Part shown: in pieces, positions 1-64,000 of the stretch
How positions within the stretch are numbered: position 1 is the stretch's first letter
Layout of the letters: the number at the start of each line of letters is the position of its first letter
Assembly (NCBI RefSeq): GCF_001956695.1
Contig: NZ_CP019070.1
Location: 1,612,001 to 1,676,000 of the forward strand
DNA from: Poseidonibacter parvus
GTDB taxonomy: Bacteria; Campylobacterota; Campylobacteria; Campylobacterales; Arcobacteraceae
Length of the DNA: 64,000 nt
Direction of reading: 5' to 3'
Made by a program: the position numbers and the translations under genes
The notes under the pieces: model-generated
What the model was told of the DNA's origin: nothing
What the model saw: only the letters and a program-made list of their open reading frames with translations
Database searches by the model: none

Positions 1-745
1 AAGATGGATCTTTTTTACCATAATCCATATGTCCATAAACTTTTTTACCATCAATTTCTCTACCAGTAAAGAACTCTGCGATATCTTCATATGCTGACCA
101 GTTTACAGGAACACCTAATTCATAACCATATTTAGCTTTAAAGTCAGCCATGTTTTTCTTATCTGTGAACCAATCGTATCTAAACCAATAAAGGTTAGCA
201 AATTGTTGATCTGGTAACTGATATAACTTACCATCTGGACCAGTTGTAAAAGAAGTACCTATAAAGTCTTTTAAATCTAAATTAGGATTAGTAACACTTT
301 TTCCTTCATTCGCCATCCAATCTGTTAAATCTCTAGCTTGCTTGTATCTCCAATGAGTTCCTATTAAATCTGAATCATTAATATATGCATCATATATATT
401 TTGACCTGTTTGCATTTGTGTTTGCAATTTTTCAACAACATCACCTTCACCAATAATGTCATGAATAACTTTTATTCCTGTTAAATCAAAGAATGCTTTT
501 GTTAATGTTTTACTTTCATAAACATGTGTTCCTATACCTTCAGATACAACTTTAATAGTCATCCCTTTATAAGGCATTGCAGCTTTTTCAAACCAATCCA
601 TTTCAGTTTTTTGTTCTGCTTTTGTAAGCGCAGAAGGTTGGAATTCTTCAATCCATTTACCCATATCTGCAGCACTTAAAGTACTTGCACTTAAACCTAA
701 CATTGCACCAAGAACCGATGTAGTAATTTTATTTTTAATTTTCAT
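1..745 (-). CDS. glpV: Glycerol ABC transporter substrate-binding protein, GlpV-like (C-terminus cut by window edge)
   Basis: This is a periplasmic binding protein; the visible part is the N-terminal ~248 residues. It begins MKIKNKITTSVLGAMLGLSA, a typical Sec signal peptide with likely cleavage after ASTLSA. The ATG at 745 has an AAGGAGA ribosome site just upstream (751-757). The mature part resembles the sugar/glycerol binding-protein family (text around YQLPDQQFANLYWFRYDWF). It is the last visible gene of a leftward operon whose order (ATPase, ATPase, permease, permease, small membrane protein, binding protein) matches rhizobial glpSTPQUV. That order and the divergent glpD are the basis for predicting glycerol as substrate; the ligand itself cannot be read from sequence. 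Confidence 0.85.
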   Translation of the reverse strand, partial: MKIKNKITTSVLGAMLGLSASTLSAADMGKWIEEFQPSALTKAEQKTEMDWFEKAAMPYKGMTIKVVSEGIGTHVYESKTLTKAFFDLTGIKVIHDIIGEGDVVEKLQTQMQTGQNIYDAYINDSDLIGTHWRYKQARDLTDWMANEGKSVTNPNLDLKDFIGTSFTTGPDGKLYQLPDQQFANLYWFRYDWFTDKKNMADFKAKYGYELGVPVNWSAYEDIAEFFTGREIDGKKVYGHMDYGKKDPS

Positions 746-784
746 TTTTCTCTCCTTAAAAGTTAAATGTATTACAAATAGTTT

Positions 785-1063
785 TTATACCCAACGAAAA
801 ACCGCTAGAGCATAAATAAAACAAACAATCATTCCTCCATAAATTGGAGCACCAAATATTGCTAACCAGGCTAAACTAATAAATGCAGAACCTAATAGAC
901 TAAGAAAAAGTCGGTCACCAGGAGTAGTTTCAATTCTTAATATCCCTACTCTTGGAGCTTGAGGCCATTTAATTGCCCAAACTATCATACCCATCAAAGC
1001 TACAAAAATACAAATGAAAAACGTAGCTGTTCCACTTGTCCATGCCATCCATGATAAATCCAT
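785..1063 (-). CDS. glpU: Small integral membrane protein, DUF2160 / GlpU-like
   Basis: A 92-residue, very hydrophobic protein with about three predicted membrane segments (residues ~8-32, ~52-70, ~73-90). It sits between the inner-membrane permease and the binding protein, exactly where rhizobial glycerol transport operons carry glpU, a DUF2160 protein. Its role in transport is not established in what I know of the family; an accessory membrane subunit is the natural inference. The start ATG at 1063 is preceded by AAGGAGG (1070-1076), which overlaps the end of the upstream permease gene, so the two genes are probably translationally linked. Confidence 0.75.
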   Translation of the reverse strand: MDLSWMAWTSGTATFFICIFVALMGMIVWAIKWPQAPRVGILRIETTPGDRLFLSLLGSAFISLAWLAIFGAPIYGGMIVCFIYALAVFRWV

Positions 1064-1074
1064 ATTAAACCTCC

Positions 1075-1905
1075 TTAAACTCGTCCAAGAGATAGACCCT
1101 TGGCAATATGATTACGAACAAAATATATAACAATAGCACCAGGAATAAGTGTAAGTACACCAGCTGCTGCTAGTACACCCCAATCAACTCCTGAAGCAGA
1201 TACAGTTTTTGTCATTGTTGCTGCAATTGATTTTGCATTAACTGATGTTAATGTTCTACTAAGTAATAATTCTACCCAAGAAAACATAAAACAGAAAAAT
1301 GCTGCAACTCCAATACCAGACGCAATCAATGGAGTGAAAATCTTTGTAAAAAATCCAAAGAAACTAAAACCATCAATATACGCAGTTTCATCTATCTCTT
1401 TTGGTACACCACGCATAAAGCCTTCCAATATCCAAACAGATAATGGTACATTAAATAATGTATGAGCTAAAGCCACCGCTATATGTGTATCAAATAAACC
1501 AACACTTGAATAAAGTTGAAAAAATGGCAGCGCAAATACAGCAGGTGGTGCCATTCTGTTAGTTAATAACCAAAAGAATAAATGTTTATCTCCTAAAAAC
1601 TTATATCTAGAAAATGCATAAGCTGCAGGTAAAGCAACTGCTATAGATATTATTGTATTAAGAACAACATATGTCATTGAGTTTATATATCCCCAATACC
1701 AAGAGGGATCTGTAAAGATTATAATATAATTATCAAATGTAAAGTTATTAGGAAAAAGTGAAAAAGTTCCTAATATTTCTTCATTTGTTTTAAAACTCAT
1801 ATTTATTAACCAATAAACTGGCAACATTAAAAATATTATATAAATCAGCATAATCATAGGTGATTTACTTGAGAAAAAACCTGTTTTTATTTTTGAATTA
1901 TTCAT
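1075..1905 (-). CDS. glpQ: Glycerol ABC transporter permease, GlpQ-like
   Basis: A carbohydrate-type (MalG-like) ABC permease of 276 residues with six predicted membrane helices. It carries an EAA-loop-like stretch (EIDETAYIDGFSFFGFF) that would contact the ATPases. The frame is open to 1926, but the ATG at 1905 (MNNSKIK) has an AGGAG site at 1912-1916 and is the better start. Only one base separates it from the stop of the upstream permease gene. It is the second transmembrane subunit of the putative glycerol importer, pairing with the 1907-2776 product. Substrate is inferred from operon order. Confidence 0.85.
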   Translation of the reverse strand: MNNSKIKTGFFSSKSPMIMLIYIIFLMLPVYWLINMSFKTNEEILGTFSLFPNNFTFDNYIIIFTDPSWYWGYINSMTYVVLNTIISIAVALPAAYAFSRYKFLGDKHLFFWLLTNRMAPPAVFALPFFQLYSSVGLFDTHIAVALAHTLFNVPLSVWILEGFMRGVPKEIDETAYIDGFSFFGFFTKIFTPLIASGIGVAAFFCFMFSWVELLLSRTLTSVNAKSIAATMTKTVSASGVDWGVLAAAGVLTLIPGAIVIYFVRNHIAKGLSLGRV

Positions 1906-1906
1906 C

Positions 1907-2776
1907 TTAATTCTCCTGCTTATCAATATTTGTCATGATTGTAAAAAATGCCCAAGATGTCAATAATATAACTAGGAAGTATATTAATGAAAATGCAGCA
2001 GCTGGTCCTAAATCGAATTGTCCTATTGCCATCTTTACTAAATCAATAGAAAGAAAAGTTGTAGCATTTCCTGGACCACCACCTGTTACAACCATTGGTT
2101 CTGTATAAATCATGAAACTATCCATAAATCTTAACAATGTAGCAATTAATAAAACACCCATCATTTTAGGAAGTTGTATATATCTAAATACATTCCAATT
2201 AGATGCTTGATCAATTTTCGCTGCTTGATAATAGGCTGAAGGAATTGACTGTAAACCAGCATAACAAAGTAGTACAACAAGTGATGTCCAGTGCCATACG
2301 TCCATAACAATAATAGTAATCCATGCATCTAACACATTTTGAGTATAATTATATTCAATACCAAAAGAAGCTAGTGTATGTCCTAATAGTCCAATATCAG
2401 TTCTTCCAAAAATTTGCCAAATTGTACCAACAACATTCCAAGGTACTAAAAGTGGTAAAGCAACTAAAATTAAACAAGCTGATGCCCAAAAACCTTTTTT
2501 AGGCATATGTAAAGCTATAAATATTCCTAAAGGAATTTCAATCAGTAAAATTATAGAGGTAAAAAGAACTTGTCTTCCCAAGGCATCATGAATTCGTTCT
2601 GAATGTAGAATTTCTTCAAACCATTCTAATCCAACAGCAAAGAACTGATTATTTCCAAAAGTATCTTGTACTGAATAATTCACAACTGTCATTAAAGGAA
2701 TAACTGCAGAAAAACCTACAAGCAACAATACAGGTAATACTAAAAACCATGCTTTTTGATTTACTGTTTTTTTCAT
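1907..2776 (-). CDS. glpP: Glycerol ABC transporter permease, GlpP-like
   Basis: A 289-residue MalF-like ABC permease with an N-terminal helix and five or six further membrane segments. The cytoplasmic EAA-like loop (YYQAAKIDQASNWNVFRYIQLP) lies about two thirds along. I place the start at the ATG at 2776 (MKKTVNQK) rather than the frame limit at 2800: AAGGAGA lies at 2783-2788 and the ATG overlaps the TGA stop of the upstream ATPase as ATGA (2773-2776), a classic coupling junction. It should form the translocation pore with the 1075-1905 product. Confidence 0.85.
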   Translation of the reverse strand: MKKTVNQKAWFLVLPVLLLVGFSAVIPLMTVVNYSVQDTFGNNQFFAVGLEWFEEILHSERIHDALGRQVLFTSIILLIEIPLGIFIALHMPKKGFWASACLILVALPLLVPWNVVGTIWQIFGRTDIGLLGHTLASFGIEYNYTQNVLDAWITIIVMDVWHWTSLVVLLCYAGLQSIPSAYYQAAKIDQASNWNVFRYIQLPKMMGVLLIATLLRFMDSFMIYTEPMVVTGGGPGNATTFLSIDLVKMAIGQFDLGPAAAFSLIYFLVILLTSWAFFTIMTNIDKQEN

Positions 2777-3852
2777 AGTAACTCTCCTTCTACTAACCAA
2801 TCATTAACATAAACATTTACACCTTCTAATTTAAATTTTATACTATTCATAGTTGGAGTAATTTTTACATCTTCAGGAACAATAATATTTACTTTTCTAT
2901 TATTATATTTTGCTCTTACAATTTTATGATGAGCAACATCCTCAATACGACTAATTTCTATTTTTATACCTTCTCCATCTTCACATAATTCAATAAATTC
3001 GGGTCTTATTCCTAGTTCAATTTTTCCTTGTAAAGATTTATAAGTAGAGTTAAGATTTACTTCATAGCCTTGAAGGTTAGCAATATTACCCGTAACTTTT
3101 GCTTCAAAAACATTCATACCTGGAGAGCCAATAAAGTATCCAACAAAAGTATGTGCAGGTTTTTCAAATAATTCTTCAGGAGTACCTATTTGTAATACAT
3201 GTCCTCCATTCATAACAACAACTTTATCTGCAAAAGTTAAAGCTTCAGTTTGATCATGTGTTACAAAAATCATTGTATGTTTTAATTCTTTATGTAAGGC
3301 TTTAAGTTGTGTTCTTAATTCCCATTTCATATGAGGGTCAATTACAGTTAAAGGTTCATCAAAAAGAATAGCATTTACATCTTCTCGAACCATTCCACGA
3401 CCTAATGATATTTTCTGTTTAGCATCTGCACTTAAGCCTCTTGCTTTTTTATCTAAAATATCTTCAACTTGAATTGCTCTTGCAATTGAACCTACTCTTT
3501 GATCAATATATTGATTATTTGCTCCTCTATTTTTTAAAGGAAATTCTAAATTTTCTCGAACTGTCATTGTGTCGTATACTACAGGAAATTGAAAAACTTG
3601 TGCAATATTTCTATTTGTAGTATCTGCAAAAGTCACATCCTTGTCATCAAATAAAATACTTCCCTCAGAAGGTGTTAAAATTCCTGAGATAATATTTAAT
3701 AAAGTAGATTTACCACAACCAGAAGGTCCTAAAAGTGCATATGCTGCTCCATCATCCCATTCATGATTTAGAGGTTGAAGTACATAGTCTTCTTTATTTT
3801 TTGGATTTTTCATATAACTATGAGCTAAATTTGAAAGAGTTATTTTTGCCAT
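2773..3852 (-). CDS. glpT: ABC transporter ATPase with degenerate signature motif, GlpT-like
   Basis: A 359-residue nucleotide-binding subunit of the MalK/CUT1 type with a C-terminal TOBE-like regulatory domain (~240-359). Walker A GPSGCGKST is at residues 42-50, Walker B ILFDE at ~162-166 and the H-loop His at ~199 (THDQ). The signature motif, normally LSGGQ, reads LSADA (140-144). Its partner encoded at 3865-4953 has an intact signature but lacks the H-loop His, so the heterodimer should have one canonical and one degenerate site. The ATG at 3852 follows an AAGGAG site. It is the second gene of the operon, 12 bp after the first ATPase. Confidence 0.88.
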   Translation of the reverse strand: MAKITLSNLAHSYMKNPKNKEDYVLQPLNHEWDDGAAYALLGPSGCGKSTLLNIISGILTPSEGSILFDDKDVTFADTTNRNIAQVFQFPVVYDTMTVRENLEFPLKNRGANNQYIDQRVGSIARAIQVEDILDKKARGLSADAKQKISLGRGMVREDVNAILFDEPLTVIDPHMKWELRTQLKALHKELKHTMIFVTHDQTEALTFADKVVVMNGGHVLQIGTPEELFEKPAHTFVGYFIGSPGMNVFEAKVTGNIANLQGYEVNLNSTYKSLQGKIELGIRPEFIELCEDGEGIKIEISRIEDVAHHKIVRAKYNNRKVNIIVPEDVKITPTMNSIKFKLEGVNVYVNDWLVEGELL

Positions 3853-3864
3853 TTTTTTCTCCTT

Positions 3865-4953
3865 CTATCTTTCTTGCACATAAGATGCTGTTTCAATAAG
3901 TTCACCATCTGTTGCAAAAATAAAAATATGACGTGTATCTAAATACACAGACAAATTAGTATTATATTCTAAATCATGAACACCATGAACTAAACCTATC
4001 CAATTATCATCATCATGATGCATATGTAAAAAAGTTTCTGAACCTGTAATTTCTGTCACATCTAAATGTGTTGAAAACTTAATTGCATTACCTGCATGCT
4101 TATTAAGTTCTAAATGATTTGGTCTAAAACCAGCTAAGTACTTTCCATCTGATAATCTTTTTAAAACATCAGTTGCAGGAGCTTTTTCATTATTTCCATA
4201 ATAAATATAATCACCCTCTTTTCTTATATCTAAAAAGTTCATTGATGGATTAGAAAAAACTTTTGCAGTAGTTGCATTATTAGGAGTATGATAAACTTTT
4301 GCTGTTTCATCAAACTGAGTAATTCTTCCTTCCCATAATGTTGCAACATTACCACCTAATAATAATGCTTCTTCTGGTTCTGTTGTCGCATATACAAAAA
4401 TTGCACCTGATTCTTCAAACATTTTTGGAATTTCTTCTCTTAGTTCTTCTCTTAATTTATAATCAAGGTTTGCTAAGGGTTCATCTAATAATACAAGACC
4501 AGAACCTTTTACAAGTGATCTAGCTAATGCACATCTTTGTTGTTGACCACCAGAAAGTTCATTTGGTTTTCTATCCAACATATTCTCTAGCCTCATTAAT
4601 TTAGCTGTTTTTTTAACCTCTTCATCAATGAATCTCTCATCTTTTTTCATAATTCTAAGAGGAGCAGCGATATTATCATATACACTCATTGAAGGATAGT
4701 TAATAAACTGTTGATAAACCATTGCAATTTTTCTATCCTGAACTCTCATTCCTGTAACGTCTTTACCTTCCCAAAAAATTTTGCCTTTTGTAGGAACATC
4801 AAGACCTGCCATAATTCTCATTAATGTAGTTTTACCAGATAATGTACGACCTAATAACACATTCATCGTACCTTTTTTAAGTGTTATATTAATGTCATAT
4901 ATATGTTTTTGTCCATCTACACTCATAGATATATTTTTTAGTTCTAAGGACAT
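3865..4953 (-). CDS. glpS: ABC transporter ATPase lacking the H-loop histidine, GlpS-like
   Basis: A 362-residue MalK-type ATPase and the first gene of the glycerol transport operon. Walker A reads GRTLSGKTT (35-43), the signature LSGGQ (133-137) is intact, and Walker B plus D-loop read LLDEPLANLD (155-164). The switch region that should read THD is YATTEPEEA, with Thr191 in place of the catalytic His. This complements the defect in the partner ATPase. The ATG at 4953 has AAGGAGT upstream (4961-4967). The C-terminal ~120 residues form a TOBE-type domain. Transcription probably starts in the divergent spacer that also serves glpD. Confidence 0.88.
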   Translation of the reverse strand: MSLELKNISMSVDGQKHIYDINITLKKGTMNVLLGRTLSGKTTLMRIMAGLDVPTKGKIFWEGKDVTGMRVQDRKIAMVYQQFINYPSMSVYDNIAAPLRIMKKDERFIDEEVKKTAKLMRLENMLDRKPNELSGGQQQRCALARSLVKGSGLVLLDEPLANLDYKLREELREEIPKMFEESGAIFVYATTEPEEALLLGGNVATLWEGRITQFDETAKVYHTPNNATTAKVFSNPSMNFLDIRKEGDYIYYGNNEKAPATDVLKRLSDGKYLAGFRPNHLELNKHAGNAIKFSTHLDVTEITGSETFLHMHHDDDNWIGLVHGVHDLEYNTNLSVYLDTRHIFIFATDGELIETASYVQER

Positions 4954-5027
4954 TAACTTTACTCCTTTTAAATTTTATAAATTGTATACTTATAAAGATC
5001 ACATACATACAATTTATATATTTATGT

Positions 5028-5044
5028 CATAACATTATAATGTT
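5028..5044. promoter_or_regulatory. Candidate operator for the glp transport operon
   Basis: AACATTATAATGTT (5031-5044) is a perfect 14-bp palindrome and contains TAACATTATAA (5030-5040), one of five TAACNTTATAA copies near the glp genes. It lies about 75 bp upstream of the glpS start. The rest of the 4954-5351 divergent spacer is AT-rich and holds no gene I can support. Binding by one of the GntR proteins downstream is inference. Confidence 0.55.
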
Positions 5045-5295
5045 GTTAATATAGTGACGTATAGATTTTTAAATTAACCTTAAATTTAATGTCCTTTACT
5101 ACGAATTATAGTTTTCTTTTGTCAAATTAAAACGTAACATTAAAATAGCATCCCCATTTTAAGGCCCCTTAGAGATTTAAACTTATAAAGTGTTTAAAAA
5201 AAATCAAGAGATAAAATTGAAATTAAAAACTCTATTTGATGCTTTTTCTTCTAATTTATTCAGTATATATTTCAGTTTAAGATTCTTTTTATAGA

Positions 5296-5340
5296 TATAA
5301 CCTTATAATGACTGACATAACATTATAACCTTATAATAAG
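5296..5340. promoter_or_regulatory. Operator/promoter cluster upstream of glpD
   Basis: TATAACCTTATAAT occurs twice, at 5296-5309 and 5324-5337, exactly 28 bp apart. Three TAACNTTATAA motifs fall here (5298-5308, 5318-5328, 5326-5336). TATAAT-like -10 hexamers are embedded in the repeats, so a bound repressor would occlude RNA polymerase. The last copy ends about 12 bp before the glpD start codon. Confidence 0.55.
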
Positions 5341-5351
5341 AGGAAAAAAAA

Positions 5352-6911
5352 ATGAGTAATGAACAATTTGATATTATAATTATTGGTGGTGGAGCAACAG
5401 GAAGTGGTATTGCATTAGATGCTGCATCAAGAGGATTTAAAACATTATTATTAGAGAAAAATGATTTTTCAGAAGGTACAAGTTCAAGAAGTACAAAAAT
5501 GGTTCATGGTGGTGTACGTTATTTAGAAGCTGCTGTCAAAAAACTAGATAAAGATCAGTTTAATTTGGTGAAGGAAGGTCTTAAAGAAAGATCAAGACTT
5601 TTAAAAAATGCTCCTCATTTATGTACAAGATTAACATTAGTTACTCCTTTATATAAATGGTGGGAAATACCTTATATGTTTACAGGATTATTCTTATATG
5701 ATTTTATTTCCGGGAAAAGAGGATTAGGAAGAACATCTGTAGTATCTAAAAATGATATGATTAATACCTTTCCTACCATAAAAAAGAAAGGATTAGTTGG
5801 AGGAATTAAATACTATGATGGTAGTTTCAATGATTCTAGATTAAATATAACACTACTGCAAACAGCAGAAAAATATGGTGCAATTTGTAAAAACTATAGT
5901 GAAGTTAAATCTTTCATATATACAAATGATAAAATTTCTGGATTAGAGATGGAAGATAAAATTACAGGAAAGACTTATACTTATAATTCAACATCTATTA
6001 TAAACGCTACAGGAGCTTTTTCTGATAAAGTTAGGAAAATGGATGATAAAGAAGCTGCAAAAATGCTAGATTTAAGTTCTGGAGTTCATATTGTATTAGA
6101 TAAAAAATATCTTCCATCAAACGAAGGATTAATGATACCAAAAACGCAAGATGGTCGAGTTCTTTTTATTTTGCCATGGATGGGAAAATGTTTAGTTGGA
6201 ACAACTGATGAAAAAACAATTTTAAGCGAACACCCAGAAGTTTCACAAAAAGATTTAGACTATATTTTAGAACATTTAGAAATATATTTTGATTTAAAGA
6301 TTGATAAAAGCGAAATATTATCTTCATGGTCTGGAATAAGACCTTTAGTCTCTGCACCTAAAAGTAGTTCTACAAAAAGTATTGTAAGAGATCATATTAT
6401 AACAAGTTCAAATTCTGGTCTTATCAGTATTATTGGAGGAAAATGGACAACATATAGAAAAATGGCAGAAGAAGTAGTTGACTATACTATTAATAAATTT
6501 AATTTGTCAGATATTAAATGTAAAACTAAAGAACTAAAATTAATTGGAAGCGAGATACAAAGTGAAAATTTAAAAATTGACTTTGTTGAAAAAGATATCA
6601 AAGAATATCTAATTAAAATGTATGGTGATAAAGCATTACTAGTAGCACAAAGTACAAATAAAATTCAAAAACTACATCCTAAATATTGCTTAACTAATGC
6701 AGAAGTTTTATATTCTATAAAATATGAATTTGTAAAAAAACCTCTAGATTTTTTAGTTAGAAGAACTTCATTATCTCTTATTGATAAAAAAGCTTCAATT
6801 GAAATTTTAGAAGAAGTATTAACAATTCTAAAAGACGCATTATCTTGGGATGAAGAAACTTTAGATAATGAACGACTAGAAGCATTATCAATTTTAAATA
6901 AAGATATATAA
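5352..6911 (+). CDS. glpD: Aerobic-type glycerol-3-phosphate dehydrogenase (FAD)
   Basis: GlpD oxidises sn-glycerol 3-phosphate to dihydroxyacetone phosphate at the cytoplasmic membrane and passes electrons to quinone. The N-terminal Rossmann FAD motif GGGATGSG is at residues 12-19, and the FAD/G3P-binding text SRSTKMVHGGVRYLE follows near residue 45. The 519-residue length fits the family, and a C-terminal cap domain is present from ~390. An AGAGGA site lies just before the ATG. It is divergent from the glycerol importer, a layout that mirrors rhizobial glp loci. A glycerol kinase gene is needed to link the two and is not in the window. Confidence 0.93.
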   Translation: MSNEQFDIIIIGGGATGSGIALDAASRGFKTLLLEKNDFSEGTSSRSTKMVHGGVRYLEAAVKKLDKDQFNLVKEGLKERSRLLKNAPHLCTRLTLVTPLYKWWEIPYMFTGLFLYDFISGKRGLGRTSVVSKNDMINTFPTIKKKGLVGGIKYYDGSFNDSRLNITLLQTAEKYGAICKNYSEVKSFIYTNDKISGLEMEDKITGKTYTYNSTSIINATGAFSDKVRKMDDKEAAKMLDLSSGVHIVLDKKYLPSNEGLMIPKTQDGRVLFILPWMGKCLVGTTDEKTILSEHPEVSQKDLDYILEHLEIYFDLKIDKSEILSSWSGIRPLVSAPKSSSTKSIVRDHIITSSNSGLISIIGGKWTTYRKMAEEVVDYTINKFNLSDIKCKTKELKLIGSEIQSENLKIDFVEKDIKEYLIKMYGDKALLVAQSTNKIQKLHPKYCLTNAEVLYSIKYEFVKKPLDFLVRRTSLSLIDKKASIEILEEVLTILKDALSWDEETLDNERLEALSILNKDI

Positions 6912-6919
6912 CGTTATAA
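6907..6919. promoter_or_regulatory. Candidate operator upstream of the GntR genes
   Basis: TATAACGTTATA (6907-6918) is a perfect 12-bp palindrome that overlaps the glpD stop codon and contains TAACGTTATAA (6909-6919). It is the fifth copy of the glp motif and sits ~80 bp before the first gntR-type gene, so it could mediate autoregulation. Confidence 0.5.
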
Positions 6920-6995
6920 TATTATATTAAGTACACTTTAAAAGTCTATGATGTATTATAATTAATAATAATTCTAAATTAAAGGATCCTACAGT

Positions 6996-7727
6996 TTGTT
7001 TGCTAAAAATGGAATACCACTTTATCTTCAACTAAAAGAAAAAATTTTAGAAGACATAAAGTTAAATTATAAAGTTAATGATATTATTCCTGCTGAAGGT
7101 AAACTAGAAGAAAAATATAAGCTAAGTAGAATTACTGTTAGAAAAGCTATAGAAGAGTTAGAAAAAGATAATATAGTTATCAAAAAGCAAGGTAAAGGTA
7201 CTTTTGTTAAAGAGCAAAAAATTCTTTATGATGCAAACTCTATTGGTTCTCTAACACAAAGACTTTCAAAACAAAAGCACTTGCTAACTACTAAATCAAT
7301 TTCATTTGAAATAATAGAAGAAAGAGAAGAACATTTTGTGAAAGACATGTTATCTTGTAAGAAATTGTTATGTATAAAAAGAACAAGATTACTAGATGAA
7401 GTACCTTTTGCATTAATGTTTAATTATTTTGATGTTAATACTGTACCAGATATTGATAAAAAAATGAATCTTGAATCTTTATATGCTTTCTTAAAAAAAG
7501 AATATAATATTGAATTCCATAATGCTGAAGAAATTGTTGAAGCAATGATTGCAAATGATGATGATGCAAAAAAACTAAATATTGAAAAAGGTTCACCTTT
7601 ATTATCTTTAAAAAGACTTTCTTATAATCAAAAGAATGAACCTATAGAATATTCAAATCTTATAATTAGAGGAGATATGTATAAACATAAAATTATCTTA
7701 TCTAATGACAAGTTATCAAATATATAA
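6996..7727 (+). CDS. GntR-family (HutC/UTRA) transcriptional regulator, copy 1
   Basis: A 243-residue repressor-type protein: winged helix-turn-helix at ~1-72 (LSRITVRKAIEELEKDN is the recognition region) followed by a UTRA ligand-binding domain (~90-238). It starts with TTG at 6996, spaced well from AAAGGA at 6981-6986. The gene lies 84 bp after glpD and is followed 15 bp later by a close paralogue. Regulation of the adjacent glp genes by glycerol or glycerol-3-phosphate is a reasonable inference from context and from the shared palindromes. Confidence 0.88.
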   Translation: MFAKNGIPLYLQLKEKILEDIKLNYKVNDIIPAEGKLEEKYKLSRITVRKAIEELEKDNIVIKKQGKGTFVKEQKILYDANSIGSLTQRLSKQKHLLTTKSISFEIIEEREEHFVKDMLSCKKLLCIKRTRLLDEVPFALMFNYFDVNTVPDIDKKMNLESLYAFLKKEYNIEFHNAEEIVEAMIANDDDAKKLNIEKGSPLLSLKRLSYNQKNEPIEYSNLIIRGDMYKHKIILSNDKLSNI

Positions 7728-7742
7728 GAGAGGAGTTAACAA

Positions 7743-8468
7743 TTGTTTAATAAAAATGGAATTCCGTTATATATACAGCTTAGAAATAAATTAGAAAAAG
7801 ATATAAGAGAAAACTACAGTCCTAAAGATTTAATACCCACTGAACTAAAACTAGAAGAAATATACAAAGTTAGTAGAATAACTATAAGAAAAGCCATTGA
7901 AGAGCTAGAAAAAGATAATATTGTTATAAAAAAACAAGGAAAAGGTACCTTTGTTAAAGAACAAAAAATTCTTTATGATGCAAACTCTATTGGCTCTTTA
8001 ACTCAAAGACTATCAAAACAAAATCATAAATTAACAACTGAATCAATTGAATTTGAAATAATAAAAGAAGATCATTATGTTAAACAATTAATAAACTGCG
8101 AAACTCTTTTATGTATCAAAAGACAAAGATATTTAGATAATAAACCCTTTGCGTTAATGCTTAATTATTTAGATATTAAAAAAGTTCCTAATTTAAAAGA
8201 AAGATTTAATATAGAATCTTTATATACATTTTTAAAAGATGAATATTCAATTGAATTTTATAATGCAGAAGAAACAGTAGAAGCTAAAGATGCTTCTAAA
8301 GAAGAAGCTAAAAAACTAGGTATTAAAGAAAATGCTTCATTACTATCTTTACACAGATTATCTTTTGATAAGAATAATATACCAGTTGAATATTCTGATA
8401 TTGTAATTAAAGCTGATATGTATAAACATAAAATAATTCTATCAAATGATAAAATGTCTAATATTTAA
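7743..8468 (+). CDS. GntR-family (HutC/UTRA) transcriptional regulator, copy 2
   Basis: A 241-residue paralogue of the preceding gene with the same winged-helix plus UTRA layout and a TTG start (7743) behind AGAGGAG. Residues ~53-102 are almost identical between copies, and the C-termini both end MYKHKIILSNDK plus a short tail. Identity is much lower in the remaining UTRA region. Many codons in the conserved stretch differ synonymously, so the similarity reflects selection on the protein rather than very recent duplication. The conserved DNA-binding parts suggest both recognise the same site, perhaps as heterodimers with different ligands. Confidence 0.87.
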   Translation: MFNKNGIPLYIQLRNKLEKDIRENYSPKDLIPTELKLEEIYKVSRITIRKAIEELEKDNIVIKKQGKGTFVKEQKILYDANSIGSLTQRLSKQNHKLTTESIEFEIIKEDHYVKQLINCETLLCIKRQRYLDNKPFALMLNYLDIKKVPNLKERFNIESLYTFLKDEYSIEFYNAEETVEAKDASKEEAKKLGIKENASLLSLHRLSFDKNNIPVEYSDIVIKADMYKHKIILSNDKMSNI

Positions 8469-8483
8469 AGCTACAAAAAATCT

Positions 8484-8513
8484 AAGATGAATACTATACA
8501 AAGTATTCATCTT
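8484..8513. terminator. Bidirectional hairpin between gntR copy 2 and the malic enzyme gene
   Basis: AAGATGAATACT (8484-8495) and AGTATTCATCTT (8502-8513) form a 12-bp perfect stem with a 6-nt loop between converging genes. On the minus strand the stem is followed by a T-rich run (complement of 8475-8480), so it best suits the malic enzyme transcript. Confidence 0.75.
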
Positions 8514-8529
8514 GATTTCTCTACTAAAA

Positions 8530-9786
8530 TTAAACCATATGTGAAAGTTTTTCTCTGTATTGCTCTAAGTTAAACTCTTTAACTCTAGCAACTCCAGTTT
8601 CAACTGCAGCATTTGCAACAGCAGCTGATACTTCAACCATTAATCTTTTGTCAAATGGAGTTGGAATAATATAGTCTCTTCCATAAGTTAAATCTCCAAA
8701 TAATACTTTTAATTCAGGATATAAAGGTTGTTTAGCTAATTCAGCAATTGCTTTTGCAGCTGCTATTTTCATTTCCATATTAATTTTTTTAGTTTGCACA
8801 TCTAAAGCACCTCTAAAAATAAAAGGGAAACCTAATACATTATTTACTTGATTTGGGAAATCTGATCTTCCTGTACCAATAATTGCTTTTGGTTTAACTT
8901 CTCTTACTTCTTCAGGGAAAAGTTCAGGTGTAGGATTTGCTAAAGTAAATACAATTGGTTCTTCTGCCATTAAAGCAATAAGCTCTTTAGTAAAACTTCC
9001 AGGTTTTGATAATCCTAAAACCATATCAGCATTTGTAAACGCTTCTTCCATAGTTGTAGCTTCAGAAGTTACAAAATCTTGTTTATATTTATTTAAATCA
9101 CTTCTTCCTGAATGTACTACACCTTTTGAATCACACATGATTAGGTTTTTAATACCTGCACCTTTGTACATAGTTGAACATGCAACTGCTGATGCACCAG
9201 CACCTACAACTACAACTTTCATGTCTTCAAGTTTTTTACCCATCATTTCAGCAGCATTCATAAGTGCAGCTGTTGTAATAATTGCTGTTCCGTGTTGGTC
9301 ATCATGCATAACAGGAATATCAAGTTCTTCAATTAATCTTCTTTCAATTTCAAAACACTCAGGAGCTTTTATATCTTCTAGGTTAATTCCACCAAAAGTA
9401 GGAGAAATAGCTTTTACAATTTCACAAAATTTATCAACATCAGTTTCATCAACTTCAATATCAAAAGAATCAACTGCGGCAAACTTTTTGAATAATACAG
9501 CTTTTCCTTCCATTACAGGTTTTGAAGCTATTGCTCCAATATTACCAAGACCTAAAACAGCTGTTCCGTTTGAAATAACTGCAACTAAGTTTCTTTTTGA
9601 AGTATATTCATAAGCTAATTCTGGATTAGCTTGTATTTCTTCACATGGAAATGCAACACCTGGAGAATATGCTAAAGATAAATCTCTTTGTGATTCTAAT
9701 CTTGTAGTTGCTTTAATAGCAACTTTTCCAGGTGTTGGTACCCTGTGATAATCTAATGCTTCATTTTTTGTAACCTTATTACTCAT
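8530..9786 (-). CDS. NAD(P)-dependent malic enzyme (oxaloacetate-decarboxylating)
   Basis: A 418-residue malic enzyme of the short bacterial type, lacking the phosphotransacetylase tail of MaeB. It converts malate to pyruvate and CO2 with reduction of NAD(P). Visible features are the N-terminal SPGVAFPC segment, the metal-binding EDIKAPECFEIE (~145), HDDQHGTA (~160), and the Rossmann motif VVGAGASA (~190). The ATG at 9786 has AAAGGAT upstream. It is a single-gene unit with a ~310-bp upstream spacer. Cofactor preference cannot be read with confidence. Confidence 0.93.
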   Translation of the reverse strand: MSNKVTKNEALDYHRVPTPGKVAIKATTRLESQRDLSLAYSPGVAFPCEEIQANPELAYEYTSKRNLVAVISNGTAVLGLGNIGAIASKPVMEGKAVLFKKFAAVDSFDIEVDETDVDKFCEIVKAISPTFGGINLEDIKAPECFEIERRLIEELDIPVMHDDQHGTAIITTAALMNAAEMMGKKLEDMKVVVVGAGASAVACSTMYKGAGIKNLIMCDSKGVVHSGRSDLNKYKQDFVTSEATTMEEAFTNADMVLGLSKPGSFTKELIALMAEEPIVFTLANPTPELFPEEVREVKPKAIIGTGRSDFPNQVNNVLGFPFIFRGALDVQTKKINMEMKIAAAKAIAELAKQPLYPELKVLFGDLTYGRDYIIPTPFDKRLMVEVSAAVANAAVETGVARVKEFNLEQYREKLSHMV

Positions 9787-10097
9787 TATAATCCTTTAAA
9801 TTTCTGCTAATTTTCTAAGTGCTCAAATAGTAACAAAAAGAAACTTAAATAAAATAAAAAAATGGATATTATCATCAATAAAGCATCTTTTAAGCTATTT
9901 ATGTAAAAGTTATGTAATCAAAAAATATTAGTATATTTTTTTAATCTATACTTAATATATTTAAATTTCTAAAATCTCTTAAGTTTTCTTACATGTATTG
10001 ATAGTTAGGCTTTGTAGTTTAAAAAATATAATTCTAACTTATATTATTTTTTTATAAATATAATATATTTATAATATAGATTTTTTGAATTATATAT
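9787..10097. other. AT-rich spacer without a recognised gene
   Basis: This 311-bp stretch upstream of the malic enzyme gene is extremely AT-rich, with runs such as TATAATATATTTATAATATA near 10057-10076. I see no ORF, tRNA or convincing hairpin. It presumably holds the malic enzyme promoter. Confidence 0.5.
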
Positions 10098-10766
10098 TTA
10101 TAATTTAATAATTCCCGCAAATCTTCCAGTTTTGGAGTTCTTTCTATAAGAATAATGTACTTTACTTGTACATTTTGTACATATATTGGCAACAATGATA
10201 TTTTCAACTCCATTCTTTAATAAAATCGATTTATTAATTCCTTGTAAATCAATGTTTCTTCCATTAATAAACTCTTTTCCAAATGATGTTTTTACAATGT
10301 TTACTAACTCAGGGCTTACTTCATAACAACATTGTTGAATACTTGGACCCATAATAGCTTTTATATTTTTAGGATTACAAGAAAACTCTTCTTTCATTTT
10401 ATTTACTGCAACTTCAACAATTTTTAGAAAAGTTGAGTTTCGTCCTGCATGAAGTGCTGCTATTACACCTTTTTTTTCATCATGTAAAAGTATTGGTATA
10501 CAATCAGCTACCATTACCATTAATGGTAAATCTTTTTCATTAGTAATTAAACCATCACAATCATCAATAATTTTAGGGGAACTTGAGTTTACAATTTGAA
10601 CATTATTACCATGAGTCTGATTCATTGAAACTAAATCATTTGGATTATATCCCAATCTTTTAGCAAGTTTATTTCTATTTTTATCAACATTTTCTTTGAC
10701 ATCTCCCACATGATAAGCTAAATTACCATCATCAGTGTTTGTAAAAGTACATATAAAATCATTCAT
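10098..10766 (-). CDS. pgeF: Peptidoglycan editing factor PgeF / YfiH, laccase-domain purine nucleoside phosphorylase family
   Basis: A 222-residue YfiH-family (DUF152) protein. The family's zinc site is visible as NQTHGN (~48), DCIPILLHD (~88) with ALHAGR following, and GPSIQQCCYEV (~141). Members have been described as purine nucleoside phosphorylases with laccase-like activity and as peptidoglycan precursor editing factors. The length is slightly below average (~240). It is transcribed away from the methyltransferase-aroE pair, with a ~60-bp divergent promoter region (10767-10825). Confidence 0.88.
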   Translation of the reverse strand: MNDFICTFTNTDDGNLAYHVGDVKENVDKNRNKLAKRLGYNPNDLVSMNQTHGNNVQIVNSSSPKIIDDCDGLITNEKDLPLMVMVADCIPILLHDEKKGVIAALHAGRNSTFLKIVEVAVNKMKEEFSCNPKNIKAIMGPSIQQCCYEVSPELVNIVKTSFGKEFINGRNIDLQGINKSILLKNGVENIIVANICTKCTSKVHYSYRKNSKTGRFAGIIKL

Positions 10767-10825
10767 ATAAAAGCCTATTTAAAAAGTAAATTTTGATATA
10801 ATACCATTTTTTAAAAGGGATTGGA

Positions 10826-11434
10826 ATGAATAGATTTGATGAAGCATCAAAAACATGGGATAAAAAACAATCAAGTATGGAAAGCTCAGATACTTGTGTT
10901 AAAGACCTACTCTCAAAAATAGATTTAAAAGAAGATGCAAATATCTTAGATTATGGATGTGGTACAGGTTTTATATCTTTTGCTTTAAATAATCAAACAA
11001 ACAATGTTATTGGGATGGATTATTCTGATGGGATGGTTGAAATATTTAATAAAAAAGCTTTAGAGCTTGATTGTGAGAATATAAAAGCAATTAAACATAA
11101 TATGAATGAAGAAGAACTACCAAAAAATAATTTTGATTTAGTAATTTCATCAATGACAATGCATCATATCAAAGACACAAAGATGTTTCTAAGAAAATGT
11201 AAAGATGCAATAAAAACTGATGGAATTATTTGTATAAATGACTTATATGAAGAAGATGGAACTTTTCATGCAAAACATAAAAATGATGGTGTTGAACATT
11301 TTGGTTATGAAAAAAACACCTTACTAAAACTAATTGAAGAAGTAGGACTTAAACTTATTTCTTATAAATTAATATATACACATTATAGAAATGAAAAAGA
11401 ATATCCTCTATTTAATTTAATAGTAAAAAAATAA
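10826..11434 (+). CDS. Class I SAM-dependent methyltransferase
   Basis: A 202-residue methyltransferase with the SAM-binding motif I ILDYGCGTGF (~41-50), an acidic loop (GMDYSDGMVE) and a post-motif MTMHHIKDT typical of UbiE/methyltransferase-11 family enzymes. The substrate is unknown. It is 11 bp upstream of aroE and likely co-transcribed. The ATG at 10826 has AAGGGA upstream. No membrane segment is seen. Confidence 0.82.
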   Translation: MNRFDEASKTWDKKQSSMESSDTCVKDLLSKIDLKEDANILDYGCGTGFISFALNNQTNNVIGMDYSDGMVEIFNKKALELDCENIKAIKHNMNEEELPKNNFDLVISSMTMHHIKDTKMFLRKCKDAIKTDGIICINDLYEEDGTFHAKHKNDGVEHFGYEKNTLLKLIEEVGLKLISYKLIYTHYRNEKEYPLFNLIVKK

Positions 11435-11445
11435 AAGGAAAAACA

Positions 11446-12240
11446 TTGGAAAAATTCGTAATCTTTGGAAACCCTGTATCTCATTCAAAATCTCCACAAA
11501 TGCAAAATGCAGGATTTAAAGCACTTAATTATGATGGAAACTATGATAAACATCACTTAGAAGATGGAAGTATTATAAAAGAAGAGTTTATAAAAAACTC
11601 ATATGAAGGCGCAAATATTACAGTTCCACACAAAGAACATGCCTTTGCAAATGCAGATGAAGTAAGAGGAATAGCAAAGAAAATACAAGCTGTAAATACC
11701 TATATAAATGAAAATGGAAAAGTAATTGCTTATAATACTGATGCACCTGGATTTTTAAAAGCAATAGAATCATTTGGTAAAATAAAATCAGTTTTATTAC
11801 TAGGAGCTGGTGGTACTGCTAAAGCCATTGCTCTTGCCTTACAAGAAAAAAATATTGAGGTAACAGTTTTAAATAGAAGCGAAGGAAAACTAGAGTTTTT
11901 TAAAAATGAAAATATCACTTCATACTCTTGGGATAACTTTGAAATAAAAGAGTTTGATTTAGTTGTAAACTCTACAAGCGCAGGACTTAAAGATGATTAT
12001 TTACCTTGTGATAAAAAGCTTTTAGAAGATGTATTTAAAACAGCAAAATATGCTTTTGATTGCGTTTATGGAAAAATTACACCCTTTTTAGCTCTTGCAA
12101 AAGAAAATGGTCTTGAAATAAAAGACGGAGAGGATATGCTACTTTATCAAGGGGTTTTAGCCTTTGAATATTTTACAAAACAAAAAGTTGATAATACTAT
12201 TTCTGAGGCTATGAGAAAGGGATTAAAAGATAAGTCATAA
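11446..12240 (+). CDS. aroE: Shikimate dehydrogenase
   Basis: AroE reduces 3-dehydroshikimate to shikimate with NADPH in the chorismate pathway. The substrate motif NPVSHSKSPQMQN is at residues 8-20, and the catalytic Lys-Asp pair lies in NITVPHK (~57) and NTDAPG (~97). The NADP motif GAGGTAKA is at ~120, and the C-terminal EDMLLYQG near residue 228 is family-typical. It is 264 residues and starts with TTG at 11446 behind AAAAGG. The last 91 bp of the gene are duplicated 5.3 kb downstream (17431-17521), showing that something inserted at this 3' end. Confidence 0.94.
   Translation: MEKFVIFGNPVSHSKSPQMQNAGFKALNYDGNYDKHHLEDGSIIKEEFIKNSYEGANITVPHKEHAFANADEVRGIAKKIQAVNTYINENGKVIAYNTDAPGFLKAIESFGKIKSVLLLGAGGTAKAIALALQEKNIEVTVLNRSEGKLEFFKNENITSYSWDNFEIKEFDLVVNSTSAGLKDDYLPCDKKLLEDVFKTAKYAFDCVYGKITPFLALAKENGLEIKDGEDMLLYQGVLAFEYFTKQKVDNTISEAMRKGLKDKS
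12141..12231 (+). repeat. Left copy of the aroE 3'-end direct repeat
   Basis: This segment of aroE matches 17431-17521 at 86 of 91 positions. Three of the five differences are synonymous in the aroE frame. The two copies bracket the restriction-modification segment like attL and attR of an integrated element. Immediately after it, GATAAGTCA (12229-12237) and TGACTTATC (12244-12252) form a 9-bp hairpin over the stop codon. Confidence 0.8.
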
Positions 12241-12403
12241 CATTGACTTATCTACACCATATCTACCCTTGCATCAAACTTTTTTACTTACTACTATTTA
12301 TAAATTTGGAGAACCAAATATTGAGAAACTAATACCAATAGTGATTGTAAATAGTATAGAATTATTAGGAGAAAATCTAGGAAGATATAGAAAAATATTA
12401 TAA
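12241..12403 (+). pseudogene. Possible protein remnant at the left edge of the island
   Basis: A frame free of stops from about 12229 ends at TAA 12401-12403 and encodes a non-random looking sequence that includes KFGEPNIEKLIPIVIVNS and GENLGRYRKIL. It has no ATG in a useful place and no ribosome site. I do not recognise the family. It looks like the C-terminal ~50 residues of a gene truncated by the aroE junction. Confidence 0.3.
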
Positions 12404-12455
12404 AAATAAAAGAAATCAGAACAAGTAATTTGATATCCAATATTTAATTAATAGT

Positions 12456-12496
12456 ATAGTTATTATTTTGCTAAATTTAGATAAAATAATAACTAT
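12456..12496. promoter_or_regulatory. 41-bp nested inverted repeat upstream of the type IIG gene
   Basis: ATAGTTATTATTTT (12456-12469) is repeated perfectly in inverted orientation at 12483-12496. The spacer contains a second perfect palindrome, CTAAATTTAG (12471-12480). The element ends 27 bp before the ATG of the restriction-modification gene, so it could be an operator or a 5'-UTR hairpin that limits expression. No control-protein gene is adjacent. Confidence 0.55.
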
Positions 12497-12523
12497 TAAT
12501 AATATTTATAAGGTTTTATTGTA

Positions 12524-15500
12524 ATGTCAATGTTTCAAAAGTCAGTATTAAAAAGTTTTTCACAAGACGAAAGTTTAGTAGCTATTAGGTGGGCAGAGTT
12601 TCAAAAGTTTTTATCAAAAGTAGATTATATTAAAACAGTAAAAGAAGAGAAATATCAAGATGGTTTCTTAAAAGATATTTTTGAGTCTTGTTTAGGTTAT
12701 ACCCTTGATATGACAGACCCTTCTAATTTTAATTTAGAAAGAGAAAAGAAAAATGAAACTGACGCAAAGAAAGCTGATGGTGTTATATATCTAAATAATG
12801 AAGTTATTGGAGTAATTGAGTTAAAAGCACAAGATACAAAAAATCTTGATAAAATTGAAGCACAAGCTTTTAATTATCATAATTCACATTCAAACTCAAA
12901 ATATATAATAATCTCAAACTTTGATGAACTAAGATTTTATATTGATAAAAAAACTTCTTATGAAAAGTTTTCACTTTTTAACCTAAGTTATGAAGATTTT
13001 AAAAAACTTCATTTACTTTTATCATATGAAAGTATTAAAGAAAATATACCTTTAAAGATAAAAGAAAAAACAGCAAATTTTGAAGCAGAAGTATCAAAAG
13101 AGTTATATAAAGACTTCTCACAATTTAGAAATCATTTATTTGGAAATATTGTTAAAAACAATATAGAACTTGATAAAACAATAGCATTAAGACTTACTCA
13201 AAAGCTATGTGATAGAATTATATTTATTCTATTTGCAGAAGATAGAGGATTATTAACTGCAAACACAATAAAAGAGATTAGAGAAGAGTTTATTAATCAG
13301 AAATTCACAGATTATAAACTTTTTGATATATATAAGTTCTACTTCAAAGCTATCAATGAGGGAAATAGTAAATTAGATATTCCAAAATATAATGGTGGAT
13401 TATTTGCTAATGATACTCAACTTGATAGTCTTGTAATTGATAATGAAATATTAGATTTAGAAGCTCAAAAATTAAGTGATTATGACTTTGAAAGTGAAGT
13501 ATCTGTAAATATCTTAGGACATATCTTTGAGCAGTCATTAACAGACTTAGAAGAAATGCAATCAAATATAGATAATACTGATTTTGATAAAACTAAATCA
13601 AAAAGAAAAAAAGACGGTGTATTTTATACTCCTGAATATATTACAAAATATATAGTAGATAATACTCTTGGAAAAATGTGTAATGAAAAAAGAGAAGAGT
13701 TAAAAATTACAAATGTTATTGCACCGAAAAATCTAAAAAAATTAAATAAAACAGAACAGAAAACAAAAGACAATTTAGAAAGCTATAAAGATTGGTTATT
13801 TAATCTAAAAATACTTGACCCTGCTTGTGGAAGTGGAGCATTTTTAAATCAAGCATTAGAACACCTAATAAAAGAACATAACCAACTTCAAAATGATTTA
13901 GCTCTTATGGGAGATTTATTCTCTTCTTATACAGTAGAAGAAAGTGTATTAGAACATAATTTATATGGTGTAGATATAAATGAAGACGCAGTAGAAATTG
14001 CTAAATTATCTTTATGGTTGAGAACTGCTCAAAAAGGAAGACCACTTACAAAGTTAGCAGATAAAATACTTTGTGCAAATTCACTTTTAAAAATGCCATT
14101 TGAAAAAGGAAGTTTTGATATTGTAATTGGTAACCCTCCTTATGTAAGAGTTCAAGGTTTAAAATCTAATTATGAAAATGAAACTTCTCTTTATGAAGAA
14201 AAATATGTAAGTGCAACAGGTAAATATGATTTATATGCTTTATTTTTAGAAATGAGTTTTAAAATGTTAAATAAAAAAGGTAAATTATCTTATATTTTAC
14301 CTCATAAATTCCTAGTTGTTGATGCAGGAAAAGGTATAAGAAACTTCTTATCACAAAATAAAGCAGTTGAAAACTTATTACATTTTGGAAGTGAAATGGT
14401 ATTTGAAGACGCATCAGCATATACTTGTATTATTACACTATCACATAATAATGAAGAATTAAAATTTAAGCATTTGAAACCTAATGAAATATTTGATAAT
14501 TTTGAATATGATAATATTAATTTTGATACATTAAATGCAGAAAAATGGAATTTAACGAAAAATGAAATTATAAGTATTATAAACAAAGTTAAAGCTTTTC
14601 CAAAAAAATTCAATAATGTATTTTCAGATAATTTTAAAGGTGTTGATATTACTATGGGAGATAATATCTACATGATGAGTGGTTCTTTTAAAGAAAACCT
14701 TTTTATAGGCTACTCAAATAGACTAAAATCATGTGTTGAAATAGAAAAAGAAATAGTAAAGCCATTATTAAAGGGACAAGATATAAAAAAATACAATGAA
14801 CTTAATACAGATCTTTATGTTATATACCCTCATTATTTAGATATAAATAATACTACAAAACCATATACAGAAGAAGAGTTATCTATAAAGTTTCCACTTA
14901 CTTATTCATATTTTTTAAACTTCAAAGAAGAATTTATAGAAAAGAAAAAAAGATATAAAACTAATGCAAAGTATTGGTATTCACTACATAGAGCTAGAAA
15001 TATTAATAATTTTGAAACTAAAAAACTTATTACTCCTTTTATTTCAGAAGGTTCCAATTTTACTTTTGATGAAAACAATTCTTTCTTTAACGCAAATAAT
15101 TATGGATTAATTAAAAATAAAAATGAAGAACTTCATCTTAAATACTTTTTAACTATTTTAAATTCTAACTTAACTTGGTTTTTAATAAAAAATATTAGTT
15201 CTGAATTAAGAGGTGGTTTCTTTCAATATTCTCCAACTTATTTGGAAGAGATTACTTTTCCTAAAATTAAAAATGATACACCTTACATAATAAAAGCTGA
15301 TTTAATGCTTGAATTAAATAAAAAACTAAATAAGATAAAAGAGAATTTTTTAAATGAATTAGAACTTGAAAAAATATCTAAAAAACTACAATCTTTTGAA
15401 CTTTTAGAATTTGAAGATTTTGTTAAAGAATATAAAAAAGCTAAGAAATTAAAATTTAAAGACAAATTAGAAGAAAGAAACTTTAAAAATGATTGGAAAG

Positions 15501-15637
15501 CTCTTTTTGAAAATGATAAAAAAGAAGTTTTAGAATTACAAAATCAAATCAATCAATCAAATAAAGAAATAGATAACATGGTTTATAAACTATATGGCTT
15601 AACAGAAGAAGAAATATCAATAATTGAGAATAACTAA
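12524..15637 (+). CDS. Type IIG restriction-modification enzyme (Eco57I-like)
   Basis: A single 1037-residue polypeptide that combines DNA cleavage and adenine methylation. The N-terminal PD-(D/E)xK nuclease site is visible as D85, then E99-L-K101 in VIELKAQD. A helical linker leads to the N6-adenine methyltransferase with SAM motif I LDPACGSGAF (~428-437) and catalytic motif IV IGNPPYVRV (~533-541). The last ~350 residues would hold the target recognition domain (RGGFFQYSPTYLEEI near 905 is typical) and a coiled coil. It is the main cargo of the aroE-linked island. The recognition sequence cannot be predicted from sequence alone. The frame is intact, so activity is plausible. Confidence 0.9.
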   Translation: MSMFQKSVLKSFSQDESLVAIRWAEFQKFLSKVDYIKTVKEEKYQDGFLKDIFESCLGYTLDMTDPSNFNLEREKKNETDAKKADGVIYLNNEVIGVIELKAQDTKNLDKIEAQAFNYHNSHSNSKYIIISNFDELRFYIDKKTSYEKFSLFNLSYEDFKKLHLLLSYESIKENIPLKIKEKTANFEAEVSKELYKDFSQFRNHLFGNIVKNNIELDKTIALRLTQKLCDRIIFILFAEDRGLLTANTIKEIREEFINQKFTDYKLFDIYKFYFKAINEGNSKLDIPKYNGGLFANDTQLDSLVIDNEILDLEAQKLSDYDFESEVSVNILGHIFEQSLTDLEEMQSNIDNTDFDKTKSKRKKDGVFYTPEYITKYIVDNTLGKMCNEKREELKITNVIAPKNLKKLNKTEQKTKDNLESYKDWLFNLKILDPACGSGAFLNQALEHLIKEHNQLQNDLALMGDLFSSYTVEESVLEHNLYGVDINEDAVEIAKLSLWLRTAQKGRPLTKLADKILCANSLLKMPFEKGSFDIVIGNPPYVRVQGLKSNYENETSLYEEKYVSATGKYDLYALFLEMSFKMLNKKGKLSYILPHKFLVVDAGKGIRNFLSQNKAVENLLHFGSEMVFEDASAYTCIITLSHNNEELKFKHLKPNEIFDNFEYDNINFDTLNAEKWNLTKNEIISIINKVKAFPKKFNNVFSDNFKGVDITMGDNIYMMSGSFKENLFIGYSNRLKSCVEIEKEIVKPLLKGQDIKKYNELNTDLYVIYPHYLDINNTTKPYTEEELSIKFPLTYSYFLNFKEEFIEKKKRYKTNAKYWYSLHRARNINNFETKKLITPFISEGSNFTFDENNSFFNANNYGLIKNKNEELHLKYFLTILNSNLTWFLIKNISSELRGGFFQYSPTYLEEITFPKIKNDTPYIIKADLMLELNKKLNKIKENFLNELELEKISKKLQSFELLEFEDFVKEYKKAKKLKFKDKLEERNFKNDWKALFENDKKEVLELQNQINQSNKEIDNMVYKLYGLTEEEISIIENN

Positions 15638-15640
15638 AAT

Positions 15641-16132
15641 ATGGATAATTCATTAACTACTTACATTGCTATATATGGTGCTATACTTTCTTCTATTGCT
15701 ATTATAATTAATATTTTACAATATAATCATTCTAAAAAAGAAAAAGAATTAAAGTTTGATTTTTTTTCAACCAAGAATAAATATTATGATATTAACTTGA
15801 AAAATATGAATAGTCCTTATGACCCAATGACAGGAAGTGGTGGAGCTAATACTGCTCACTTATATGATATAACAGTAAAAAATCTAGGTAGTATTGATTT
15901 ATATATAAATGAAATATACGGTGTCTCAAAAGACGATAATAACCATTACGTATTATTAGAAAAAAACTCTATAAGTTCTCTATCTAAATTAGACAAGAAA
16001 GATAATATATCAATTAAACCAAAGTCATCAAAAGACTTTAAATTATATTTTTCAAAAGGTAGTGAAAGTTTTGATTTAAAAAGTGTAATAGTAATAGATG
16101 GAACAGCTAGGAAAATAGAAAAAAGAGTTTAA
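15641..16132 (+). CDS. Unknown protein with one N-terminal membrane helix
   Basis: A 163-residue protein with a single predicted membrane segment (IAIYGAILSSIAIIINIL, ~8-25). The remainder is a beta-rich domain with the phrase HLYDITVKNLGSIDLYINEI (~86-105). It begins 3 bp after the restriction-modification stop codon, so it is almost certainly co-transcribed. I do not recognise the family. The layout (membrane anchor plus Ig-like domain) resembles the protein encoded at 57570-58262. The role in the island is unknown. Confidence 0.72.
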   Translation: MDNSLTTYIAIYGAILSSIAIIINILQYNHSKKEKELKFDFFSTKNKYYDINLKNMNSPYDPMTGSGGANTAHLYDITVKNLGSIDLYINEIYGVSKDDNNHYVLLEKNSISSLSKLDKKDNISIKPKSSKDFKLYFSKGSESFDLKSVIVIDGTARKIEKRV

Positions 16133-16147
16133 ATAAGGATTAACAAA

Positions 16148-16372
16148 TTGATAAAAATTACTATTTATAATATTGATGGAAGTATGCAAACACCTTGGGA
16201 AGAGAATTCAAACTTTATTGATAAATTATATCAATTGGAAGAAATGGGTTATAAAGGTAAATATTTACTAGATACTTTAATAACTGACGATTGGGGTGTT
16301 CCTCCTTCATCTGTTATAATTGAGGGAATTTATAAAAATGAAAAAGTTAAAAGAATGATTAGCTATGAATAA
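16148..16372 (+). CDS. Small protein of unknown function (74 aa)
   Basis: A 74-residue soluble protein rich in acidic and aromatic residues, with a TTG start at 16148 after AAGGATTAACAA. It shows no membrane segment or recognised motif. It lies 15 bp after the membrane protein and 21 bp before the HNH-like gene, so it is part of the same island transcript. The tight spacing and suitable ribosome site argue that it is real. Its function is unknown. Confidence 0.6.
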   Translation: MIKITIYNIDGSMQTPWEENSNFIDKLYQLEEMGYKGKYLLDTLITDDWGVPPSSVIIEGIYKNEKVKRMISYE

Positions 16373-16393
16373 TAAACTTGAAAAAGAATTAAA

Positions 16394-17113
16394 ATGAATT
16401 GTTGGATATGCGGAAAAATAGCTAATTCAAGAGAGCATAAAATTAAAAAATCATTATTAAAAAATGTTTTTAAAGAAGATTTTGAAAATAAAAATATGAG
16501 ACATGTAAAAGAAGGTCAAACTACTAAATTAGCTGGTCCTAATTCTAACAAAGTGAAATTTAAACAAGTTATATGTGAAGATTGTAATAATAGTAAAACA
16601 CAAGCTTATGATTTGTCATTTGATATATTCATAGATTATATAAGACAAAATTATATTAATATTAATAAATATAGAATGATAAATTTTAAAGAAGTATTTG
16701 GAGAAAGTTTTTCTATTCAGCAAACAAATTTATATAAATTCTTTGTAAAGATTTTAGGTTGCGATTTGAGTGAATATGGATTTAATGTTCCTACTGATTT
16801 AATTGAACTATTAGATAAAGAGATATTTAAAACTAAACTCATTATCACTTTTTCAATAAATGAAGAAATTATCAATTCAAACTTCCCTATAAACTCTAAA
16901 CTTGGGAATGGATATTTAATTACAACCCAAAATAACTTATTGACAAAAAAAGAAATAGATACAAAATATAGGTTTGAGATTGATTTATTTTATTTACGAA
17001 TAAACTTCTTTTATAATTGTTCCACTGATATAGGAACTGGCTCTGACTGGGTTTCAGACAAGCAATATTTATATATTGGAACAAGTAAAGATATGAATAA
17101 AAATTTAATATAA
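16394..17113 (+). CDS. HNH-like nuclease-fold protein of the island
   Basis: A 239-residue protein with a zinc-ribbon HNH arrangement at its N-terminus: CWICG (residues 3-7), then REHKIKKSLL (~14-23) giving the catalytic-type His, then VICEDCNNSKT (~59-69) with the second Cys pair and Asn. The rest (70-239) is unrecognised. It closes the island operon and is followed directly by a terminator. HNH proteins of this type accompany restriction or other defence genes. Whether it is a nuclease here is inference. Confidence 0.68.
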   Translation: MNCWICGKIANSREHKIKKSLLKNVFKEDFENKNMRHVKEGQTTKLAGPNSNKVKFKQVICEDCNNSKTQAYDLSFDIFIDYIRQNYININKYRMINFKEVFGESFSIQQTNLYKFFVKILGCDLSEYGFNVPTDLIELLDKEIFKTKLIITFSINEEIINSNFPINSKLGNGYLITTQNNLLTKKEIDTKYRFEIDLFYLRINFFYNCSTDIGTGSDWVSDKQYLYIGTSKDMNKNLI

Positions 17114-17116
17114 ACC

Positions 17117-17146
17117 CCTAAACCCACTTGGTGGTTTAGGTTTTTT
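17117..17146 (+). terminator. Rho-independent terminator of the island operon
   Basis: CCTAAACC (17117-17124) pairs with GGTTTAGG (17133-17140), an 8-bp GC-containing stem with an 8-nt loop, followed by six T residues (17141-17146). It begins four bases after the HNH-like stop codon. Confidence 0.85.
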
Positions 17147-17148
17147 AC

Positions 17149-17312
17149 CTATTGAGTTATCATTTCTTTTTCTTCTTGTGGTAATAGCTTACTATTTAAT
17201 ATAAGTTTTTTTATTGTTTCTTTTCTTTATAAGTTATGCAGTATGCTTTATCACCATTTTGTAATGTTTGATAATTGACACCTACATATTTTTTAGATTT
17301 TTCTCTTGTCAT
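17149..17312 (-). pseudogene. Decayed N-terminus of a tyrosine-recombinase integrase
   Basis: An ATG at 17312 with AAAGG upstream opens a 33-codon frame that reads MTREKSKKYVGVNYQTLQNG then DKAYCITYKEKKQ before a TAA at 17211-17213. The pattern K-Y-x-G-V-x-Y-x-x-L-x-N-G-D-K-x-Y is that of the arm-binding N-terminal domain of phage-type tyrosine integrases. A second frame continues with IKKLILNSKLLPQEEKEM to a stop at 17149-17151, suggesting a frameshift before loss of the catalytic domain. Its position just inside the right aroE repeat is where an island integrase is expected. The family call rests on the N-terminus only. Confidence 0.58.
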
Positions 17313-17407
17313 TTTTTACCTTTTTTATCTACCCATACAGTATAATTTAATGTAGATAAATATATTTATATAAAATCCTATATATAGTGTAATTATAGGA
17401 AAATTAA

Positions 17408-17578
17408 ATCATAGGTATAGAAGGTAGACTACTTTATCAAGGAGTTTTAGCTTTTGAGTATTTTACAAAACAAAAAGTTGATGATACTATTTCTGAGGCT
17501 ATGAGAAAGAGATTAAAAGATGTTAATATTCTTCATCAAACTCATAGCAAGAATTTAGTAATATATCTAAAATTTTAA
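17408..17578 (+). pseudogene. Truncated second copy of the aroE C-terminus
   Basis: The frame ending at TAA 17576-17578 encodes GRLLYQGVLAFEYFTKQKVD and then DTISEAMRKRLKD, matching the end of intact aroE, followed by a different 17-residue tail. It has no start codon. 17431-17521 is the right copy of the 91-bp direct repeat. The tail may be the resident strain's original aroE end left behind when the incoming element supplied a new 3' end. Confidence 0.8.
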
Positions 17579-17608
17579 AGAACAAAAAGTAAAAAAGGAT
17601 TATTAATT

Positions 17609-18253
17609 TTGAAAAAGAATAATAATATTAAAAAGATATCTAACTACGCTGTAGTTGGGGGATTAGGTGCTATTTTAGTTTCAGGTTTAGTTGGTTGTGA
17701 AGATAAGTCTAACAACCAACAAGGTTTTGGACAAAGTGATGCATTTGCAAATGCAAGTCAAAAACAAGCTGCATTTGTTATAATCGAACAATCAGCAGAT
17801 GGTAAATATGCAATTGTAGATGAGTTTCCATCTTCAAAAACAACTATTGTTTTAAGAAAACCAGATGGGACTGAAAAGATTTTAACAAAAGCAGAAATCG
17901 ATGCCCTTGTAAAAGAAGAAGAGCGAAAAATTGATAATGGAACTTCAGGTCTTACAAATCCAAATTCTGCAGAAGCTAGTGCGGGAATGGGTCTTGGTGG
18001 AGTTTTAATGTCTTCAATTGCAGGAGCAATGTTAGGTTCATATATTGGTAATAAATTATTTGGAAATCAAAATTACCAAAATCAAAGAAAAGCACAATAT
18101 AAATCTCCTTCAACTTATTCTAAATCAAAAAGTTCATTTAGTAAAGCTAATAGTTCAGCTTCTAAATCTTCATCATCTAGTAAAAAAAGTGGATTCTTTG
18201 GAAATAAATCTTCTTCAAGTTCTAAATCTAGATCTTCATTTTTTGGTGGTTAA
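17609..18253 (+). CDS. UPF0323 family lipoprotein
   Basis: A 214-residue exported protein. A hydrophobic leader ends in a lipobox LVGC with Cys30 as the likely lipidation site. The signal region NYAVVGGLGA is characteristic of UPF0323 lipoproteins of Campylobacter and Helicobacter. There is a glycine-rich membrane-like segment at ~130-150 and a Ser/Lys-rich low-complexity tail from ~165 ending FFGG. It starts with TTG at 17609 behind AAAGGAT. Its function is not known; it pairs with the next gene, as in Campylobacter (Cj0371-Cj0372, from memory). Confidence 0.85.
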   Translation: MKKNNNIKKISNYAVVGGLGAILVSGLVGCEDKSNNQQGFGQSDAFANASQKQAAFVIIEQSADGKYAIVDEFPSSKTTIVLRKPDGTEKILTKAEIDALVKEEERKIDNGTSGLTNPNSAEASAGMGLGGVLMSSIAGAMLGSYIGNKLFGNQNYQNQRKAQYKSPSTYSKSKSSFSKANSSASKSSSSSKKSGFFGNKSSSSSKSRSSFFGG

Positions 18254-18256
18254 GAA

Positions 18257-19456
18257 ATGAAACTAGAAAAATTACAACCCTTAACAGATGAATATTTAGA
18301 ATCAATTGGTTTTGTATGGCATACGGATGAAGATAATTCTTCATACATAGCAGACGAAGTTGTAGTTGTAAATGAAAATGAAGCAAACGCTTATTATGAA
18401 GCTTGTAACGAATTATATGACATGTTTTGTGAAGCTGGTGAACATGTAATTGAAAATGATTTATTTCATGAAATAAATATTCCTTTTAATTTAGTTGAAA
18501 CAATCAAAGAATCTTGGGAAAATGATGTTCATTGGCATTTATATTCAAGATTTGATTTAGCAGGGGGACTTGATGGAGCACCTATTAAACTAATTGAGTT
18601 TAATGCAGATACACCTACTTCACTTTTTGAAACAGCTATTATTCAATGGGCACTTTTAAAAGCAAATGGCTTAGATGAAGCTAGTCAATTTAATAATCTT
18701 TATGATGCATTAAAAGACAATTTTAAAAGAATTATTACTTTAGATTCTGATATTGAAAAGTTTGATGAGTATTATAATGACTTAGGTTGGAAAATACTAT
18801 TTTCATCAATTTCAAGCTCGGCTGAAGATGAAAATACTACTAAACTTTTACAACATATTGCAAATGAAGCAGGGTTTAATACTGATTTTGAATTTATTGA
18901 TAAAGTTGGCTTTAACGATGAAGGTATTTTCAAAGATGAAGAAAGCTTCGAGTTTTGGTTTAAATTAATTCCTTGGGAAGACATAGCTATTGATGAAAGT
19001 GAACTTGCACTTGTTTTAGCAGATATTATAAAAGAGAAGAAAGCGATTATTTTTAATCCTGCGTATACTTTAATGTTTCAATCAAAAGGGTTTATGAAAA
19101 TTCTTTGGGATTTATACCCAAATCACCCTTTATTACTTGAAACTTCATTTGAACCATTAGATGGTAAAAAACAAGTTGAGAAAAGATGTTTTGGACGAGA
19201 AGGTGCTAATACTAAAATCATAAATGAAGATGGAAGTATTGATGTACAAACAGAAGGTGAATACGAAGGTCATAAAGCAATTTATCAAGAGTATGTAGAA
19301 TTAAATACTGATAGTAATGGTGTAACATACCAAGCTGGTGTATTTTATGCTTATGAAGCTTGTGCTTTAGGATTTAGACGAGGTGAGAAAATTTTAGATA
19401 ATATGTCTAAATTTGTAGGACATATTGTGAAAGAAGATCAAGCACTTCTTACTTGA
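18257..19456 (+). CDS. Glutathionylspermidine synthase-like ATP-grasp protein
   Basis: A 399-residue protein of the glutathionylspermidine synthase C-terminal-like family (pre-ATP-grasp plus ATP-grasp). Visible segments are RFDLAGGLDGAPIKLIEFNA (~94-113), DTPTSLFETAIIQW and the C-terminal PLDGKKQVEKRCFGREG. It probably ligates a carboxylate to an amine with ATP, but in Campylobacterota, which lack glutathione, the true substrate is uncertain. It begins 3 bp after the UPF0323 stop. Its 3' end overlaps the converging gene by 19 bp. Confidence 0.85.
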   Translation: MKLEKLQPLTDEYLESIGFVWHTDEDNSSYIADEVVVVNENEANAYYEACNELYDMFCEAGEHVIENDLFHEINIPFNLVETIKESWENDVHWHLYSRFDLAGGLDGAPIKLIEFNADTPTSLFETAIIQWALLKANGLDEASQFNNLYDALKDNFKRIITLDSDIEKFDEYYNDLGWKILFSSISSSAEDENTTKLLQHIANEAGFNTDFEFIDKVGFNDEGIFKDEESFEFWFKLIPWEDIAIDESELALVLADIIKEKKAIIFNPAYTLMFQSKGFMKILWDLYPNHPLLLETSFEPLDGKKQVEKRCFGREGANTKIINEDGSIDVQTEGEYEGHKAIYQEYVELNTDSNGVTYQAGVFYAYEACALGFRRGEKILDNMSKFVGHIVKEDQALLT

Positions 19457-19908
19457 TCTAATAGTAACTCAAAACATAATTCTAATACTTTTAGATTTTT
19501 TAAAAGTAACATAGGATTATGTTTTAGAACTTTTATATCTTCTTTTTTATTTTTACCTATTTCTACATTTCTTATATCGATTTCACCATCAAGTAATACA
19601 AGCTCAAACCTTGCTTTATCATTTGAAAAACTCAATGAAATTGGAATATAGTAATCTTTACCATCCTCACCTAAAAGCCAAGATGAACCTTTTTGAACAC
19701 TTACATTTGGTAAAGGTGCGTTAAAAGTGATTTCATCAACTATTTGTTTTGAAAAGATGATTTCTTTTAAGGTTTGAGGATTAATCAACTCTTTATTAAG
19801 ATTTTTCTTTACTCTTTTGTACATAATCTTCCATAAAAAAGAGTTAGTTTTTTTCGTTGAATCCAAATGAAATAATGCTTCTTCATCTAAATAATATATT
19901 TTATTCAT
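19438..19908 (-). CDS. Unknown protein downstream of lpxK
   Basis: A 156-residue soluble protein without recognised motifs. It starts at ATG 19908, overlapping the end of lpxK by 8 bp, so it is translationally coupled and last in a long minus-strand operon. The 3' end overlaps the converging ATP-grasp gene. The central part contains alternating beta-like segments (ISLSFSNDKARFELVLLDGE). Its function is unknown. The conserved coupling to lpxK would hint at a cell-envelope role, but that is inference. Confidence 0.7.
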   Translation of the reverse strand: MNKIYYLDEEALFHLDSTKKTNSFLWKIMYKRVKKNLNKELINPQTLKEIIFSKQIVDEITFNAPLPNVSVQKGSSWLLGEDGKDYYIPISLSFSNDKARFELVLLDGEIDIRNVEIGKNKKEDIKVLKHNPMLLLKNLKVLELCFELLLDQVRSA

Positions 19909-20845
19909 AAGTTTTTATATACTCTTTCATCATAGAAAAATCTACACTATCTTCTATTTTAATATCTAAATCCATTAAATATAAATTTTCAATATTAAAA
20001 GCTTCTAGTTTTACTAAATCTTTTCCTGTTGTTATTATTTGATAGTCATTATACTTTTCTTTTACTTCTTTTATCTCATCATTTGTAAAAGTATGATGAT
20101 CAGCAAAAGCTAAAAGTTGCGTATTTTTTGGTAAAAATTCTAGTAATCTTTTTGGTTTTGAAATTGCAGTTAAAACTACAAGTTTATCTTTTAAAATAGC
20201 TTCATTACCATCTTTTTTAATTGTAATAACTCTATTAAAATCAACACCCTCTTTTAACTCTAAATCAGCATAAGCATATAAACCTTTAGGTTCTCTATAT
20301 CCACCACTAGGTAAGCAATAAAAATTTGTAGGTTCTTTTTTAGGACGAAGTAAAATGTTAAATTTCTTAATATTATATTTTGAAAAGCCATCATCTAGAA
20401 ATACAATTTTACAACCCAGTTCTTTTGCTTTTTTGATAGCTTCAATTCTATTTTCACTTACTATTACACTTGAGTGTTTTAAAGACTTAGCTAATAGCAT
20501 TGCTTCATCTCCACTAATACTTATATCTTCTAAGATTTCTCCTTCTTTAGATATTACATATAAGCCTTTTGAAGCTCTGCCAAATCCACGTAAGATTACA
20601 CATGACTTTTCATATGAGCTTGCTAATTTAATTGCAATTGGTGTTTTACCACTTCCACCTACAATAATATTTCCAATAGAAATAACAGGAATACCAAAAT
20701 CTACTTCTTTTGCAAAAGTACGTTTTAGTAAAATAATAAGCATATAAATAAATGTTAAAGGTAATAAAAGATAAGCAATAATTTGCTGTAAAGTATTTGG
20801 AAAGAAGAGATAATCTTCAATCCACAAGTATAGTTTTTGTTTCAA
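19901..20845 (-). CDS. lpxK: Tetraacyldisaccharide 4'-kinase
   Basis: LpxK phosphorylates the 4' position of the lipid A disaccharide at the inner membrane. The N-terminal hydrophobic anchor (LPLTFIYMLIILL, ~28-40) is followed by the P-loop VGGSGKTP (~62-69) and downstream FLDDGFSKYNIKKFNIL (~150), which matches the family DDG motif. The 314-residue length is normal. It sits between a DegT aminotransferase gene and an unknown gene, with nadE further upstream. Confidence 0.92.
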   Translation of the reverse strand: MKQKLYLWIEDYLFFPNTLQQIIAYLLLPLTFIYMLIILLKRTFAKEVDFGIPVISIGNIIVGGSGKTPIAIKLASSYEKSCVILRGFGRASKGLYVISKEGEILEDISISGDEAMLLAKSLKHSSVIVSENRIEAIKKAKELGCKIVFLDDGFSKYNIKKFNILLRPKKEPTNFYCLPSGGYREPKGLYAYADLELKEGVDFNRVITIKKDGNEAILKDKLVVLTAISKPKRLLEFLPKNTQLLAFADHHTFTNDEIKEVKEKYNDYQIITTGKDLVKLEAFNIENLYLMDLDIKIEDSVDFSMMKEYIKTYE

Positions 20846-20852
20846 AACTTAT

Positions 20853-21992
20853 TTAAATCCATTCAGAAGCTACATCAATAACTTGGTCACAAACATAGTT
20901 AACTTCTTCATCTGTTAAACTTGCATATATTGGCAATGAAAGTATTTGCTGATAGTTATTTAAAGCATTTGAAAAGGCTGTAATTTTAATAGAATACTTT
21001 GTTTTATAATAAGATAGAAGATGTAAAGGAATATAATTAAGTCCAGTTGCAACTCCTCGCTCTTTTAAAGCTCTTGCAAAGGCATCTCTATTTCTTGAAA
21101 CTTTTATAATTAGTTGTGTAAAAATATGTTCATCTTTGTAAGAAGGAATTGTAATATGTTTAACACCTGTTAATCTTTTTTCATAAAGTTTAGCTATTTC
21201 TTTTCTTCTCTTAATAAACTTTTCTGTCTTATTAAGTTGTGCTAAGGCATATGCTGCATCTAGTTCTGATAAGTCATATTTATGTCCAATATCAACAACA
21301 TCATATACATAATCTAAGTTTCCATAGCTATCATAAGTAGTTGTTAGGGCATGAGTTCTTAAAAGTTTTGCTCTATTTGCTATATCTTCATTATTTGTAA
21401 TAATCACACCAGATCTAGAAATCGCATATTTACTATTAGATGGATTAGTTGAAAAAATAGTCATATCTGCTCTTAAATTCCCTACTCTTTTTCCTTTATA
21501 CATAACACCAAGTGCAGATCTACAGTCTTCTATTAATATAATTCCATATTTTTCTGCAATATCATAAATTCTATCTAAATCAGGAGTTTGACCACCAACA
21601 AAAGTGATAATTGCACCTCTTAGTTTTTTTGATTTATTTTCAGCTAAAGCTTTTTCAAACTTATCAACATCAATATTCATATCTTCCATGTTAATATCAA
21701 TAAATATAGGCTCCGCATCAAAGTGTCTTACAACTTCTGGTAAATTTACAAAAGAGTTAACAGACATTAAAATCTTGTCACCTCTTTTTAGTTTTATTGC
21801 ACTTAAAGCAAGGTGTATTGCTGAAGTTGATGTTGAAGTAGCAACAGCATACTTAGAGCCTATGAATTTTGTCATATTTTCTTCAAACTCTATAGCTTTT
21901 GATAAATCATCTTTTGATTCTAATACACTTCTTATTTGCGTTAATTCTTCATTATCCAAAGATGCTTTATAAATAGCAATATCTCTTTTCAT
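20853..21992 (-). CDS. DegT/DnrJ/EryC1/StrS family aminotransferase
   Basis: A 379-residue PLP-dependent sugar aminotransferase-fold protein. Characteristic segments are YAVATSTSTSAIHLAL (~50), IEDCRSALGVMYKGKRVG (~155), the cofactor-lysine region FSTNPSNSKYAISRSG (~177-192) and GHKYDLSELDAAYALAQL (~235). Family members act on nucleotide-sugar ketones for surface glycans. The lysine region departs from the usual HxxK text, so the catalytic Lys should be checked. It lies in an operon 3 bp after nadE and 7 bp before lpxK, suggesting surface carbohydrate synthesis. Confidence 0.87.
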   Translation of the reverse strand: MKRDIAIYKASLDNEELTQIRSVLESKDDLSKAIEFEENMTKFIGSKYAVATSTSTSAIHLALSAIKLKRGDKILMSVNSFVNLPEVVRHFDAEPIFIDINMEDMNIDVDKFEKALAENKSKKLRGAIITFVGGQTPDLDRIYDIAEKYGIILIEDCRSALGVMYKGKRVGNLRADMTIFSTNPSNSKYAISRSGVIITNNEDIANRAKLLRTHALTTTYDSYGNLDYVYDVVDIGHKYDLSELDAAYALAQLNKTEKFIKRRKEIAKLYEKRLTGVKHITIPSYKDEHIFTQLIIKVSRNRDAFARALKERGVATGLNYIPLHLLSYYKTKYSIKITAFSNALNNYQQILSLPIYASLTDEEVNYVCDQVIDVASEWI

Positions 21993-21995
21993 TCC

Positions 21996-22757
21996 CTAGC
22001 TCCACTTAATATTTGCAATAGTCGGTAATTTACCTTTAAAAGCATTTGATTTTATTCTATATTCTAGCATATCAATTAGTTTTTCTTCAAAACCTAAAGA
22101 TATTAATTCATTTTTGTCTTTATTTTCATCTACAAGTAATTTTAGTACTTCATCCATTTGAGCATAAGAATATCCAAGTTCATCTTCATCGCTTTGCCCC
22201 TCCCATAAATCAGCACTAGGAGCTTTTGTTACAATAGAATCAACAACACCTAAAACCTTTGCAAATTCAAACTCATCACTTTTATACATTTGACCAATAG
22301 GATTAATAGCACAAGCAGTATCTCCAAAAATTGTTCCATATCCTAATAATATTTCACTTTTATTTGAAGTTCCAACTACTAATGATTTTTCACGTGATGA
22401 TACATCATATAATACTGACATTCTCATTCTTGCAGAAAAGTTACCAATTCTTAATTTATCTTCATCCATATTGTTAATAAAAGATTCCACCATAGGCGTA
22501 ATTGAAATAATTTCGTATTTTATATCAAATTTTTCGCAAAGTTCAATTGCGTGATCGCTTGAACTTTGAGATGAAAACTGAGATGGCATTAACACACAGT
22601 TTAAGTTATCTCCAAAAGCTTCTTTACAAAGTATAGCAACAATAGCTGAATCTAGTCCACCTGATAATCCTACTGTAACTTTTTCTAAACCTGTTTTTTC
22701 TACTTCATCTTTTAAAAAATTTATTAATTGAGTTTTTACATTTTGCCAATTTATCAT
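21996..22757 (-). CDS. nadE: NAD+ synthetase (ammonia-dependent type)
   Basis: NadE converts deamido-NAD to NAD using ATP and ammonia. The PP-loop SGGLDSA is at residues 32-38. GTSNKSEILLGYGTIFGDTA (~129-148) and SADLWEGQSDEDELG (~182) are the family's ATP- and substrate-binding segments. At 253 residues it lacks the glutaminase domain. The ATG at 22757 has AAAGGAT upstream. It is part of the minus-strand operon running from the J-domain gene to lpxK. Confidence 0.94.
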   Translation of the reverse strand: MINWQNVKTQLINFLKDEVEKTGLEKVTVGLSGGLDSAIVAILCKEAFGDNLNCVLMPSQFSSQSSSDHAIELCEKFDIKYEIISITPMVESFINNMDEDKLRIGNFSARMRMSVLYDVSSREKSLVVGTSNKSEILLGYGTIFGDTACAINPIGQMYKSDEFEFAKVLGVVDSIVTKAPSADLWEGQSDEDELGYSYAQMDEVLKLLVDENKDKNELISLGFEEKLIDMLEYRIKSNAFKGKLPTIANIKWS

Positions 22758-22778
22758 TTATAATCCTTTATATAATTA

Positions 22779-22994
22779 TTATATCTCATCTTTTTTTGTT
22801 TTTTCATAAATTTCATCTAAATAACTTGATGTAATAGACGATATATTCTCTTTTCTACCATATAATTGTTTTATAATATCCACCAGCTCTTCTTCTTGAA
22901 AATATTCAAGATAGTTAGGATTTATATCAATTATCTCATTATCATTAACTTTCATTAATTCTTTTATTTCTGCTATTAATTCTTCTTTTACCAA
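22779..22994 (-). CDS. Small acidic protein of unknown function (71 aa)
   Basis: A 71-residue, highly charged, helix-rich protein between nadE (21 bp away) and a BFD-like gene (4 bp away). It has no Cys and no membrane segment. The near-abutting spacing and a Glu/Lys-rich helical pattern argue that it is a real gene in the operon. I do not recognise a family. Confidence 0.65.
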   Translation of the reverse strand: MVKEELIAEIKELMKVNDNEIIDINPNYLEYFQEEELVDIIKQLYGRKENISSITSSYLDEIYEKTKKDEI

Positions 22995-22998
22995 TTCT

Positions 22999-23229
22999 TT
23001 ACTTCTTTACAAACTTATTTACTATTTCTTCTAAATAAAGTTCCATCTTTTTCTCACCTTTATCTAGCTTAGCATTTACACAAGATTTACAACACGTTCC
23101 TGCATCACTTAGCGCCCCTATTTCTTCAATACTTGAAGCATTTCTATCTTTTATTACATGTATAATTTCACCCAATGTTACATGTTTACAAGTACAAACT
23201 TCATATGAATGTTGAAACTTTCTAGCCAT
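22999..23229 (-). CDS. BFD-like [2Fe-2S] protein, copy 1
   Basis: A 76-residue protein of the bacterioferritin-associated-ferredoxin / NirB-type Fe-S family. Four conserved Cys sit in CTCKHVTLGEI (~12-22) and GTCCKSC (~45-51), giving C-x-C followed ~33 residues later by C-x2-C, with an additional Cys. Such modules bind a [2Fe-2S] cluster and donate electrons or clusters. It overlaps copy 2 by 8 bp and is probably translationally coupled to it. The partner protein is unknown. Confidence 0.78.
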   Translation of the reverse strand: MARKFQHSYEVCTCKHVTLGEIIHVIKDRNASSIEEIGALSDAGTCCKSCVNAKLDKGEKKMELYLEEIVNKFVKK

Positions 23230-23461
23230 TTACTCTTTTTTCCTTTATCTCATTTAATATATCTTTACAATATATTTTCTTCTTCATTTTACCATTATCA
23301 CCCTCTTTAAAAATACAATGACGACAATCAGTACCTGCAGTTGTTAAATCTTGTATATCTCTTAAAGTTGGGTTTTCTTTATCTTTTAACGCTACAACAA
23401 TTTGATTGATTGTAACTCTCTTACAATTACATACTTCATAAGAATCATCAAAACCTAACAT
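23222..23461 (-). CDS. BFD-like [2Fe-2S] protein, copy 2
   Basis: A 79-residue paralogue with CNCKRVTINQIVVAL (~11-25) and GTDCRHC (~44-50), the same C-x-C and C-x2-C layout as the neighbouring gene. The ATG at 23461 overlaps the stop region of the J-domain gene by one base. Two different BFD domains as adjacent separate genes suggest a pair that works together, perhaps as a heterodimer around Fe-S or redox chemistry linked to NAD synthesis. This is inference from position only. Confidence 0.76.
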   Translation of the reverse strand: MLGFDDSYEVCNCKRVTINQIVVALKDKENPTLRDIQDLTTAGTDCRHCIFKEGDNGKMKKKIYCKDILNEIKEKRVNG

Positions 23462-24216
23462 TAGAGTCCTCTATGTTTTTTGATTAGCTCATAAGCTTCG
23501 TTTATCTCTTGAAGTTTTTTTGTTGCTTCATCAATTATATTTTGAGATTCACCACGACCTGACATGATATCTGGATGATATTGCTTCACTAATTTTCTAT
23601 AGTTTTTCTTTAAAACACCATCATCATCACTATTTTTTGATTCTAAAACTTCATATGCTTTTTCTAAAGATAAAGCTTTTGAGGTAGCTTGATTTGTGTA
23701 AAATGATTCAAAAGTACTTATCATATTTTCAAAATCATGAGTTTTGATTTTTAAAGCTTTTGCAATATCTTCAGTTATCATTCTTTCTGTATTAGAAAAA
23801 TCTTTATCGATAAAAGCAAGGTTTAGTAAATACTCCATAATTTTAACACGTTTAGCATAATCAAATTTTGTAAGACTGTATAATCTTTGACAAATTTCTA
23901 GCGTATTATCAAAACTTTCTTTCTCTTTTTTATATAAGACCTTTAAATTTTCTCTTACTTCTTCATTATTTTCAAAATGGCTTGAAATATCATTGAAAGT
24001 ATGTTTTAAAAGCTCAGCTTCTAATTCACAAACTTTTCCATCAGCTTTTGCAACTTTTGCCATTAGAGCAATTAATAATCCAGCTTCGTGGTTCATTAAA
24101 TCACCATCAAAATTCTCTTTAATATTTAAATTTATATTTTGAAACTTTTCTGTTTTGTAATTTTTTGCAATTAAATATAATATAAAACCAACAATTAGTA
24201 ATACTATAAACTTCAT
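23461..24216 (-). CDS. Membrane-anchored TerB and J-domain co-chaperone (DjlA-like)
   Basis: A 251-residue protein from the ATG at 24216, which has AAGGAAA upstream; the frame extends to 24282 but that start lacks support. A membrane helix lies at residues 2-18. A TerB-like helical domain (~45-165, with LIALMAKVAKADGKVCELE) follows, then a C-terminal J domain with the diagnostic HPD in VKQYHPDIMSGRG (~214). It would stimulate DnaK ATPase at the membrane. It heads the long minus-strand operon that includes the Fe-S proteins, nadE and lpxK. Confidence 0.87.
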   Translation of the reverse strand: MKFIVLLIVGFILYLIAKNYKTEKFQNINLNIKENFDGDLMNHEAGLLIALMAKVAKADGKVCELEAELLKHTFNDISSHFENNEEVRENLKVLYKKEKESFDNTLEICQRLYSLTKFDYAKRVKIMEYLLNLAFIDKDFSNTERMITEDIAKALKIKTHDFENMISTFESFYTNQATSKALSLEKAYEVLESKNSDDDGVLKKNYRKLVKQYHPDIMSGRGESQNIIDEATKKLQEINEAYELIKKHRGL

Positions 24217-24375
24217 TATTTTCCTTAATCTTTTAAACTTGTTTTTATTTTTAATTATTTTATCAAAAAGTAGGTAAAACAATGAATAATCATAGTTTAT
24301 TAAGATAAAAAATATTCTGTTTATTTGAAAAAAGTTATTGTTATTACGCTAAAATAACTCTTTATAAGGATATAT

Positions 24376-26094
24376 ATGACAAATGCTGATTTATTAAGTT
24401 CTACACTTTATCTTATTGTTGTTACTACTATATTAGTTACTATTTCAAAAAGATTAGGACTAGGAAGTATTTTAGGTTTATTAATTGCAGGAGTTATAGT
24501 TGGCCCTTATTCAGTAGGTCCAATTCTGACAAAAGAAGTAGAGTCAGTAAGACACATAGCTGAGTTTGGTGTAGTTTTACTATTATTTGTAATTGGTTTA
24601 GAAATGCAGCCTAAAAAACTTTGGAATATGAGAAAGGAGGTATTTGGATTAGGTAGTGCCCAAATTCTGTTTTCTGGTTTCTTTATATTTGCATATGCTA
24701 TTTTTTACGCAAGTTCTTTAGAAGTTGCAATTTTAATTGGTTTAACTTTTGCCTTATCTTCAACAGCATTTGTAATGCAAATTTTGCAAGAAAAAGGTGA
24801 ACTTTATTCACCAATGGGAAAAAGTAGTTTTTCAATTCTTTTAATGCAAGATTTAGCCGTTGTTCCTTTATTAGCCTTAGTTCCAATACTTGCAGAAACA
24901 GGAAACTTAACTGATGGTCATGCTATGTGGCAGCAAATTTTGATTGCAATTAGTTTGATTCTAATCTTATTAGCTTTTGGTAAATATGTTATTCCTGGAC
25001 TTCTTGATTATTTAGCAGCAAATCAAAATAAAGAGGCATTCTTTTTTTCTGTAATTTTATCAGTAGTTTTTGCAGCATGGGCAATGGAATATGCAGGTTT
25101 ATCAATGGCTTTAGGTGCATTTATTATGGGAATGGTTCTATCAAATTCAAAATATCACTATCAAATCCAAGCAAATGTAGAGCCATATAAAGGTCTTCTA
25201 ATGACTCTGTTTTTTATTGCTGTGGGTATGTCAATTGATTTAAATGCAATGATGAAAGATCCTTTAATTTTAATTCAGCATCTAGTAGTAATTATGGGAA
25301 TAAAAATTTTAGTACTTTTTCTAATCATGCTATTTATGGGATATACTCGTTCAACTGCAATTTCAGTATCATTCCTACTAGCACAAAGTGGAGAGTTTGG
25401 TTTTGTTCTATTTGGTGCAGCAAAAGCATTAGGTGTTATAAGTGATGAAATGTTTGTAGCAGCTGTTACTATAATATCTTTTAGTATGTTAGTTACTCCG
25501 CTTTTAGTAAAAGTTAGTGAGAAATTAAGCATTAAATTTGATAATACTCCAATAGAAATAAAATCTGCTTATGTTCCCCAAGAAGAGTGGAATGGTGTTT
25601 TTATAGCGGGTTATGGCCGAGGTGGAAGGCTTATAGCTTCAATGTTAAGTCATGCAAACATTCCTTTTATAGCTTTTGATATTGATACAAAAAGAATAGA
25701 ACTAGGTCAAAAAGAAGGACGAGCTGTTTATTATGGTGAATTAAGTGATCTTGAATTTTTATCACATATAGGTCTTTCAAGAGCAAATGCTGTTATTGTA
25801 ACTATTAATAATCATCATGCATCAGCTAAGATTGTTTCTCATATTAGAAATATCTCTCCTGGATTAAAAATATTTGCTCGATCAAAAAATATGAAAACTA
25901 GAGATTCCTTATTAACGCATGGAGCGTCTTGGGTAATGCCTGAAGCTTCAGAAGGAAGTTTAAGATTAGCAGAAGAGACTTTATTAGGTGTAGGTATGTT
26001 AAAAGAAGATGTTAATGATCTTTTAACTTTTTTTAGAAAAGATGATTATGAAACTATTCGTAAGCATTATAAAGGTATTGATACTGACGATTAA
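24376..26094 (+). CDS. Kef-type monovalent cation:proton antiporter
   Basis: A 572-residue CPA2-family transporter. About twelve membrane helices span residues ~5-385 (GLGSILGLLIAGVIVGPYSV, and AEFGVVLLLFVIGLEM with the family's conserved Glu). They are followed by a TrkA-N/RCK Rossmann domain (GVFIAGYGRGGRLIASML, ~407-424). The usual role is K+ efflux in exchange for protons, gated by nucleotide or redox ligands. No KefF/KefG ancillary gene is adjacent. An AAGGAT site precedes the ATG. Confidence 0.9.
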   Translation: MTNADLLSSTLYLIVVTTILVTISKRLGLGSILGLLIAGVIVGPYSVGPILTKEVESVRHIAEFGVVLLLFVIGLEMQPKKLWNMRKEVFGLGSAQILFSGFFIFAYAIFYASSLEVAILIGLTFALSSTAFVMQILQEKGELYSPMGKSSFSILLMQDLAVVPLLALVPILAETGNLTDGHAMWQQILIAISLILILLAFGKYVIPGLLDYLAANQNKEAFFFSVILSVVFAAWAMEYAGLSMALGAFIMGMVLSNSKYHYQIQANVEPYKGLLMTLFFIAVGMSIDLNAMMKDPLILIQHLVVIMGIKILVLFLIMLFMGYTRSTAISVSFLLAQSGEFGFVLFGAAKALGVISDEMFVAAVTIISFSMLVTPLLVKVSEKLSIKFDNTPIEIKSAYVPQEEWNGVFIAGYGRGGRLIASMLSHANIPFIAFDIDTKRIELGQKEGRAVYYGELSDLEFLSHIGLSRANAVIVTINNHHASAKIVSHIRNISPGLKIFARSKNMKTRDSLLTHGASWVMPEASEGSLRLAEETLLGVGMLKEDVNDLLTFFRKDDYETIRKHYKGIDTDD

Positions 26095-26201
26095 TTATAT
26101 GTAAAAAATAGTTTACTATACAACTGTATATTAAATAATCAAAAAACTTGATAAGTTCTTAACAATCTTGTTATACTAAGAGAAAGATAATAAGGATTAA
26201 C

Positions 26202-26585
26202 ATGGGATTATTTGATATAGGAATAAGAAAAGAGCTTACATTAGAAAAAAGTAAAGAAGAAGTTTTAGATTCTTTAAGAGAAAAGCTATCAATCACATCT
26301 GAACAGATACCTATTATTGAAAATGAAACTTTAATTCTAGATAATTTTAAAACTTCAATATTAAATTATAGTTTATCTATAAAACTTGATAAAACTAATA
26401 AGGGTTTTAAATTTATTATTGATGGAGAATTACAACAATTATACGTACTTATTTTAGTTGCCTTAATAATTCTAAGTATTCTTGTAACGTACGGTATTGG
26501 TGTTATTCTTATAGTTGGTTTTGCTTATTTACAAAAGCATTATGCTTCTAAATTCTTAGACTCATTATTAGAAGATATTACTTAA
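26202..26585 (+). CDS. Unknown small membrane protein (127 aa)
   Basis: The N-terminal ~80 residues are soluble, with a repeat-like beta-strand pattern. Two closely spaced membrane segments occupy ~84-115 (LYVLILVALIILSILV, GIGVILIVGFAYL). A good -10 (TATACT, 26172-26177) and AAGGATT ribosome site precede the ATG. It stands alone between the antiporter and the MarR gene. I do not recognise the family. Confidence 0.72.
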   Translation: MGLFDIGIRKELTLEKSKEEVLDSLREKLSITSEQIPIIENETLILDNFKTSILNYSLSIKLDKTNKGFKFIIDGELQQLYVLILVALIILSILVTYGIGVILIVGFAYLQKHYASKFLDSLLEDIT

Positions 26586-26620
26586 ATATTATTCTCCTTT
26601 CATTTAATCTTTCCAAAAGG

Positions 26621-26647
26621 TTGTATATGCAATAGTTGCATATACAA
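26621..26647. promoter_or_regulatory. Perfect inverted repeat, probable MarR-protein operator
   Basis: TTGTATATGCAA (26621-26632) and its exact inverse TTGCATATACAA (26636-26647) are separated by TAG. The element ends 13 bp before the start of the MarR-family gene, a typical autoregulatory position for this family. Confidence 0.85.
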
Positions 26648-26660
26648 TTAAAGGATTAAT

Positions 26661-27086
26661 ATGAAAACTCAATTAAAAGATTCTATTGGATTTAAAGTAA
26701 ATATAACTGCAAATTTATTCAATAATATATTTAATCAACAACTACAAACATACGATATTGCAATAGAACAAAGAGCTACTTTAGAAATTATTCAAGTAGA
26801 AAAAAATATCACTCAAACAAAAATCGCCCAAATACTAGGAAAAGATAAAACAACAATAAGTAGAACTCTTAAAACTTTAGAAAAAAAAGGTCTTATAAAA
26901 AAAGAAGCTTTAGATAAAAGAACATTTCTAATAAAATTAACAGAACAAGGATATGAAGTTTTAGAGAAAAGTTCACAAACAGTTCAGGCTTTTAGAGAAA
27001 AAATTGCTTCTAAATTTACACAAGATGAAATAAATGAATTATTTAAATCCTTAGATAAAGTTACTTTAGCTTTAAGTGAAGAATAA
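26661..27086 (+). CDS. MarR-family transcriptional regulator
   Basis: A 141-residue winged-helix regulator. The recognition region is ITQTKIAQILGKDKTTISRT (~53-72) and the wing KKEALDKRTFLIKLTEQG lies at ~87-104. The ATG follows AAAGGATTA. The stop codon overlaps the start of the MFS transporter gene by one base (TAATG), so the two are coupled. It probably represses its own operon through the palindrome at 26621-26647 and releases on binding a small aromatic compound, the usual behaviour of MarR/efflux pairs. Confidence 0.9.
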   Translation: MKTQLKDSIGFKVNITANLFNNIFNQQLQTYDIAIEQRATLEIIQVEKNITQTKIAQILGKDKTTISRTLKTLEKKGLIKKEALDKRTFLIKLTEQGYEVLEKSSQTVQAFREKIASKFTQDEINELFKSLDKVTLALSEE

Positions 27087-28237
27087 TGAAAAAACCAATA
27101 AACCATGTATATTTAATCATTTTACTTTCAGTACTTTCATCAGTTGCACCAATGGGTATTGATACATATATTCCTTCAATTCCTGATATTGCAGCTGCCT
27201 TTCATGTTGGAATCGAAAAAATCGAACTAACATTATCAATTTTTTTAATTGGATTTTCAATTGGTCAAGTTTTTGGAGGACCAATTTCAGATAGATATGG
27301 AAGAAGAATCGGTTCAATCCTTGGACTTTTAGGATATTCATTCTTTAGTTTTCTAATTATTTTTACTACAAATATTTATGAATTATGGATATATAGATTT
27401 CTTGAAGCTTTCTTTGGAGGAATTGTAGTTGTAAATGCAGCTGCTTGCGTTAGAGATAGATTCAAAGGAGCCCAAGCTGCAAAAGTTTTTTCACTAATTG
27501 GTACAATTAGAAGTTTAGCTCCCCTACTTGCTCCTGCAATTGGTGCTTTTATTATACATTTCTTTGCATGGCAAGCTATATTTGTTTTCCTAACTATCTA
27601 TTCACTTTTAGTGGCTTTATGGGTTTATAAAGATTTAGAAGAAAGTTATACATATACAAAACAAAACGTTCTTGAATCTTTTAAAATCGTATTAACACAT
27701 AAAAAAGCAATGAAAGCAATGCTTACCCTTGCACTTGGATTTTCTGGTTTTTTCATATTTATTTCAAAGTCATCGTTTATTTTTATTGAGCATTTTGGAA
27801 TATCAACAGATATGTTTCCTCTTTTCTTTGGCTTTAATTTTATAATTTTAATTGGAATGATTAGAATTAATGTTTTATTATTAAAAAACAATTCACAACT
27901 GTTTTTAATTAAATTTGCAATTATTATTCAAATTATTGCAGCAATTTTAATGATTTTAAATTATAAAGGAGAATCAATACTTTTAACAATGATATTAATG
28001 GCTAGTTACATGAGTATGATGGCTTTTATTTTTGGAAATTGTATGGCTTTAGCTTTAGAGCATTTTTCTAAAAATGCAGGAGTTGCATCTAGTGTTATTG
28101 GTGTTTTACAATTTGGTTTGGGTGCAATTATTTCATCAGTTGCTCTTTCTTTTCATAGCCAAACTTTTTTACCAATTGCAATTAGTGTTACTTTAATTTC
28201 TATTACATCATTTTTGATTATTAGAACTTATAAATAA
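27086..28237 (+). CDS. MFS drug transporter, Bcr/CflA type
   Basis: A 383-residue major-facilitator protein with twelve predicted helices. The N-terminal segment DTYIPSIPDIAAAFHVG (~26-42) is typical of Bcr/CflA transporters. The MFS loop motif G-x-x-S-D-R-x-G-R-R is present as GPISDRYGRRIG (~66-77). It is translationally coupled to the upstream MarR gene, which supports an inducible multidrug efflux role. The NhaD gene follows 9 bp later and may be co-transcribed. Confidence 0.9.
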   Translation: MKKPINHVYLIILLSVLSSVAPMGIDTYIPSIPDIAAAFHVGIEKIELTLSIFLIGFSIGQVFGGPISDRYGRRIGSILGLLGYSFFSFLIIFTTNIYELWIYRFLEAFFGGIVVVNAAACVRDRFKGAQAAKVFSLIGTIRSLAPLLAPAIGAFIIHFFAWQAIFVFLTIYSLLVALWVYKDLEESYTYTKQNVLESFKIVLTHKKAMKAMLTLALGFSGFFIFISKSSFIFIEHFGISTDMFPLFFGFNFIILIGMIRINVLLLKNNSQLFLIKFAIIIQIIAAILMILNYKGESILLTMILMASYMSMMAFIFGNCMALALEHFSKNAGVASSVIGVLQFGLGAIISSVALSFHSQTFLPIAISVTLISITSFLIIRTYK

Positions 28238-28246
28238 GGATTTAAT

Positions 28247-29614
28247 ATGTTTAAATATTTAATTAGTTTTTCAATGTTTTCAATTACTTTGTTTGCAAAT
28301 GAAAACCAAATACCAGATTTAACATCTACCTGGGTTGGCTTTGCAACTTTAATTATTTTTATAATTGGCTACTATTTTGTAGCTAATGAAGAAAAATATC
28401 ATATGGATAAAGCCATCCCTGCACTTTTTATTGGTATTTTCTCATTTTTATTAATTGCAGTTTATTACTATTTCAATGGTCTTGATATTCATTTAGTTCA
28501 TGATGAATCAGAAAAAGTGATTTTAGAAATTGCTGAAATATTTTTCTTTTTATTTGTAGCAATGACATATATCGAATGCTTATTACATATGCATGTTTTT
28601 GATGCTTTAAAATATAAATTAATTTCAAGAGGATATACATATAAAAAACTTTTTTGGTTAACAGGATTAATTGCATTTTTCCTTTCACCTATTGCTGATA
28701 ACTTAACAACAGCTCTTATTTTATCAACTGTTTTAATTACTATAGAAAAAGAAAATAAAGAATTTTTAGTTCCAAGTGCCATTAATATAGTAGTTGCTGC
28801 AAATGCAGGAGGTGCTTGGTCACCATTTGGAGACATTACAACTTTAATGGCTTGGACAGCAGGAAAAGGTTCATTTTCAGATTTTATATTTTTATTTCCA
28901 GCTTCTATAATTGGGTATTTTATTACAGCATTTTTATTATCAAGATTTGTTCCAACATCTAAACCTGTTTTTGATTCATCAAAAGAAGAAAAACTACAAA
29001 TGGCAATAGGTGCAAAAGTTGTAATATTTTTAGGTTTTATTACATTATTATCTGCTGTAATTTCTCACCAAATATTAGACTTTCCTGCAATGTGGGGAAT
29101 GATGTTTGGATTAACATTATTAAAAATTTATTCGCACCTATTATCAATAAGATATGGAAGTGACCATCTAAATATTTTCAGAGCAATGTCAAAAATTGAA
29201 AATAATACACTAATGTTTTTCTTTGGTATTTTAGCAGCTGTTGGTGCATTATATTTTGTTGGTTGGCTTACTTTATTATCATCTGTTTATAATCCAAATG
29301 TTTTAGGCCCTACTTTATCAAATATAGGCGTTGGTTTTTTATCAGCAATTGTAGATAATGTTCCAGTTATGAGTGCTGTTTTAAAAGCAAATCCTGATAT
29401 GAATACATCGCAATGGATGCTAGTTACTTTAACAGCAGGAATTGGTGGTTCATTAATTTCTTTTGGAAGTGCAGCAGGAGTTGGAGTAATGGGGAAATTA
29501 AAAGGTATATATACTTTTAGTGCTCATATGAAATTTGCTTGGACAATATTAATTGGGTATTTTGTTTCAATTGGAATATGGTATTTTCAGTTTATAGTTT
29601 TAAATATTAATTAG
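28247..29614 (+). CDS. nhaD: Na+/H+ antiporter, NhaD type
   Basis: A 455-residue ion transporter with about 12 membrane helices. Conserved segments are FLSPIADNLTTALILST (~142-158), VVAANAGGAWSPFGDITTLM (~181-200) and, near the C-terminus, FLSAIVDNVPVMSAVL, matching the two Asn/Asp half-helices of the NhaD family. It exports Na+ in exchange for protons. The ATG is 9 bp after the MFS gene, with AAGGATTT between, so it may be read from the MarR-controlled promoter. Confidence 0.88.
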   Translation: MFKYLISFSMFSITLFANENQIPDLTSTWVGFATLIIFIIGYYFVANEEKYHMDKAIPALFIGIFSFLLIAVYYYFNGLDIHLVHDESEKVILEIAEIFFFLFVAMTYIECLLHMHVFDALKYKLISRGYTYKKLFWLTGLIAFFLSPIADNLTTALILSTVLITIEKENKEFLVPSAINIVVAANAGGAWSPFGDITTLMAWTAGKGSFSDFIFLFPASIIGYFITAFLLSRFVPTSKPVFDSSKEEKLQMAIGAKVVIFLGFITLLSAVISHQILDFPAMWGMMFGLTLLKIYSHLLSIRYGSDHLNIFRAMSKIENNTLMFFFGILAAVGALYFVGWLTLLSSVYNPNVLGPTLSNIGVGFLSAIVDNVPVMSAVLKANPDMNTSQWMLVTLTAGIGGSLISFGSAAGVGVMGKLKGIYTFSAHMKFAWTILIGYFVSIGIWYFQFIVLNIN

Positions 29615-29644
29615 TAGATTTTAAAGAGTAATTATAACTAAGCA

Positions 29645-29665
29645 GCTACGCAGATTATGCGTAGC
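29645..29665. terminator. Hairpin between nhaD and the EF-hand gene
   Basis: GCTACGCA (29645-29652) pairs with TGCGTAGC (29658-29665), an 8-bp stem with a 5-nt loop. It overlaps the last codons of the minus-strand EF-hand gene, whose TAA stop lies in the loop. It lacks a good T tract on either strand, so termination is only probable. Confidence 0.45.
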
Positions 29666-30518
29666 CAGATAGTGAACCTATATTTGTATTTTGTAAGTAT
29701 ATGTTAATATCACTATTATTGTTTTGATTATTAATTGCTTTTAATAAACCATCAAAACTTTTTGTATCAATTGCTGTGTCTTCACTTTCACTTCCAGCTT
29801 TTAACATATCCATTAAAATACCTAAGTTATCTAATGCTTTTTGTTGCTCTGATGTAACAGTTGTACTATCTTCTGAACTTGAACTATAAGCTTCTTGAAG
29901 TTCTTCTAAAGAAACAACTCCATCTTCATTTGTATCAAGTTCGTCAAATACTTCTTCAACTTCAGATGATGACATAGCACCACCTCCACCACCAGGCGCT
30001 GCACCACCTTGTGGACCAACACCTGCAAGAGTACCTACTTCTTGAGCATCAAAACCTGCTTCTTCCATGGCACTAGCAAGCTCTTCAGATGCTTCGATTC
30101 CAGCATCTTTTAAAGCTGCAACAATAGCTTGTGCATCACTTTGTGTTAAATTATCTGCATCATAATCAGCTAAAACAGAAGAAATGATTTCTTCTGGTGA
30201 AGAAGAATTACTTTCACTTCCTGATGGTGCTTCAAAACCAAAAGATGCAAGTATAGATTGAAAATCTTCTGGTGAAGGCATTTCCCCAGAAAATTCAGAC
30301 ATTGCCGTATCAATAGCAGTAGTTAATTCAGATTGACTTACTAATCCATTTGAATTAGAATCATATGACGAAAAGATATTATCACTAACACCTAATTCTT
30401 CTATACTTAAAGAAGAATCATCATCAGAATCTTTTTTTGATATCATTTGACTTGAAATAGAAGTAGAAGTTGGTTGAACAAAGTTTGCCATTATTCCTAA
30501 GTTTGTTGTATCTATCAT
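29655..30518 (-). CDS. EF-hand calcium-binding domain protein
   Basis: A 287-residue acidic, Ser-rich protein without a signal peptide. EF-hand loops are visible as DSNSNGLVSQSEL (~54-66) and DTNEDGVVSLEEL (~191-203). A third related loop DSDDDSSLSIEEL (~30-42) is plausible. A glycine-rich linker (GPQGGAAPGGGGG) precedes the last hand. Similar EF-hand proteins are common in this group and their role is unclear. It is a single-gene unit; its stop codon sits in the loop of a hairpin. Confidence 0.85.
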   Translation of the reverse strand: MIDTTNLGIMANFVQPTSTSISSQMISKKDSDDDSSLSIEELGVSDNIFSSYDSNSNGLVSQSELTTAIDTAMSEFSGEMPSPEDFQSILASFGFEAPSGSESNSSSPEEIISSVLADYDADNLTQSDAQAIVAALKDAGIEASEELASAMEEAGFDAQEVGTLAGVGPQGGAAPGGGGGAMSSSEVEEVFDELDTNEDGVVSLEELQEAYSSSSEDSTTVTSEQQKALDNLGILMDMLKAGSESEDTAIDTKSFDGLLKAINNQNNNSDINIYLQNTNIGSLSGYA

Positions 30519-30654
30519 TTTATGTCCTTTTATAAAAAAATTGTATCATCTCAAAGTAAACATAAAGTAAACATTTATAAATTATTGATATTAATTAATA
30601 TTTTTGTTCAAATTAGGTAAAATCTCAATCTTAAATATAAACTGGAGTTATACA

Positions 30655-31119
30655 ATGTTTGGAATGGGCTTTATGGAAATCTTTTTAATTGCAATAGTTG
30701 CAATTATTGCACTTGGACCTGACAAGTTACCTACTGCGATGGTAGAAGTAGCTAAGTTTTTAAAAAAATTCAAATCTGGTGTTGAAGATGCAAAATCTAC
30801 ATTAGATAATGAGCTAAATATTACAGAATTAAAAGATGAAGCTAATAAATTCAAAGCTCAAATACAAGATACAAAAATGTCTATGACTAGTAGTTCAAAA
30901 GTTGACCTAGGCCTTGATGATATTATGAAAGATGATTTAAACTCTGAAAAAGTAGAAAAACCTAAAACAGAAAAAGTATCTATGAAAAAAGAGAAGAAAA
31001 AGAAATCTCAAAAAATAGAAAAACCTGTAGAAACTCAAAAAGATACAAAAGCTGAAGAAAAACCAGCAAATAAATTTAAAGTAAATTTTGATGACAAAAA
31101 GAAAGAGGAAAAAGCTTAA
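30655..31119 (+). CDS. tatB: Sec-independent translocase subunit TatB
   Basis: A 154-residue TatB: one N-terminal membrane helix (MEIFLIAIVAIIALGPDKLP, ~6-25) with the conserved Gly-Pro hinge, an amphipathic helix after it, and a long Lys/Glu-rich tail. The frame is open from 30604, but the ATG at 30655 (MFGMGFMEIF) follows a GGAG site and gives the family-typical start. The stop overlaps the tatC ATG by one base. TatB receives folded twin-arginine substrates together with TatC. No tatA is in the window. Confidence 0.92.
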   Translation: MFGMGFMEIFLIAIVAIIALGPDKLPTAMVEVAKFLKKFKSGVEDAKSTLDNELNITELKDEANKFKAQIQDTKMSMTSSSKVDLGLDDIMKDDLNSEKVEKPKTEKVSMKKEKKKKSQKIEKPVETQKDTKAEEKPANKFKVNFDDKKKEEKA

Positions 31120-31898
31120 TGTTTGATGATTTAAAACCACATATTGCAGACTTACGAAAAAGACTAATGATATCAGGATTATCACTTTTAGTGATGTTCT
31201 TTGCTTGTTTCTTTTTTTATGAACCAATCTTAACATGGATGATGGTTCCAGTTGAAGCAGTACTACCACCTAATTCACAAATGGTTGCCGTTGAAATTCA
31301 AGAGACATTCTTTACAGCTTTAAAAGTTGCATTTTTCTCTGGATTCATACTATCACTACCTGTTATTTTTTGGCAATTATGGTTGTTTTTAGCACCTGGA
31401 TTATACGATCATGAGAAAAAGTTAGTATTTCCATTTGTATTCTTTGCAACACTGATGTTTTTAATGGGTTCTTCTTTTGCATACTATGTAGTTGTACCTT
31501 ATGGTTTTGAATTCCTAGTAAACTTTGGTTCTGCTGTTGTTACAATCTTACCAAGTATTGGTAAATATGTAGGATTCTTTACAAAACTATTATTTGGTTT
31601 TGGAGTTGCTTTTGAATTACCTGTAATTACATTTTTCCTTGCAAAAATTGGTTTAGTTGATGATAGAATGCTAAAAGACTTCTTTAAATATGCAGTCGTT
31701 TTAATCTTTATATTAGCATCACTTTTAACTCCACCTGATGTATTAACACAGTTCTTAATGGCTGGTCCTTTAATAATTCTTTATGGAGTATCTATTTATA
31801 TTGCAAAAGTTTTCAATCCAGCAGCAGTTGATGAAGAAGATGACTTTGAAGACGAAGATGATTATGAAGAAGATGAAATAGAAGAAGAGAGAAAATAA
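31119..31898 (+). CDS. tatC: Sec-independent translocase subunit TatC
   Basis: A 259-residue inner-membrane protein with six helices. The N-terminal HIADLRKRL (~8-16) is the twin-arginine signal recognition region of TatC. YDHEKKLVFPFV (~92) and the later SLLTPPDVLTQFLMAGPL (~206) are also typical. An unusually acidic C-terminal tail (DEEDDFEDEDDYEEDEIEE) extends past the last helix. It is coupled to tatB and followed by queA after 6 bp. Confidence 0.94.
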   Translation: MFDDLKPHIADLRKRLMISGLSLLVMFFACFFFYEPILTWMMVPVEAVLPPNSQMVAVEIQETFFTALKVAFFSGFILSLPVIFWQLWLFLAPGLYDHEKKLVFPFVFFATLMFLMGSSFAYYVVVPYGFEFLVNFGSAVVTILPSIGKYVGFFTKLLFGFGVAFELPVITFFLAKIGLVDDRMLKDFFKYAVVLIFILASLLTPPDVLTQFLMAGPLIILYGVSIYIAKVFNPAAVDEEDDFEDEDDYEEDEIEEERK

Positions 31899-31904
31899 AT
31901 TTTA

Positions 31905-32927
31905 ATGCTAGACCCTTTAAAAACTTCAAGCTATGATTATTCTTTACCAAAAGAGCTCATAGCTTCAAAACCCGTTCATCCAGCAGACAGTGCAAAGCTT
32001 TTAGTTTATAATACAAAAACAAACACAATTACACATAGTACTTTTAAAAACTTAATGGATTTTTTACCTGATGATATATCTGTATTTTTAAATGATACAA
32101 AAGTAATTAAAGCCAGAATATTTGGGAAAAAGCCTTCAGGTGGGAAAGTTGAGTTACTTTTAAATAAACCATTATTCATGGATAGATATTTAGTAATGAT
32201 TAGAGGAAAAGTTCATGTTGGAATTGAACTAGAATTTGATGAGAACTTAAAAGTAAAAGTATTAGAAATAAATGAAGATGGTACAAGAGTAGTAGAATTT
32301 TATAAAGATAAAGAAAAACTAGATTTCTTAACACTTGTAGAAACACTAAATAAAATTGGTCATCTTCCACTTCCTCATTATATGAATAGAGAAGACAATG
32401 AAGAAGACAATACAAATTATCAAACACTCTTTGCTAAAAACTATGGAGCAGTAGCAGCACCTACTGCATCATTACACTTTACAGAAGATTTATTAGAAAA
32501 GATAAACGATAAATTTGATGTAAACTACCTAACACTTCATGTAGGAGCTGGAACTTTTAAACCAGTCGATGCAGATGACATTTTAGATCATCCTATGCAT
32601 AGTGAATATTTTGAAATTGGACGTGAAGCTAAGCAATCACTTGATAATGCAAAAAAAGTTTTAGCAGTTGGTACAACCGTTACTAGAACAATAGAATATT
32701 ATGCTAGAAAAAATATGATTAGTGGAGAGTGTGATTTATTTTTGAATCCTGCTAATAAACCTATAAAAGTTGATCATTTACTTACAAATTTTCATCTTCC
32801 AAAGTCAACATTAATAATGCTAATAGCATCATTCGTTGGTTTAGAAAAAACACTAGAAATTTATGAAGAAGCTGTAAGAGAAAAATATCGATTTTTCTCT
32901 TATGGTGATGGCATGTTAATTATATAA
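31905..32927 (+). CDS. queA: S-adenosylmethionine:tRNA ribosyltransferase-isomerase
   Basis: QueA transfers and isomerises the ribosyl part of SAM onto preQ1 in tRNA to give epoxyqueuosine. The 340-residue sequence shows the family landmarks YDYSLPKELIASKP (~9-22), FLNDTKVIKARIFG (~63-76), YQTLFAKNYGAVAAPTASLH (~173-192) and LTLHVGAGTFKPV (~208-220). It is in line with tatBC and the ExoX-like gene, so it is probably part of one transcript. Confidence 0.95.
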   Translation: MLDPLKTSSYDYSLPKELIASKPVHPADSAKLLVYNTKTNTITHSTFKNLMDFLPDDISVFLNDTKVIKARIFGKKPSGGKVELLLNKPLFMDRYLVMIRGKVHVGIELEFDENLKVKVLEINEDGTRVVEFYKDKEKLDFLTLVETLNKIGHLPLPHYMNREDNEEDNTNYQTLFAKNYGAVAAPTASLHFTEDLLEKINDKFDVNYLTLHVGAGTFKPVDADDILDHPMHSEYFEIGREAKQSLDNAKKVLAVGTTVTRTIEYYARKNMISGECDLFLNPANKPIKVDHLLTNFHLPKSTLIMLIASFVGLEKTLEIYEEAVREKYRFFSYGDGMLII

Positions 32928-32940
32928 AGAGGATTAAATT

Positions 32941-33693
32941 ATGGCACATTACGTACTATTTGATACAGAAACAACAGGAAATAAAGAAGAAGATAGAGTT
33001 ATTCAATTTGGAGCAATGATACTTGACCAAACAGGAAAAGTTGAAGCTTATAATGACTTTTGTTCAACTAATATTGATATTAAAGTAGAAGCAATGGAAG
33101 TTCATAATATAACTCCTGATTTACTAATTGGAAAACCAGAAGCAACACAAACTACTTTCTATAAAAGATTAGAAGAGTTAAATACAAATGAAAACTATAT
33201 AATAGCTCATAATATAGCTTTTGATATGGGTATGATTAAAAAAGAAGGTTTCGTAAATCAATATAAACAAATTGATACACTAAGATGTGCAAAACACTTA
33301 TACCCTGAACTTCCTTACCATAGATTACAATACTTAAGATATGCTCTTGAATTATACAAAACAGAAGAGCAAGAAGCAGCTAAACATAATATTGTGATAA
33401 AAGCTCACGATGCAATTGGAGATGTTTTAGTTATGAAACTATTTTTATCAAAATTAGTTGGTAAATGTAGAGAAATTTATCCTGACTATAATCCAATGGA
33501 AAAACTAGTTGAACTTACATCAACACCTGTATTTATCAAAACTTTTAAATTTGGTAAACATAAAGGTAAAGATATAGCTGAAGTTGCAAAAGAGGACTCA
33601 GGTTATTTAAATTGGATGAGAACAAACATGGACTTAGACGAAGATTTAAAATATACACTTGATAAAGTTTTAGGATCTGATAACAACTATTAG
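32941..33693 (+). CDS. ExoX-like 3'-5' exonuclease (DEDDh)
   Basis: A 250-residue exonuclease of the DNA polymerase III epsilon/ExoX superfamily. Exo I is DTETTG (8-13), Exo II lies in AHNIAFDMGMI (~89), and Exo III has HDAIGD (~157-162), giving D-E-D-D with His. A C-terminal appendage (~195-245, FGKHKGKDIAEVAKEDSGYL) is the small domain often attached to ExoX-like nucleases. It follows queA after 13 bp with an AGAGGA site. Confidence 0.88.
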   Translation: MAHYVLFDTETTGNKEEDRVIQFGAMILDQTGKVEAYNDFCSTNIDIKVEAMEVHNITPDLLIGKPEATQTTFYKRLEELNTNENYIIAHNIAFDMGMIKKEGFVNQYKQIDTLRCAKHLYPELPYHRLQYLRYALELYKTEEQEAAKHNIVIKAHDAIGDVLVMKLFLSKLVGKCREIYPDYNPMEKLVELTSTPVFIKTFKFGKHKGKDIAEVAKEDSGYLNWMRTNMDLDEDLKYTLDKVLGSDNNY

Positions 33694-33752
33694 ATAATTA
33701 TTCATATAAGTTTCATAAAAATTACACTACAATTACAATAAAAGGTAAGATA

Positions 33753-35090
33753 GTGAATAAATTTACAAGAGTTGGTTTTATACTTACAGCAGCAGGTTCT
33801 GCTGTAGGACTTGGTAATATATGGAAATTTCCTTATGTAACTGGTGAGTATGGTGGAGGCGCTTTTGTAATAGTTTATTTACTAGCTATTTTATTTATTG
33901 GGTTGGTTGTATTTCTAGCTGAAGCAGTAATAGGACAAAATGCACAAGCAAATGTTGCAACATCTTTTGTTCAAACGTCAAAATCTAAAAATGAAAAATG
34001 GAAATTTGCTGGAATCATAATATTTTCTGGTTTAATTATTCTTTCTTTTTATTCAGTTGTATTAGGCTGGATTCTAAACTATGTATTCACATCATTCTCA
34101 AGCCTTCCAAGTGATGCTAAAACAGCAGGAGAAGCTTTTGAAACATTAATCTCAAAAGATATAGCATTACAGCTTTTTTATCATACTTTAATAGCAGGAA
34201 GTGTTATTTTTATAGTACTTAAAGGTATAAAAAATGGTATTGAAAAAGTAAACCTAATACTAATGCCATTATTAGGATTGATTTTATTTGGTCTATTACT
34301 ATATTCGTTTACCCTTGATAGTTTTTCTACTGCATTAAAATTTATGTTTACACCTGATTTTTCTAAGATTAATGAAGATGCTCTTTTAGCAGCTTTAGGA
34401 CAAGCATTCTTTACTTTATCACTTGGTGTTGGTACTATTATGACTTACTCAGCTTCTTTAGATAAAAATGCTAACTTTGTAAAATCATCTATAATGGTAG
34501 CTATTATAGATACAACAATTGCTATTATTGCAGGACTTATAATTTTTTCTTTTCTATTTGAAGCAGGAGCAAAAAGTGCAGATGGTCCAGGACTTGTATT
34601 CATTTCATTACCTGTAATTTTCTCTGGATGGGGAATATTAGGTCAAGTTATTGCAATCTCATTTTTCCTAGCCTTGGTGTTTGCAGGAATTACATCTGCT
34701 GTTTCCATGATTGAACCTTCGTTAATGTATTTTGTTGAAAGATTTAATATGACTAGAAAAAAGGCAACTATTCTTTGTGGTGGCGTTTTTTATGGATTAG
34801 GAATAATTGCCCTACTTTCTATGTCTACAAAATATGGTGCAGATTTAACATTTTTTGGAAAAAATGCATTTGATTTAATGGACTTTATTACTTCATCTAT
34901 TATGATGCCAATTGCAGCAATTGTAACTTGTCTGTTCTTAGGATATTTTGTTGATAAACAATTACTTGAAGAAAAGTTCTTAAAACATACATCAAAAAAT
35001 TTGTTTAATATTTGGTATGTATTAGTTAAATATATTGTGCCATTTGTGATATTGTTATTATTGTTAAATAAATTAGGAATTTTAAAATAG
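33753..35090 (+). CDS. Sodium-dependent symporter, NSS (SNF) family
   Basis: A 445-residue transporter of the LeuT/MhsT type. The first helix contains the Na+/substrate-site text AAGSAVGLGNIWKFPYVTGE (~14-33), then YGGGAFVIVYL. Eleven or so membrane helices are predicted, as in most bacterial NSS proteins. It starts with GTG at 33753 after AAAGGTAAG. It imports an amino acid or amine with Na+; the ligand cannot be deduced. A terminator separates it from the cold-shock gene. Confidence 0.92.
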   Translation: MNKFTRVGFILTAAGSAVGLGNIWKFPYVTGEYGGGAFVIVYLLAILFIGLVVFLAEAVIGQNAQANVATSFVQTSKSKNEKWKFAGIIIFSGLIILSFYSVVLGWILNYVFTSFSSLPSDAKTAGEAFETLISKDIALQLFYHTLIAGSVIFIVLKGIKNGIEKVNLILMPLLGLILFGLLLYSFTLDSFSTALKFMFTPDFSKINEDALLAALGQAFFTLSLGVGTIMTYSASLDKNANFVKSSIMVAIIDTTIAIIAGLIIFSFLFEAGAKSADGPGLVFISLPVIFSGWGILGQVIAISFFLALVFAGITSAVSMIEPSLMYFVERFNMTRKKATILCGGVFYGLGIIALLSMSTKYGADLTFFGKNAFDLMDFITSSIMMPIAAIVTCLFLGYFVDKQLLEEKFLKHTSKNLFNIWYVLVKYIVPFVILLLLLNKLGILK

Positions 35091-35098
35091 AAGAAAAT

Positions 35099-35126
35099 CA
35101 GTAAGTAGAATTATATCTACTTACTG
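35099..35126. terminator. Terminator between the NSS symporter and cold-shock genes
   Basis: CAGTAAGTAGA (35099-35109) pairs with TCTACTTACTG (35116-35126): an 11-bp perfect stem with a 6-nt loop. On the minus strand it is followed by ATTTTCTTC, so it mainly ends the cold-shock transcript. Confidence 0.8.
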
Positions 35127-35134
35127 AAGAAGGG

Positions 35135-35353
35135 TTACAGAATTGTAACGTTTTGAGCTTGAGGACCTTTTTGACCTTCACCAATTTCGAAAGACACTTT
35201 TTGTCCTTCTTCAAGAGAAACTCTACCATAACCAGGGTTATTGATTTGTCTGAAGTGAACGAATACGTCATCTCCACCAGTCTCTTGTTGGATGAATCCA
35301 AAACCTTTTTCACTATTGAACCATTTTACAGTTCCGTTAACTTGATCTGCCAT
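35135..35353 (-). CDS. Cold-shock domain protein (CspA family)
   Basis: A 72-residue single OB-fold RNA chaperone. RNP1 is KGFGFI (~16-21) and RNP2 is VFVHF (~30-34), and [13 protein letters not shown] is the usual start. The ATG at 35353 has AAAGGAA upstream. The ~175-bp AT-rich leader region to 35529 has no gene and could encode a long structured 5' UTR, as in other csp genes, though I see no strong hairpin. A bidirectional terminator lies downstream. Confidence 0.95.
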
Positions 35354-35529
35354 TGCAAATTTCCTTTTTATGTAAATACACTCTATTTCTAAAGTGGTTG
35401 AAAATATAAAGTAAATACTTTTCTATGTTTCAGTTAACACAAGTATAGCAAAAAATCTTAAAAATAACAACAAATCTTAAAATTTTTTGTACACAAGTTT
35501 GAGAGATTGGGAGTTTTAGTAATTAAGTA

Positions 35530-36372
35530 CTAAAACTCTCTTAATAACTTTTCGTAATAATTATGATTGTATTTTTCTTGGAACCAAGTAGGTAAAATTT
35601 CTACTAAAAAAGGATAATCAATTAACATACTACAAAAAACATCATAAACACAAGATGCATCTTCACTTGCATATCTTATTTGAGTATCTGTTAATTTATT
35701 GTTTTCCCAATTTGATCTTGATACTCTTTTTGATTTTTGTAAGTTCTCATTTAAAAACAAAAGTACACTTTTCTTAGCACCAATATCATTTGGGTATGAC
35801 ATTTTAGCTTTAAATAATGAACCAAAATCAATACAACACTTAGGTCTTATTTTAAACTCTGTGTATAAAGCTGATGTATCACCATTTAATCCAATTCCAA
35901 CTTTTATAATATTTCTATTTGTTAATATGTTTAATAGTGGTTTAATATTTCTTATTAAATGAACTTGAAACAAATAACAATCTTTATCATCACACATTTG
36001 AATAATTGCAATTTTACTAGGTGGAACACCTTTTTCAAAAATAGGTTTTTGTTCTGTATCAAATCCCAATATTTTTGAATTTTCTAGTTTTAAAACTGCA
36101 TCATTTAAATCTTTTTCAGTTTTAATAATATGAACTTTTTTATTTTTTAATGAATAAGAAGGAAGTGTTTCATCTGTAAATTTATTTATATTGTCAAGTT
36201 TTGATATGAAATTGATAAGCTTATAAGTTTTGTCATCTAAAGAGTTTACAACATCACTAAACGCATTTGCAACAGCTTTTTCTAGTTCTTGACCAGTTTT
36301 ATTTCCACAAATCTTTTTAATTAGATCAATTCTATTTTTATTTATAAAGGACTCAGATATATCTGTTTTCAA
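35530..36372 (-). CDS. 3'-5' exonuclease domain protein, RNase D/WRN-type (DEDDy)
   Basis: A 280-residue protein. The N-terminal ~75 residues are unrecognised helix. The exonuclease core follows: ILGFDTEQKP (~96-105) supplies Asp and Glu, VGIGLNGDTSALY (~160) the second Asp, and YASEDASCVYDVF (~237) the Tyr and last Asp of a DEDDy site. No HRDC domain is present, so it is not a standard Rnd. It may act on DNA or RNA ends. It is probably monocistronic. Confidence 0.85.
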   Translation of the reverse strand: MKTDISESFINKNRIDLIKKICGNKTGQELEKAVANAFSDVVNSLDDKTYKLINFISKLDNINKFTDETLPSYSLKNKKVHIIKTEKDLNDAVLKLENSKILGFDTEQKPIFEKGVPPSKIAIIQMCDDKDCYLFQVHLIRNIKPLLNILTNRNIIKVGIGLNGDTSALYTEFKIRPKCCIDFGSLFKAKMSYPNDIGAKKSVLLFLNENLQKSKRVSRSNWENNKLTDTQIRYASEDASCVYDVFCSMLIDYPFLVEILPTWFQEKYNHNYYEKLLREF

Positions 36373-36447
36373 AAAAATTCTCCAGGAAATATGTTTTAAT
36401 TAACGAATAATATCTAAAAGTTCATGAATTATACGTTTTACTCAAGT

Positions 36448-37206
36448 TTATTTTAAATGCTTTTTCAAAATAATAAACCAATTATTTACATTTTTTATAT
36501 AATCTTCAATACATAAATCTTTTCTTTCTTGTGTATAATTTAATTCATCTAAAAACTTATTATACTTTTTTGGATAGCTTCCATAGGCATAACACAAAGA
36601 ATCATAGAACCTTTGTATATCTAAACTATGTTCATCTATAAAGTCATCATTTTCTAATTTATGATTATTGCTATAAAGTTTGAAAATATCTGCAGAACTT
36701 AAAAGTATATCATCACCATTTTTAAAAAGTTCTATTAACATCACAGCAGCAAAACTATCTGCAATATTCTCTTCATTCCCAACAATAGGAAGATTATAGA
36801 TGTCTATGAAGGCATGAGCAAGTTCATGTAATATAGTTTGAATCAATACATCAATACTTGCATTTTCAATGCTAATACCAGTTTTATTATATTGTACTTT
36901 TTTAAAAGTGTTAAAAGTATTTGTATAAAAAGAGTATGGAATTAATATTTTATTTGTATGATTTTCATATAAAGGACCACCATTAGAGCCAATTTCAATA
37001 AGAACTGTTTTTTCAAGTTTAAACTTATTGTTTAAAGTTGCAATAAAAGTATCAAGAAAAAAAGAATTTTCAAGTTGCTTTTTTATTTTTTCTTCATTAA
37101 AGGTATTTCCTTTTAAAAATTCTATTTTTATTTTATCTTTTGCACATAAAGTGGTTACTATAAATAGAGAAAAAATTATACTAAAAATTACTTTTTTATA
37201 AAACAT
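36448..37206 (-). CDS. Secreted zincin metallopeptidase, DUF4344-like
   Basis: A 252-residue exported protein with a signal peptide (residues 1-21, ending LCAKD). The zinc site HELAH (in QTILHELAHAFIDIY, ~134-148) is followed by EENIADSFAAVMLIEL (~157), where Glu is the likely third ligand. This E-x-x-A-D text is typical of the DUF4344 metallopeptidase-like family. Its start lies 32 bp after a strong terminator and just downstream of a putative leader-peptide unit, raising the possibility of attenuation control. Its ribosome site is weak (AAAGAAA). Confidence 0.75.
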   Translation of the reverse strand: MFYKKVIFSIIFSLFIVTTLCAKDKIKIEFLKGNTFNEEKIKKQLENSFFLDTFIATLNNKFKLEKTVLIEIGSNGGPLYENHTNKILIPYSFYTNTFNTFKKVQYNKTGISIENASIDVLIQTILHELAHAFIDIYNLPIVGNEENIADSFAAVMLIELFKNGDDILLSSADIFKLYSNNHKLENDDFIDEHSLDIQRFYDSLCYAYGSYPKKYNKFLDELNYTQERKDLCIEDYIKNVNNWFIILKKHLK

Positions 37207-37237
37207 TTATTGATTTCTTTTTTAAAAAATTAAACAT

Positions 37238-37272
37238 AAAAAAAGGGAGTCAACATTTGTTAAACTCCCTTT
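37238..37272 (-). terminator. Rho-independent terminator upstream of the metallopeptidase gene
   Basis: AAAGGGAGT and ACTCCCTTT (37242-37250 and 37264-37272) form a 9-bp stem with a 13-nt loop. On the minus strand a seven-T run follows (37238-37244). No minus-strand protein gene longer than seven codons lies upstream, so the transcript it ends must be the small unit at 37240-37402. Confidence 0.85.
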
Positions 37273-37402
37273 ATTTAATATCTTAGTTAAATAAAACATT
37301 TATTTAACCTATCACTACATAGTGATTTAAATTATTATATTAGTTTGTAACAATACTAAAAATGTGAAACCTTCGTCATTTGCACCTCCGTATTATTTGG
37401 TT
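37240..37402 (-). ncRNA. Putative small RNA or attenuator leader upstream of the metallopeptidase gene
   Basis: Reading leftward: an extended -10 (37409-37417), a start site near 37402, a strong GGAGGTG site (37383-37389) and a 7-codon ORF. Then come two near-perfect hairpins: 37311-37326 (7-bp stem, 2-nt loop) and 37287-37307 (9-bp stem, 3-nt loop). A terminator follows. Together they predict a ~160-nt transcript. It could be a free small RNA or a transcription attenuator for the metallopeptidase gene 34 bp downstream. No known RNA family is recognised. Confidence 0.5.
37356..37379 (-). CDS. Seven-residue leader peptide MTKVSHF
   Basis: ATG at 37379 to TAG at 37356-37358 encodes MTKVSHF. 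It is preceded at ideal spacing by GGAGGTG, one of the strongest Shine-Dalgarno sequences in the window. Such a site on so short an ORF suggests that the act of translation matters, as in attenuation leaders. No run of a single amino acid codon is present, so no regulatory amino acid can be proposed. Confidence 0.45.
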   Translation of the reverse strand: MTKVSHF

Positions 37403-37408
37403 ACCAGT

Positions 37409-37417
37409 ATTATAACA
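37409..37417 (-). promoter_or_regulatory. Extended -10 promoter of the small leader unit
   Basis: On the minus strand the sequence reads TGTTATAAT: a consensus TATAAT (37409-37414) with the upstream TG of an extended -10. It points into the leader-peptide unit. The upstream region is AT-rich with no clear -35. Confidence 0.6.
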
Positions 37418-37490
37418 TCTTTTTAAATTAAAACTAACTTAAATTTAGCAACATTTATATAAAATAAACTAAATTTTACAAAGGATTACT

Positions 37491-37661
37491 ATGTTTTTAA
37501 AGAATTTAAAGAATATATTTAAAAAAGAGAAAACTTTTGAGTGTATTATCTGGGATGGAAAAACAATGAAATATCAAGATTTGACAAAAAAACAAATTGA
37601 TGAAATATCGAATAATCCAGAATATAAAGATTGGACTGTTACATTAAAAGACGAATGTTAA
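37491..37661 (+). CDS. Small basic protein of unknown function (56 aa), upstream of aat
   Basis: A 56-codon ORF with an AAAGGATT ribosome site and ATG at 37491, ending TAA at 37659-37661, 23 bp before aat. The N-terminus is Lys-rich (MFLKNLKNIFKKEKTFECII) and the rest reads like a compact folded domain (WDGKTMKYQDLTKKQIDEIS, then YKDWTV). It has no membrane segment. Its proximity to aat and good start signals support it as a real gene. I do not recognise its family. Confidence 0.65.
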   Translation: MFLKNLKNIFKKEKTFECIIWDGKTMKYQDLTKKQIDEISNNPEYKDWTVTLKDEC

Positions 37662-37684
37662 ATTAATTAAGATAAAATAATATT

Positions 37685-38350
37685 ATGGAATTATTAGATG
37701 CAGATGAAAAAGTATACCTTTTAGAAGAGAATGATTTTAGTTTCCCAAGCTTAGATATGATGAATAATGATTTAGTTGCAATTGGTGGAGACTTTCATCC
37801 TCAAAGATTAATCAATGCATATCAAAACGGATTATTTCCTTGGTTTATTGATGAGAACAATTATATACATTGGTATAGTCCAAATAAAAGAATGATTCTT
37901 TATCCAGAAGAGTTTAAAGTATCAAAAAGTTTAAATAAAAGTATCAAAAATAAAGGCTTTGTTATAAAATCAAATGAAAATTTTGATGAAATAATAAAAA
38001 ATTGTGCAAATATAAAAAGAAAACATGAAGATGAAACATGGATTAGTGATGAATTTATACAAGCCTATTCAAAACTTTTTGATTTAGGTTACGTATTTTC
38101 AATTGAGTGTTACTTAGATGATGAACTAGTTGGTGGATTATATGGTCTTCTGATAAATAATATTTTCTGTGGTGAAAGTATGTTTTCAAAAGTAAACGAT
38201 GCATCAAAGGTAGCTTTTTATCATTTATGTAATCAAGCAAAAGCTAATGGAATAAAAATGATTGACTGTCAAGTATACAATGAACATCTAGCGTCATTAG
38301 GTGCTAAAGAAATTAATAGAGAAGAGTATTTTAAAATACTAAAGGTTTAA
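37685..38350 (+). CDS. aat: Leucyl/phenylalanyl-tRNA-protein transferase
   Basis: Aat adds Leu or Phe to proteins with N-terminal Lys or Arg, feeding the ClpS/ClpAP N-degron pathway. Landmarks are FPSLDMMNNDLVAIGGD (~20-36), AYQNGLFPWF (~45-54), WYSPNKRMIL (~64-73), TWISDEFIQAY (~119) and GGLYGLLINNIFCGESMFS (~150-168). At 221 residues it is full length. The histidine kinase gene starts 2 bp after its stop codon. Confidence 0.94.
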   Translation: MELLDADEKVYLLEENDFSFPSLDMMNNDLVAIGGDFHPQRLINAYQNGLFPWFIDENNYIHWYSPNKRMILYPEEFKVSKSLNKSIKNKGFVIKSNENFDEIIKNCANIKRKHEDETWISDEFIQAYSKLFDLGYVFSIECYLDDELVGGLYGLLINNIFCGESMFSKVNDASKVAFYHLCNQAKANGIKMIDCQVYNEHLASLGAKEINREEYFKILKV

Positions 38351-38351
38351 A

Positions 38352-41108
38352 ATGAAAACTAAACATGACATCCAACAGCTTCATAATTTTATTGAACTTA
38401 TATCAGATTTAGCTTTTGTAAAAAATTTTAAAGGTCAATTTACACATATAAATGAAGCTTTTGTAGAATTAGTAGGTAAAAAAAGAGAAGATATCTATTT
38501 AAAAACTGACTTTGATTTATTTCCTAAAGAGGAAGCATTAAAGTTTAAAAAAGTTGATGATGAAATATTTAAAAGTAAAAAATCAAATAATAGTATAGAA
38601 GAACAATTAATACATTATAATGGAACTATTTCATATTTTAATACTTCAAAACAAGTTCTTTATGATTTAGAAGAAAATGAAATAGGACTATTTTGTGTAG
38701 CAAAAAATATAACTATTAGAAAAGAATATGAAATAATATATCGAGATAATCAACTTTTATTAGAATACATTGCAATGCAAAATAAACTAAAACCAATTTT
38801 AGACAAAATTGTACTTTTAGCTGAACAAAGAAATATAAACAGTATGTGTTCTATTCTTTTATTAGATAAAGAAAAAAAACATTTATTAAATTGTTCAGCA
38901 CCTAGTTTACCAATATTTTATACTAACGCTATAAATGGAGTAGAAATAGGTGAAAAAGTTGGTTCTTGTGGAAGTGCTGCTTTTAAAAAGAAAAGAGTTA
39001 TAGTAGAAAATATTAATACTCATGAAAACTGGAAAGATTATTTAGAATTAACAAACAAAGCAAATTTACATTCATGTTGGTCTCAACCTATTATTTCATC
39101 AAACAATGAAGTTTTAGGAACATTTGCTATTTATAATACAACTCCAAAAGCACCCTCTTCATTTGAACTAAAATTAATTTCTGCTTATTCTAATCTTGCA
39201 GCTATAGCAATTGAAAAAGATAACAATTATAGAACAATTTTAGAAAATGAGTATCAATTATCACTACTTTTTAATAATACTCATAGTGGTTTAATCTATG
39301 TAAATGAAAAGAATGAAATACAAAAAGCCAATCAACGTTTTATTGATATATTTGGCTATGAAACAGTTGAAGAGATAAAAGGTTTAAATGACACTAGTTT
39401 TTATCTACCAAATATTACATATGAAAATATAAAAGAAAAATTAAATGGTGAATATCAATTCAAGAAAAAAGATGGAACCAGTATATGGTGCGAGTTTTCA
39501 GGAAAGCTTCTAAATAAAGAAATTTCAAGTGATTTATCTAAAGGTGTATTGTGGACAATAAATGATATATCATCACGTAAAGTAATTGAAGAAGAATTAA
39601 AACAAAGTGAGTATTTTAATAAAAACATATTAGAAACTATCCCTAATATGCTTTGGTTAAAAGATATGAATGGTTTCTATATAACATGTAATCGCCAGTT
39701 TGAGAAATTTTACAATATAAAAAAAGAAAAAATTATTGGTAAAACAGATTATGACTTTGAAAAAAAAGAAATCGCTAAAGAACTTAGGAATTTTGATAAG
39801 TTAACTATAAAATCTTCATCAACATTGACAAAAGAGCAATGGCTAACTTCTTTTGATAATAAAAGAATATTATCAGAGATAACAAAAAGAGCAATTACAG
39901 ACAAAGAAGGAAATATTATAGGAGTTCTTGGTATTTCACATGATATAACAAAAAGATATGAAGCTTTTGAAAAAGTAGAAAATCTAAATAAGCTTGCCGA
40001 GTCTTTAACAAAATTCCAATCCTCATTACTTTCATTATTTGATAAAGGTGATGCAATACTTTTTAAATGGAAAAATAATAAAAATTATGATGCTGAATAT
40101 ATTTCTTCAAGTGTTAAAAAACTTTTGGGCTATGAAAAAGAAGAATTTTTATCAAAAAAACTAAACTATGGAAACTTCATACATAAAGATGATTATGATG
40201 TCGCTTTAAAAGAATTAAAAGGAGCTATTGAGAATAAATTAGATTATTTCAAACATGAACCATATAGAATAGTAGATAAAGATAATAATATCAAATGGAT
40301 TCTAGATTATACCGTTTTTGAGAAAGATTCAAAAAATAATATTACACATTTTATTGGATATATTACGGATATTACAGAACAATTAAAGCAACAAGAAATA
40401 ATATTTGAGCAATCAAAACTTGTTTCTATGGGAGAAATGATTGGAAATATTGCACATCAATGGAGACAGCCTTTATCTGTTATTTCAACAATATCAACAG
40501 CTTGTAAACTTGAAAAAGAACTTGATATTTTAGAAGAAGATGATTTTATAAATAAGATGGAAGTAATAAATACAAATGCCCAATATCTTTCACAAACAAT
40601 TGATGATTTCAGAGATTTTATAAAAGCAGACCGAGAATTAAATGACTTTATCTTATCAAATGCAATTAAAAGTTTTTTAAATTTGGCTAATACTAATATT
40701 GTCAATCATGACATAAATATAGTTTTAGATTTAGATGATGATATTATTTTAAAAAATTATCAAAATGATATGATTCAAGCATTTATTAATATAATAAATA
40801 ATTCTATAGATGCTTTTGAAAATACAAGTAATAAGGAAAAGTTTTTCTTTATTAAAACATCAAAAATAAATAATAAAACCATTATAAAACTTAAAGATAA
40901 TGCAGGTGGAATTGATATAAATTTATTAGATAAAGTTTTTGAGCCATACACAACAAATAAACATAAAAGTCAAGGAACAGGTCTTGGATTGAATATTACT
41001 TATAATTTCATTGTTATAGGAATGAAAGGTGAGATCAGCGTAGAAAACTTAACATATTCGTACAAAGGTGAAAACTATAAGGGTTGTGAATTTACAATAA
41101 CTTTATAA
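38352..41108 (+). CDS. Cytoplasmic multi-PAS/GAF sensor histidine kinase
   Basis: A 918-residue kinase with no predicted membrane helices. In order: PAS (~8-125), GAF (~135-295, with SCGSAAFKKKRVIVENI), PAS (~300-415), PAS (~420-545), PAS/PAC (~565-690), then a dimerisation domain with the phosphoacceptor His in IGNIAHQWRQPLS (~702) and a HATPase with NSIDAFEN and TGLGLN (~815-895). The HQWRQP text is common in Campylobacterota kinases. No response regulator gene is adjacent. The start lies 2 bp after aat, so both may be co-transcribed. Confidence 0.92.
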   Translation: MKTKHDIQQLHNFIELISDLAFVKNFKGQFTHINEAFVELVGKKREDIYLKTDFDLFPKEEALKFKKVDDEIFKSKKSNNSIEEQLIHYNGTISYFNTSKQVLYDLEENEIGLFCVAKNITIRKEYEIIYRDNQLLLEYIAMQNKLKPILDKIVLLAEQRNINSMCSILLLDKEKKHLLNCSAPSLPIFYTNAINGVEIGEKVGSCGSAAFKKKRVIVENINTHENWKDYLELTNKANLHSCWSQPIISSNNEVLGTFAIYNTTPKAPSSFELKLISAYSNLAAIAIEKDNNYRTILENEYQLSLLFNNTHSGLIYVNEKNEIQKANQRFIDIFGYETVEEIKGLNDTSFYLPNITYENIKEKLNGEYQFKKKDGTSIWCEFSGKLLNKEISSDLSKGVLWTINDISSRKVIEEELKQSEYFNKNILETIPNMLWLKDMNGFYITCNRQFEKFYNIKKEKIIGKTDYDFEKKEIAKELRNFDKLTIKSSSTLTKEQWLTSFDNKRILSEITKRAITDKEGNIIGVLGISHDITKRYEAFEKVENLNKLAESLTKFQSSLLSLFDKGDAILFKWKNNKNYDAEYISSSVKKLLGYEKEEFLSKKLNYGNFIHKDDYDVALKELKGAIENKLDYFKHEPYRIVDKDNNIKWILDYTVFEKDSKNNITHFIGYITDITEQLKQQEIIFEQSKLVSMGEMIGNIAHQWRQPLSVISTISTACKLEKELDILEEDDFINKMEVINTNAQYLSQTIDDFRDFIKADRELNDFILSNAIKSFLNLANTNIVNHDINIVLDLDDDIILKNYQNDMIQAFINIINNSIDAFENTSNKEKFFFIKTSKINNKTIIKLKDNAGGIDINLLDKVFEPYTTNKHKSQGTGLGLNITYNFIVIGMKGEISVENLTYSYKGENYKGCEFTITL

Positions 41109-41110
41109 AG

Positions 41111-41737
41111 CTATTTTCGATAATTAACTTTTATTTTTTTACCCAAAACTTTAGGCTTGGTATTTAAAACATGAATATCTAGAAAAGCTTTTACTTGTGC
41201 TAAAGCTTCTCTATCTATCATCTTTTGAGCAGCCTTAGTACCTTTTATATCTTTTGCAGCAAAACCAATAGCCTTTTGACCTTTTTCATGTGCAATATAA
41301 AGTGCCCTATTTAAATGAAACTTTTGAGATACAATAATATAATCATCTAAACTAAATACCTCTTTTGCACGTACTATTGAATCAAAAGTTCTATGTCCAT
41401 GAAAGTCTCTTGTGATATATTTAGACGGAACTCCTAGTTTTATTAGATCTTTATACATTGAAGTTACTTCATCATAATAAGCACTTTTATCTCCTGAAAC
41501 AACAATTGCATTTACTTTTTTTGCTTTCCATAATTGTACTGCTGCACGAATTCTGTAGGTATAAAAATAGTTTTGTTTTCCTTTTGATATATATTTTGCA
41601 GTTCCTAAAACTAAGGCAGCTTTTTTAGCTGGAACTTTTTTAATATCAGTATAAATATCATTATTTTCTTCTTCAACACAAAATACAGATGAAGAAAATA
41701 AAATAATAAATAAAAGTAGCTTGATTGTAAAATTCAT
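41111..41737 (-). CDS. SanA/YdcF-like (DUF218) envelope protein
   Basis: A 208-residue protein with an N-terminal signal sequence (MNFTIKLLLFIILFSSSVFC). The DUF218 core includes AALVLGTAKYISKGK (~39), YRIRAAVQLWKAKKVNAIVV (~61-80), SGDKSAYYDEVTSM (~81) and VSQKFHLNRALYIA (~137). This text is close to SanA, linked in E. coli to envelope barrier function. It lies 3 bp downstream of rlmF and converges on the histidine kinase gene with 2 bp between stops. Confidence 0.85.
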   Translation of the reverse strand: MNFTIKLLLFIILFSSSVFCVEEENNDIYTDIKKVPAKKAALVLGTAKYISKGKQNYFYTYRIRAAVQLWKAKKVNAIVVSGDKSAYYDEVTSMYKDLIKLGVPSKYITRDFHGHRTFDSIVRAKEVFSLDDYIIVSQKFHLNRALYIAHEKGQKAIGFAAKDIKGTKAAQKMIDREALAQVKAFLDIHVLNTKPKVLGKKIKVNYRK

Positions 41738-41740
41738 CTA

Positions 41741-42691
41741 TTATTTACTCCAAGTATTTGCCCAATTTTCTTGTTCTTGTTTTGAAAGAAAAGTCCAAAT
41801 TACAATTCTTGATATCTTTTGACCATGTTGCATTTCAATTGTGTCATACTCTTCTGGTTTAATTTTGTCCAATTCATCGTAGATAAAAGGAAGATTATCT
41901 TTCTTTGAAACAATAGTTGTAAACCAAAAGCAGTTTTTAGAGTATTTTTTACTCTGTTTTATCATAGCTTTTACAAAAGCAACCTCTCCACCTTTACACC
42001 AAAGTTCATTGTTTTTGCCACCAAAATTTAAAGAAGCTTTTTCAACTACTTTTTTTGTAAGGTTTTGAACTTTTCTTTTACTACCTATTTCGGCATCTTT
42101 TTGTGACTTATGAAAAGGAGGATTACATAAAGTAAAATCAAACCTATCATCTTCTTTTATAACACCTGTGAAAATACTGTCATGATTTAATTGCAATCGA
42201 CATTCAATATTTCCTTTTAAAGAAGCATTTGAATTTATAATGTTTTCACTAGAATCAATAGATTCTTTTTCAATATCACTTCCTACAAAAGACCAATCAT
42301 AAACACTATTTCCAATAATAGGATAAATACAATTTGCACCAATTCCAATATCTAAGCCTTTGATATTAGACCCTTTTGGAATTTCATTATCATTATATTG
42401 GGCTAATAAATCAGCGATATAGTGTAAATAGTCAGCACGTCCAGGAATTGGAGGACAAAGATAACCACTTGGAATTGACCAAGATTTAATATTGTAAAAA
42501 TGAGCTAAAAGAGCTTTATTTAAAACTAATACTGCATCTGCATTTGCAAAATCTATTGAAAGTTCATCATATTTGTTTTCAAATACATAATCGCCAAGTT
42601 TTGGTAAACTTTTTATAAGTTTAGGAAAATCGTATCTTTTATTGTGTGGATTTCTTGGGTGTAAACCCTTTTTATGTTTTTTATGAGCCAT
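41741..42691 (-). CDS. rlmF: 23S rRNA (adenine-1618-N6)-methyltransferase
   Basis: RlmF methylates N6 of A1618 in 23S rRNA. The 316-residue sequence has the RlmF-typical start GLHPRNPHNKRYDF (~9-22), SIPSGYLCPPIPGRADYLHY (~72-91), SAM motif LDIGIGANCIYP (~110) and catalytic NPPFHKSQKDAEIGSKRK (~189-206). The start ATG at 42691 lies in a ~120-bp divergent spacer shared with the DUF2062 gene. Confidence 0.93.
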   Translation of the reverse strand: MAHKKHKKGLHPRNPHNKRYDFPKLIKSLPKLGDYVFENKYDELSIDFANADAVLVLNKALLAHFYNIKSWSIPSGYLCPPIPGRADYLHYIADLLAQYNDNEIPKGSNIKGLDIGIGANCIYPIIGNSVYDWSFVGSDIEKESIDSSENIINSNASLKGNIECRLQLNHDSIFTGVIKEDDRFDFTLCNPPFHKSQKDAEIGSKRKVQNLTKKVVEKASLNFGGKNNELWCKGGEVAFVKAMIKQSKKYSKNCFWFTTIVSKKDNLPFIYDELDKIKPEEYDTIEMQHGQKISRIVIWTFLSKQEQENWANTWSK

Positions 42692-42814
42692 ATTATTTTA
42701 TCTTAGTGTATAGTTTTTTTGTATTATACTGTCATATTACTAATTTTGAGTAAATTTACTGTTTATCTAATATGAATTAGGTACAATAATAAATATTTAT
42801 AAAAAAGAGAAACT

Positions 42815-43300
42815 GTGCCGAGAGCGAAATTAAGAAAAATTTTACCTTCACATGAAAAAATAAAAGAACAAAAAATACTAAGAATTTTTGGTGAGCTATT
42901 AAATAAAAGAGAAATTTGGAGTCTTTCAAGAAAAAAGATTCTAGGTGGAGTTTTTATAGGAATTTTCGTAGCTTTCATACCAATGCCTTTTCAAATGGTA
43001 TTAGTAGCTTTTTTAGCAATTTTATTTAAAGTGAACTTTCCAATTACTTTACCTTTAGTTTGGATTACAAATCCATTAACAATGCCTTTTATTTATTATG
43101 CTGAATATGAAATAGGAAATTTTATTTTAAATGTAAAAGACCCTATTAAATTCAGCTTTGAAACAATGGAACAAAATATAGGAGAAATTGCCCTATCCTT
43201 ATATGTAGGTACTGCTTTTCTTTCTATAGTTTGTTCTTTTGGAGCTGTATTTATCTTAAATCTTTTGTGGATTCGAGATGTTAAAAGAAAAAGAAAATAG
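42815..43300 (+). CDS. DUF2062 membrane protein
   Basis: A 161-residue protein. An N-terminal basic segment is followed by GGVFIGIFVAFIPMPFQMVL (~44-63), the DUF2062 signature, two or three further membrane segments and a basic C-terminus (RDVKRKRK). It starts with GTG at 42815 after AAGAGAAA. DUF2062 proteins are widespread inner-membrane proteins of unknown function. It converges on selO with 2 bp between stops. Confidence 0.85.
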   Translation: MPRAKLRKILPSHEKIKEQKILRIFGELLNKREIWSLSRKKILGGVFIGIFVAFIPMPFQMVLVAFLAILFKVNFPITLPLVWITNPLTMPFIYYAEYEIGNFILNVKDPIKFSFETMEQNIGEIALSLYVGTAFLSIVCSFGAVFILNLLWIRDVKRKRK

Positions 43301-43302
43301 TT

Positions 43303-45006
43303 TTAAGAAGAACAACTAACGTGAGAAACTCCCGCTAAATCAAATAGTTCTAAAGGTTTTAATCTATAGTATTTTTCTTCTATTTCTTTACTTTGTTCTT
43401 CATATGGTTTTGTCATAACTTCTTGTAATTCTTCTATTAAAGTATAATCTTCAACTTTTGCATTTTCATAAGCAGGTACTAAAAACCACTCTCTTAAAAT
43501 ATATTTTGGGTTTATTAATTTCATTTGTTTCGATAATTCTTCTTTTGTAATACTTGTATCAATTTGTAAATTCCATTTTTCAAGCCAATAAATCCATGCT
43601 TTTTCTATTTTTTCATCACTAGTAATATCACCATAAAAACTTTTCTTTAAAACTTCTATATCTTTAGGTATTGATGAAAGCTCACGGAAGAAAATAGTAT
43701 AATCAACCGAAGTTTGAACAATCAATGTTAGAAGCTCATGAAATAGTTCTTCATCAAAAATCACAAGTCCAAGTTTAGAAATCCACATCTTTTGCATTTC
43801 TTCTTCCATAATTTTTGAAAAACCATTTTTAATATCATTTAAAACATTTAAATGATTTTCATGCGATACTAGTAAAGGCTGTAAAGCATTACAAAATGAA
43901 TTAAAATTACGTTCTGCCGCTAAGGTTTGATTGAAGAAAGCAAAATGTTCTCCTCCACCTGTCCAAGGCTGATAGTTTGGATCAAATAAATCACAAAATC
44001 CAAAAGGTCCATAATCTAAAGTAAAACCACCGGCTGTACAATTATCACTATTAAAATTACCTTGACAGTATCCAACACGAATCCAATTTGCTATAAGAGC
44101 AGTTAATCTCTTACGAAACTCCAAAGCTAGTAAAACTATTTTTTCTTCTAAATCTAAGCTTTCATCTATATCATTACTATATTCACGTTCAATTAGATGT
44201 AAAACTATTTTTTCTAACTCTTCTTTTGCTTTTTCGTGTTCATTTTTTCTTGTTCTTCTTGCAAAAAGTTCAATTTGCCCAACTCTTAAAAATGACGAAG
44301 CAACTCTTGTTGTAATTGCAACATCTTCATTTATCATTCTATCTGGGTCTTTTGAATATGAACCTTTAGAAAACCAAGGACGACTAACTTGTTCTACTTT
44401 AGAAGTATACAAACTTAAAGACCTTGAAGTTGGGATTCCAAGTTCATTCATATGCTCTTGTGCTAAAAACTCACGAATACTTGAACGTAAAACTGCTCTT
44501 CCATCTGCACCTCTACAATACGGCGTTCTTCCTCCACCTTTTAGTTGCATTTCCCAACGCTTATCATTTATAAGCGCTTCAAGAACAGAAACAGCTCTTC
44601 CATCTCCATATCCATTACCTGTTCCAAAAGGACATTGTTGATAGTATTCTGTTCCAAAAATTGAAAGTGCGTAACCTGTTGCCCACCCTACTTTGCTCAT
44701 TGGTTTTGGAACATTTGAAGTATCACCTGAGAACATTTTCATAAAATCATCAGATTTAGCAAGCCGATCATCAAAACCTAACTCTTTAAAAAAGTTTTTA
44801 CTATGTGCTATATATTTTGGTTTTGGTATAGGTGTTGGGTTTACAGTTACATAGTGTCCAGAAAACACTTGTCTTGGTTCATGGTCAACACCATCTTCTC
44901 TAGCTTCTTCATTTTTATTTAATTTATTCATAAACGAATAATCTGCAAATTTTGCTAAATCATTCAGCGTTTTTACTCTTATACTATTTTTTTCATTTTT
45001 ATTCAT
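43303..45006 (-). CDS. selO: Protein adenylyltransferase SelO (YdiU family)
   Basis: SelO is a pseudokinase-fold enzyme that transfers AMP to protein Ser/Thr/Tyr and is linked to redox stress. Landmarks in the 567-residue sequence are [15 protein letters not shown] (~49-63), [12 protein letters not shown] (~106), [17 protein letters not shown] (~124-140), the Lys-containing [20 protein letters not shown] (~154-173) and [19 protein letters not shown] (~323). It ends SHVSCSS, and that Cys is where animal SelO proteins carry selenocysteine. It is transcribed alone. Confidence 0.93.
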
Positions 45007-45159
45007 ATTTTTTCCTTAGAAGCCCTAGCATCTATAATTATTCTGATTTTATCATAAAATGATTACTATTGTTTAAAAGTACTAAGGATTATAACAATTT
45101 AATAAGTTATAATTAGACCAAAATAATTATTAAAAACATTTACATAAAGGATATACTAA

Positions 45160-45759
45160 ATGATTCATAAAAAAATTTCTCTTACTTTAGCAATACTAAC
45201 ACTGAGTACATCGGCATTTGCAGCAAACTATGTTTCAAATGACTTATTTACATATTCACATTCAGGTCCAGGAAGCAAATATAAAATTGTGGGTACAGTT
45301 AACGCAGGTCAAAAGATTACAATATTAAGTAGAAGTGCAGGTTTTACACAAATTAGAGACCAAAAAGGTCGAACAGTTTGGATTAACTCAAAATATGTTT
45401 CTAATCAACCAGGTTTAAAAAAACAACTCGAAACACTAAATATCAAACATTCAAAACTAGTTGATAAATTAAGTACTTATGAAGAAGAAGCGAATAAAAA
45501 CAAAGCAAATCTAGAAAAAGATTTAACTTCAAATATCAATCAAGTTCAAGAATTACAAAAAACAAATGAAGCACTTAATAAAAGATTAAATGATGTAGAA
45601 GAAGAAAACAAATCTTTAAATGATTTACTAGATAATGAAAAAACTGATTTATTAATGAAATGGTTCTCTTACGGTGGAATGGTAGCTGGTTTAGGTTTAT
45701 TATTAGGATTAGTACTTCCTTCTTTAATTCCAAGTAGAAAAAAGAAATCACGTTTCTAA
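45160..45759 (+). CDS. SH3-domain membrane protein (YgiM/TIGR04211-like)
   Basis: A 199-residue protein with four parts: signal peptide (1-21, ending FAANY), bacterial SH3 domain (~22-85, SHSGPGSKYKIVGTVNAGQK), coiled coil (~90-165) and a C-terminal membrane helix (GGMVAGLGLLLGLVLPSLIP) followed by a basic tail. This is the YgiM layout: a periplasmic SH3 and coiled coil anchored by its C-terminus. Its function is not firmly known. AAGGATATACTA precedes the ATG. Confidence 0.87.
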   Translation: MIHKKISLTLAILTLSTSAFAANYVSNDLFTYSHSGPGSKYKIVGTVNAGQKITILSRSAGFTQIRDQKGRTVWINSKYVSNQPGLKKQLETLNIKHSKLVDKLSTYEEEANKNKANLEKDLTSNINQVQELQKTNEALNKRLNDVEEENKSLNDLLDNEKTDLLMKWFSYGGMVAGLGLLLGLVLPSLIPSRKKKSRF

Positions 45760-45860
45760 CACTTTAATCTTATTTTATTTTATACCTCTTTACTAAATTA
45801 AGTTTTTATGGTAGGATTTTCTTAATTTAAAAATTATTAAATTAATTAAAGGGTATAAGT

Positions 45861-47480
45861 ATGTTTATGAAACATCTGTCTTTGACATATAAATGTCATA
45901 GTTCAATTGGAAATAGTTTAAATTTAAACGAAATGCTAAAAGAAGTATTAGAAACTTTTGTTGATGATACAAATGCATCTAGTGGCTATTTTTATCTAGT
46001 TGATAATGACAATAAACTACATAGATACCTATCATATAAAGAAGATATTAATTTTCATGAAGAAGACTACTACAAAAAAGATATCAAAATCTTTACTGTT
46101 GTTGATTCTGTAGATAACAAAAGTAGAGTATTAATCATTCCTTTAGAAAAAGGTTTTCTTTTTATTGTTTATAATAAAAGAGAAGAAGTTGATTTAGACA
46201 TTATTGGATCTATGTTTCAAGATATGGTTGTAAAATTAAATATTAGTATCGATTCATGTTTAAATGTACAAAAAATGAAAAATAAAAATGATATGCTAAA
46301 ACAATTAACTTCTGAATTAAAACAACAACAACAAGAGTTAATAGAAGCAGATAAGTATAAAAGTAATTTTTTAGCAAATATGAGTCATGAATTAAAAACT
46401 CCATTAAACTCCATTATAGTTATTTCTTCAATTATGAAAAAAAATAAAAATGATAAACTAGATGAAAGTCAAGTTAAAAATATGAACGTTATCAATTCTT
46501 GTGGTAATGATTTATTATATTTAATAAATGATGTTTTAGATATATCAAAAATCGAAGCTGGTGAAATTTCATTAAATCTAGCAAAAACTAACCTAAACTT
46601 GCTAATAGATGAATTGGTAAATGAAATGGAACCAATAGCAAATCAAAAAAAACTTACATTAAAATTTAGTTGTTTATTAGATAATGTAAATTTATTAAGT
46701 GATTCACATAGAATAAAACAAATTTTAAAGAATCTATTAAGTAATGCAATTAAATTTACTGACAGTGGTATTATAGATGTAGTTTTGGAAAAAAATGCAA
46801 ATGATATTACTATAAAAGTTATTGATAGAGGTATAGGAATTGCAGAAGAAAAACTCAAGCATATCTTTGATAGGTTTAAGCAAGCTGATGGAAGTACAAC
46901 TAGAAAGTATGGTGGTACAGGATTAGGTCTTGCTATTTCTAAAGAATTGTCTTTTTTATTAGGTGGAGATATCAAAGCCTTTAGTAAATTAGGTGAAGGA
47001 AGTACTTTTGAGTTAATATTACCTAAAAAGACAGATATCAAAAACATCTCAGATGATAATGTTTCTATTTCTTCAAAAAGTGATGAAGTTCAAATAGAAG
47101 ATATTGTTTTATTTGATATGGAAGATGTGGATATATCTGATGAATCATATATTAAAGAATACAAAGTAATTTTACTAAATTGTGATAATATAACAATGTT
47201 ACCCGTAGTAGTGGGTTTAAGAAAAAATGATGTAATTTTAAAAAGATTAGATTCATTAAATGATACTTTTGAAATACTAGAAAAAGAAGAGTTCGACCTA
47301 ATAGTGATTGATAAAGAAAATACATTAACGCAAATTGATAAATTTATAAATTATTGTCAAGAAAAAAATACACAAACAATTGTATTATCAAAAGAAGATA
47401 CAAATGTTACTAATTTCTTTGATAAAAAAGATATAAAAGCTAAACTAGTTGATGAAATATTAGAAAAAATTGGTAAATAA
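45861..47480 (+). CDS. Soluble sensor histidine kinase with degenerate receiver domain
   Basis: A 539-residue kinase: a GAF-like N-terminal domain (~12-125), coiled coil, HisKA with MSHELKTPLNS (phosphoacceptor His ~176), HATPase (NAIKFTD ~293, DRGIGIAEEKLKHIFDRFKQ ~323-342, GTGLGLA ~352). The C-terminal ~110 residues have receiver-like order: FDLIVIDKEN places Asp at the acceptor position, but the acidic pair near the domain start is reduced to NCDN. The receiver is therefore probably impaired. The 3' end overlaps the next gene by 11 bp. Confidence 0.88.
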   Translation: MFMKHLSLTYKCHSSIGNSLNLNEMLKEVLETFVDDTNASSGYFYLVDNDNKLHRYLSYKEDINFHEEDYYKKDIKIFTVVDSVDNKSRVLIIPLEKGFLFIVYNKREEVDLDIIGSMFQDMVVKLNISIDSCLNVQKMKNKNDMLKQLTSELKQQQQELIEADKYKSNFLANMSHELKTPLNSIIVISSIMKKNKNDKLDESQVKNMNVINSCGNDLLYLINDVLDISKIEAGEISLNLAKTNLNLLIDELVNEMEPIANQKKLTLKFSCLLDNVNLLSDSHRIKQILKNLLSNAIKFTDSGIIDVVLEKNANDITIKVIDRGIGIAEEKLKHIFDRFKQADGSTTRKYGGTGLGLAISKELSFLLGGDIKAFSKLGEGSTFELILPKKTDIKNISDDNVSISSKSDEVQIEDIVLFDMEDVDISDESYIKEYKVILLNCDNITMLPVVVGLRKNDVILKRLDSLNDTFEILEKEEFDLIVIDKENTLTQIDKFINYCQEKNTQTIVLSKEDTNVTNFFDKKDIKAKLVDEILEKIGK

Positions 47481-48108
47481 AATTTTAGAAAAATTAAAAA
47501 AACTTGAATCAGAATTTTTATATGAATATCCAAGTGGATTTCGTGATGAAGAATTTTTCCCCAAAATACAGAAGTTTAATCCTCAAAAACTAGAAGATTT
47601 TGCAAAAGAACAACTTAAAAAAGAAAACTTCCAAAACCCAAGCTTATTTGTAGAAGGTTTTTTCAAATCAGTTCAAAAATCTGTTATGGTTTCACTATTT
47701 GATAAACTAAAATTAAAAGATGCCATTACAAGTTTGAATTCTTATGAAAAAGATATGCTTAGTATTGAAATATTTGAGCTTTTATATGGAAATAAAAAAG
47801 ATGGTTTTGAAGGACTTGTAGAGTTCTTAGCCCAATATAATCTAGCAAAATGGACAATTATTTCTGTAACTCCATATTGTATAAATAGACATAAGTCTTA
47901 CTTTATAAAACCAACTACAACAAAAATGGTAATCAAATATTTTGAACTTCAAGATTTGGAATATAAACCAAGACCTAGTTTTGAGTTTTATGAAAAATAT
48001 ACTAAAGCTTTAGATGAAATGAAAGCAAACCTTGATGATTCACTTACATTTGATAATGTTGCATTTACAAGTTTTTTAAAGATTGCTATTGAAGCTGATT
48101 TGAATTAA
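47470..48108 (+). CDS. Unknown protein coupled to the histidine kinase gene
   Basis: A 212-residue soluble protein with no recognised motifs. The TTG at 47470 overlaps the kinase 3' end, so translation is probably coupled; a later start would lose the conserved-looking N-terminal helix. The protein is rich in aromatic and charged residues and appears all-helical. Its 3' end overlaps the converging SulP gene by 23 bp. Coupling suggests a role with the kinase, but its function is unknown. Confidence 0.72.
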   Translation: MVNKILEKLKKLESEFLYEYPSGFRDEEFFPKIQKFNPQKLEDFAKEQLKKENFQNPSLFVEGFFKSVQKSVMVSLFDKLKLKDAITSLNSYEKDMLSIEIFELLYGNKKDGFEGLVEFLAQYNLAKWTIISVTPYCINRHKSYFIKPTTTKMVIKYFELQDLEYKPRPSFEFYEKYTKALDEMKANLDDSLTFDNVAFTSFLKIAIEADLN

Positions 48109-49702
48109 TAGCATCTGAAATATTATCAAAAAACTCCACACTTCCTTTTTTTTCAATAAAACCTATTTTTGACAATTTTTTAAACATTCTTTTCTCAAGT
48201 CCTGATAATATCAACAAAGTATTATTTTCTTTAAAAGAATCAACAATTGATTTTAAAGCAACCATTGCTGTCATATCAATCATTGATACATTTTCCATAT
48301 TCAATATAATTACATCGTATTTATCTTCTGTTCTTACTATTGTTTCTAAGGCATGTTGTGCTGCTCCAAAAAACATTGGACCATTAATGTCATAAATACA
48401 AATATTATCAGGAATATTTAAATTGTTTTTGTGTTTTTCGCTTACAAAGTCAATTGAATATAAGTCAATAGTTCTTTTTATAAATAAAATTGATGCTAGC
48501 ATCATACCAACACCAATGGCAATTTGCATATCTAATAATATAGTTAAAGTAAAACAAGTTAATAATATATAAACATCATGCTTTGGAGCATTCTTTAAGA
48601 TATTAATAAAATGCTTATACTCTGACATATTCCATGCAACAATAAGTAATAATCCAGATAATGAAGCCATAGGAAGATAAGATAAAATTGGAGCAAAAGA
48701 GATAACTGCTATAAAAATAAATATTGAATTAAAAACAGAAGACATAACACTTGTTGCACCTGATTTAATATTTACTACTGTTCTTGCAATTGCAGCAGTT
48801 GCAGGAATACCTCCAAAAAATGGTAATACCATATTTGTAATACCTTGCCCTATTAATTCTTTATTAGGGTTTGTTCTTTTTTTTGTCATTCCATCTGATA
48901 TTACTGCACATAATAAAGATTCTAAAGCTCCTAAAACAGCAATTGCTATAGAATGGGGAACTAAATCATATATCAATTCTTTTGTAATTGTAAGATTTTC
49001 CCATGGGATAATAAATGTCAAAGGATTAGAAGGAATTCCTTCTACTTTTAAACCATTTAATTCATAAGAAAAGTTTGAATTAATAGTTAAAATTTCATAT
49101 GCGTCACTATAACTATTATAGATATAAGTTAAAAAGGTAACTACAATTAAAGAAATAAGAGAAGCTGGCATTTTATAGTTTTGTTTTTTCCAAAAAACAA
49201 TAATTAAAATAGTTGATAAACCTATTGTAAATTCTTCAATTCTAAAACTATTTAAAGAAGTTAAAAGAGCATAAATTTTTTCAAGATACTCACCATGAAA
49301 GTTTTCAATTTTTAAACCAAAAAAATCCTTGATTTGTAAGCTTGCAATTACAACTGCAATTCCAGATGTAAAACCAACAGTAATTGGATATGGTACTAAT
49401 TCAATAAGTTTTCCTAATTTAAATGTACCCATTAAAATTTGTACAATTCCAGATAAAAAACCACAAATCAACAAACCTTGTAGTCCATATTCTTGTACAA
49501 TTGGTATTAAAATAACAACAAATGCAGCAGTTGGTCCACTAATATTAACTTTACTACTTCCAAATAATGCAGTTAATATTCCAGCAATTATAGCTGTATA
49601 TATACCGTTTTCAGGTGGAGTACCAATTGCAATTGATAAGGCCATTGATAGAGGTAAAGAAATGATTCCAACTACTATTCCTGAAAATAAATTTGATTTC
49701 AT
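48086..49702 (-). CDS. SulP-family anion transporter with STAS domain
   Basis: A 538-residue SLC26/SulP protein. It begins MKSNLFSGIVVGIISLPLSM, has GIPATAAIARTVVNIKSGAT (~298-317), typical of the family, and about twelve membrane segments to ~400. A C-terminal STAS domain follows (~425-538, with VIILNMENVSMIDMTAMVAL). Possible substrates are sulfate, bicarbonate or C4-dicarboxylates; the sequence does not decide. It starts 1 bp after the upstream unknown gene, and both are divergent from a TetR-type regulator. Confidence 0.92.
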   Translation of the reverse strand: MKSNLFSGIVVGIISLPLSMALSIAIGTPPENGIYTAIIAGILTALFGSSKVNISGPTAAFVVILIPIVQEYGLQGLLICGFLSGIVQILMGTFKLGKLIELVPYPITVGFTSGIAVVIASLQIKDFFGLKIENFHGEYLEKIYALLTSLNSFRIEEFTIGLSTILIIVFWKKQNYKMPASLISLIVVTFLTYIYNSYSDAYEILTINSNFSYELNGLKVEGIPSNPLTFIIPWENLTITKELIYDLVPHSIAIAVLGALESLLCAVISDGMTKKRTNPNKELIGQGITNMVLPFFGGIPATAAIARTVVNIKSGATSVMSSVFNSIFIFIAVISFAPILSYLPMASLSGLLLIVAWNMSEYKHFINILKNAPKHDVYILLTCFTLTILLDMQIAIGVGMMLASILFIKRTIDLYSIDFVSEKHKNNLNIPDNICIYDINGPMFFGAAQHALETIVRTEDKYDVIILNMENVSMIDMTAMVALKSIVDSFKENNTLLILSGLEKRMFKKLSKIGFIEKKGSVEFFDNISDAINSNQLQ

Positions 49703-49703
49703 T

Positions 49704-50276
49704 TTATCTCTTTTTTCTAGATTTTATTACACTTGGCTGATATTCTTTATTCTTTAATCTTTTAATTACTTTTGTTGAAATCATATACATTTGGCTTACT
49801 TTTTCTCTATACTTTTTGTTTTCTTCTAAATTAACTTTTTCAAATTTAGATAGTAATTCTATGTAGTTGATATCTAATAAGTAAGGAAAGTATTGTGTAT
49901 GTTTTTCTTCTAATACCCATTCAGATAATAAAGATAAAATAAATTGGTCAGGAATCCACAAATCTCCACTTTGCATATTATTTTCTATTTCTAAAACTAT
50001 GCTATTGTAATATTGTACAAGCTCTTCGTAATATGGATTAAATACATTGGATTTATAGATATTATTTCTAAAATCTTTTTCATTCATTATTTCAGATTTT
50101 TTCAATCTAATTAATAATTGTGTTAAATTATCAAGAATTATTTGACTATCTTTTCCAGTCAATAAATTTGAAGCATACTCTTTTTTTTTAATTAATAAAA
50201 AAAGTTGTTCTATTGTTGAACGAATATATACTAACAAAGCTATTGTTTTTGTTTTATGTAAGAATAATCTATTCAT
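49704..50276 (-). CDS. Unknown helical protein upstream of the SulP transporter gene
   Basis: A 190-residue soluble, mostly helical, basic protein (C-terminus IKSRKKR) without recognised motifs. It abuts the SulP gene (1 bp between stop and start), so the two form an operon. The 118-bp spacer to the divergent TetR gene should contain both promoters. The ATG at 50276 has AAGGAT upstream. Its function is unknown. Confidence 0.7.
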   Translation of the reverse strand: MNRLFLHKTKTIALLVYIRSTIEQLFLLIKKKEYASNLLTGKDSQIILDNLTQLLIRLKKSEIMNEKDFRNNIYKSNVFNPYYEELVQYYNSIVLEIENNMQSGDLWIPDQFILSLLSEWVLEEKHTQYFPYLLDINYIELLSKFEKVNLEENKKYREKVSQMYMISTKVIKRLKNKEYQPSVIKSRKKR

Positions 50277-50394
50277 AATTTATCCTTAAGATTGAATTAA
50301 GTTCATTTTATAAAATTAATTATAAAAAGTTGATTAAAGTATATTCTTAAAATAGATTATGCTAAGATGTCAAACAATATTAAGGCTTAAAAAT

Positions 50395-50976
50395 ATGAAT
50401 AAAATCAATCAAAAAGTAAATGAAATCAAAAAAGAGTTGTATATAAAAGAATCAATACCCTATTTTGATATTACAGGTTATAAAAATGCTAAAATCAATG
50501 AAATTGCAAAAGTTCTTGATACATCAGTTGGTACAATTTATAATATTTTTAATTCAAAAGAAGAGCTATATTTAGAATATTTAATTTTTAAATTAAAAGA
50601 ATTTCAAGAAAACTTAGAAAAAGAAAAAACAGATGACCCTTTTTCCAATCTATGTATTTACTTAAAATATAAATATGAAGTTTTTATTCAAATAGATAAA
50701 AACAAATCAAAACCTATTGTAGATGATCCCTATTTTTTTCATAAATTAGATATTGTTAATCATCCTATTGTAAATGATATCTATGTTTTTCTAGAAGAAC
50801 AATTTAAATTATTAGTTGAAGAACCACATATCTCGTATAAACATTTAGCAATATTATTTAAGAAGTTTTCCGATGGCTTTATTGAAAGCTATATTTTAGA
50901 ACCCTTTGAAACAAAAGATATAATTGACCATACACTTGCTATGTTCCTAAATGGTTTGCTAAGAAAAAATAATTAG
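50395..50976 (+). CDS. TetR-family transcriptional regulator
   Basis: A 193-residue regulator from the ATG at 50395 (MNKINQKVNEIK), which follows AAGG at 50381-50384; the frame opens at 50359 but that start lacks a ribosome site. The N-terminal helix-turn-helix reads KINEIAKVLDTSVGTIYNIF (~38-57), typical TetR. The C-terminal ligand domain is unassigned. Its divergent placement suggests it represses the unknown-SulP operon. This is inference from layout. Confidence 0.85.
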   Translation: MNKINQKVNEIKKELYIKESIPYFDITGYKNAKINEIAKVLDTSVGTIYNIFNSKEELYLEYLIFKLKEFQENLEKEKTDDPFSNLCIYLKYKYEVFIQIDKNKSKPIVDDPYFFHKLDIVNHPIVNDIYVFLEEQFKLLVEEPHISYKHLAILFKKFSDGFIESYILEPFETKDIIDHTLAMFLNGLLRKNN

Positions 50977-51021
50977 TTTGAATAATTTGGTATTGTGTTC
51001 CCATTATTATTAATAATAAAG

Positions 51022-52728
51022 CTAGATAATAACCATTTTTATATCATCATATGATATTTCTTCATTTAGTTTTAGAAAAATTGGTTTTAGTTTTATTTTC
51101 CCATCTTCACTAAAATCTTCTTCTTTATTCTCATTTTCTATTTCAGAAATTACTTTTTTGATTTTATTTATAGTGCTTAAATTTGGCATATATTTTGATA
51201 TATCAAAGTTTGGTTCTTCTTCTTTAATAGTTGATAAATGCTTCATAATAGTAGAAACAGAAAAACCTGCGCTTTTTGCTAAAATAGAAAGAGTAGATGA
51301 AGACTCTATTAGATTTTTTGTTTTTATATGATTTGCTACTTTTTCTTCTATAACTGGTTCTTTATCTAACTCTTCTCTTTCTTTACTAATTGCTTTTTGG
51401 TCAATAAGACCTCCTAATCTTTCAATATATGAAAGATTGATAAGTTCTAATTGTTTTTCATCTTGAGCTTCAATTTTGTCATATGCTTTTTTTGAAGCTT
51501 GTTTGATTCTAGGGTCAATACTCAAAATCACAGGATCAACACTTAGAGCCTTTTCATTAAAGCCCATTAGTTTTAAACCTTCAATATTTTTGATTCTTGA
51601 AAGTGCAACATATCCTTGCCCTACTTCAAAAGTCTTTGATAAATCAATTTGAGCAGCATCCAAGGTCATACCTTGAGATTTGTGAATAGTAATAGCCCAT
51701 GCAAGTTTTAAAGGTATCTGAGAGATTTTTGCTGACACTTTTCCTTTGTCATTTTCAATAGACCAGTCTTCGTATTCTACTTTTATTACGTAACCATTTG
51801 ATAGTTTTACAATTGGAAGTTTTTTATCATCTTTTGAAAAATCAATTACAACACCTGTAGTACCATTTATATAGTATTTTTCTGGATTGTTTTTAATAAA
51901 CATAACGACTGCATCTTTTTTCAGCGTTAATTCTTCTTGAACAAGTGCAGATTTAAATAGCTTTTCAATATTTGATTTTGCACCTTCACTTTCATAATTA
52001 AAAGCAAAAGAAGGAGATTCTAGTCTTGATAATTCATCGTTGTTGATTCTATCTACATCCATATTATGAGTATAAAGTTTTGTAGGAGTGAACTCAATAT
52101 TTAAATCTTTTTGATGTCTATCATTTAAAATATCATAAGTTTTTTGCGATATTTGTCCTGATCTTATCTCATCTAATACAAAAATAAGTTGATTATCATC
52201 TTGTCTAAATTTCTTTTCTAAATAACAAGTTTGTAAATCAAGAGCTTTCCAAGATGGGCTTTGCCATGCAAATCTTTTTGAATCATTTGATTGTGATATT
52301 GGAGGAAGCTGGAAAAAATCTCCTGAAAGTATTACTTGAACTCCTCCAAATGCTTCATCATTTTGCTTGAAAGCTTGAAGAATCATATCAATTGCAGTAA
52401 AAACATTTGGGCTTACCATAGATATCTCATCGATGATTAAAACTTTTAGCTTTTTAAATCTAGTTTGCAAATACTTTTTTTCTAGTAAATTTGAAATAAA
52501 ATATTCATCAATACTATCTCTTATTCCTAGAGAGAAAAAAGAGTGAATAGTTTGACCATTTAGATGCGAAGCAGCAATACCAGTAGGAGCTACAACAGTA
52601 GGAATAATCTTTCTTGATTTTAAATATAAAATATATTCATTTAAAATATATGTTTTACCCGTACCAGCTGATCCTGTTAAAAAAACATTTTGACCAGATT
52701 TTAGTATTTTTAGTGCTGTTTCTTGCAT
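51022..52728 (-). CDS. PIF1/RecD-like helicase with C-terminal helix-turn-helix
   Basis: A 568-residue superfamily 1B helicase. Walker A GSAGTGKT (19-26), Walker B VLIIDEISMV (~94), GGVQVILSGDFFQLPP (~125) and the C-terminal TIHKSQGMTLDAAQIDL (~341-357) with GQGYVALSR cover the PIF1 motifs. After ~430 an HTH_40-like region appears (STLSILAKSAGFSVSTIMKH). Such proteins unwind 5'-3' and resolve G-quadruplexes or DNA-RNA hybrids. It is adjacent to a DUF2326-like ATPase and a toxin-antitoxin pair in the same orientation. It may be core or cargo. Confidence 0.87.
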   Translation of the reverse strand: MQETALKILKSGQNVFLTGSAGTGKTYILNEYILYLKSRKIIPTVVAPTGIAASHLNGQTIHSFFSLGIRDSIDEYFISNLLEKKYLQTRFKKLKVLIIDEISMVSPNVFTAIDMILQAFKQNDEAFGGVQVILSGDFFQLPPISQSNDSKRFAWQSPSWKALDLQTCYLEKKFRQDDNQLIFVLDEIRSGQISQKTYDILNDRHQKDLNIEFTPTKLYTHNMDVDRINNDELSRLESPSFAFNYESEGAKSNIEKLFKSALVQEELTLKKDAVVMFIKNNPEKYYINGTTGVVIDFSKDDKKLPIVKLSNGYVIKVEYEDWSIENDKGKVSAKISQIPLKLAWAITIHKSQGMTLDAAQIDLSKTFEVGQGYVALSRIKNIEGLKLMGFNEKALSVDPVILSIDPRIKQASKKAYDKIEAQDEKQLELINLSYIERLGGLIDQKAISKEREELDKEPVIEEKVANHIKTKNLIESSSTLSILAKSAGFSVSTIMKHLSTIKEEEPNFDISKYMPNLSTINKIKKVISEIENENKEEDFSEDGKIKLKPIFLKLNEEISYDDIKMVII

Positions 52729-52771
52729 TTGTTACCTATTTAGAATTTTGTTAGCATAATAGCGTATTGAA

Positions 52772-53845
52772 TTAAAAATCACCTATTAATTTATCACCAT
52801 CACTGAAATAATCAGTCAAATACTCATCATTTATTTCTCTTAACATTTCATCACTTTTAATATCATCTTCGTTTGATGTGATAATAGTCTGAATACCGAT
52901 TTTATTTAAAAGATGAATGGCAGAGTAAATACCTTTTTCGTAAACATTATTTTCACCATCAAAAGGACTGTCAAATGCTACAAATTTGATAAGTTTCTTT
53001 TGTCCATAAACTTCAGCTAATGCACATGCGAAAATAAAACATAAAAGTTTATTTTTTGTAACTTCATTTATTTTTTCATCATTTTCAACATTTAGCTTAA
53101 ACTCTATGTCATTTGAAGTATTAAAATCAATTGAAAAAGTTGTCTCTTTACCTAATACTATGTTTCCATACTTAGAAATAATATTTTTAAATCTATCTAT
53201 AAAATAGCTGTTGATTAATTTTTTGTTTTCTTCTATGACTTTTTCTAAATCAAATTTTGCATTTTCTAACGCAGTTACTTCAGTATCTTCTTTTTTGATT
53301 AGTTCATCTAATTCATACTTTTTTCTAATTTTACGCCCATCAATACCTAAAAGACTTGATACAATTGTTTTATATTCTATTTCATTTAAAGATGTATGTT
53401 TGTTTAAAATAAAGGCATTATTTTGATTTGCTTCATCTCTTAAAAAGTATGTTATGTAAGTTCTAAATTTATTTATAGAATAATTAACTTTGTTTTCAAA
53501 AAAAGACTTAGCTATACCAAGACTTCCTTTTTTATTAAAAGACTTTTCATCTAAAAGCATTGACTTTTGTTTTGTGATTTTTAACTCAATATTTTTACCA
53601 CTCTTAATAGGTCTTTTAATCGTCATATATCTATTTGAAGCAATTTGTAGTTCTATATAAAAAATATAATCTTTAAAGTGTTCATTTCCTAAAAAGTGTT
53701 TATCACCTAAAAGACAAAAGTCTATTAGTTTAAAAAGACTAGTTTTTCCTACACCATTAGAATCTGAAAGTATAAAGTTTATACCTTTATCAAATTCTAT
53801 AGTTTTAAAATTATCATTGTTTGCATATATTTTTGATATTTTCAT
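52772..53845 (-). CDS. Compact DUF2326-like SMC-type ATPase
   Basis: A 357-residue ABC/SMC-type ATPase. The N-terminus MKISKIYANNDNFKTIEF, with Walker A SNGVGKTS (29-36) and IDFCLLGDKHFL (~42), is the DUF2326 pattern. The C-terminal half has the Walker-B-like KFVAFDSPFDGENN (~290) and a TIITSNEDD switch region. DUF2326 proteins are usually ~550 residues with a long central coiled coil. Here the linker is reduced to ~60 residues (~185-245) without a visible frameshift. Full-size relatives occur in ABC-three-component systems linked to phage defence; the partner components are not obvious here. Confidence 0.72.
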   Translation of the reverse strand: MKISKIYANNDNFKTIEFDKGINFILSDSNGVGKTSLFKLIDFCLLGDKHFLGNEHFKDYIFYIELQIASNRYMTIKRPIKSGKNIELKITKQKSMLLDEKSFNKKGSLGIAKSFFENKVNYSINKFRTYITYFLRDEANQNNAFILNKHTSLNEIEYKTIVSSLLGIDGRKIRKKYELDELIKKEDTEVTALENAKFDLEKVIEENKKLINSYFIDRFKNIISKYGNIVLGKETTFSIDFNTSNDIEFKLNVENDEKINEVTKNKLLCFIFACALAEVYGQKKLIKFVAFDSPFDGENNVYEKGIYSAIHLLNKIGIQTIITSNEDDIKSDEMLREINDEYLTDYFSDGDKLIGDF

Positions 53846-53889
53846 TTAGATTCCTTGTTTTCTTGCTAATTTCAATAAATAGTTAAATT

Positions 53890-54165
53890 TTAAACTATTT
53901 GTATCTTTAGCTCTTTTCCTAATATATTCGCAAAGTTTTGTAAAGTAGATAATCTTATATCCTGAGCATGGTTTTCTATTCTAGATATTGCTGATTTTTT
54001 TGTTTGAAGTTTTAAAGCCACTTCTTCTTGTGTCATCCCAGTATCAACTCTTGCTTGTTTTAGCATTTCACCTATTTTAAATTCTTCATAACCCTTATCA
54101 AAGTTTTTCTCAAATTCACTGTCTTGCTTTTTTCTTTTAATAATATATTTTTGTAAATCACTCAT
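53890..54165 (-). CDS. XRE-family antitoxin, HigA-like
   Basis: A 91-residue DNA-binding antitoxin. Its helix-turn-helix reads [20 protein letters not shown] (~44-63). The N-terminal ~35 residues are charged and probably wrap the toxin. The ATG at 54165 overlaps the toxin gene's 3' end by 8 bp, the toxin-first order of HigBA modules. It likely binds the palindrome pair at 54508-54525 to repress the operon. A DUF2326-like gene follows after 44 bp and could be co-transcribed. Confidence 0.88.
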
Positions 54166-54502
54166 TTGATAAATACTCCTCTTTTCTATTTTGTGCTAAG
54201 TCAATCTCTTTTTTAGGTGTCTTTTGGTCTTTTTTTCTAGAAGCATTTGTTAGTACAATAAACTTTCCCTTATGCTCAAAACCTAATAACCTAAAACTAT
54301 TACTTGTATGTTGAATTCTTATTTCAACTATATCATTTGTATTTACAAGTTTTTTGTAGAACTTTGTAGATACAGTATGAGATTCTTCAATTAACTGTAA
54401 AACCCAAGTTACTTTTTGTACTTCTTTTAAAGATAACGAATCTAAAAAACTTTCAATAGGACTTTTACCTAATTTGGTTTTATAAAATAGAATCTCTTTC
54501 AT
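54158..54502 (-). CDS. RelE/HigB-type toxin (Gp49-like, DUF891)
   Basis: A 114-residue protein of the phage-derived Gp49-like/HigB family. Landmarks are the start [20 protein letters not shown], with [17 protein letters not shown] (~7-23), [20 protein letters not shown] (~64-83) and [20 protein letters not shown] (~86-105). Members are ribosome-dependent mRNA interferases. It is the first gene of the pair with an HTH antitoxin. The start has no clear Shine-Dalgarno sequence; the operator lies immediately upstream. Confidence 0.88.
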
Positions 54503-54507
54503 AAAAG

Positions 54508-54525
54508 GTTAACATATAAGTTAAC
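54508..54525. promoter_or_regulatory. Candidate operator of the HigBA-like module
   Basis: Two GTTAAC palindromes (54508-54513 and 54520-54525) are separated by six bases, directly upstream of the toxin start codon. On the minus strand a TTGACA hexamer (54527-54532) adjoins the site. This is the usual place for antitoxin autorepression. Confidence 0.6.
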
Positions 54526-54632
54526 TTTTGTCAATATATTAAGCATTAACTCATCCTTATAATATTTTTATTTATTATATTATGAATTTTAAAAGTAAGT
54601 GGTTTTCATTGCAAATTGTAATATATAGCTTA

Positions 54633-54929
54633 TCAATTAATATTTTTTAATTTAATCACAGTTACTGGTTTAGCTCTAAAAGTAGAACTTAATTTATCTG
54701 CCTCAATCATATGTGGTGTATTATCATGTAATTCTAGGTCTTTTTTAGAAGCCCACTTTTCTATAAGTACAAATTCATCTTCATTATCTTCTACTTCTTT
54801 AAGTTCATACTGTAAACAGCCCTTTTCACTCAATACAATAGGTAATAATTTATTATAAGCATCTATTTGTTTTTGTCTTTGACCTTTTTTTGTTTCTATC
54901 AAAATTAGAAGTGATATTTCTTGATTCAT
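54633..54929 (-). CDS. Antibiotic biosynthesis monooxygenase (ABM) domain protein
   Basis: A 98-residue ferredoxin-like dimer-type protein of the YgiN/ABM family. Typical segments are ILIETKKGQRQKQIDAYNKL (~9-28), EKGCLQYELKEVEDNEDEFV (~35-54) and FVLIEKWASKKDLELHDNTP (~53-72), including the conserved Trp and His. Members act as small monooxygenases or quinone-binding proteins; the substrate is unknown. An AAGGAAATAAA site precedes the ATG. Confidence 0.87.
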   Translation of the reverse strand: MNQEISLLILIETKKGQRQKQIDAYNKLLPIVLSEKGCLQYELKEVEDNEDEFVLIEKWASKKDLELHDNTPHMIEADKLSSTFRAKPVTVIKLKNIN

Positions 54930-54971
54930 TTTATTTCCTTTTTTTGTATAATATATACTGTATTCTAAACA

Positions 54972-56126
54972 TCATTTATTAGAGTTTATTACTTCTGTCA
55001 TATTTGCTATTGTCTTATTAAAATATGGATTCCAAGTAAGTCTTGCAAAATACTTGCCCTCTTCTAGTAAGCCCCAAGCTGAATACCAAAGCTCGTCTTC
55101 TTGGCTATTATAAATCTTATCTTGTCCATTTCTAAACATTTTAAATTGACTGTTTTTTCCATAAAAGAAATTGTCTTTTTTAAATAACACACTTAAGTGA
55201 GAAAAGTTACCAATGTTTTCAGAAGGAATATAAGAAGGTAGATAAGTAATTCTATTATCACTAAAATTCTTGTCTTCTCCATACCAAATAAGTTGACTTT
55301 TTGGGTTTTTAAACTTATTTGTAAAAAATGATACTATATCTTCTGATGCAATAACACTATCATCTTGACTAATTGTTATAAATACTGGTTTTGAAAAACT
55401 CTTAGAATCAAAAGCTTCCTCAACTTTTTGTAAAGACTTGTAGTATAAATTTGAAGCATTCATTGATAAAGATTCATATCGTAAAATATTTTGACTATAG
55501 TCATTTTGGAATAACCACGTTTTGAAAAAAGAACCAATTCCTGAAAAAGGTAATAATGTACTTTGATTTGATGCAAAACCAGGTGAAAAAAGCAATAAAC
55601 CTGAAATACCCTCTTCATTTTCAAAAGCATAAGAAGTCACAAGATTAGCTCCTGTTGAAAAGCCACCAAGCCATAATTCATCTACTTCTTTCTCTAAAAG
55701 CTCTATATGATGTTTTACTAAATTTTCCCATTGCTCAAACTCTACGTTTATTAAATCAGCAGGTTTACTTCCATGTCCTGTTAATAAAACAGTTCTTACT
55801 AAAAAGCCTTGTGAAACTAACTCTTGTGCTAAATCTTGAAAATAACCAGGAGAATCACCAAGTCCATGAACGAGTAAGATTCCCTTTGATGCTTTTTGAT
55901 TGATAGGCTTTTTCTCAAACGGTGAGTTTAAAAAAAGTTCTAATTCAGGACTTTTTGTCAAAAATACACGATTGTTTTCTAACCAACTTTTGTTTTCATT
56001 TACATATTTTGAGAAATCTGCTTGATTAAAAGTTGGAAGTGTTTTAGACGAAATGTACAAAGGGTTTTCATTATTTGCGAAACAAAAATTGAAAGTTAGT
56101 ATTAAAAATAAAAAAAGTTTAGTCAA
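54972..56126 (-). CDS. Exported alpha/beta hydrolase
   Basis: A 384-residue serine hydrolase-fold protein with a signal peptide (MTKLFLFLILTFNFCFANNE). GILLVHGLGDSPGYFQDLAQ (~83) provides the oxyanion region, LGGFSTGANL (~152) the nucleophile elbow G-F-S-T-G, and ISQDDSVIASEDI (~252) the Asp. The C-terminal text GNFSHLSVLF supplies a candidate His. Esterase or lysophospholipase-like activity in the periplasm is likely; the substrate is unknown. It is probably monocistronic. Confidence 0.87.
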   Translation of the reverse strand: MTKLFLFLILTFNFCFANNENPLYISSKTLPTFNQADFSKYVNENKSWLENNRVFLTKSPELELFLNSPFEKKPINQKASKGILLVHGLGDSPGYFQDLAQELVSQGFLVRTVLLTGHGSKPADLINVEFEQWENLVKHHIELLEKEVDELWLGGFSTGANLVTSYAFENEEGISGLLLFSPGFASNQSTLLPFSGIGSFFKTWLFQNDYSQNILRYESLSMNASNLYYKSLQKVEEAFDSKSFSKPVFITISQDDSVIASEDIVSFFTNKFKNPKSQLIWYGEDKNFSDNRITYLPSYIPSENIGNFSHLSVLFKKDNFFYGKNSQFKMFRNGQDKIYNSQEDELWYSAWGLLEEGKYFARLTWNPYFNKTIANMTEVINSNK

Positions 56127-56367
56127 TGTTTTTAGCCTTTTTTATATAAATTTTTTGATTAATAGAATATTTTTTAGCATTAATAGTTACGATATTTTAA
56201 CTCTTTTAGACTTAAAAATTCCGTCTTACTTGTTTCTTTTTTAAGCATTTTCGAATAAATATAAAACTCATATTCATTTTGAATATTTGATAGGATAACT
56301 AATACCAAATATGTATACTTTTTTCGCTATTATTCTTATAATAATTAGTTAGTTAAAGGATAAAAAA

Positions 56368-56835
56368 GTGAAAGTAAATATTCCAGGAAGAGAAGAGCTA
56401 GAAATTCAAAACATTGTATTTGATTATAATGGTACGATTGCAATTGACGGTAAACTAATTGAGGGTATTAAAAAAAGTATAAATGATTTCTCAAACTCTT
56501 TTAACTTTTATGTAATTACTGCTGATACTTATGGAAGTGTAGAAAAAGAACTTGAAGATACAAAATGTGAAGTTATAAAGATACCAAAATCATCTCAAGA
56601 TATTAGTAAGTTAGAATTTATCAAAAGTTTAGGTTCTTCTACGACTTTAAGTGTTGGAAATGGACGAAATGATAAGTTAATGTTAAAAGAGTCTATTTTG
56701 GGTATTGCTATCTTACAAGATGAGGGTTTATGTACTGAGACTTTATTGAATTCTGATATTTTAGTAAAATCAATTTTTGATGTATTTTCTTTTTTGAAAG
56801 ATGAAAATAGATTAATAGCTACATTAAGGAATTAA
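56368..56835 (+). CDS. HAD-family protein, soluble P-type-ATPase-like
   Basis: A 155-residue minimal HAD domain without a cap. Motif I reads IVFDYNGTIA (~17-26), with Asn in place of the second Asp, and motif IV reads VGNGRNDKLMLKES (~107-120). This DYNGT form is found in the soluble P-type-ATPase-like subgroup. It starts with GTG at 56368 after AAAGGATAAAAAA. A TATAAT-like -10 lies at 56336-56341. Phosphatase activity on a small substrate is possible, but the Asn change leaves it uncertain. Confidence 0.84.
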   Translation: MKVNIPGREELEIQNIVFDYNGTIAIDGKLIEGIKKSINDFSNSFNFYVITADTYGSVEKELEDTKCEVIKIPKSSQDISKLEFIKSLGSSTTLSVGNGRNDKLMLKESILGIAILQDEGLCTETLLNSDILVKSIFDVFSFLKDENRLIATLRN

Positions 56836-56870
56836 TCTAAGTCGATATTAATTTTTTGTGGGGAGAGCTT

Positions 56871-57512
56871 ATGAAGTTTATTTTTTCATTTATGATATGT
56901 TTGACCTTATTGTTTGGTTCTGAGATAAAACTCACAAAACAACAAGCAGACTTTATAGCAAAAAAAGTATGGCAAAATGAGGGTGCAGGATTAGATAAGT
57001 ATCTTATCCACTGGAATAAAGGTGAAGACTTTGCTTCTGTTGGCATTGGTCACTTTATCTGGTTTCCTAAAGGACATACTGAACTTTTTAGCTTTCTTAA
57101 AAATACTATGCCATATCAAGCAGAGTTTATGGCACAACGTTTAAGCAAAGCATTACCTCAAATGCTAAACTCTATTACAAGTGATAAAAGACAAATACTC
57201 ATTACAAAAAGATTTAATGAAGTGATGCATCATAAAAATGGTTCTATCAATGAAAAAGGACTCTATGTTCTTTTAGATTACATCAATTTTAAAGGTGAAG
57301 GTACATTAAAAAGTGAACGTTACAACAATCAAGGTTGGGGTTTACTTCAAGTACTTGAACATATAAACCCAAATGAACCAAACAAGCTAAAAGCCTTTGC
57401 CCAGTCTGCTTCTACAATGCTCTCAAGACGCATCAAAAATTCACCCCCTGCACGAGGAGAAGAAAGATGGAGAAAAGGTTGGAATATTAGATTAGAAACT
57501 TATTGGAAGTAA
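56871..57512 (+). CDS. Exported conserved protein of unknown function
   Basis: A 213-residue protein from the ATG at 56871 (MKFIFSFMICLTLLFGSEIK), preceded by the strong GGGGAGAG (56860-56867). A signal peptide ends near residue 17. The mature part starts LTKQQADFIAKKVWQNEGAG and continues DFASVGIGHFIWFPKGH, which recalls lysozyme-like or muramidase-type folds with an early Glu. The C-terminus contains SPPARGEERWRKGWNIRLET, a well-conserved looking motif. A peptidoglycan-related role is a guess. A strong terminator follows. Confidence 0.72.
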   Translation: MKFIFSFMICLTLLFGSEIKLTKQQADFIAKKVWQNEGAGLDKYLIHWNKGEDFASVGIGHFIWFPKGHTELFSFLKNTMPYQAEFMAQRLSKALPQMLNSITSDKRQILITKRFNEVMHHKNGSINEKGLYVLLDYINFKGEGTLKSERYNNQGWGLLQVLEHINPNEPNKLKAFAQSASTMLSRRIKNSPPARGEERWRKGWNIRLETYWK

Positions 57513-57526
57513 GGTATTGAGTTGAG

Positions 57527-57556
57527 AAATATTTGAGCGGAAGGTCAAATATTTTT
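57527..57556 (+). terminator. Terminator after the exported unknown gene
   Basis: AAATATTTGA (57527-57536) pairs with TCAAATATTT (57545-57554), a 10-bp perfect stem with an 8-nt loop, continuing into a T run to 57556. It lies 14 bp after the stop codon and between converging genes. Confidence 0.8.
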
Positions 57557-57569
57557 CTTCAATGATTTG

Positions 57570-58262
57570 TTAGAAAACTTTCCATTCTTCTATTTCACCT
57601 TGTTCAATTTTCTCTAAACTTTGTCCAAATTCTTCATTGAATTTTTTAGCGTAATCTAAATCAACAATGGGAATCCAAAATGTTTTGGTGTAACTTTTAT
57701 TGTATATATCATATACTTTAACGTTTATTTTAACCTTTCCATTTTTTACTTTAGGAACAAAACCACCGTAACTTTCTGATTGTTCAAAGTAAACAATTCC
57801 ACTAGCACTTTGTCCATTTTTTAAATATGTTATATTGTTTTGTGGCAACAAAATATTTTTTTGAATTAAAAAAGGATAATGACGAAGATTATCACCCACT
57901 GTATGACCAAAGTCTTTTAATGAAATAGTTGTATTTAACCAAAACCATAAGAAGCTATATTTAAAGGTATGATTGTGATATCCCACTTGAATTTTTTCTA
58001 TTTGAGAAGATGCTGAACCAATATTCTTTATTGTCAAATAAATCACAATTGCTGTTCTCTTGGTATCATATGACTCATATTTTCTTCCAGTAATGAATGT
58101 ACAACAAAATGTAGGTCCAGGAATTAAATTAAAAATAAAATTTGGACGATGTCGAAGATGTTTAAAAATTCCACTTATCCAACCAAAAAACAATGTAACT
58201 AAAAAAAGGAGTAATGTTAAAAATCCTGAATTTTCATTAGTCCACTTAATTATATCACTCAA
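57570..58262 (-). CDS. Unknown protein with one membrane helix and a beta-rich domain
   Basis: A 230-residue protein. I place the start at TTG 58262 because AAAGGAAA lies 6 bp upstream; the frame extends to 58319 without a ribosome site. A membrane segment at ~12-30 (FLTLLLFLVTLFFGWISGIF) precedes a domain with IVIYLTIKNIGSASSQIEKI and further beta strands. The architecture resembles the island protein at 15641-16132. I do not recognise a family. It is next to another unrecognised gene at 58407. Confidence 0.66.
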   Translation of the reverse strand: MSDIIKWTNENSGFLTLLLFLVTLFFGWISGIFKHLRHRPNFIFNLIPGPTFCCTFITGRKYESYDTKRTAIVIYLTIKNIGSASSQIEKIQVGYHNHTFKYSFLWFWLNTTISLKDFGHTVGDNLRHYPFLIQKNILLPQNNITYLKNGQSASGIVYFEQSESYGGFVPKVKNGKVKINVKVYDIYNKSYTKTFWIPIVDLDYAKKFNEEFGQSLEKIEQGEIEEWKVF

Positions 58263-58406
58263 ATAAATTTCCTTTCGTATTCTAACAGTCGAACTGAAGA
58301 ACATGTGAACTAACCACATAATACTTCAGTCTTTAAACTTTAGCTATTCAAAACTTAGAAGCCCAATATTTCCGCAGTTTCCACTTGTTCTTCTTCCTGT
58401 ATTTTG

Positions 58407-59036
58407 TTATGTATCTAAACAAAAAGTACAAAATTTACTACCAAAAGGAGAGATAGAAATGATTTCTTGCAATGAATTATCTTCACCTCCACCAATAGAG
58501 AAAGAGCCTTGCATAGCAGTTAAAAAACCTCTTGATTTTAATCTACCGATTGCACCAACAATAGCATATTGTTCAATATTAGGTTTGTTTATATTTCCAA
58601 CTTGAATTTGTTGCGATTGATTTTTAATAAAAGCTAATATTTCACATTCTAATAATGACATATCATGAAGAGTTTCTAAAAAATATTTTCTTTCATCAAA
58701 GTCTGATAAAATTGGTTCTTTAAGTGTATTTTTAAAATAGTTCTTAAAAAATTGTCTTTTTTCTTCTGTAGGTTCTATTTCTACTTTTTCATGGAGTGAT
58801 TCCATAATTGCTTCAAAAGCAATAGGATTTTGTTCTTCTATTGAACCAAGAGAATCTTTCATAGATTTAATTTCTTGAGCCAATTCTTGATAAAAAGATT
58901 CAAGTCTTTTGAATCTTTTTTCTTCTTTTGAACCAAAATATAATGATGCCATTGAACCACCTACATAGGGAATCAAATTCATTCCTGCTTCTAATATTAA
59001 ATCACGCTTTTCTTTATTTGTTAATTCTTTAGACAT
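58407..59036 (-). CDS. Unknown protein with short N-terminal hydrophobic segment
   Basis: A 209-residue protein. Residues ~18-33 (NLIPYVGGSMASLYFG) are a short Gly/Ala-rich hydrophobic stretch, followed by a coiled coil (~38-65) and a helical region (~80-160). A small beta C-terminal part ends ISPFGSKFCTFCLD, which contains a C-x2-C. The NLIPYVGG text recurs in predicted membrane-active proteins of phage-defence loci, but I cannot assign a family. The ATG at 59036 has GAGGAAA upstream, and its promoter region carries an unusual inverted-repeat array. Confidence 0.68.
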   Translation of the reverse strand: MSKELTNKEKRDLILEAGMNLIPYVGGSMASLYFGSKEEKRFKRLESFYQELAQEIKSMKDSLGSIEEQNPIAFEAIMESLHEKVEIEPTEEKRQFFKNYFKNTLKEPILSDFDERKYFLETLHDMSLLECEILAFIKNQSQQIQVGNINKPNIEQYAIVGAIGRLKSRGFLTAMQGSFSIGGGEDNSLQEIISISPFGSKFCTFCLDT

Positions 59037-59067
59037 AATTTCCTCTATACATAACTATTTATCCAAA

Positions 59068-59256
59068 GAACATTATATCCCAATAAATATTTATATACAT
59101 TATTAAATGACATAAAAAGTGTTCCTTTAATAATATTTTTTATTACAAAATGTAATGTATTTAAAAAAATACTAACTTTTATGCTGTTATCCTTAAATAA
59201 AAGGACAAAGTGTTCCGTTATTTGTCATATATCTTGGTATTAGGACATTATGTCCC
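59068..59256. repeat. Array of GGAACA-type inverted repeats upstream of the 58407-59036 gene
   Basis: Four related sites lie in 190 bp: 59068-59081 (GAACATTATATCCC), 59109-59125 (GACA to TGTTCC with a longer spacer), 59203-59216 (GGACAAAGTGTTCC) and 59243-59255 (GGACATTATGTCC, a perfect palindrome around a central T). The 59037-59319 stretch holds no gene. The sites lie directly upstream of the minus-strand gene and look like an operator array for an unknown regulator. Confidence 0.5.
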
Positions 59257-59319
59257 TTAATAAAAAGGTTTTTATTATTGAAGTTAAAAAAAAGTTATTA
59301 GATGTGGTTCGAGATAAAA

Positions 59320-59649
59320 CTAATCAGCAAAATTCTTTTGAATATATTCTAATGCATCAATAATCGTTCCATCAAATTCAGATAATAATTCTTCCCCTGC
59401 TCCATCATCAATAAAAGCTTCAAATTTACATAACTCATTAAATCTACTATCTTCTTTACATACATCTATATTTTCTTGCTCAATACTTGCATCGAATAAA
59501 TAGACAATTTTTCTATCAAGTGTCTGTCTAGATATTGAAAAAATCTCAACTTCAAATTCTGGATATAAGGCATAATCAGATAAAGTTTTTAACTTTATCT
59601 CCCAATCATAATCTTTATAAATTTTAATAACAAACTTTCTTTCTAGCAT
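59320..59649 (-). CDS. Unknown acidic protein (109 aa)
   Basis: A 109-residue soluble protein, strongly acidic in its second half (DGAGEELLSEFDGTIIDALE). It has no recognised motif. The ATG at 59649 has AAGGAAA upstream. It lies 12 bp after the 59662-60879 gene in the same orientation, so it is the last gene of that operon. Two Cys in VCKEDSRFNELCKF are the only notable residues. Its function is unknown. Confidence 0.62.
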   Translation of the reverse strand: MLERKFVIKIYKDYDWEIKLKTLSDYALYPEFEVEIFSISRQTLDRKIVYLFDASIEQENIDVCKEDSRFNELCKFEAFIDDGAGEELLSEFDGTIIDALEYIQKNFAD

Positions 59650-59661
59650 TAATTCATTTCC

Positions 59662-60879
59662 TTATTTAATGTTCATTTTCTTTTGTAAGATTTTAATCTC
59701 ATCTTTATTTGAAAGTCTAATATTGATAGAAAAATCAATATCTGGGTCTTGAAGTCCATCAAGTGGTGGAATTAGAAAACTTTCCATCGTTACCTTTCCA
59801 CCACACTGTACATCTGCAGGTGAACCTGGATAACCATAAAGGTTTTTAAATATTTCCATCTCTTTACTATTTTTACTCTCTTTCCTGAAAAGTGTTGCCA
59901 TATCATTGACTTTACCCAAAATTTGTTTTGCTATTTCAGGTATTTTGTCCTTGTATTGTTTATTATTACTGTAGTTACCATATTTTCTCAAACTACCCCA
60001 TGTAAAAGATAACTCTTTGTCTGATGATGGCAGATTTACATAGATTTTGGAATCATCCTCGAACCACCAACCTTCATCTTCAGATTTTAATATATCTTGT
60101 CCACCCATATTTTTTATGAGTTTATCTTCTTTTTCTATCTCATACTGACAACTATCCATATTAAGCTCGTATTTTTCTCTGTGTATTTTACGTGTCGATT
60201 TTGCATCTACATGATACTGCACGATCTTTGCATTATCTTCATCTATATAGACATAATAAGTATCTTCATCTTCCTGATGACTTTTTAAATCTTTATTTAT
60301 GCCACGGTAGTTTTCAATAACTTTTGCTGTTGTGCTTGTTTTTTGAGAAGTTGTGACTGTATAATAGGGTTCTTTACACATCTGTTTTGCTAATGATTTA
60401 GTGGCTTGATTTACTAAGTTAAAATAACTATTTTCAGGTCCTGAAACATTTGCCTGAGCTACTACATTACCCTGACGGTCTTCAATCCTCAGATTTATTG
60501 TCACTCTACCTTGCTTAAAAGTTGCGTTTCCTTTCGCCAAATGGGTTGCTTTAGTTAAATTAGGTGTTATTCGACTATCAGGATCAAAATAATCGCTTGA
60601 TGTTGTTTCAATTTCCTCATCAATCTCTTCCCTCATACTTGGGTCTTCTGTTATAACTACAGTATACGAACAACGAAAAATATTCAAATCAGTAGCGACC
60701 ATGCCTGACAAGCCTCTCCCTTCCCATGAAGCATATTTTCCGTTCATAGTAACAGTAAAATCAGCAGGATTGTAACCAATTGCTACTTGTTCACTTGAGG
60801 AAGCTTCCAGAACATTTACACTGCATATAAGTAACAATCCTAATATCAATTTTTGTATGTATGCAAATATATTATTCAT
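59662..60879 (-). CDS. Exported protein of unknown function (second gene of exported-protein operon)
   Basis: A 405-residue protein from the ATG at 60879; an adjacent ATG at 60882 is possible, with AGGAGT at 60886-60890. A signal peptide (IQKLILGLLLICSVNVLEAS) leads to a mature domain containing EQVAIGYNPADFTVTMNGKY, a stretch of predicted beta strands, and CRYPYYTVTT-like text around CKEPYYTVTTSQKTSTTAK. At least four Cys are present in the mature protein. I do not recognise the family. Its start overlaps the upstream gene's end by 8 bp, so the two are coupled. Confidence 0.65.
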   Translation of the reverse strand: MNNIFAYIQKLILGLLLICSVNVLEASSSEQVAIGYNPADFTVTMNGKYASWEGRGLSGMVATDLNIFRCSYTVVITEDPSMREEIDEEIETTSSDYFDPDSRITPNLTKATHLAKGNATFKQGRVTINLRIEDRQGNVVAQANVSGPENSYFNLVNQATKSLAKQMCKEPYYTVTTSQKTSTTAKVIENYRGINKDLKSHQEDEDTYYVYIDEDNAKIVQYHVDAKSTRKIHREKYELNMDSCQYEIEKEDKLIKNMGGQDILKSEDEGWWFEDDSKIYVNLPSSDKELSFTWGSLRKYGNYSNNKQYKDKIPEIAKQILGKVNDMATLFRKESKNSKEMEIFKNLYGYPGSPADVQCGGKVTMESFLIPPLDGLQDPDIDFSINIRLSNKDEIKILQKKMNIK

Positions 60880-62140
60880 CATAAACTCCTTTATCATATT
60901 TTTCAAAGAGACCCTTTAGCATCTCTTCAGCAGTTTTTGTATCTTTTGAATTTTCTTCACTTTGTGAAGCACCTCCATCAAATAAACCTCCAAGAGATTT
61001 CAATGCATCATCAGCCGTAACTTTTGATTTTTCAACAGGAACAAACTTACTCAAATCAAATACAGCTTTTGAAAACTCTACTAAATCTACTTTATCATTT
61101 CTTGTTGTTGTCATGGTTAGCATGGCATTTTCAAGTCTAATATCCATAGCATCATGTTTAGATTTTTTTAGATACGCAGCCTGATAACGCTTTCCTTGAA
61201 TCTTTCCTTTTTTGTAGTTCTGTATCTCCATATCATTGATTCTATATTTTGCAACCATTCCTTTTTCATCTTCAATATTAATTGAAAGATTGATATGAAT
61301 ATAGTAATCAGCTTTTTGATAAATAGCATTTTCAATTTTCGTCTTCATCATATTCATACAAGTAGCACTAGAAAGCTGTTTCCAACCATTTGCTTCAGGT
61401 TTTAACATTTCTAAGAGTTGTTGGGCTTCTCCATGAGATCCAACTAATGGACAAAGAGATGGTTTCTTTACAGAAACTTCTGTTTTTTTGTCTACATTCA
61501 TAGAAGCAGGTAAAGCATATACTGAGTCAGAAATTCCCGTATCATCAAACTTCAACAATTCCATACCCTCAAAAGCTATAGTTACATACCCTTTCTCAAT
61601 GCTCATAATTGAAGAAAGACCATCATCTTCATCTGCACTTCCTTCACTAAATTTCGTCATAACATTCATATACTTATGTACTGCATCTACTACTTTGTCA
61701 TCGTCTGTAACAACCAAATCTAACTGTTCTTTTTTACCCTCTTCCTCATACTCAACCGTCCAAACCTGACCTTTGATGCCTGCAACAGTTTTACTTTCAC
61801 CTTTTTTAACTATTTTAAAATCAGGTACTTGAGACTCTTCTTCCTCAACTTCTCCTGGCATACCACCATATTTAGCAGACATCTGTTTCATCTGTTCCAT
61901 CATGACATCCATATCCATATATTTGCTCTTACTACCTTGTTTCATCACCATATAACGTTTATCACCAAGCAATAACTGAGACGCTTGTTCCCCTTCACCA
62001 CCTGTTGTAATCATCACATGTTGTGCATCCTTATACTGGACAAGCTGATTCATGTTCTCATCCATTTTATACTCTAAGGTAAAGTCTGCGTATAACATCG
62101 AAGTTAGTAACACTGTCGCTAATATTATTTTTGCTTTCAT
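60872..62140 (-). CDS. Exported protein, DUF4412-like
   Basis: A 422-residue protein from the ATG at 62140 (MKAKIILATVLLTSMLYADF), which follows AGGAGA (62143-62148); the longer frame to 62185 lacks a ribosome site. After the signal peptide, DFTLEYKMDENMNQLVQYKD and the Met-rich KYMDMDVMMEQMKQM resemble DUF4412 periplasmic proteins. A second, unassigned domain begins near residue 230 (PLVGSHGEAQQLL). The two following genes are coupled or close. The operon's function is unknown. Confidence 0.66.
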   Translation of the reverse strand: MKAKIILATVLLTSMLYADFTLEYKMDENMNQLVQYKDAQHVMITTGGEGEQASQLLLGDKRYMVMKQGSKSKYMDMDVMMEQMKQMSAKYGGMPGEVEEEESQVPDFKIVKKGESKTVAGIKGQVWTVEYEEEGKKEQLDLVVTDDDKVVDAVHKYMNVMTKFSEGSADEDDGLSSIMSIEKGYVTIAFEGMELLKFDDTGISDSVYALPASMNVDKKTEVSVKKPSLCPLVGSHGEAQQLLEMLKPEANGWKQLSSATCMNMMKTKIENAIYQKADYYIHINLSINIEDEKGMVAKYRINDMEIQNYKKGKIQGKRYQAAYLKKSKHDAMDIRLENAMLTMTTTRNDKVDLVEFSKAVFDLSKFVPVEKSKVTADDALKSLGGLFDGGASQSEENSKDTKTAEEMLKGLFEKYDKGVYDE

Positions 62141-62162
62141 TGTTTCTCCTCTAGGTATTATT

Positions 62163-64000
62163 TTATAATTCAACAACAAACTCAAACATCTCTTTTATCT
62201 CCATTTCATGAGAAATCAAAAATATCTGTCGATACTGTTCTTTTATAGTATGGAAGGCTTCTAGTATTTCTAAACGTCTTGCTTCATCTTGACTTCCAAA
62301 AACTTCATCAAAAGCTAAGAACCCTACAGAACTTGTACCACTTAGTTCGCCTAGTGTTTTTGATATGGCGATTCTAAGAACCAAGTTTGCAAGGTCTACT
62401 TCACCACCACTGAATCTCTCGATTGGGTATTTTTTCCCTTCATCATAAATAAAGAAGTCAAAATCATTTGATACTTCTATGTGTTGGTATTTTCCTTTTG
62501 TGATTATTGCATACATTTCTGAAGCTATTGTAGATATTCTTGGGGCTATTTTTGAGTTTAGTTTTGTTTTAAACTCTCCTAGGCTTACTTTGATTTTTTC
62601 GTAGTCAGTCAAATCATCTTTTTTTGTTTGTACTTTGCTTAGTTGTTTTGTATTATCATCTAAGCTTTGTTGGATTGTTTGGATTTGTCCGTTTATTGTG
62701 GCTATTTGTACTTTTAGATTATTTAAAATGTTTGATTGTTCTTCTTTTTGTTTTTTAACCTCATCAAAGTTTTTCTCTTTCTCTTTGTGTTTTACCTCAT
62801 CATAGTTGATTTGTTTATACTCTAGCTCTAAGGCTTCATATTTTTTACTTAAGTCATCTATTGTTGTAGTCACACTATTTAGTTCGTCTTGAACTTTATC
62901 TAAACGTAAAAGCATAGTTTCTAATCCTAGAACATACTCGTACTTTGATTTTAACTCTTTTTGTTTTTCTAGTGCGTTAGTATGAGCTGTTTCATCATAG
63001 ATAAAAGTACTTATCTTTTCTAGTTCACTTTTGTTTTTAAGTCCATGAGCTTTTACTTTTTCAAAGTGTTCTTCTTCTTTTACTAGGTCACGTTTTTTAC
63101 TCTCTATTAGATTTACACTCTTTGAGGTAGTAAAGTACTCATGATTTGTACTCTCATAACTTTTTTGTACTTCTTCTTTTTGTTTCTTTAAAGCTTCAAG
63201 TTCTTCTTTATGTTTTTGTATCTTTTCGTTTTTCGTTTGTTTTACTATATCTTCTAGACTTTCAAGTACATTATCATACTCATCTAGTAGTGGTCTTGTA
63301 CATGTAGGACAGTTTGATTCACGTCCTAGGTCTTTTATCTTTTTTATTTTTGTATTTACATCTGCTATTAGTTTATCTTCACCTGCTATAGTTTTTTCTA
63401 TACTCTTTTCTTCTTGTATTTTTAGCTCTAGCTTTTGTTTATACTCTACTATATACTTTTCTAGTTCTTTTTCTTTTTCTATTAGTGTTTTATGCTCTTT
63501 AGTTTGCTCTTTTAACTCAACAATAGATTCTTTTGATTTAGTATATTGTTCTCTTAAACTTATCTGCTCAGTTATTAAACCTTCTTTTCTTATATGGTGT
63601 TCTTTTAACTTCTCTTGTTCTTTTATACTATCATGTACTTTTACATACTCTTGTTTAATGCTTTCTAAGCCTTTTAGTTCATTTTGTTTTAGCTTTAGAG
63701 TATTTACATCATCACTTAGTTTTGCTTGATTTCTTATATGTGAGTTTATACTAGTTTTTAATATCTCACATTGTGAAGCGTGATTTAGTTTTTGCTCTTT
63801 TGTTTTTAAGAAAATTGCTAGTTCTTTTTGTATCTCTACTTCTAATAGTTTAGATTGATTTATTTCTTTTGTTTTTATATCTACTTGATTTTGTAATTGT
63901 GTTGTTTGTTCTTTATACTCTACTATATGCGATTTCTTAACTTCTACATCTTCACTTGAAAGTAAAACCTCATCAAAAGCCTTTATTTCTCGATTTAGTT
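62163..64000 (-). CDS. sbcC: SbcC/Rad50-type SMC ATPase, C-terminal part (N-terminus beyond window)
   Basis: The frame is open from the stop at 62163 to the window edge, giving ~612 residues. The zinc-hook CPTC is encoded at 63300-63311, flanked by long coiled coils. The C-terminal head has the ABC signature FSGGEVDLANLVLRIAIS and Walker B VGFLAFDEVFGSQDE. This is the Rad50/SbcC layout, so with SbcD it would form the Mre11-Rad50-type nuclease that trims DNA ends and hairpins. The N-terminal Walker A and any sbcD lie outside. The ATG at 62915 is internal and should not be taken as the start. Confidence 0.88.
   Translation of the reverse strand, partial: LNREIKAFDEVLLSSEDVEVKKSHIVEYKEQTTQLQNQVDIKTKEINQSKLLEVEIQKELAIFLKTKEQKLNHASQCEILKTSINSHIRNQAKLSDDVNTLKLKQNELKGLESIKQEYVKVHDSIKEQEKLKEHHIRKEGLITEQISLREQYTKSKESIVELKEQTKEHKTLIEKEKELEKYIVEYKQKLELKIQEEKSIEKTIAGEDKLIADVNTKIKKIKDLGRESNCPTCTRPLLDEYDNVLESLEDIVKQTKNEKIQKHKEELEALKKQKEEVQKSYESTNHEYFTTSKSVNLIESKKRDLVKEEEHFEKVKAHGLKNKSELEKISTFIYDETAHTNALEKQKELKSKYEYVLGLETMLLRLDKVQDELNSVTTTIDDLSKKYEALELEYKQINYDEVKHKEKEKNFDEVKKQKEEQSNILNNLKVQIATINGQIQTIQQSLDDNTKQLSKVQTKKDDLTDYEKIKVSLGEFKTKLNSKIAPRISTIASEMYAIITKGKYQHIEVSNDFDFFIYDEGKKYPIERFSGGEVDLANLVLRIAISKTLGELSGTSSVGFLAFDEVFGSQDEARRLEILEAFHTIKEQYRQIFLISHEMEIKEMFEFVVEL

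Follow-up and report, generated by a model that had tools for sequence, protein, structure and literature searches.

Similar architectures in described systems

To our knowledge, few trans-acting small RNAs have been characterized in Campylobacterota. One of them, CncR1 of Helicobacter pylori, is a stand-alone RNA of ~213 nt that is activated by HP1043. The HP1043 consensus of H. pylori is TTTAAG-5bp-TTTAAG, at -42 to -26 (PMC8345958), and the targets of the regulator, which include the small RNA cncR1, are enriched in translation genes and responsive to translation arrest (PMC5253667). Two other groups of RNAs resemble the locus analyzed here in their build. Spot 42/SpfP, SgrS/SgrT and RNAIII/hld have their own promoter and terminator and contain a short ORF within the small RNA, and the leader-peptide attenuators trpL, leuL and metL combine a very short ORF and its Shine-Dalgarno (SD) sequence with hairpins and a terminator. 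Very short leader ORFs are also reported from Campylobacter jejuni, i.e., CJsORF15 (MAFY) and CJsORF19 (MMYQMR) (PMC11955535).

A predicted small-RNA gene in Poseidonibacter parvus

The window, i.e., the whole 64,000-nt stretch of P. parvus DNA that was analyzed, carries a small-RNA element on its minus strand (37443–37238). A candidate activator box, TTTAAG-N5-TTTAAT (37443–37427), is located 12 nt before the extended -10 TGTTATAAT (37417–37409) and has the geometry of HP1043/HsrA/CosR boxes. The -10 is conserved in the promoter alignment of the copies described below; the -35 region is not sigma-70-like, yet it is conserved among the copies. From the promoter and the terminator we infer a small RNA of ~165 nt (37402–37238), starting ~7 nt after the -10, ending at the terminator U-run and predicted to form four hairpins, terminator included. 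The 5' hairpin (37397–37349), with the clamp AATAATAC...GTATTGTT, is predicted to enclose the SD, the start codon and the micro-ORF, and the SD pairs in the predicted fold with UUUUU at the ORF end. The SD itself, GGAGGTG (37389–37383), has seven bases complementary to the 16S tail, and a 7-base match of this kind was detected before only 1 of the 59 ORFs in the window. The seven-codon ORF ATGACGAAGGTTTCACATTTTTAG (37379–37356) encodes MTKVSHF and stops with TAG. Its end overlaps a near-invariant 3' arm, ATTTTTAGTATTGTT(A) (37364–37349), which is a candidate pairing or recognition segment. Hairpin 2 (37326–37311), hairpin 3 (37309–37285) and an intrinsic terminator (GGGAG...CTCCC plus T7, 37270–37238; recognized from sequence and folds) follow. 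A gene for a DUF4344 putative metallopeptidase (36448–37206, minus strand) begins 32 bp after the terminator, with its ATG at 37206. The 218-nt fold of the region had z = -3.5 relative to shuffles.

An earlier note on this DNA had proposed an extended -10, a strong SD with a seven-codon ORF, two tight hairpins and a terminator followed by the metallopeptidase gene, and all these parts were located where it had placed them, on the minus strand; the hairpin enclosing the SD and the ORF had been overlooked as such. The same note had recognized no known family. Rfam 15 gave 0 matches in the window at the gathering threshold (the best weak match, E 0.25, is in the terminator), on which basis a known RNA family was rejected, and our literature searches returned no named Arcobacter small-RNA family of this kind.

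Distribution in Arcobacteraceae

A total of 44 distinct copies were collected, all from Arcobacteraceae, with two in some of the genomes. A DNA search of 80 relatives detected copies in all 10 genomes of the same genus and in ten other Arcobacteraceae genomes. Six genomes had two copies each (G002, G003, G006, G011, G027 and G040), and in G039 a second copy was found at a contig end. A covariance model added two clear copies, i.e., G047 and the divergent G017, and when applied with strict filters to 298 genomes of the phylum it matched in Arcobacteraceae only; absence from some genera refers to 24 genomes searched individually and to the phylum sample under the stricter filters. A degenerate pattern profiled against 84,980 species genomes retrieved 20 records, which are Arcobacteraceae where the family or genus is named (Poseidonibacter, Halarcobacter, Arcobacter sp.) and otherwise uncultured Campylobacterales, Campylobacteraceae or Epsilonproteobacteria MAGs. 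A divergent version is present in 15 of 31 genomes of another genus, g10. Zero copies were detected in the viral contigs, phages and plasmids searched, and a mobile or phage-borne element was thus rejected. Matches elsewhere in the P. parvus genome (such as L002–L004) have terminator- or promoter-like similarity only and were not counted as copies.

Judged from its sequence, the element is a free-standing small-RNA gene confined to Arcobacteraceae, with a promoter and a terminator of its own that are recognizable and conserved. It is probably one member of an unnamed Arcobacteraceae RNA family that is regulatory and ribosome-controlled.

Conservation of the ribosome site and of the hairpins

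Unusually for a small RNA with an internal micro-ORF, this one is conserved best at the ribosome site, for which masking is predicted. Across 26 aligned copies, the mean pairwise identity was 98% for the SD and 94% for the 3' arm CATTTTTAGTATTGTT, relative to ~45–65% for the linker, hairpins and terminator; the terminator hairpin is kept while its sequence varies. Paralogs within the same genome showed this pattern as well, with identities of 100% for the SD and 94–100% for the arm, and mostly 40–60% for the remainder in four of the six pairs (the paralogs of G027 and of G040 are closer overall than the other pairs).

The two tight hairpins have compensatory changes at 3 of 4 (hairpin 2) and 6 of 9 (hairpin 3) consensus pairs. 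Together they account for 52 double-change cells, compared with 18 in shuffles, and their covariation score was matched by 0 of 500 shuffles and was destroyed by sliding the partner. In the 5' clamp, 97% of cells are paired in the 26 copies and all changes are one-sided, so pairing there rests on folding and on U-G-compatible substitutions. The predicted probability that the SD is unpaired was 0.167 over the 44 distinct copies, versus 0.379 with shuffled flanks and 0.326 in the lowest of 40 shuffled sets, so that SD masking in the predicted folds exceeds chance.

An SD, a 4-nt spacer, an ATG and an ORF of six or seven codons were present in 26 of 26 aligned copies, and the only substitution seen at the start codon is TTG. 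The encoded peptides include MTKVSHF, MTKDYHF, MIEVIHS, MRGIKHS and MTKEFDA, and the sole indel in the aligned ORFs is a 3-nt deletion in L021. The stop codon of the seven-codon class is always TAG or TAA. Because the conserved arm contains the stop, a retained stop counts only in part as separate evidence. The two come apart in L064 alone, where the 3' arm lies ~17 nt farther downstream and the ORF (MTGILHW) nevertheless ends at codon 8. The only near-constant residues are Met1 and, in the seven-codon class, His6, with residues 2–5 and 7 varying freely, and no sensor codons, stalling motif or run of one residue was conserved in the peptide. The third codon position varies no more than the first and second, which places selection on the RNA with its ribosome site and not on the peptide. 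In genus g10, the ORF starts with ATG or TTG and mostly has 12 codons (MTKISLFMVVKI and relatives). This different C-terminus MTKISLFMVVKI probably arises by a 1-nt shift, and the RNA arm of the 12-codon variant still pairs. The earlier note had proposed to look for the peptide and the stems in relatives; there, the stems and the element as a whole are conserved, and neither the peptide as a peptide nor the link to the metallopeptidase gene is.

Promoter classes and a candidate regulator

The motif TT[AC]AG-N5-NTTAAN was detected 11–12 nt before the -10 in 31 of the 44 distinct copies, which corresponds to the HP1043/HsrA/CosR position (~-42 to -26). Seven other copies have a TTGCTT or TTGCAT -35 instead of the box. 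They form a second paralog class (L017, L021, L039–L041, L043 and L093) with the -10 TACAAT (TATAAT in L017) and a near-identical 5' domain. By analogy, two promoter classes driving near-identical 5' domains would be the pattern of redundant trans-acting RNAs.

At other promoters of the P. parvus genome, the box plus -10 had 3 matches, compared with 6 for a reversed-pattern control, and a genome-wide HP1043-type regulon was rejected given this lack of enrichment. Control of the small-RNA promoter by an HP1043-type regulator is a lead. In L106–L108 (g10 and G026, two genera), a two-component pair ends directly before the small-RNA promoter. It comprises a heavy-metal-type OmpR-family regulator and a histidine kinase, both below NCBIfam cut-offs, and could be the regulator acting on the box.

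Genomic context and alternative explanations

Some Poseidonibacter copies (L001, L009, L012 and their duplicates) are the only ones followed by the metallopeptidase gene. At the other copies, an exonuclease, a diguanylate cyclase or an enoyl-CoA hydratase is encoded next, or the neighboring gene is convergent, as in many copies. In G008 and G009, the element is located downstream of the exonuclease gene that it precedes in other Poseidonibacter. One frequent location adjoins groESL, to which the element is convergent (g10, G026, G027, G040, Halarcobacter, L097 and L098), with distances of 0.3–2 kb to the groEL stop in L093, L097, L098, L106, L107, L108 and L113. The second frequent site is the aat region (Poseidonibacter, and also the second copy of G011). 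Genes for sensor kinases and diguanylate cyclases adjoin many copies (L016, L024, L026, L064, L093, L099 and L100), a pattern that may have no other cause than the abundance of such genes in the family. That only some Poseidonibacter have the metallopeptidase gene separating the small RNA from the exonuclease gene suggests that it was recently gained or lost. Having no evident promoter of its own, it might live on read-through.

The earlier note had suggested a translation-sensing attenuator, which here would be a leader peptide acting in cis on the metallopeptidase gene. This gene is indeed on the same strand, 32 bp past the terminator, the gap before it lacks an obvious SD or promoter, and the next gene is on the same strand in most Poseidonibacter. 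However, no downstream gene or operon is shared across the relatives: most copies have no metallopeptidase gene behind them, the next gene is convergent in many, and in G008 and G009 the element comes after the exonuclease gene. When the part that a ribosome would cover was masked in the predicted folds, the terminator was retained in L001, L016 and L023, whose folded stretches include it (that of L040 ends within the terminator), and no antiterminator appeared; the peptide also lacks any run of one residue. The varied neighbors and the terminator kept when the ribosome part is open indicate a gene and not a leader, so the attenuator was rejected and we regard it as very improbable. The other suggestion of the note, a peptide-coding small RNA, held for the small RNA, given its own promoter and terminator, unrelated contexts and paralogs, and failed for a conserved peptide. 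That the RNA has a dual function with the short peptide as the active product would agree with the retention of SD, start codon and ORF throughout the copies examined and with the TAG or TAA stop throughout the seven-codon class; it is nonetheless quite improbable, as third codon positions are no more variable than the others, residues 2–5 and 7 are free, and the 12-codon genus has another C-terminus, MTKISLFMVVKI, with the RNA arm still pairing.

Two further explanations assign the ribosome site itself a role. An exposed mimic of a translation start could titrate 30S subunits or a C/U-rich anti-SD-like small RNA, with the ORF serving only to end the ribosome visit. GGAGGTG is the most conserved block and is stronger than the SDs of nearly all genes in the window, but an SD predicted to be masked beyond chance is odd for a decoy and titrating 30S would demand very high abundance, which makes this unlikely. 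Alternatively, a ribosome parked at the 5' SD could shield the RNA from a 5' exonuclease, like STAB-SD, a known device (listed in PMC3997798), with the regulatory part elsewhere. The SD does start ~13 nt into the putative transcript; against this, only the 5' domain is strongly conserved in sequence, leaving no other obvious regulatory segment, and the SD is masked in the predicted folds, so that we also find this improbable. The pairing of a U5 run with GGAGG is reminiscent of fourU elements, in which case the hairpin would be an RNA thermometer governing the micro-ORF, but the SD helix was predicted to be only 2% open at 4 °C and 18% at 47 °C, and no Rfam family matched. The thermometer was rejected on these grounds and is hardly credible. 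An RNA titrating CsrA (of the CsrB/RsmZ kind, with ANGGA in the SD) was rejected as well, because CsrA (PF02599) is absent from the P. parvus genome; control genomes were positive.

A ribosome-gated RNA as the preferred explanation

We tentatively prefer a stand-alone small-RNA gene whose 5' hairpin is a gated ribosome site and whose RNA acts away from its own locus, which we consider plausible though short of probable. The gene, its structure, its conservation, the masking of the SD and the independence from neighboring genes are supported by sequence and predicted folds, and from these we infer transcription, opening by ribosomes, action in trans and targets. In the free RNA, the SD would be paired with the ORF end, and the clamp AACAAUA/UAUUGUU would close the loop. 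Once a ribosome had captured the SD, it would open the hairpin (AAUAAUAC/GUAUUGUU), translate seven codons and stop. Its passage would free the near-invariant 3' arm AUUUUUAGUAUUGUUA, which most likely would pair with other RNAs, away from its own locus, making the activity of the RNA dependent on ribosome availability. The 12-codon variant ORF runs past the arm, and arm release thus cannot work identically there. Hfq (PF17209) is absent from the P. parvus genome and from 20 relatives (control genomes were positive), which argues against an Hfq-dependent small RNA; any pairing would have to use a different helper or do without one.

A more specific version, in which the RNA is a trans-acting reporter of the translation state, its masked-SD seven-codon ORF is a ribosome-counting gate that exposes the pairing arm, and the gene is driven by a regulator of the HP1043 type, the targets of which increase in H. 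pylori upon a block of translation, is rather doubtful.

Comparison with known systems

A widespread and sometimes duplicated small RNA of Arcobacteraceae that is most conserved at its ribosome site allows one to ask if a micro-ORF can switch a free-standing RNA, and natural comparisons are offered by the two ORF lengths (12 and 7 codons) and by the paralogs that differ in promoter. Stav et al. 2019 included Arcobacter sp. L in a screen of intergenic regions and gave no names to motifs confined to Arcobacter (PMC6429828); the text of that study names no family of the kind described here. The lineage in which the 12-codon variant may occur is close to Arcobacter sp. L, and this variant may already be listed, unnamed, in that work.

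The small RNA resembles CncR1 in being a stand-alone small RNA from the same phylum with a promoter box of the same consensus at nearly the same position; it differs in that no sequence relation was found and in that the box is not enriched genome-wide here. The dual-function RNAs have longer, conserved peptides (SpfP, 15 aa), whereas the small RNA has 7 or 12 codons, an unconserved peptide, an SD masked by the end of its own ORF, and a host without Hfq. Unlike the leader-peptide attenuators, it has neither a conserved downstream gene nor an antiterminator and is found in unrelated contexts. If the translation-state reporter were true, the RNA would be a switch with an attenuator-like build that acts on distant RNAs.
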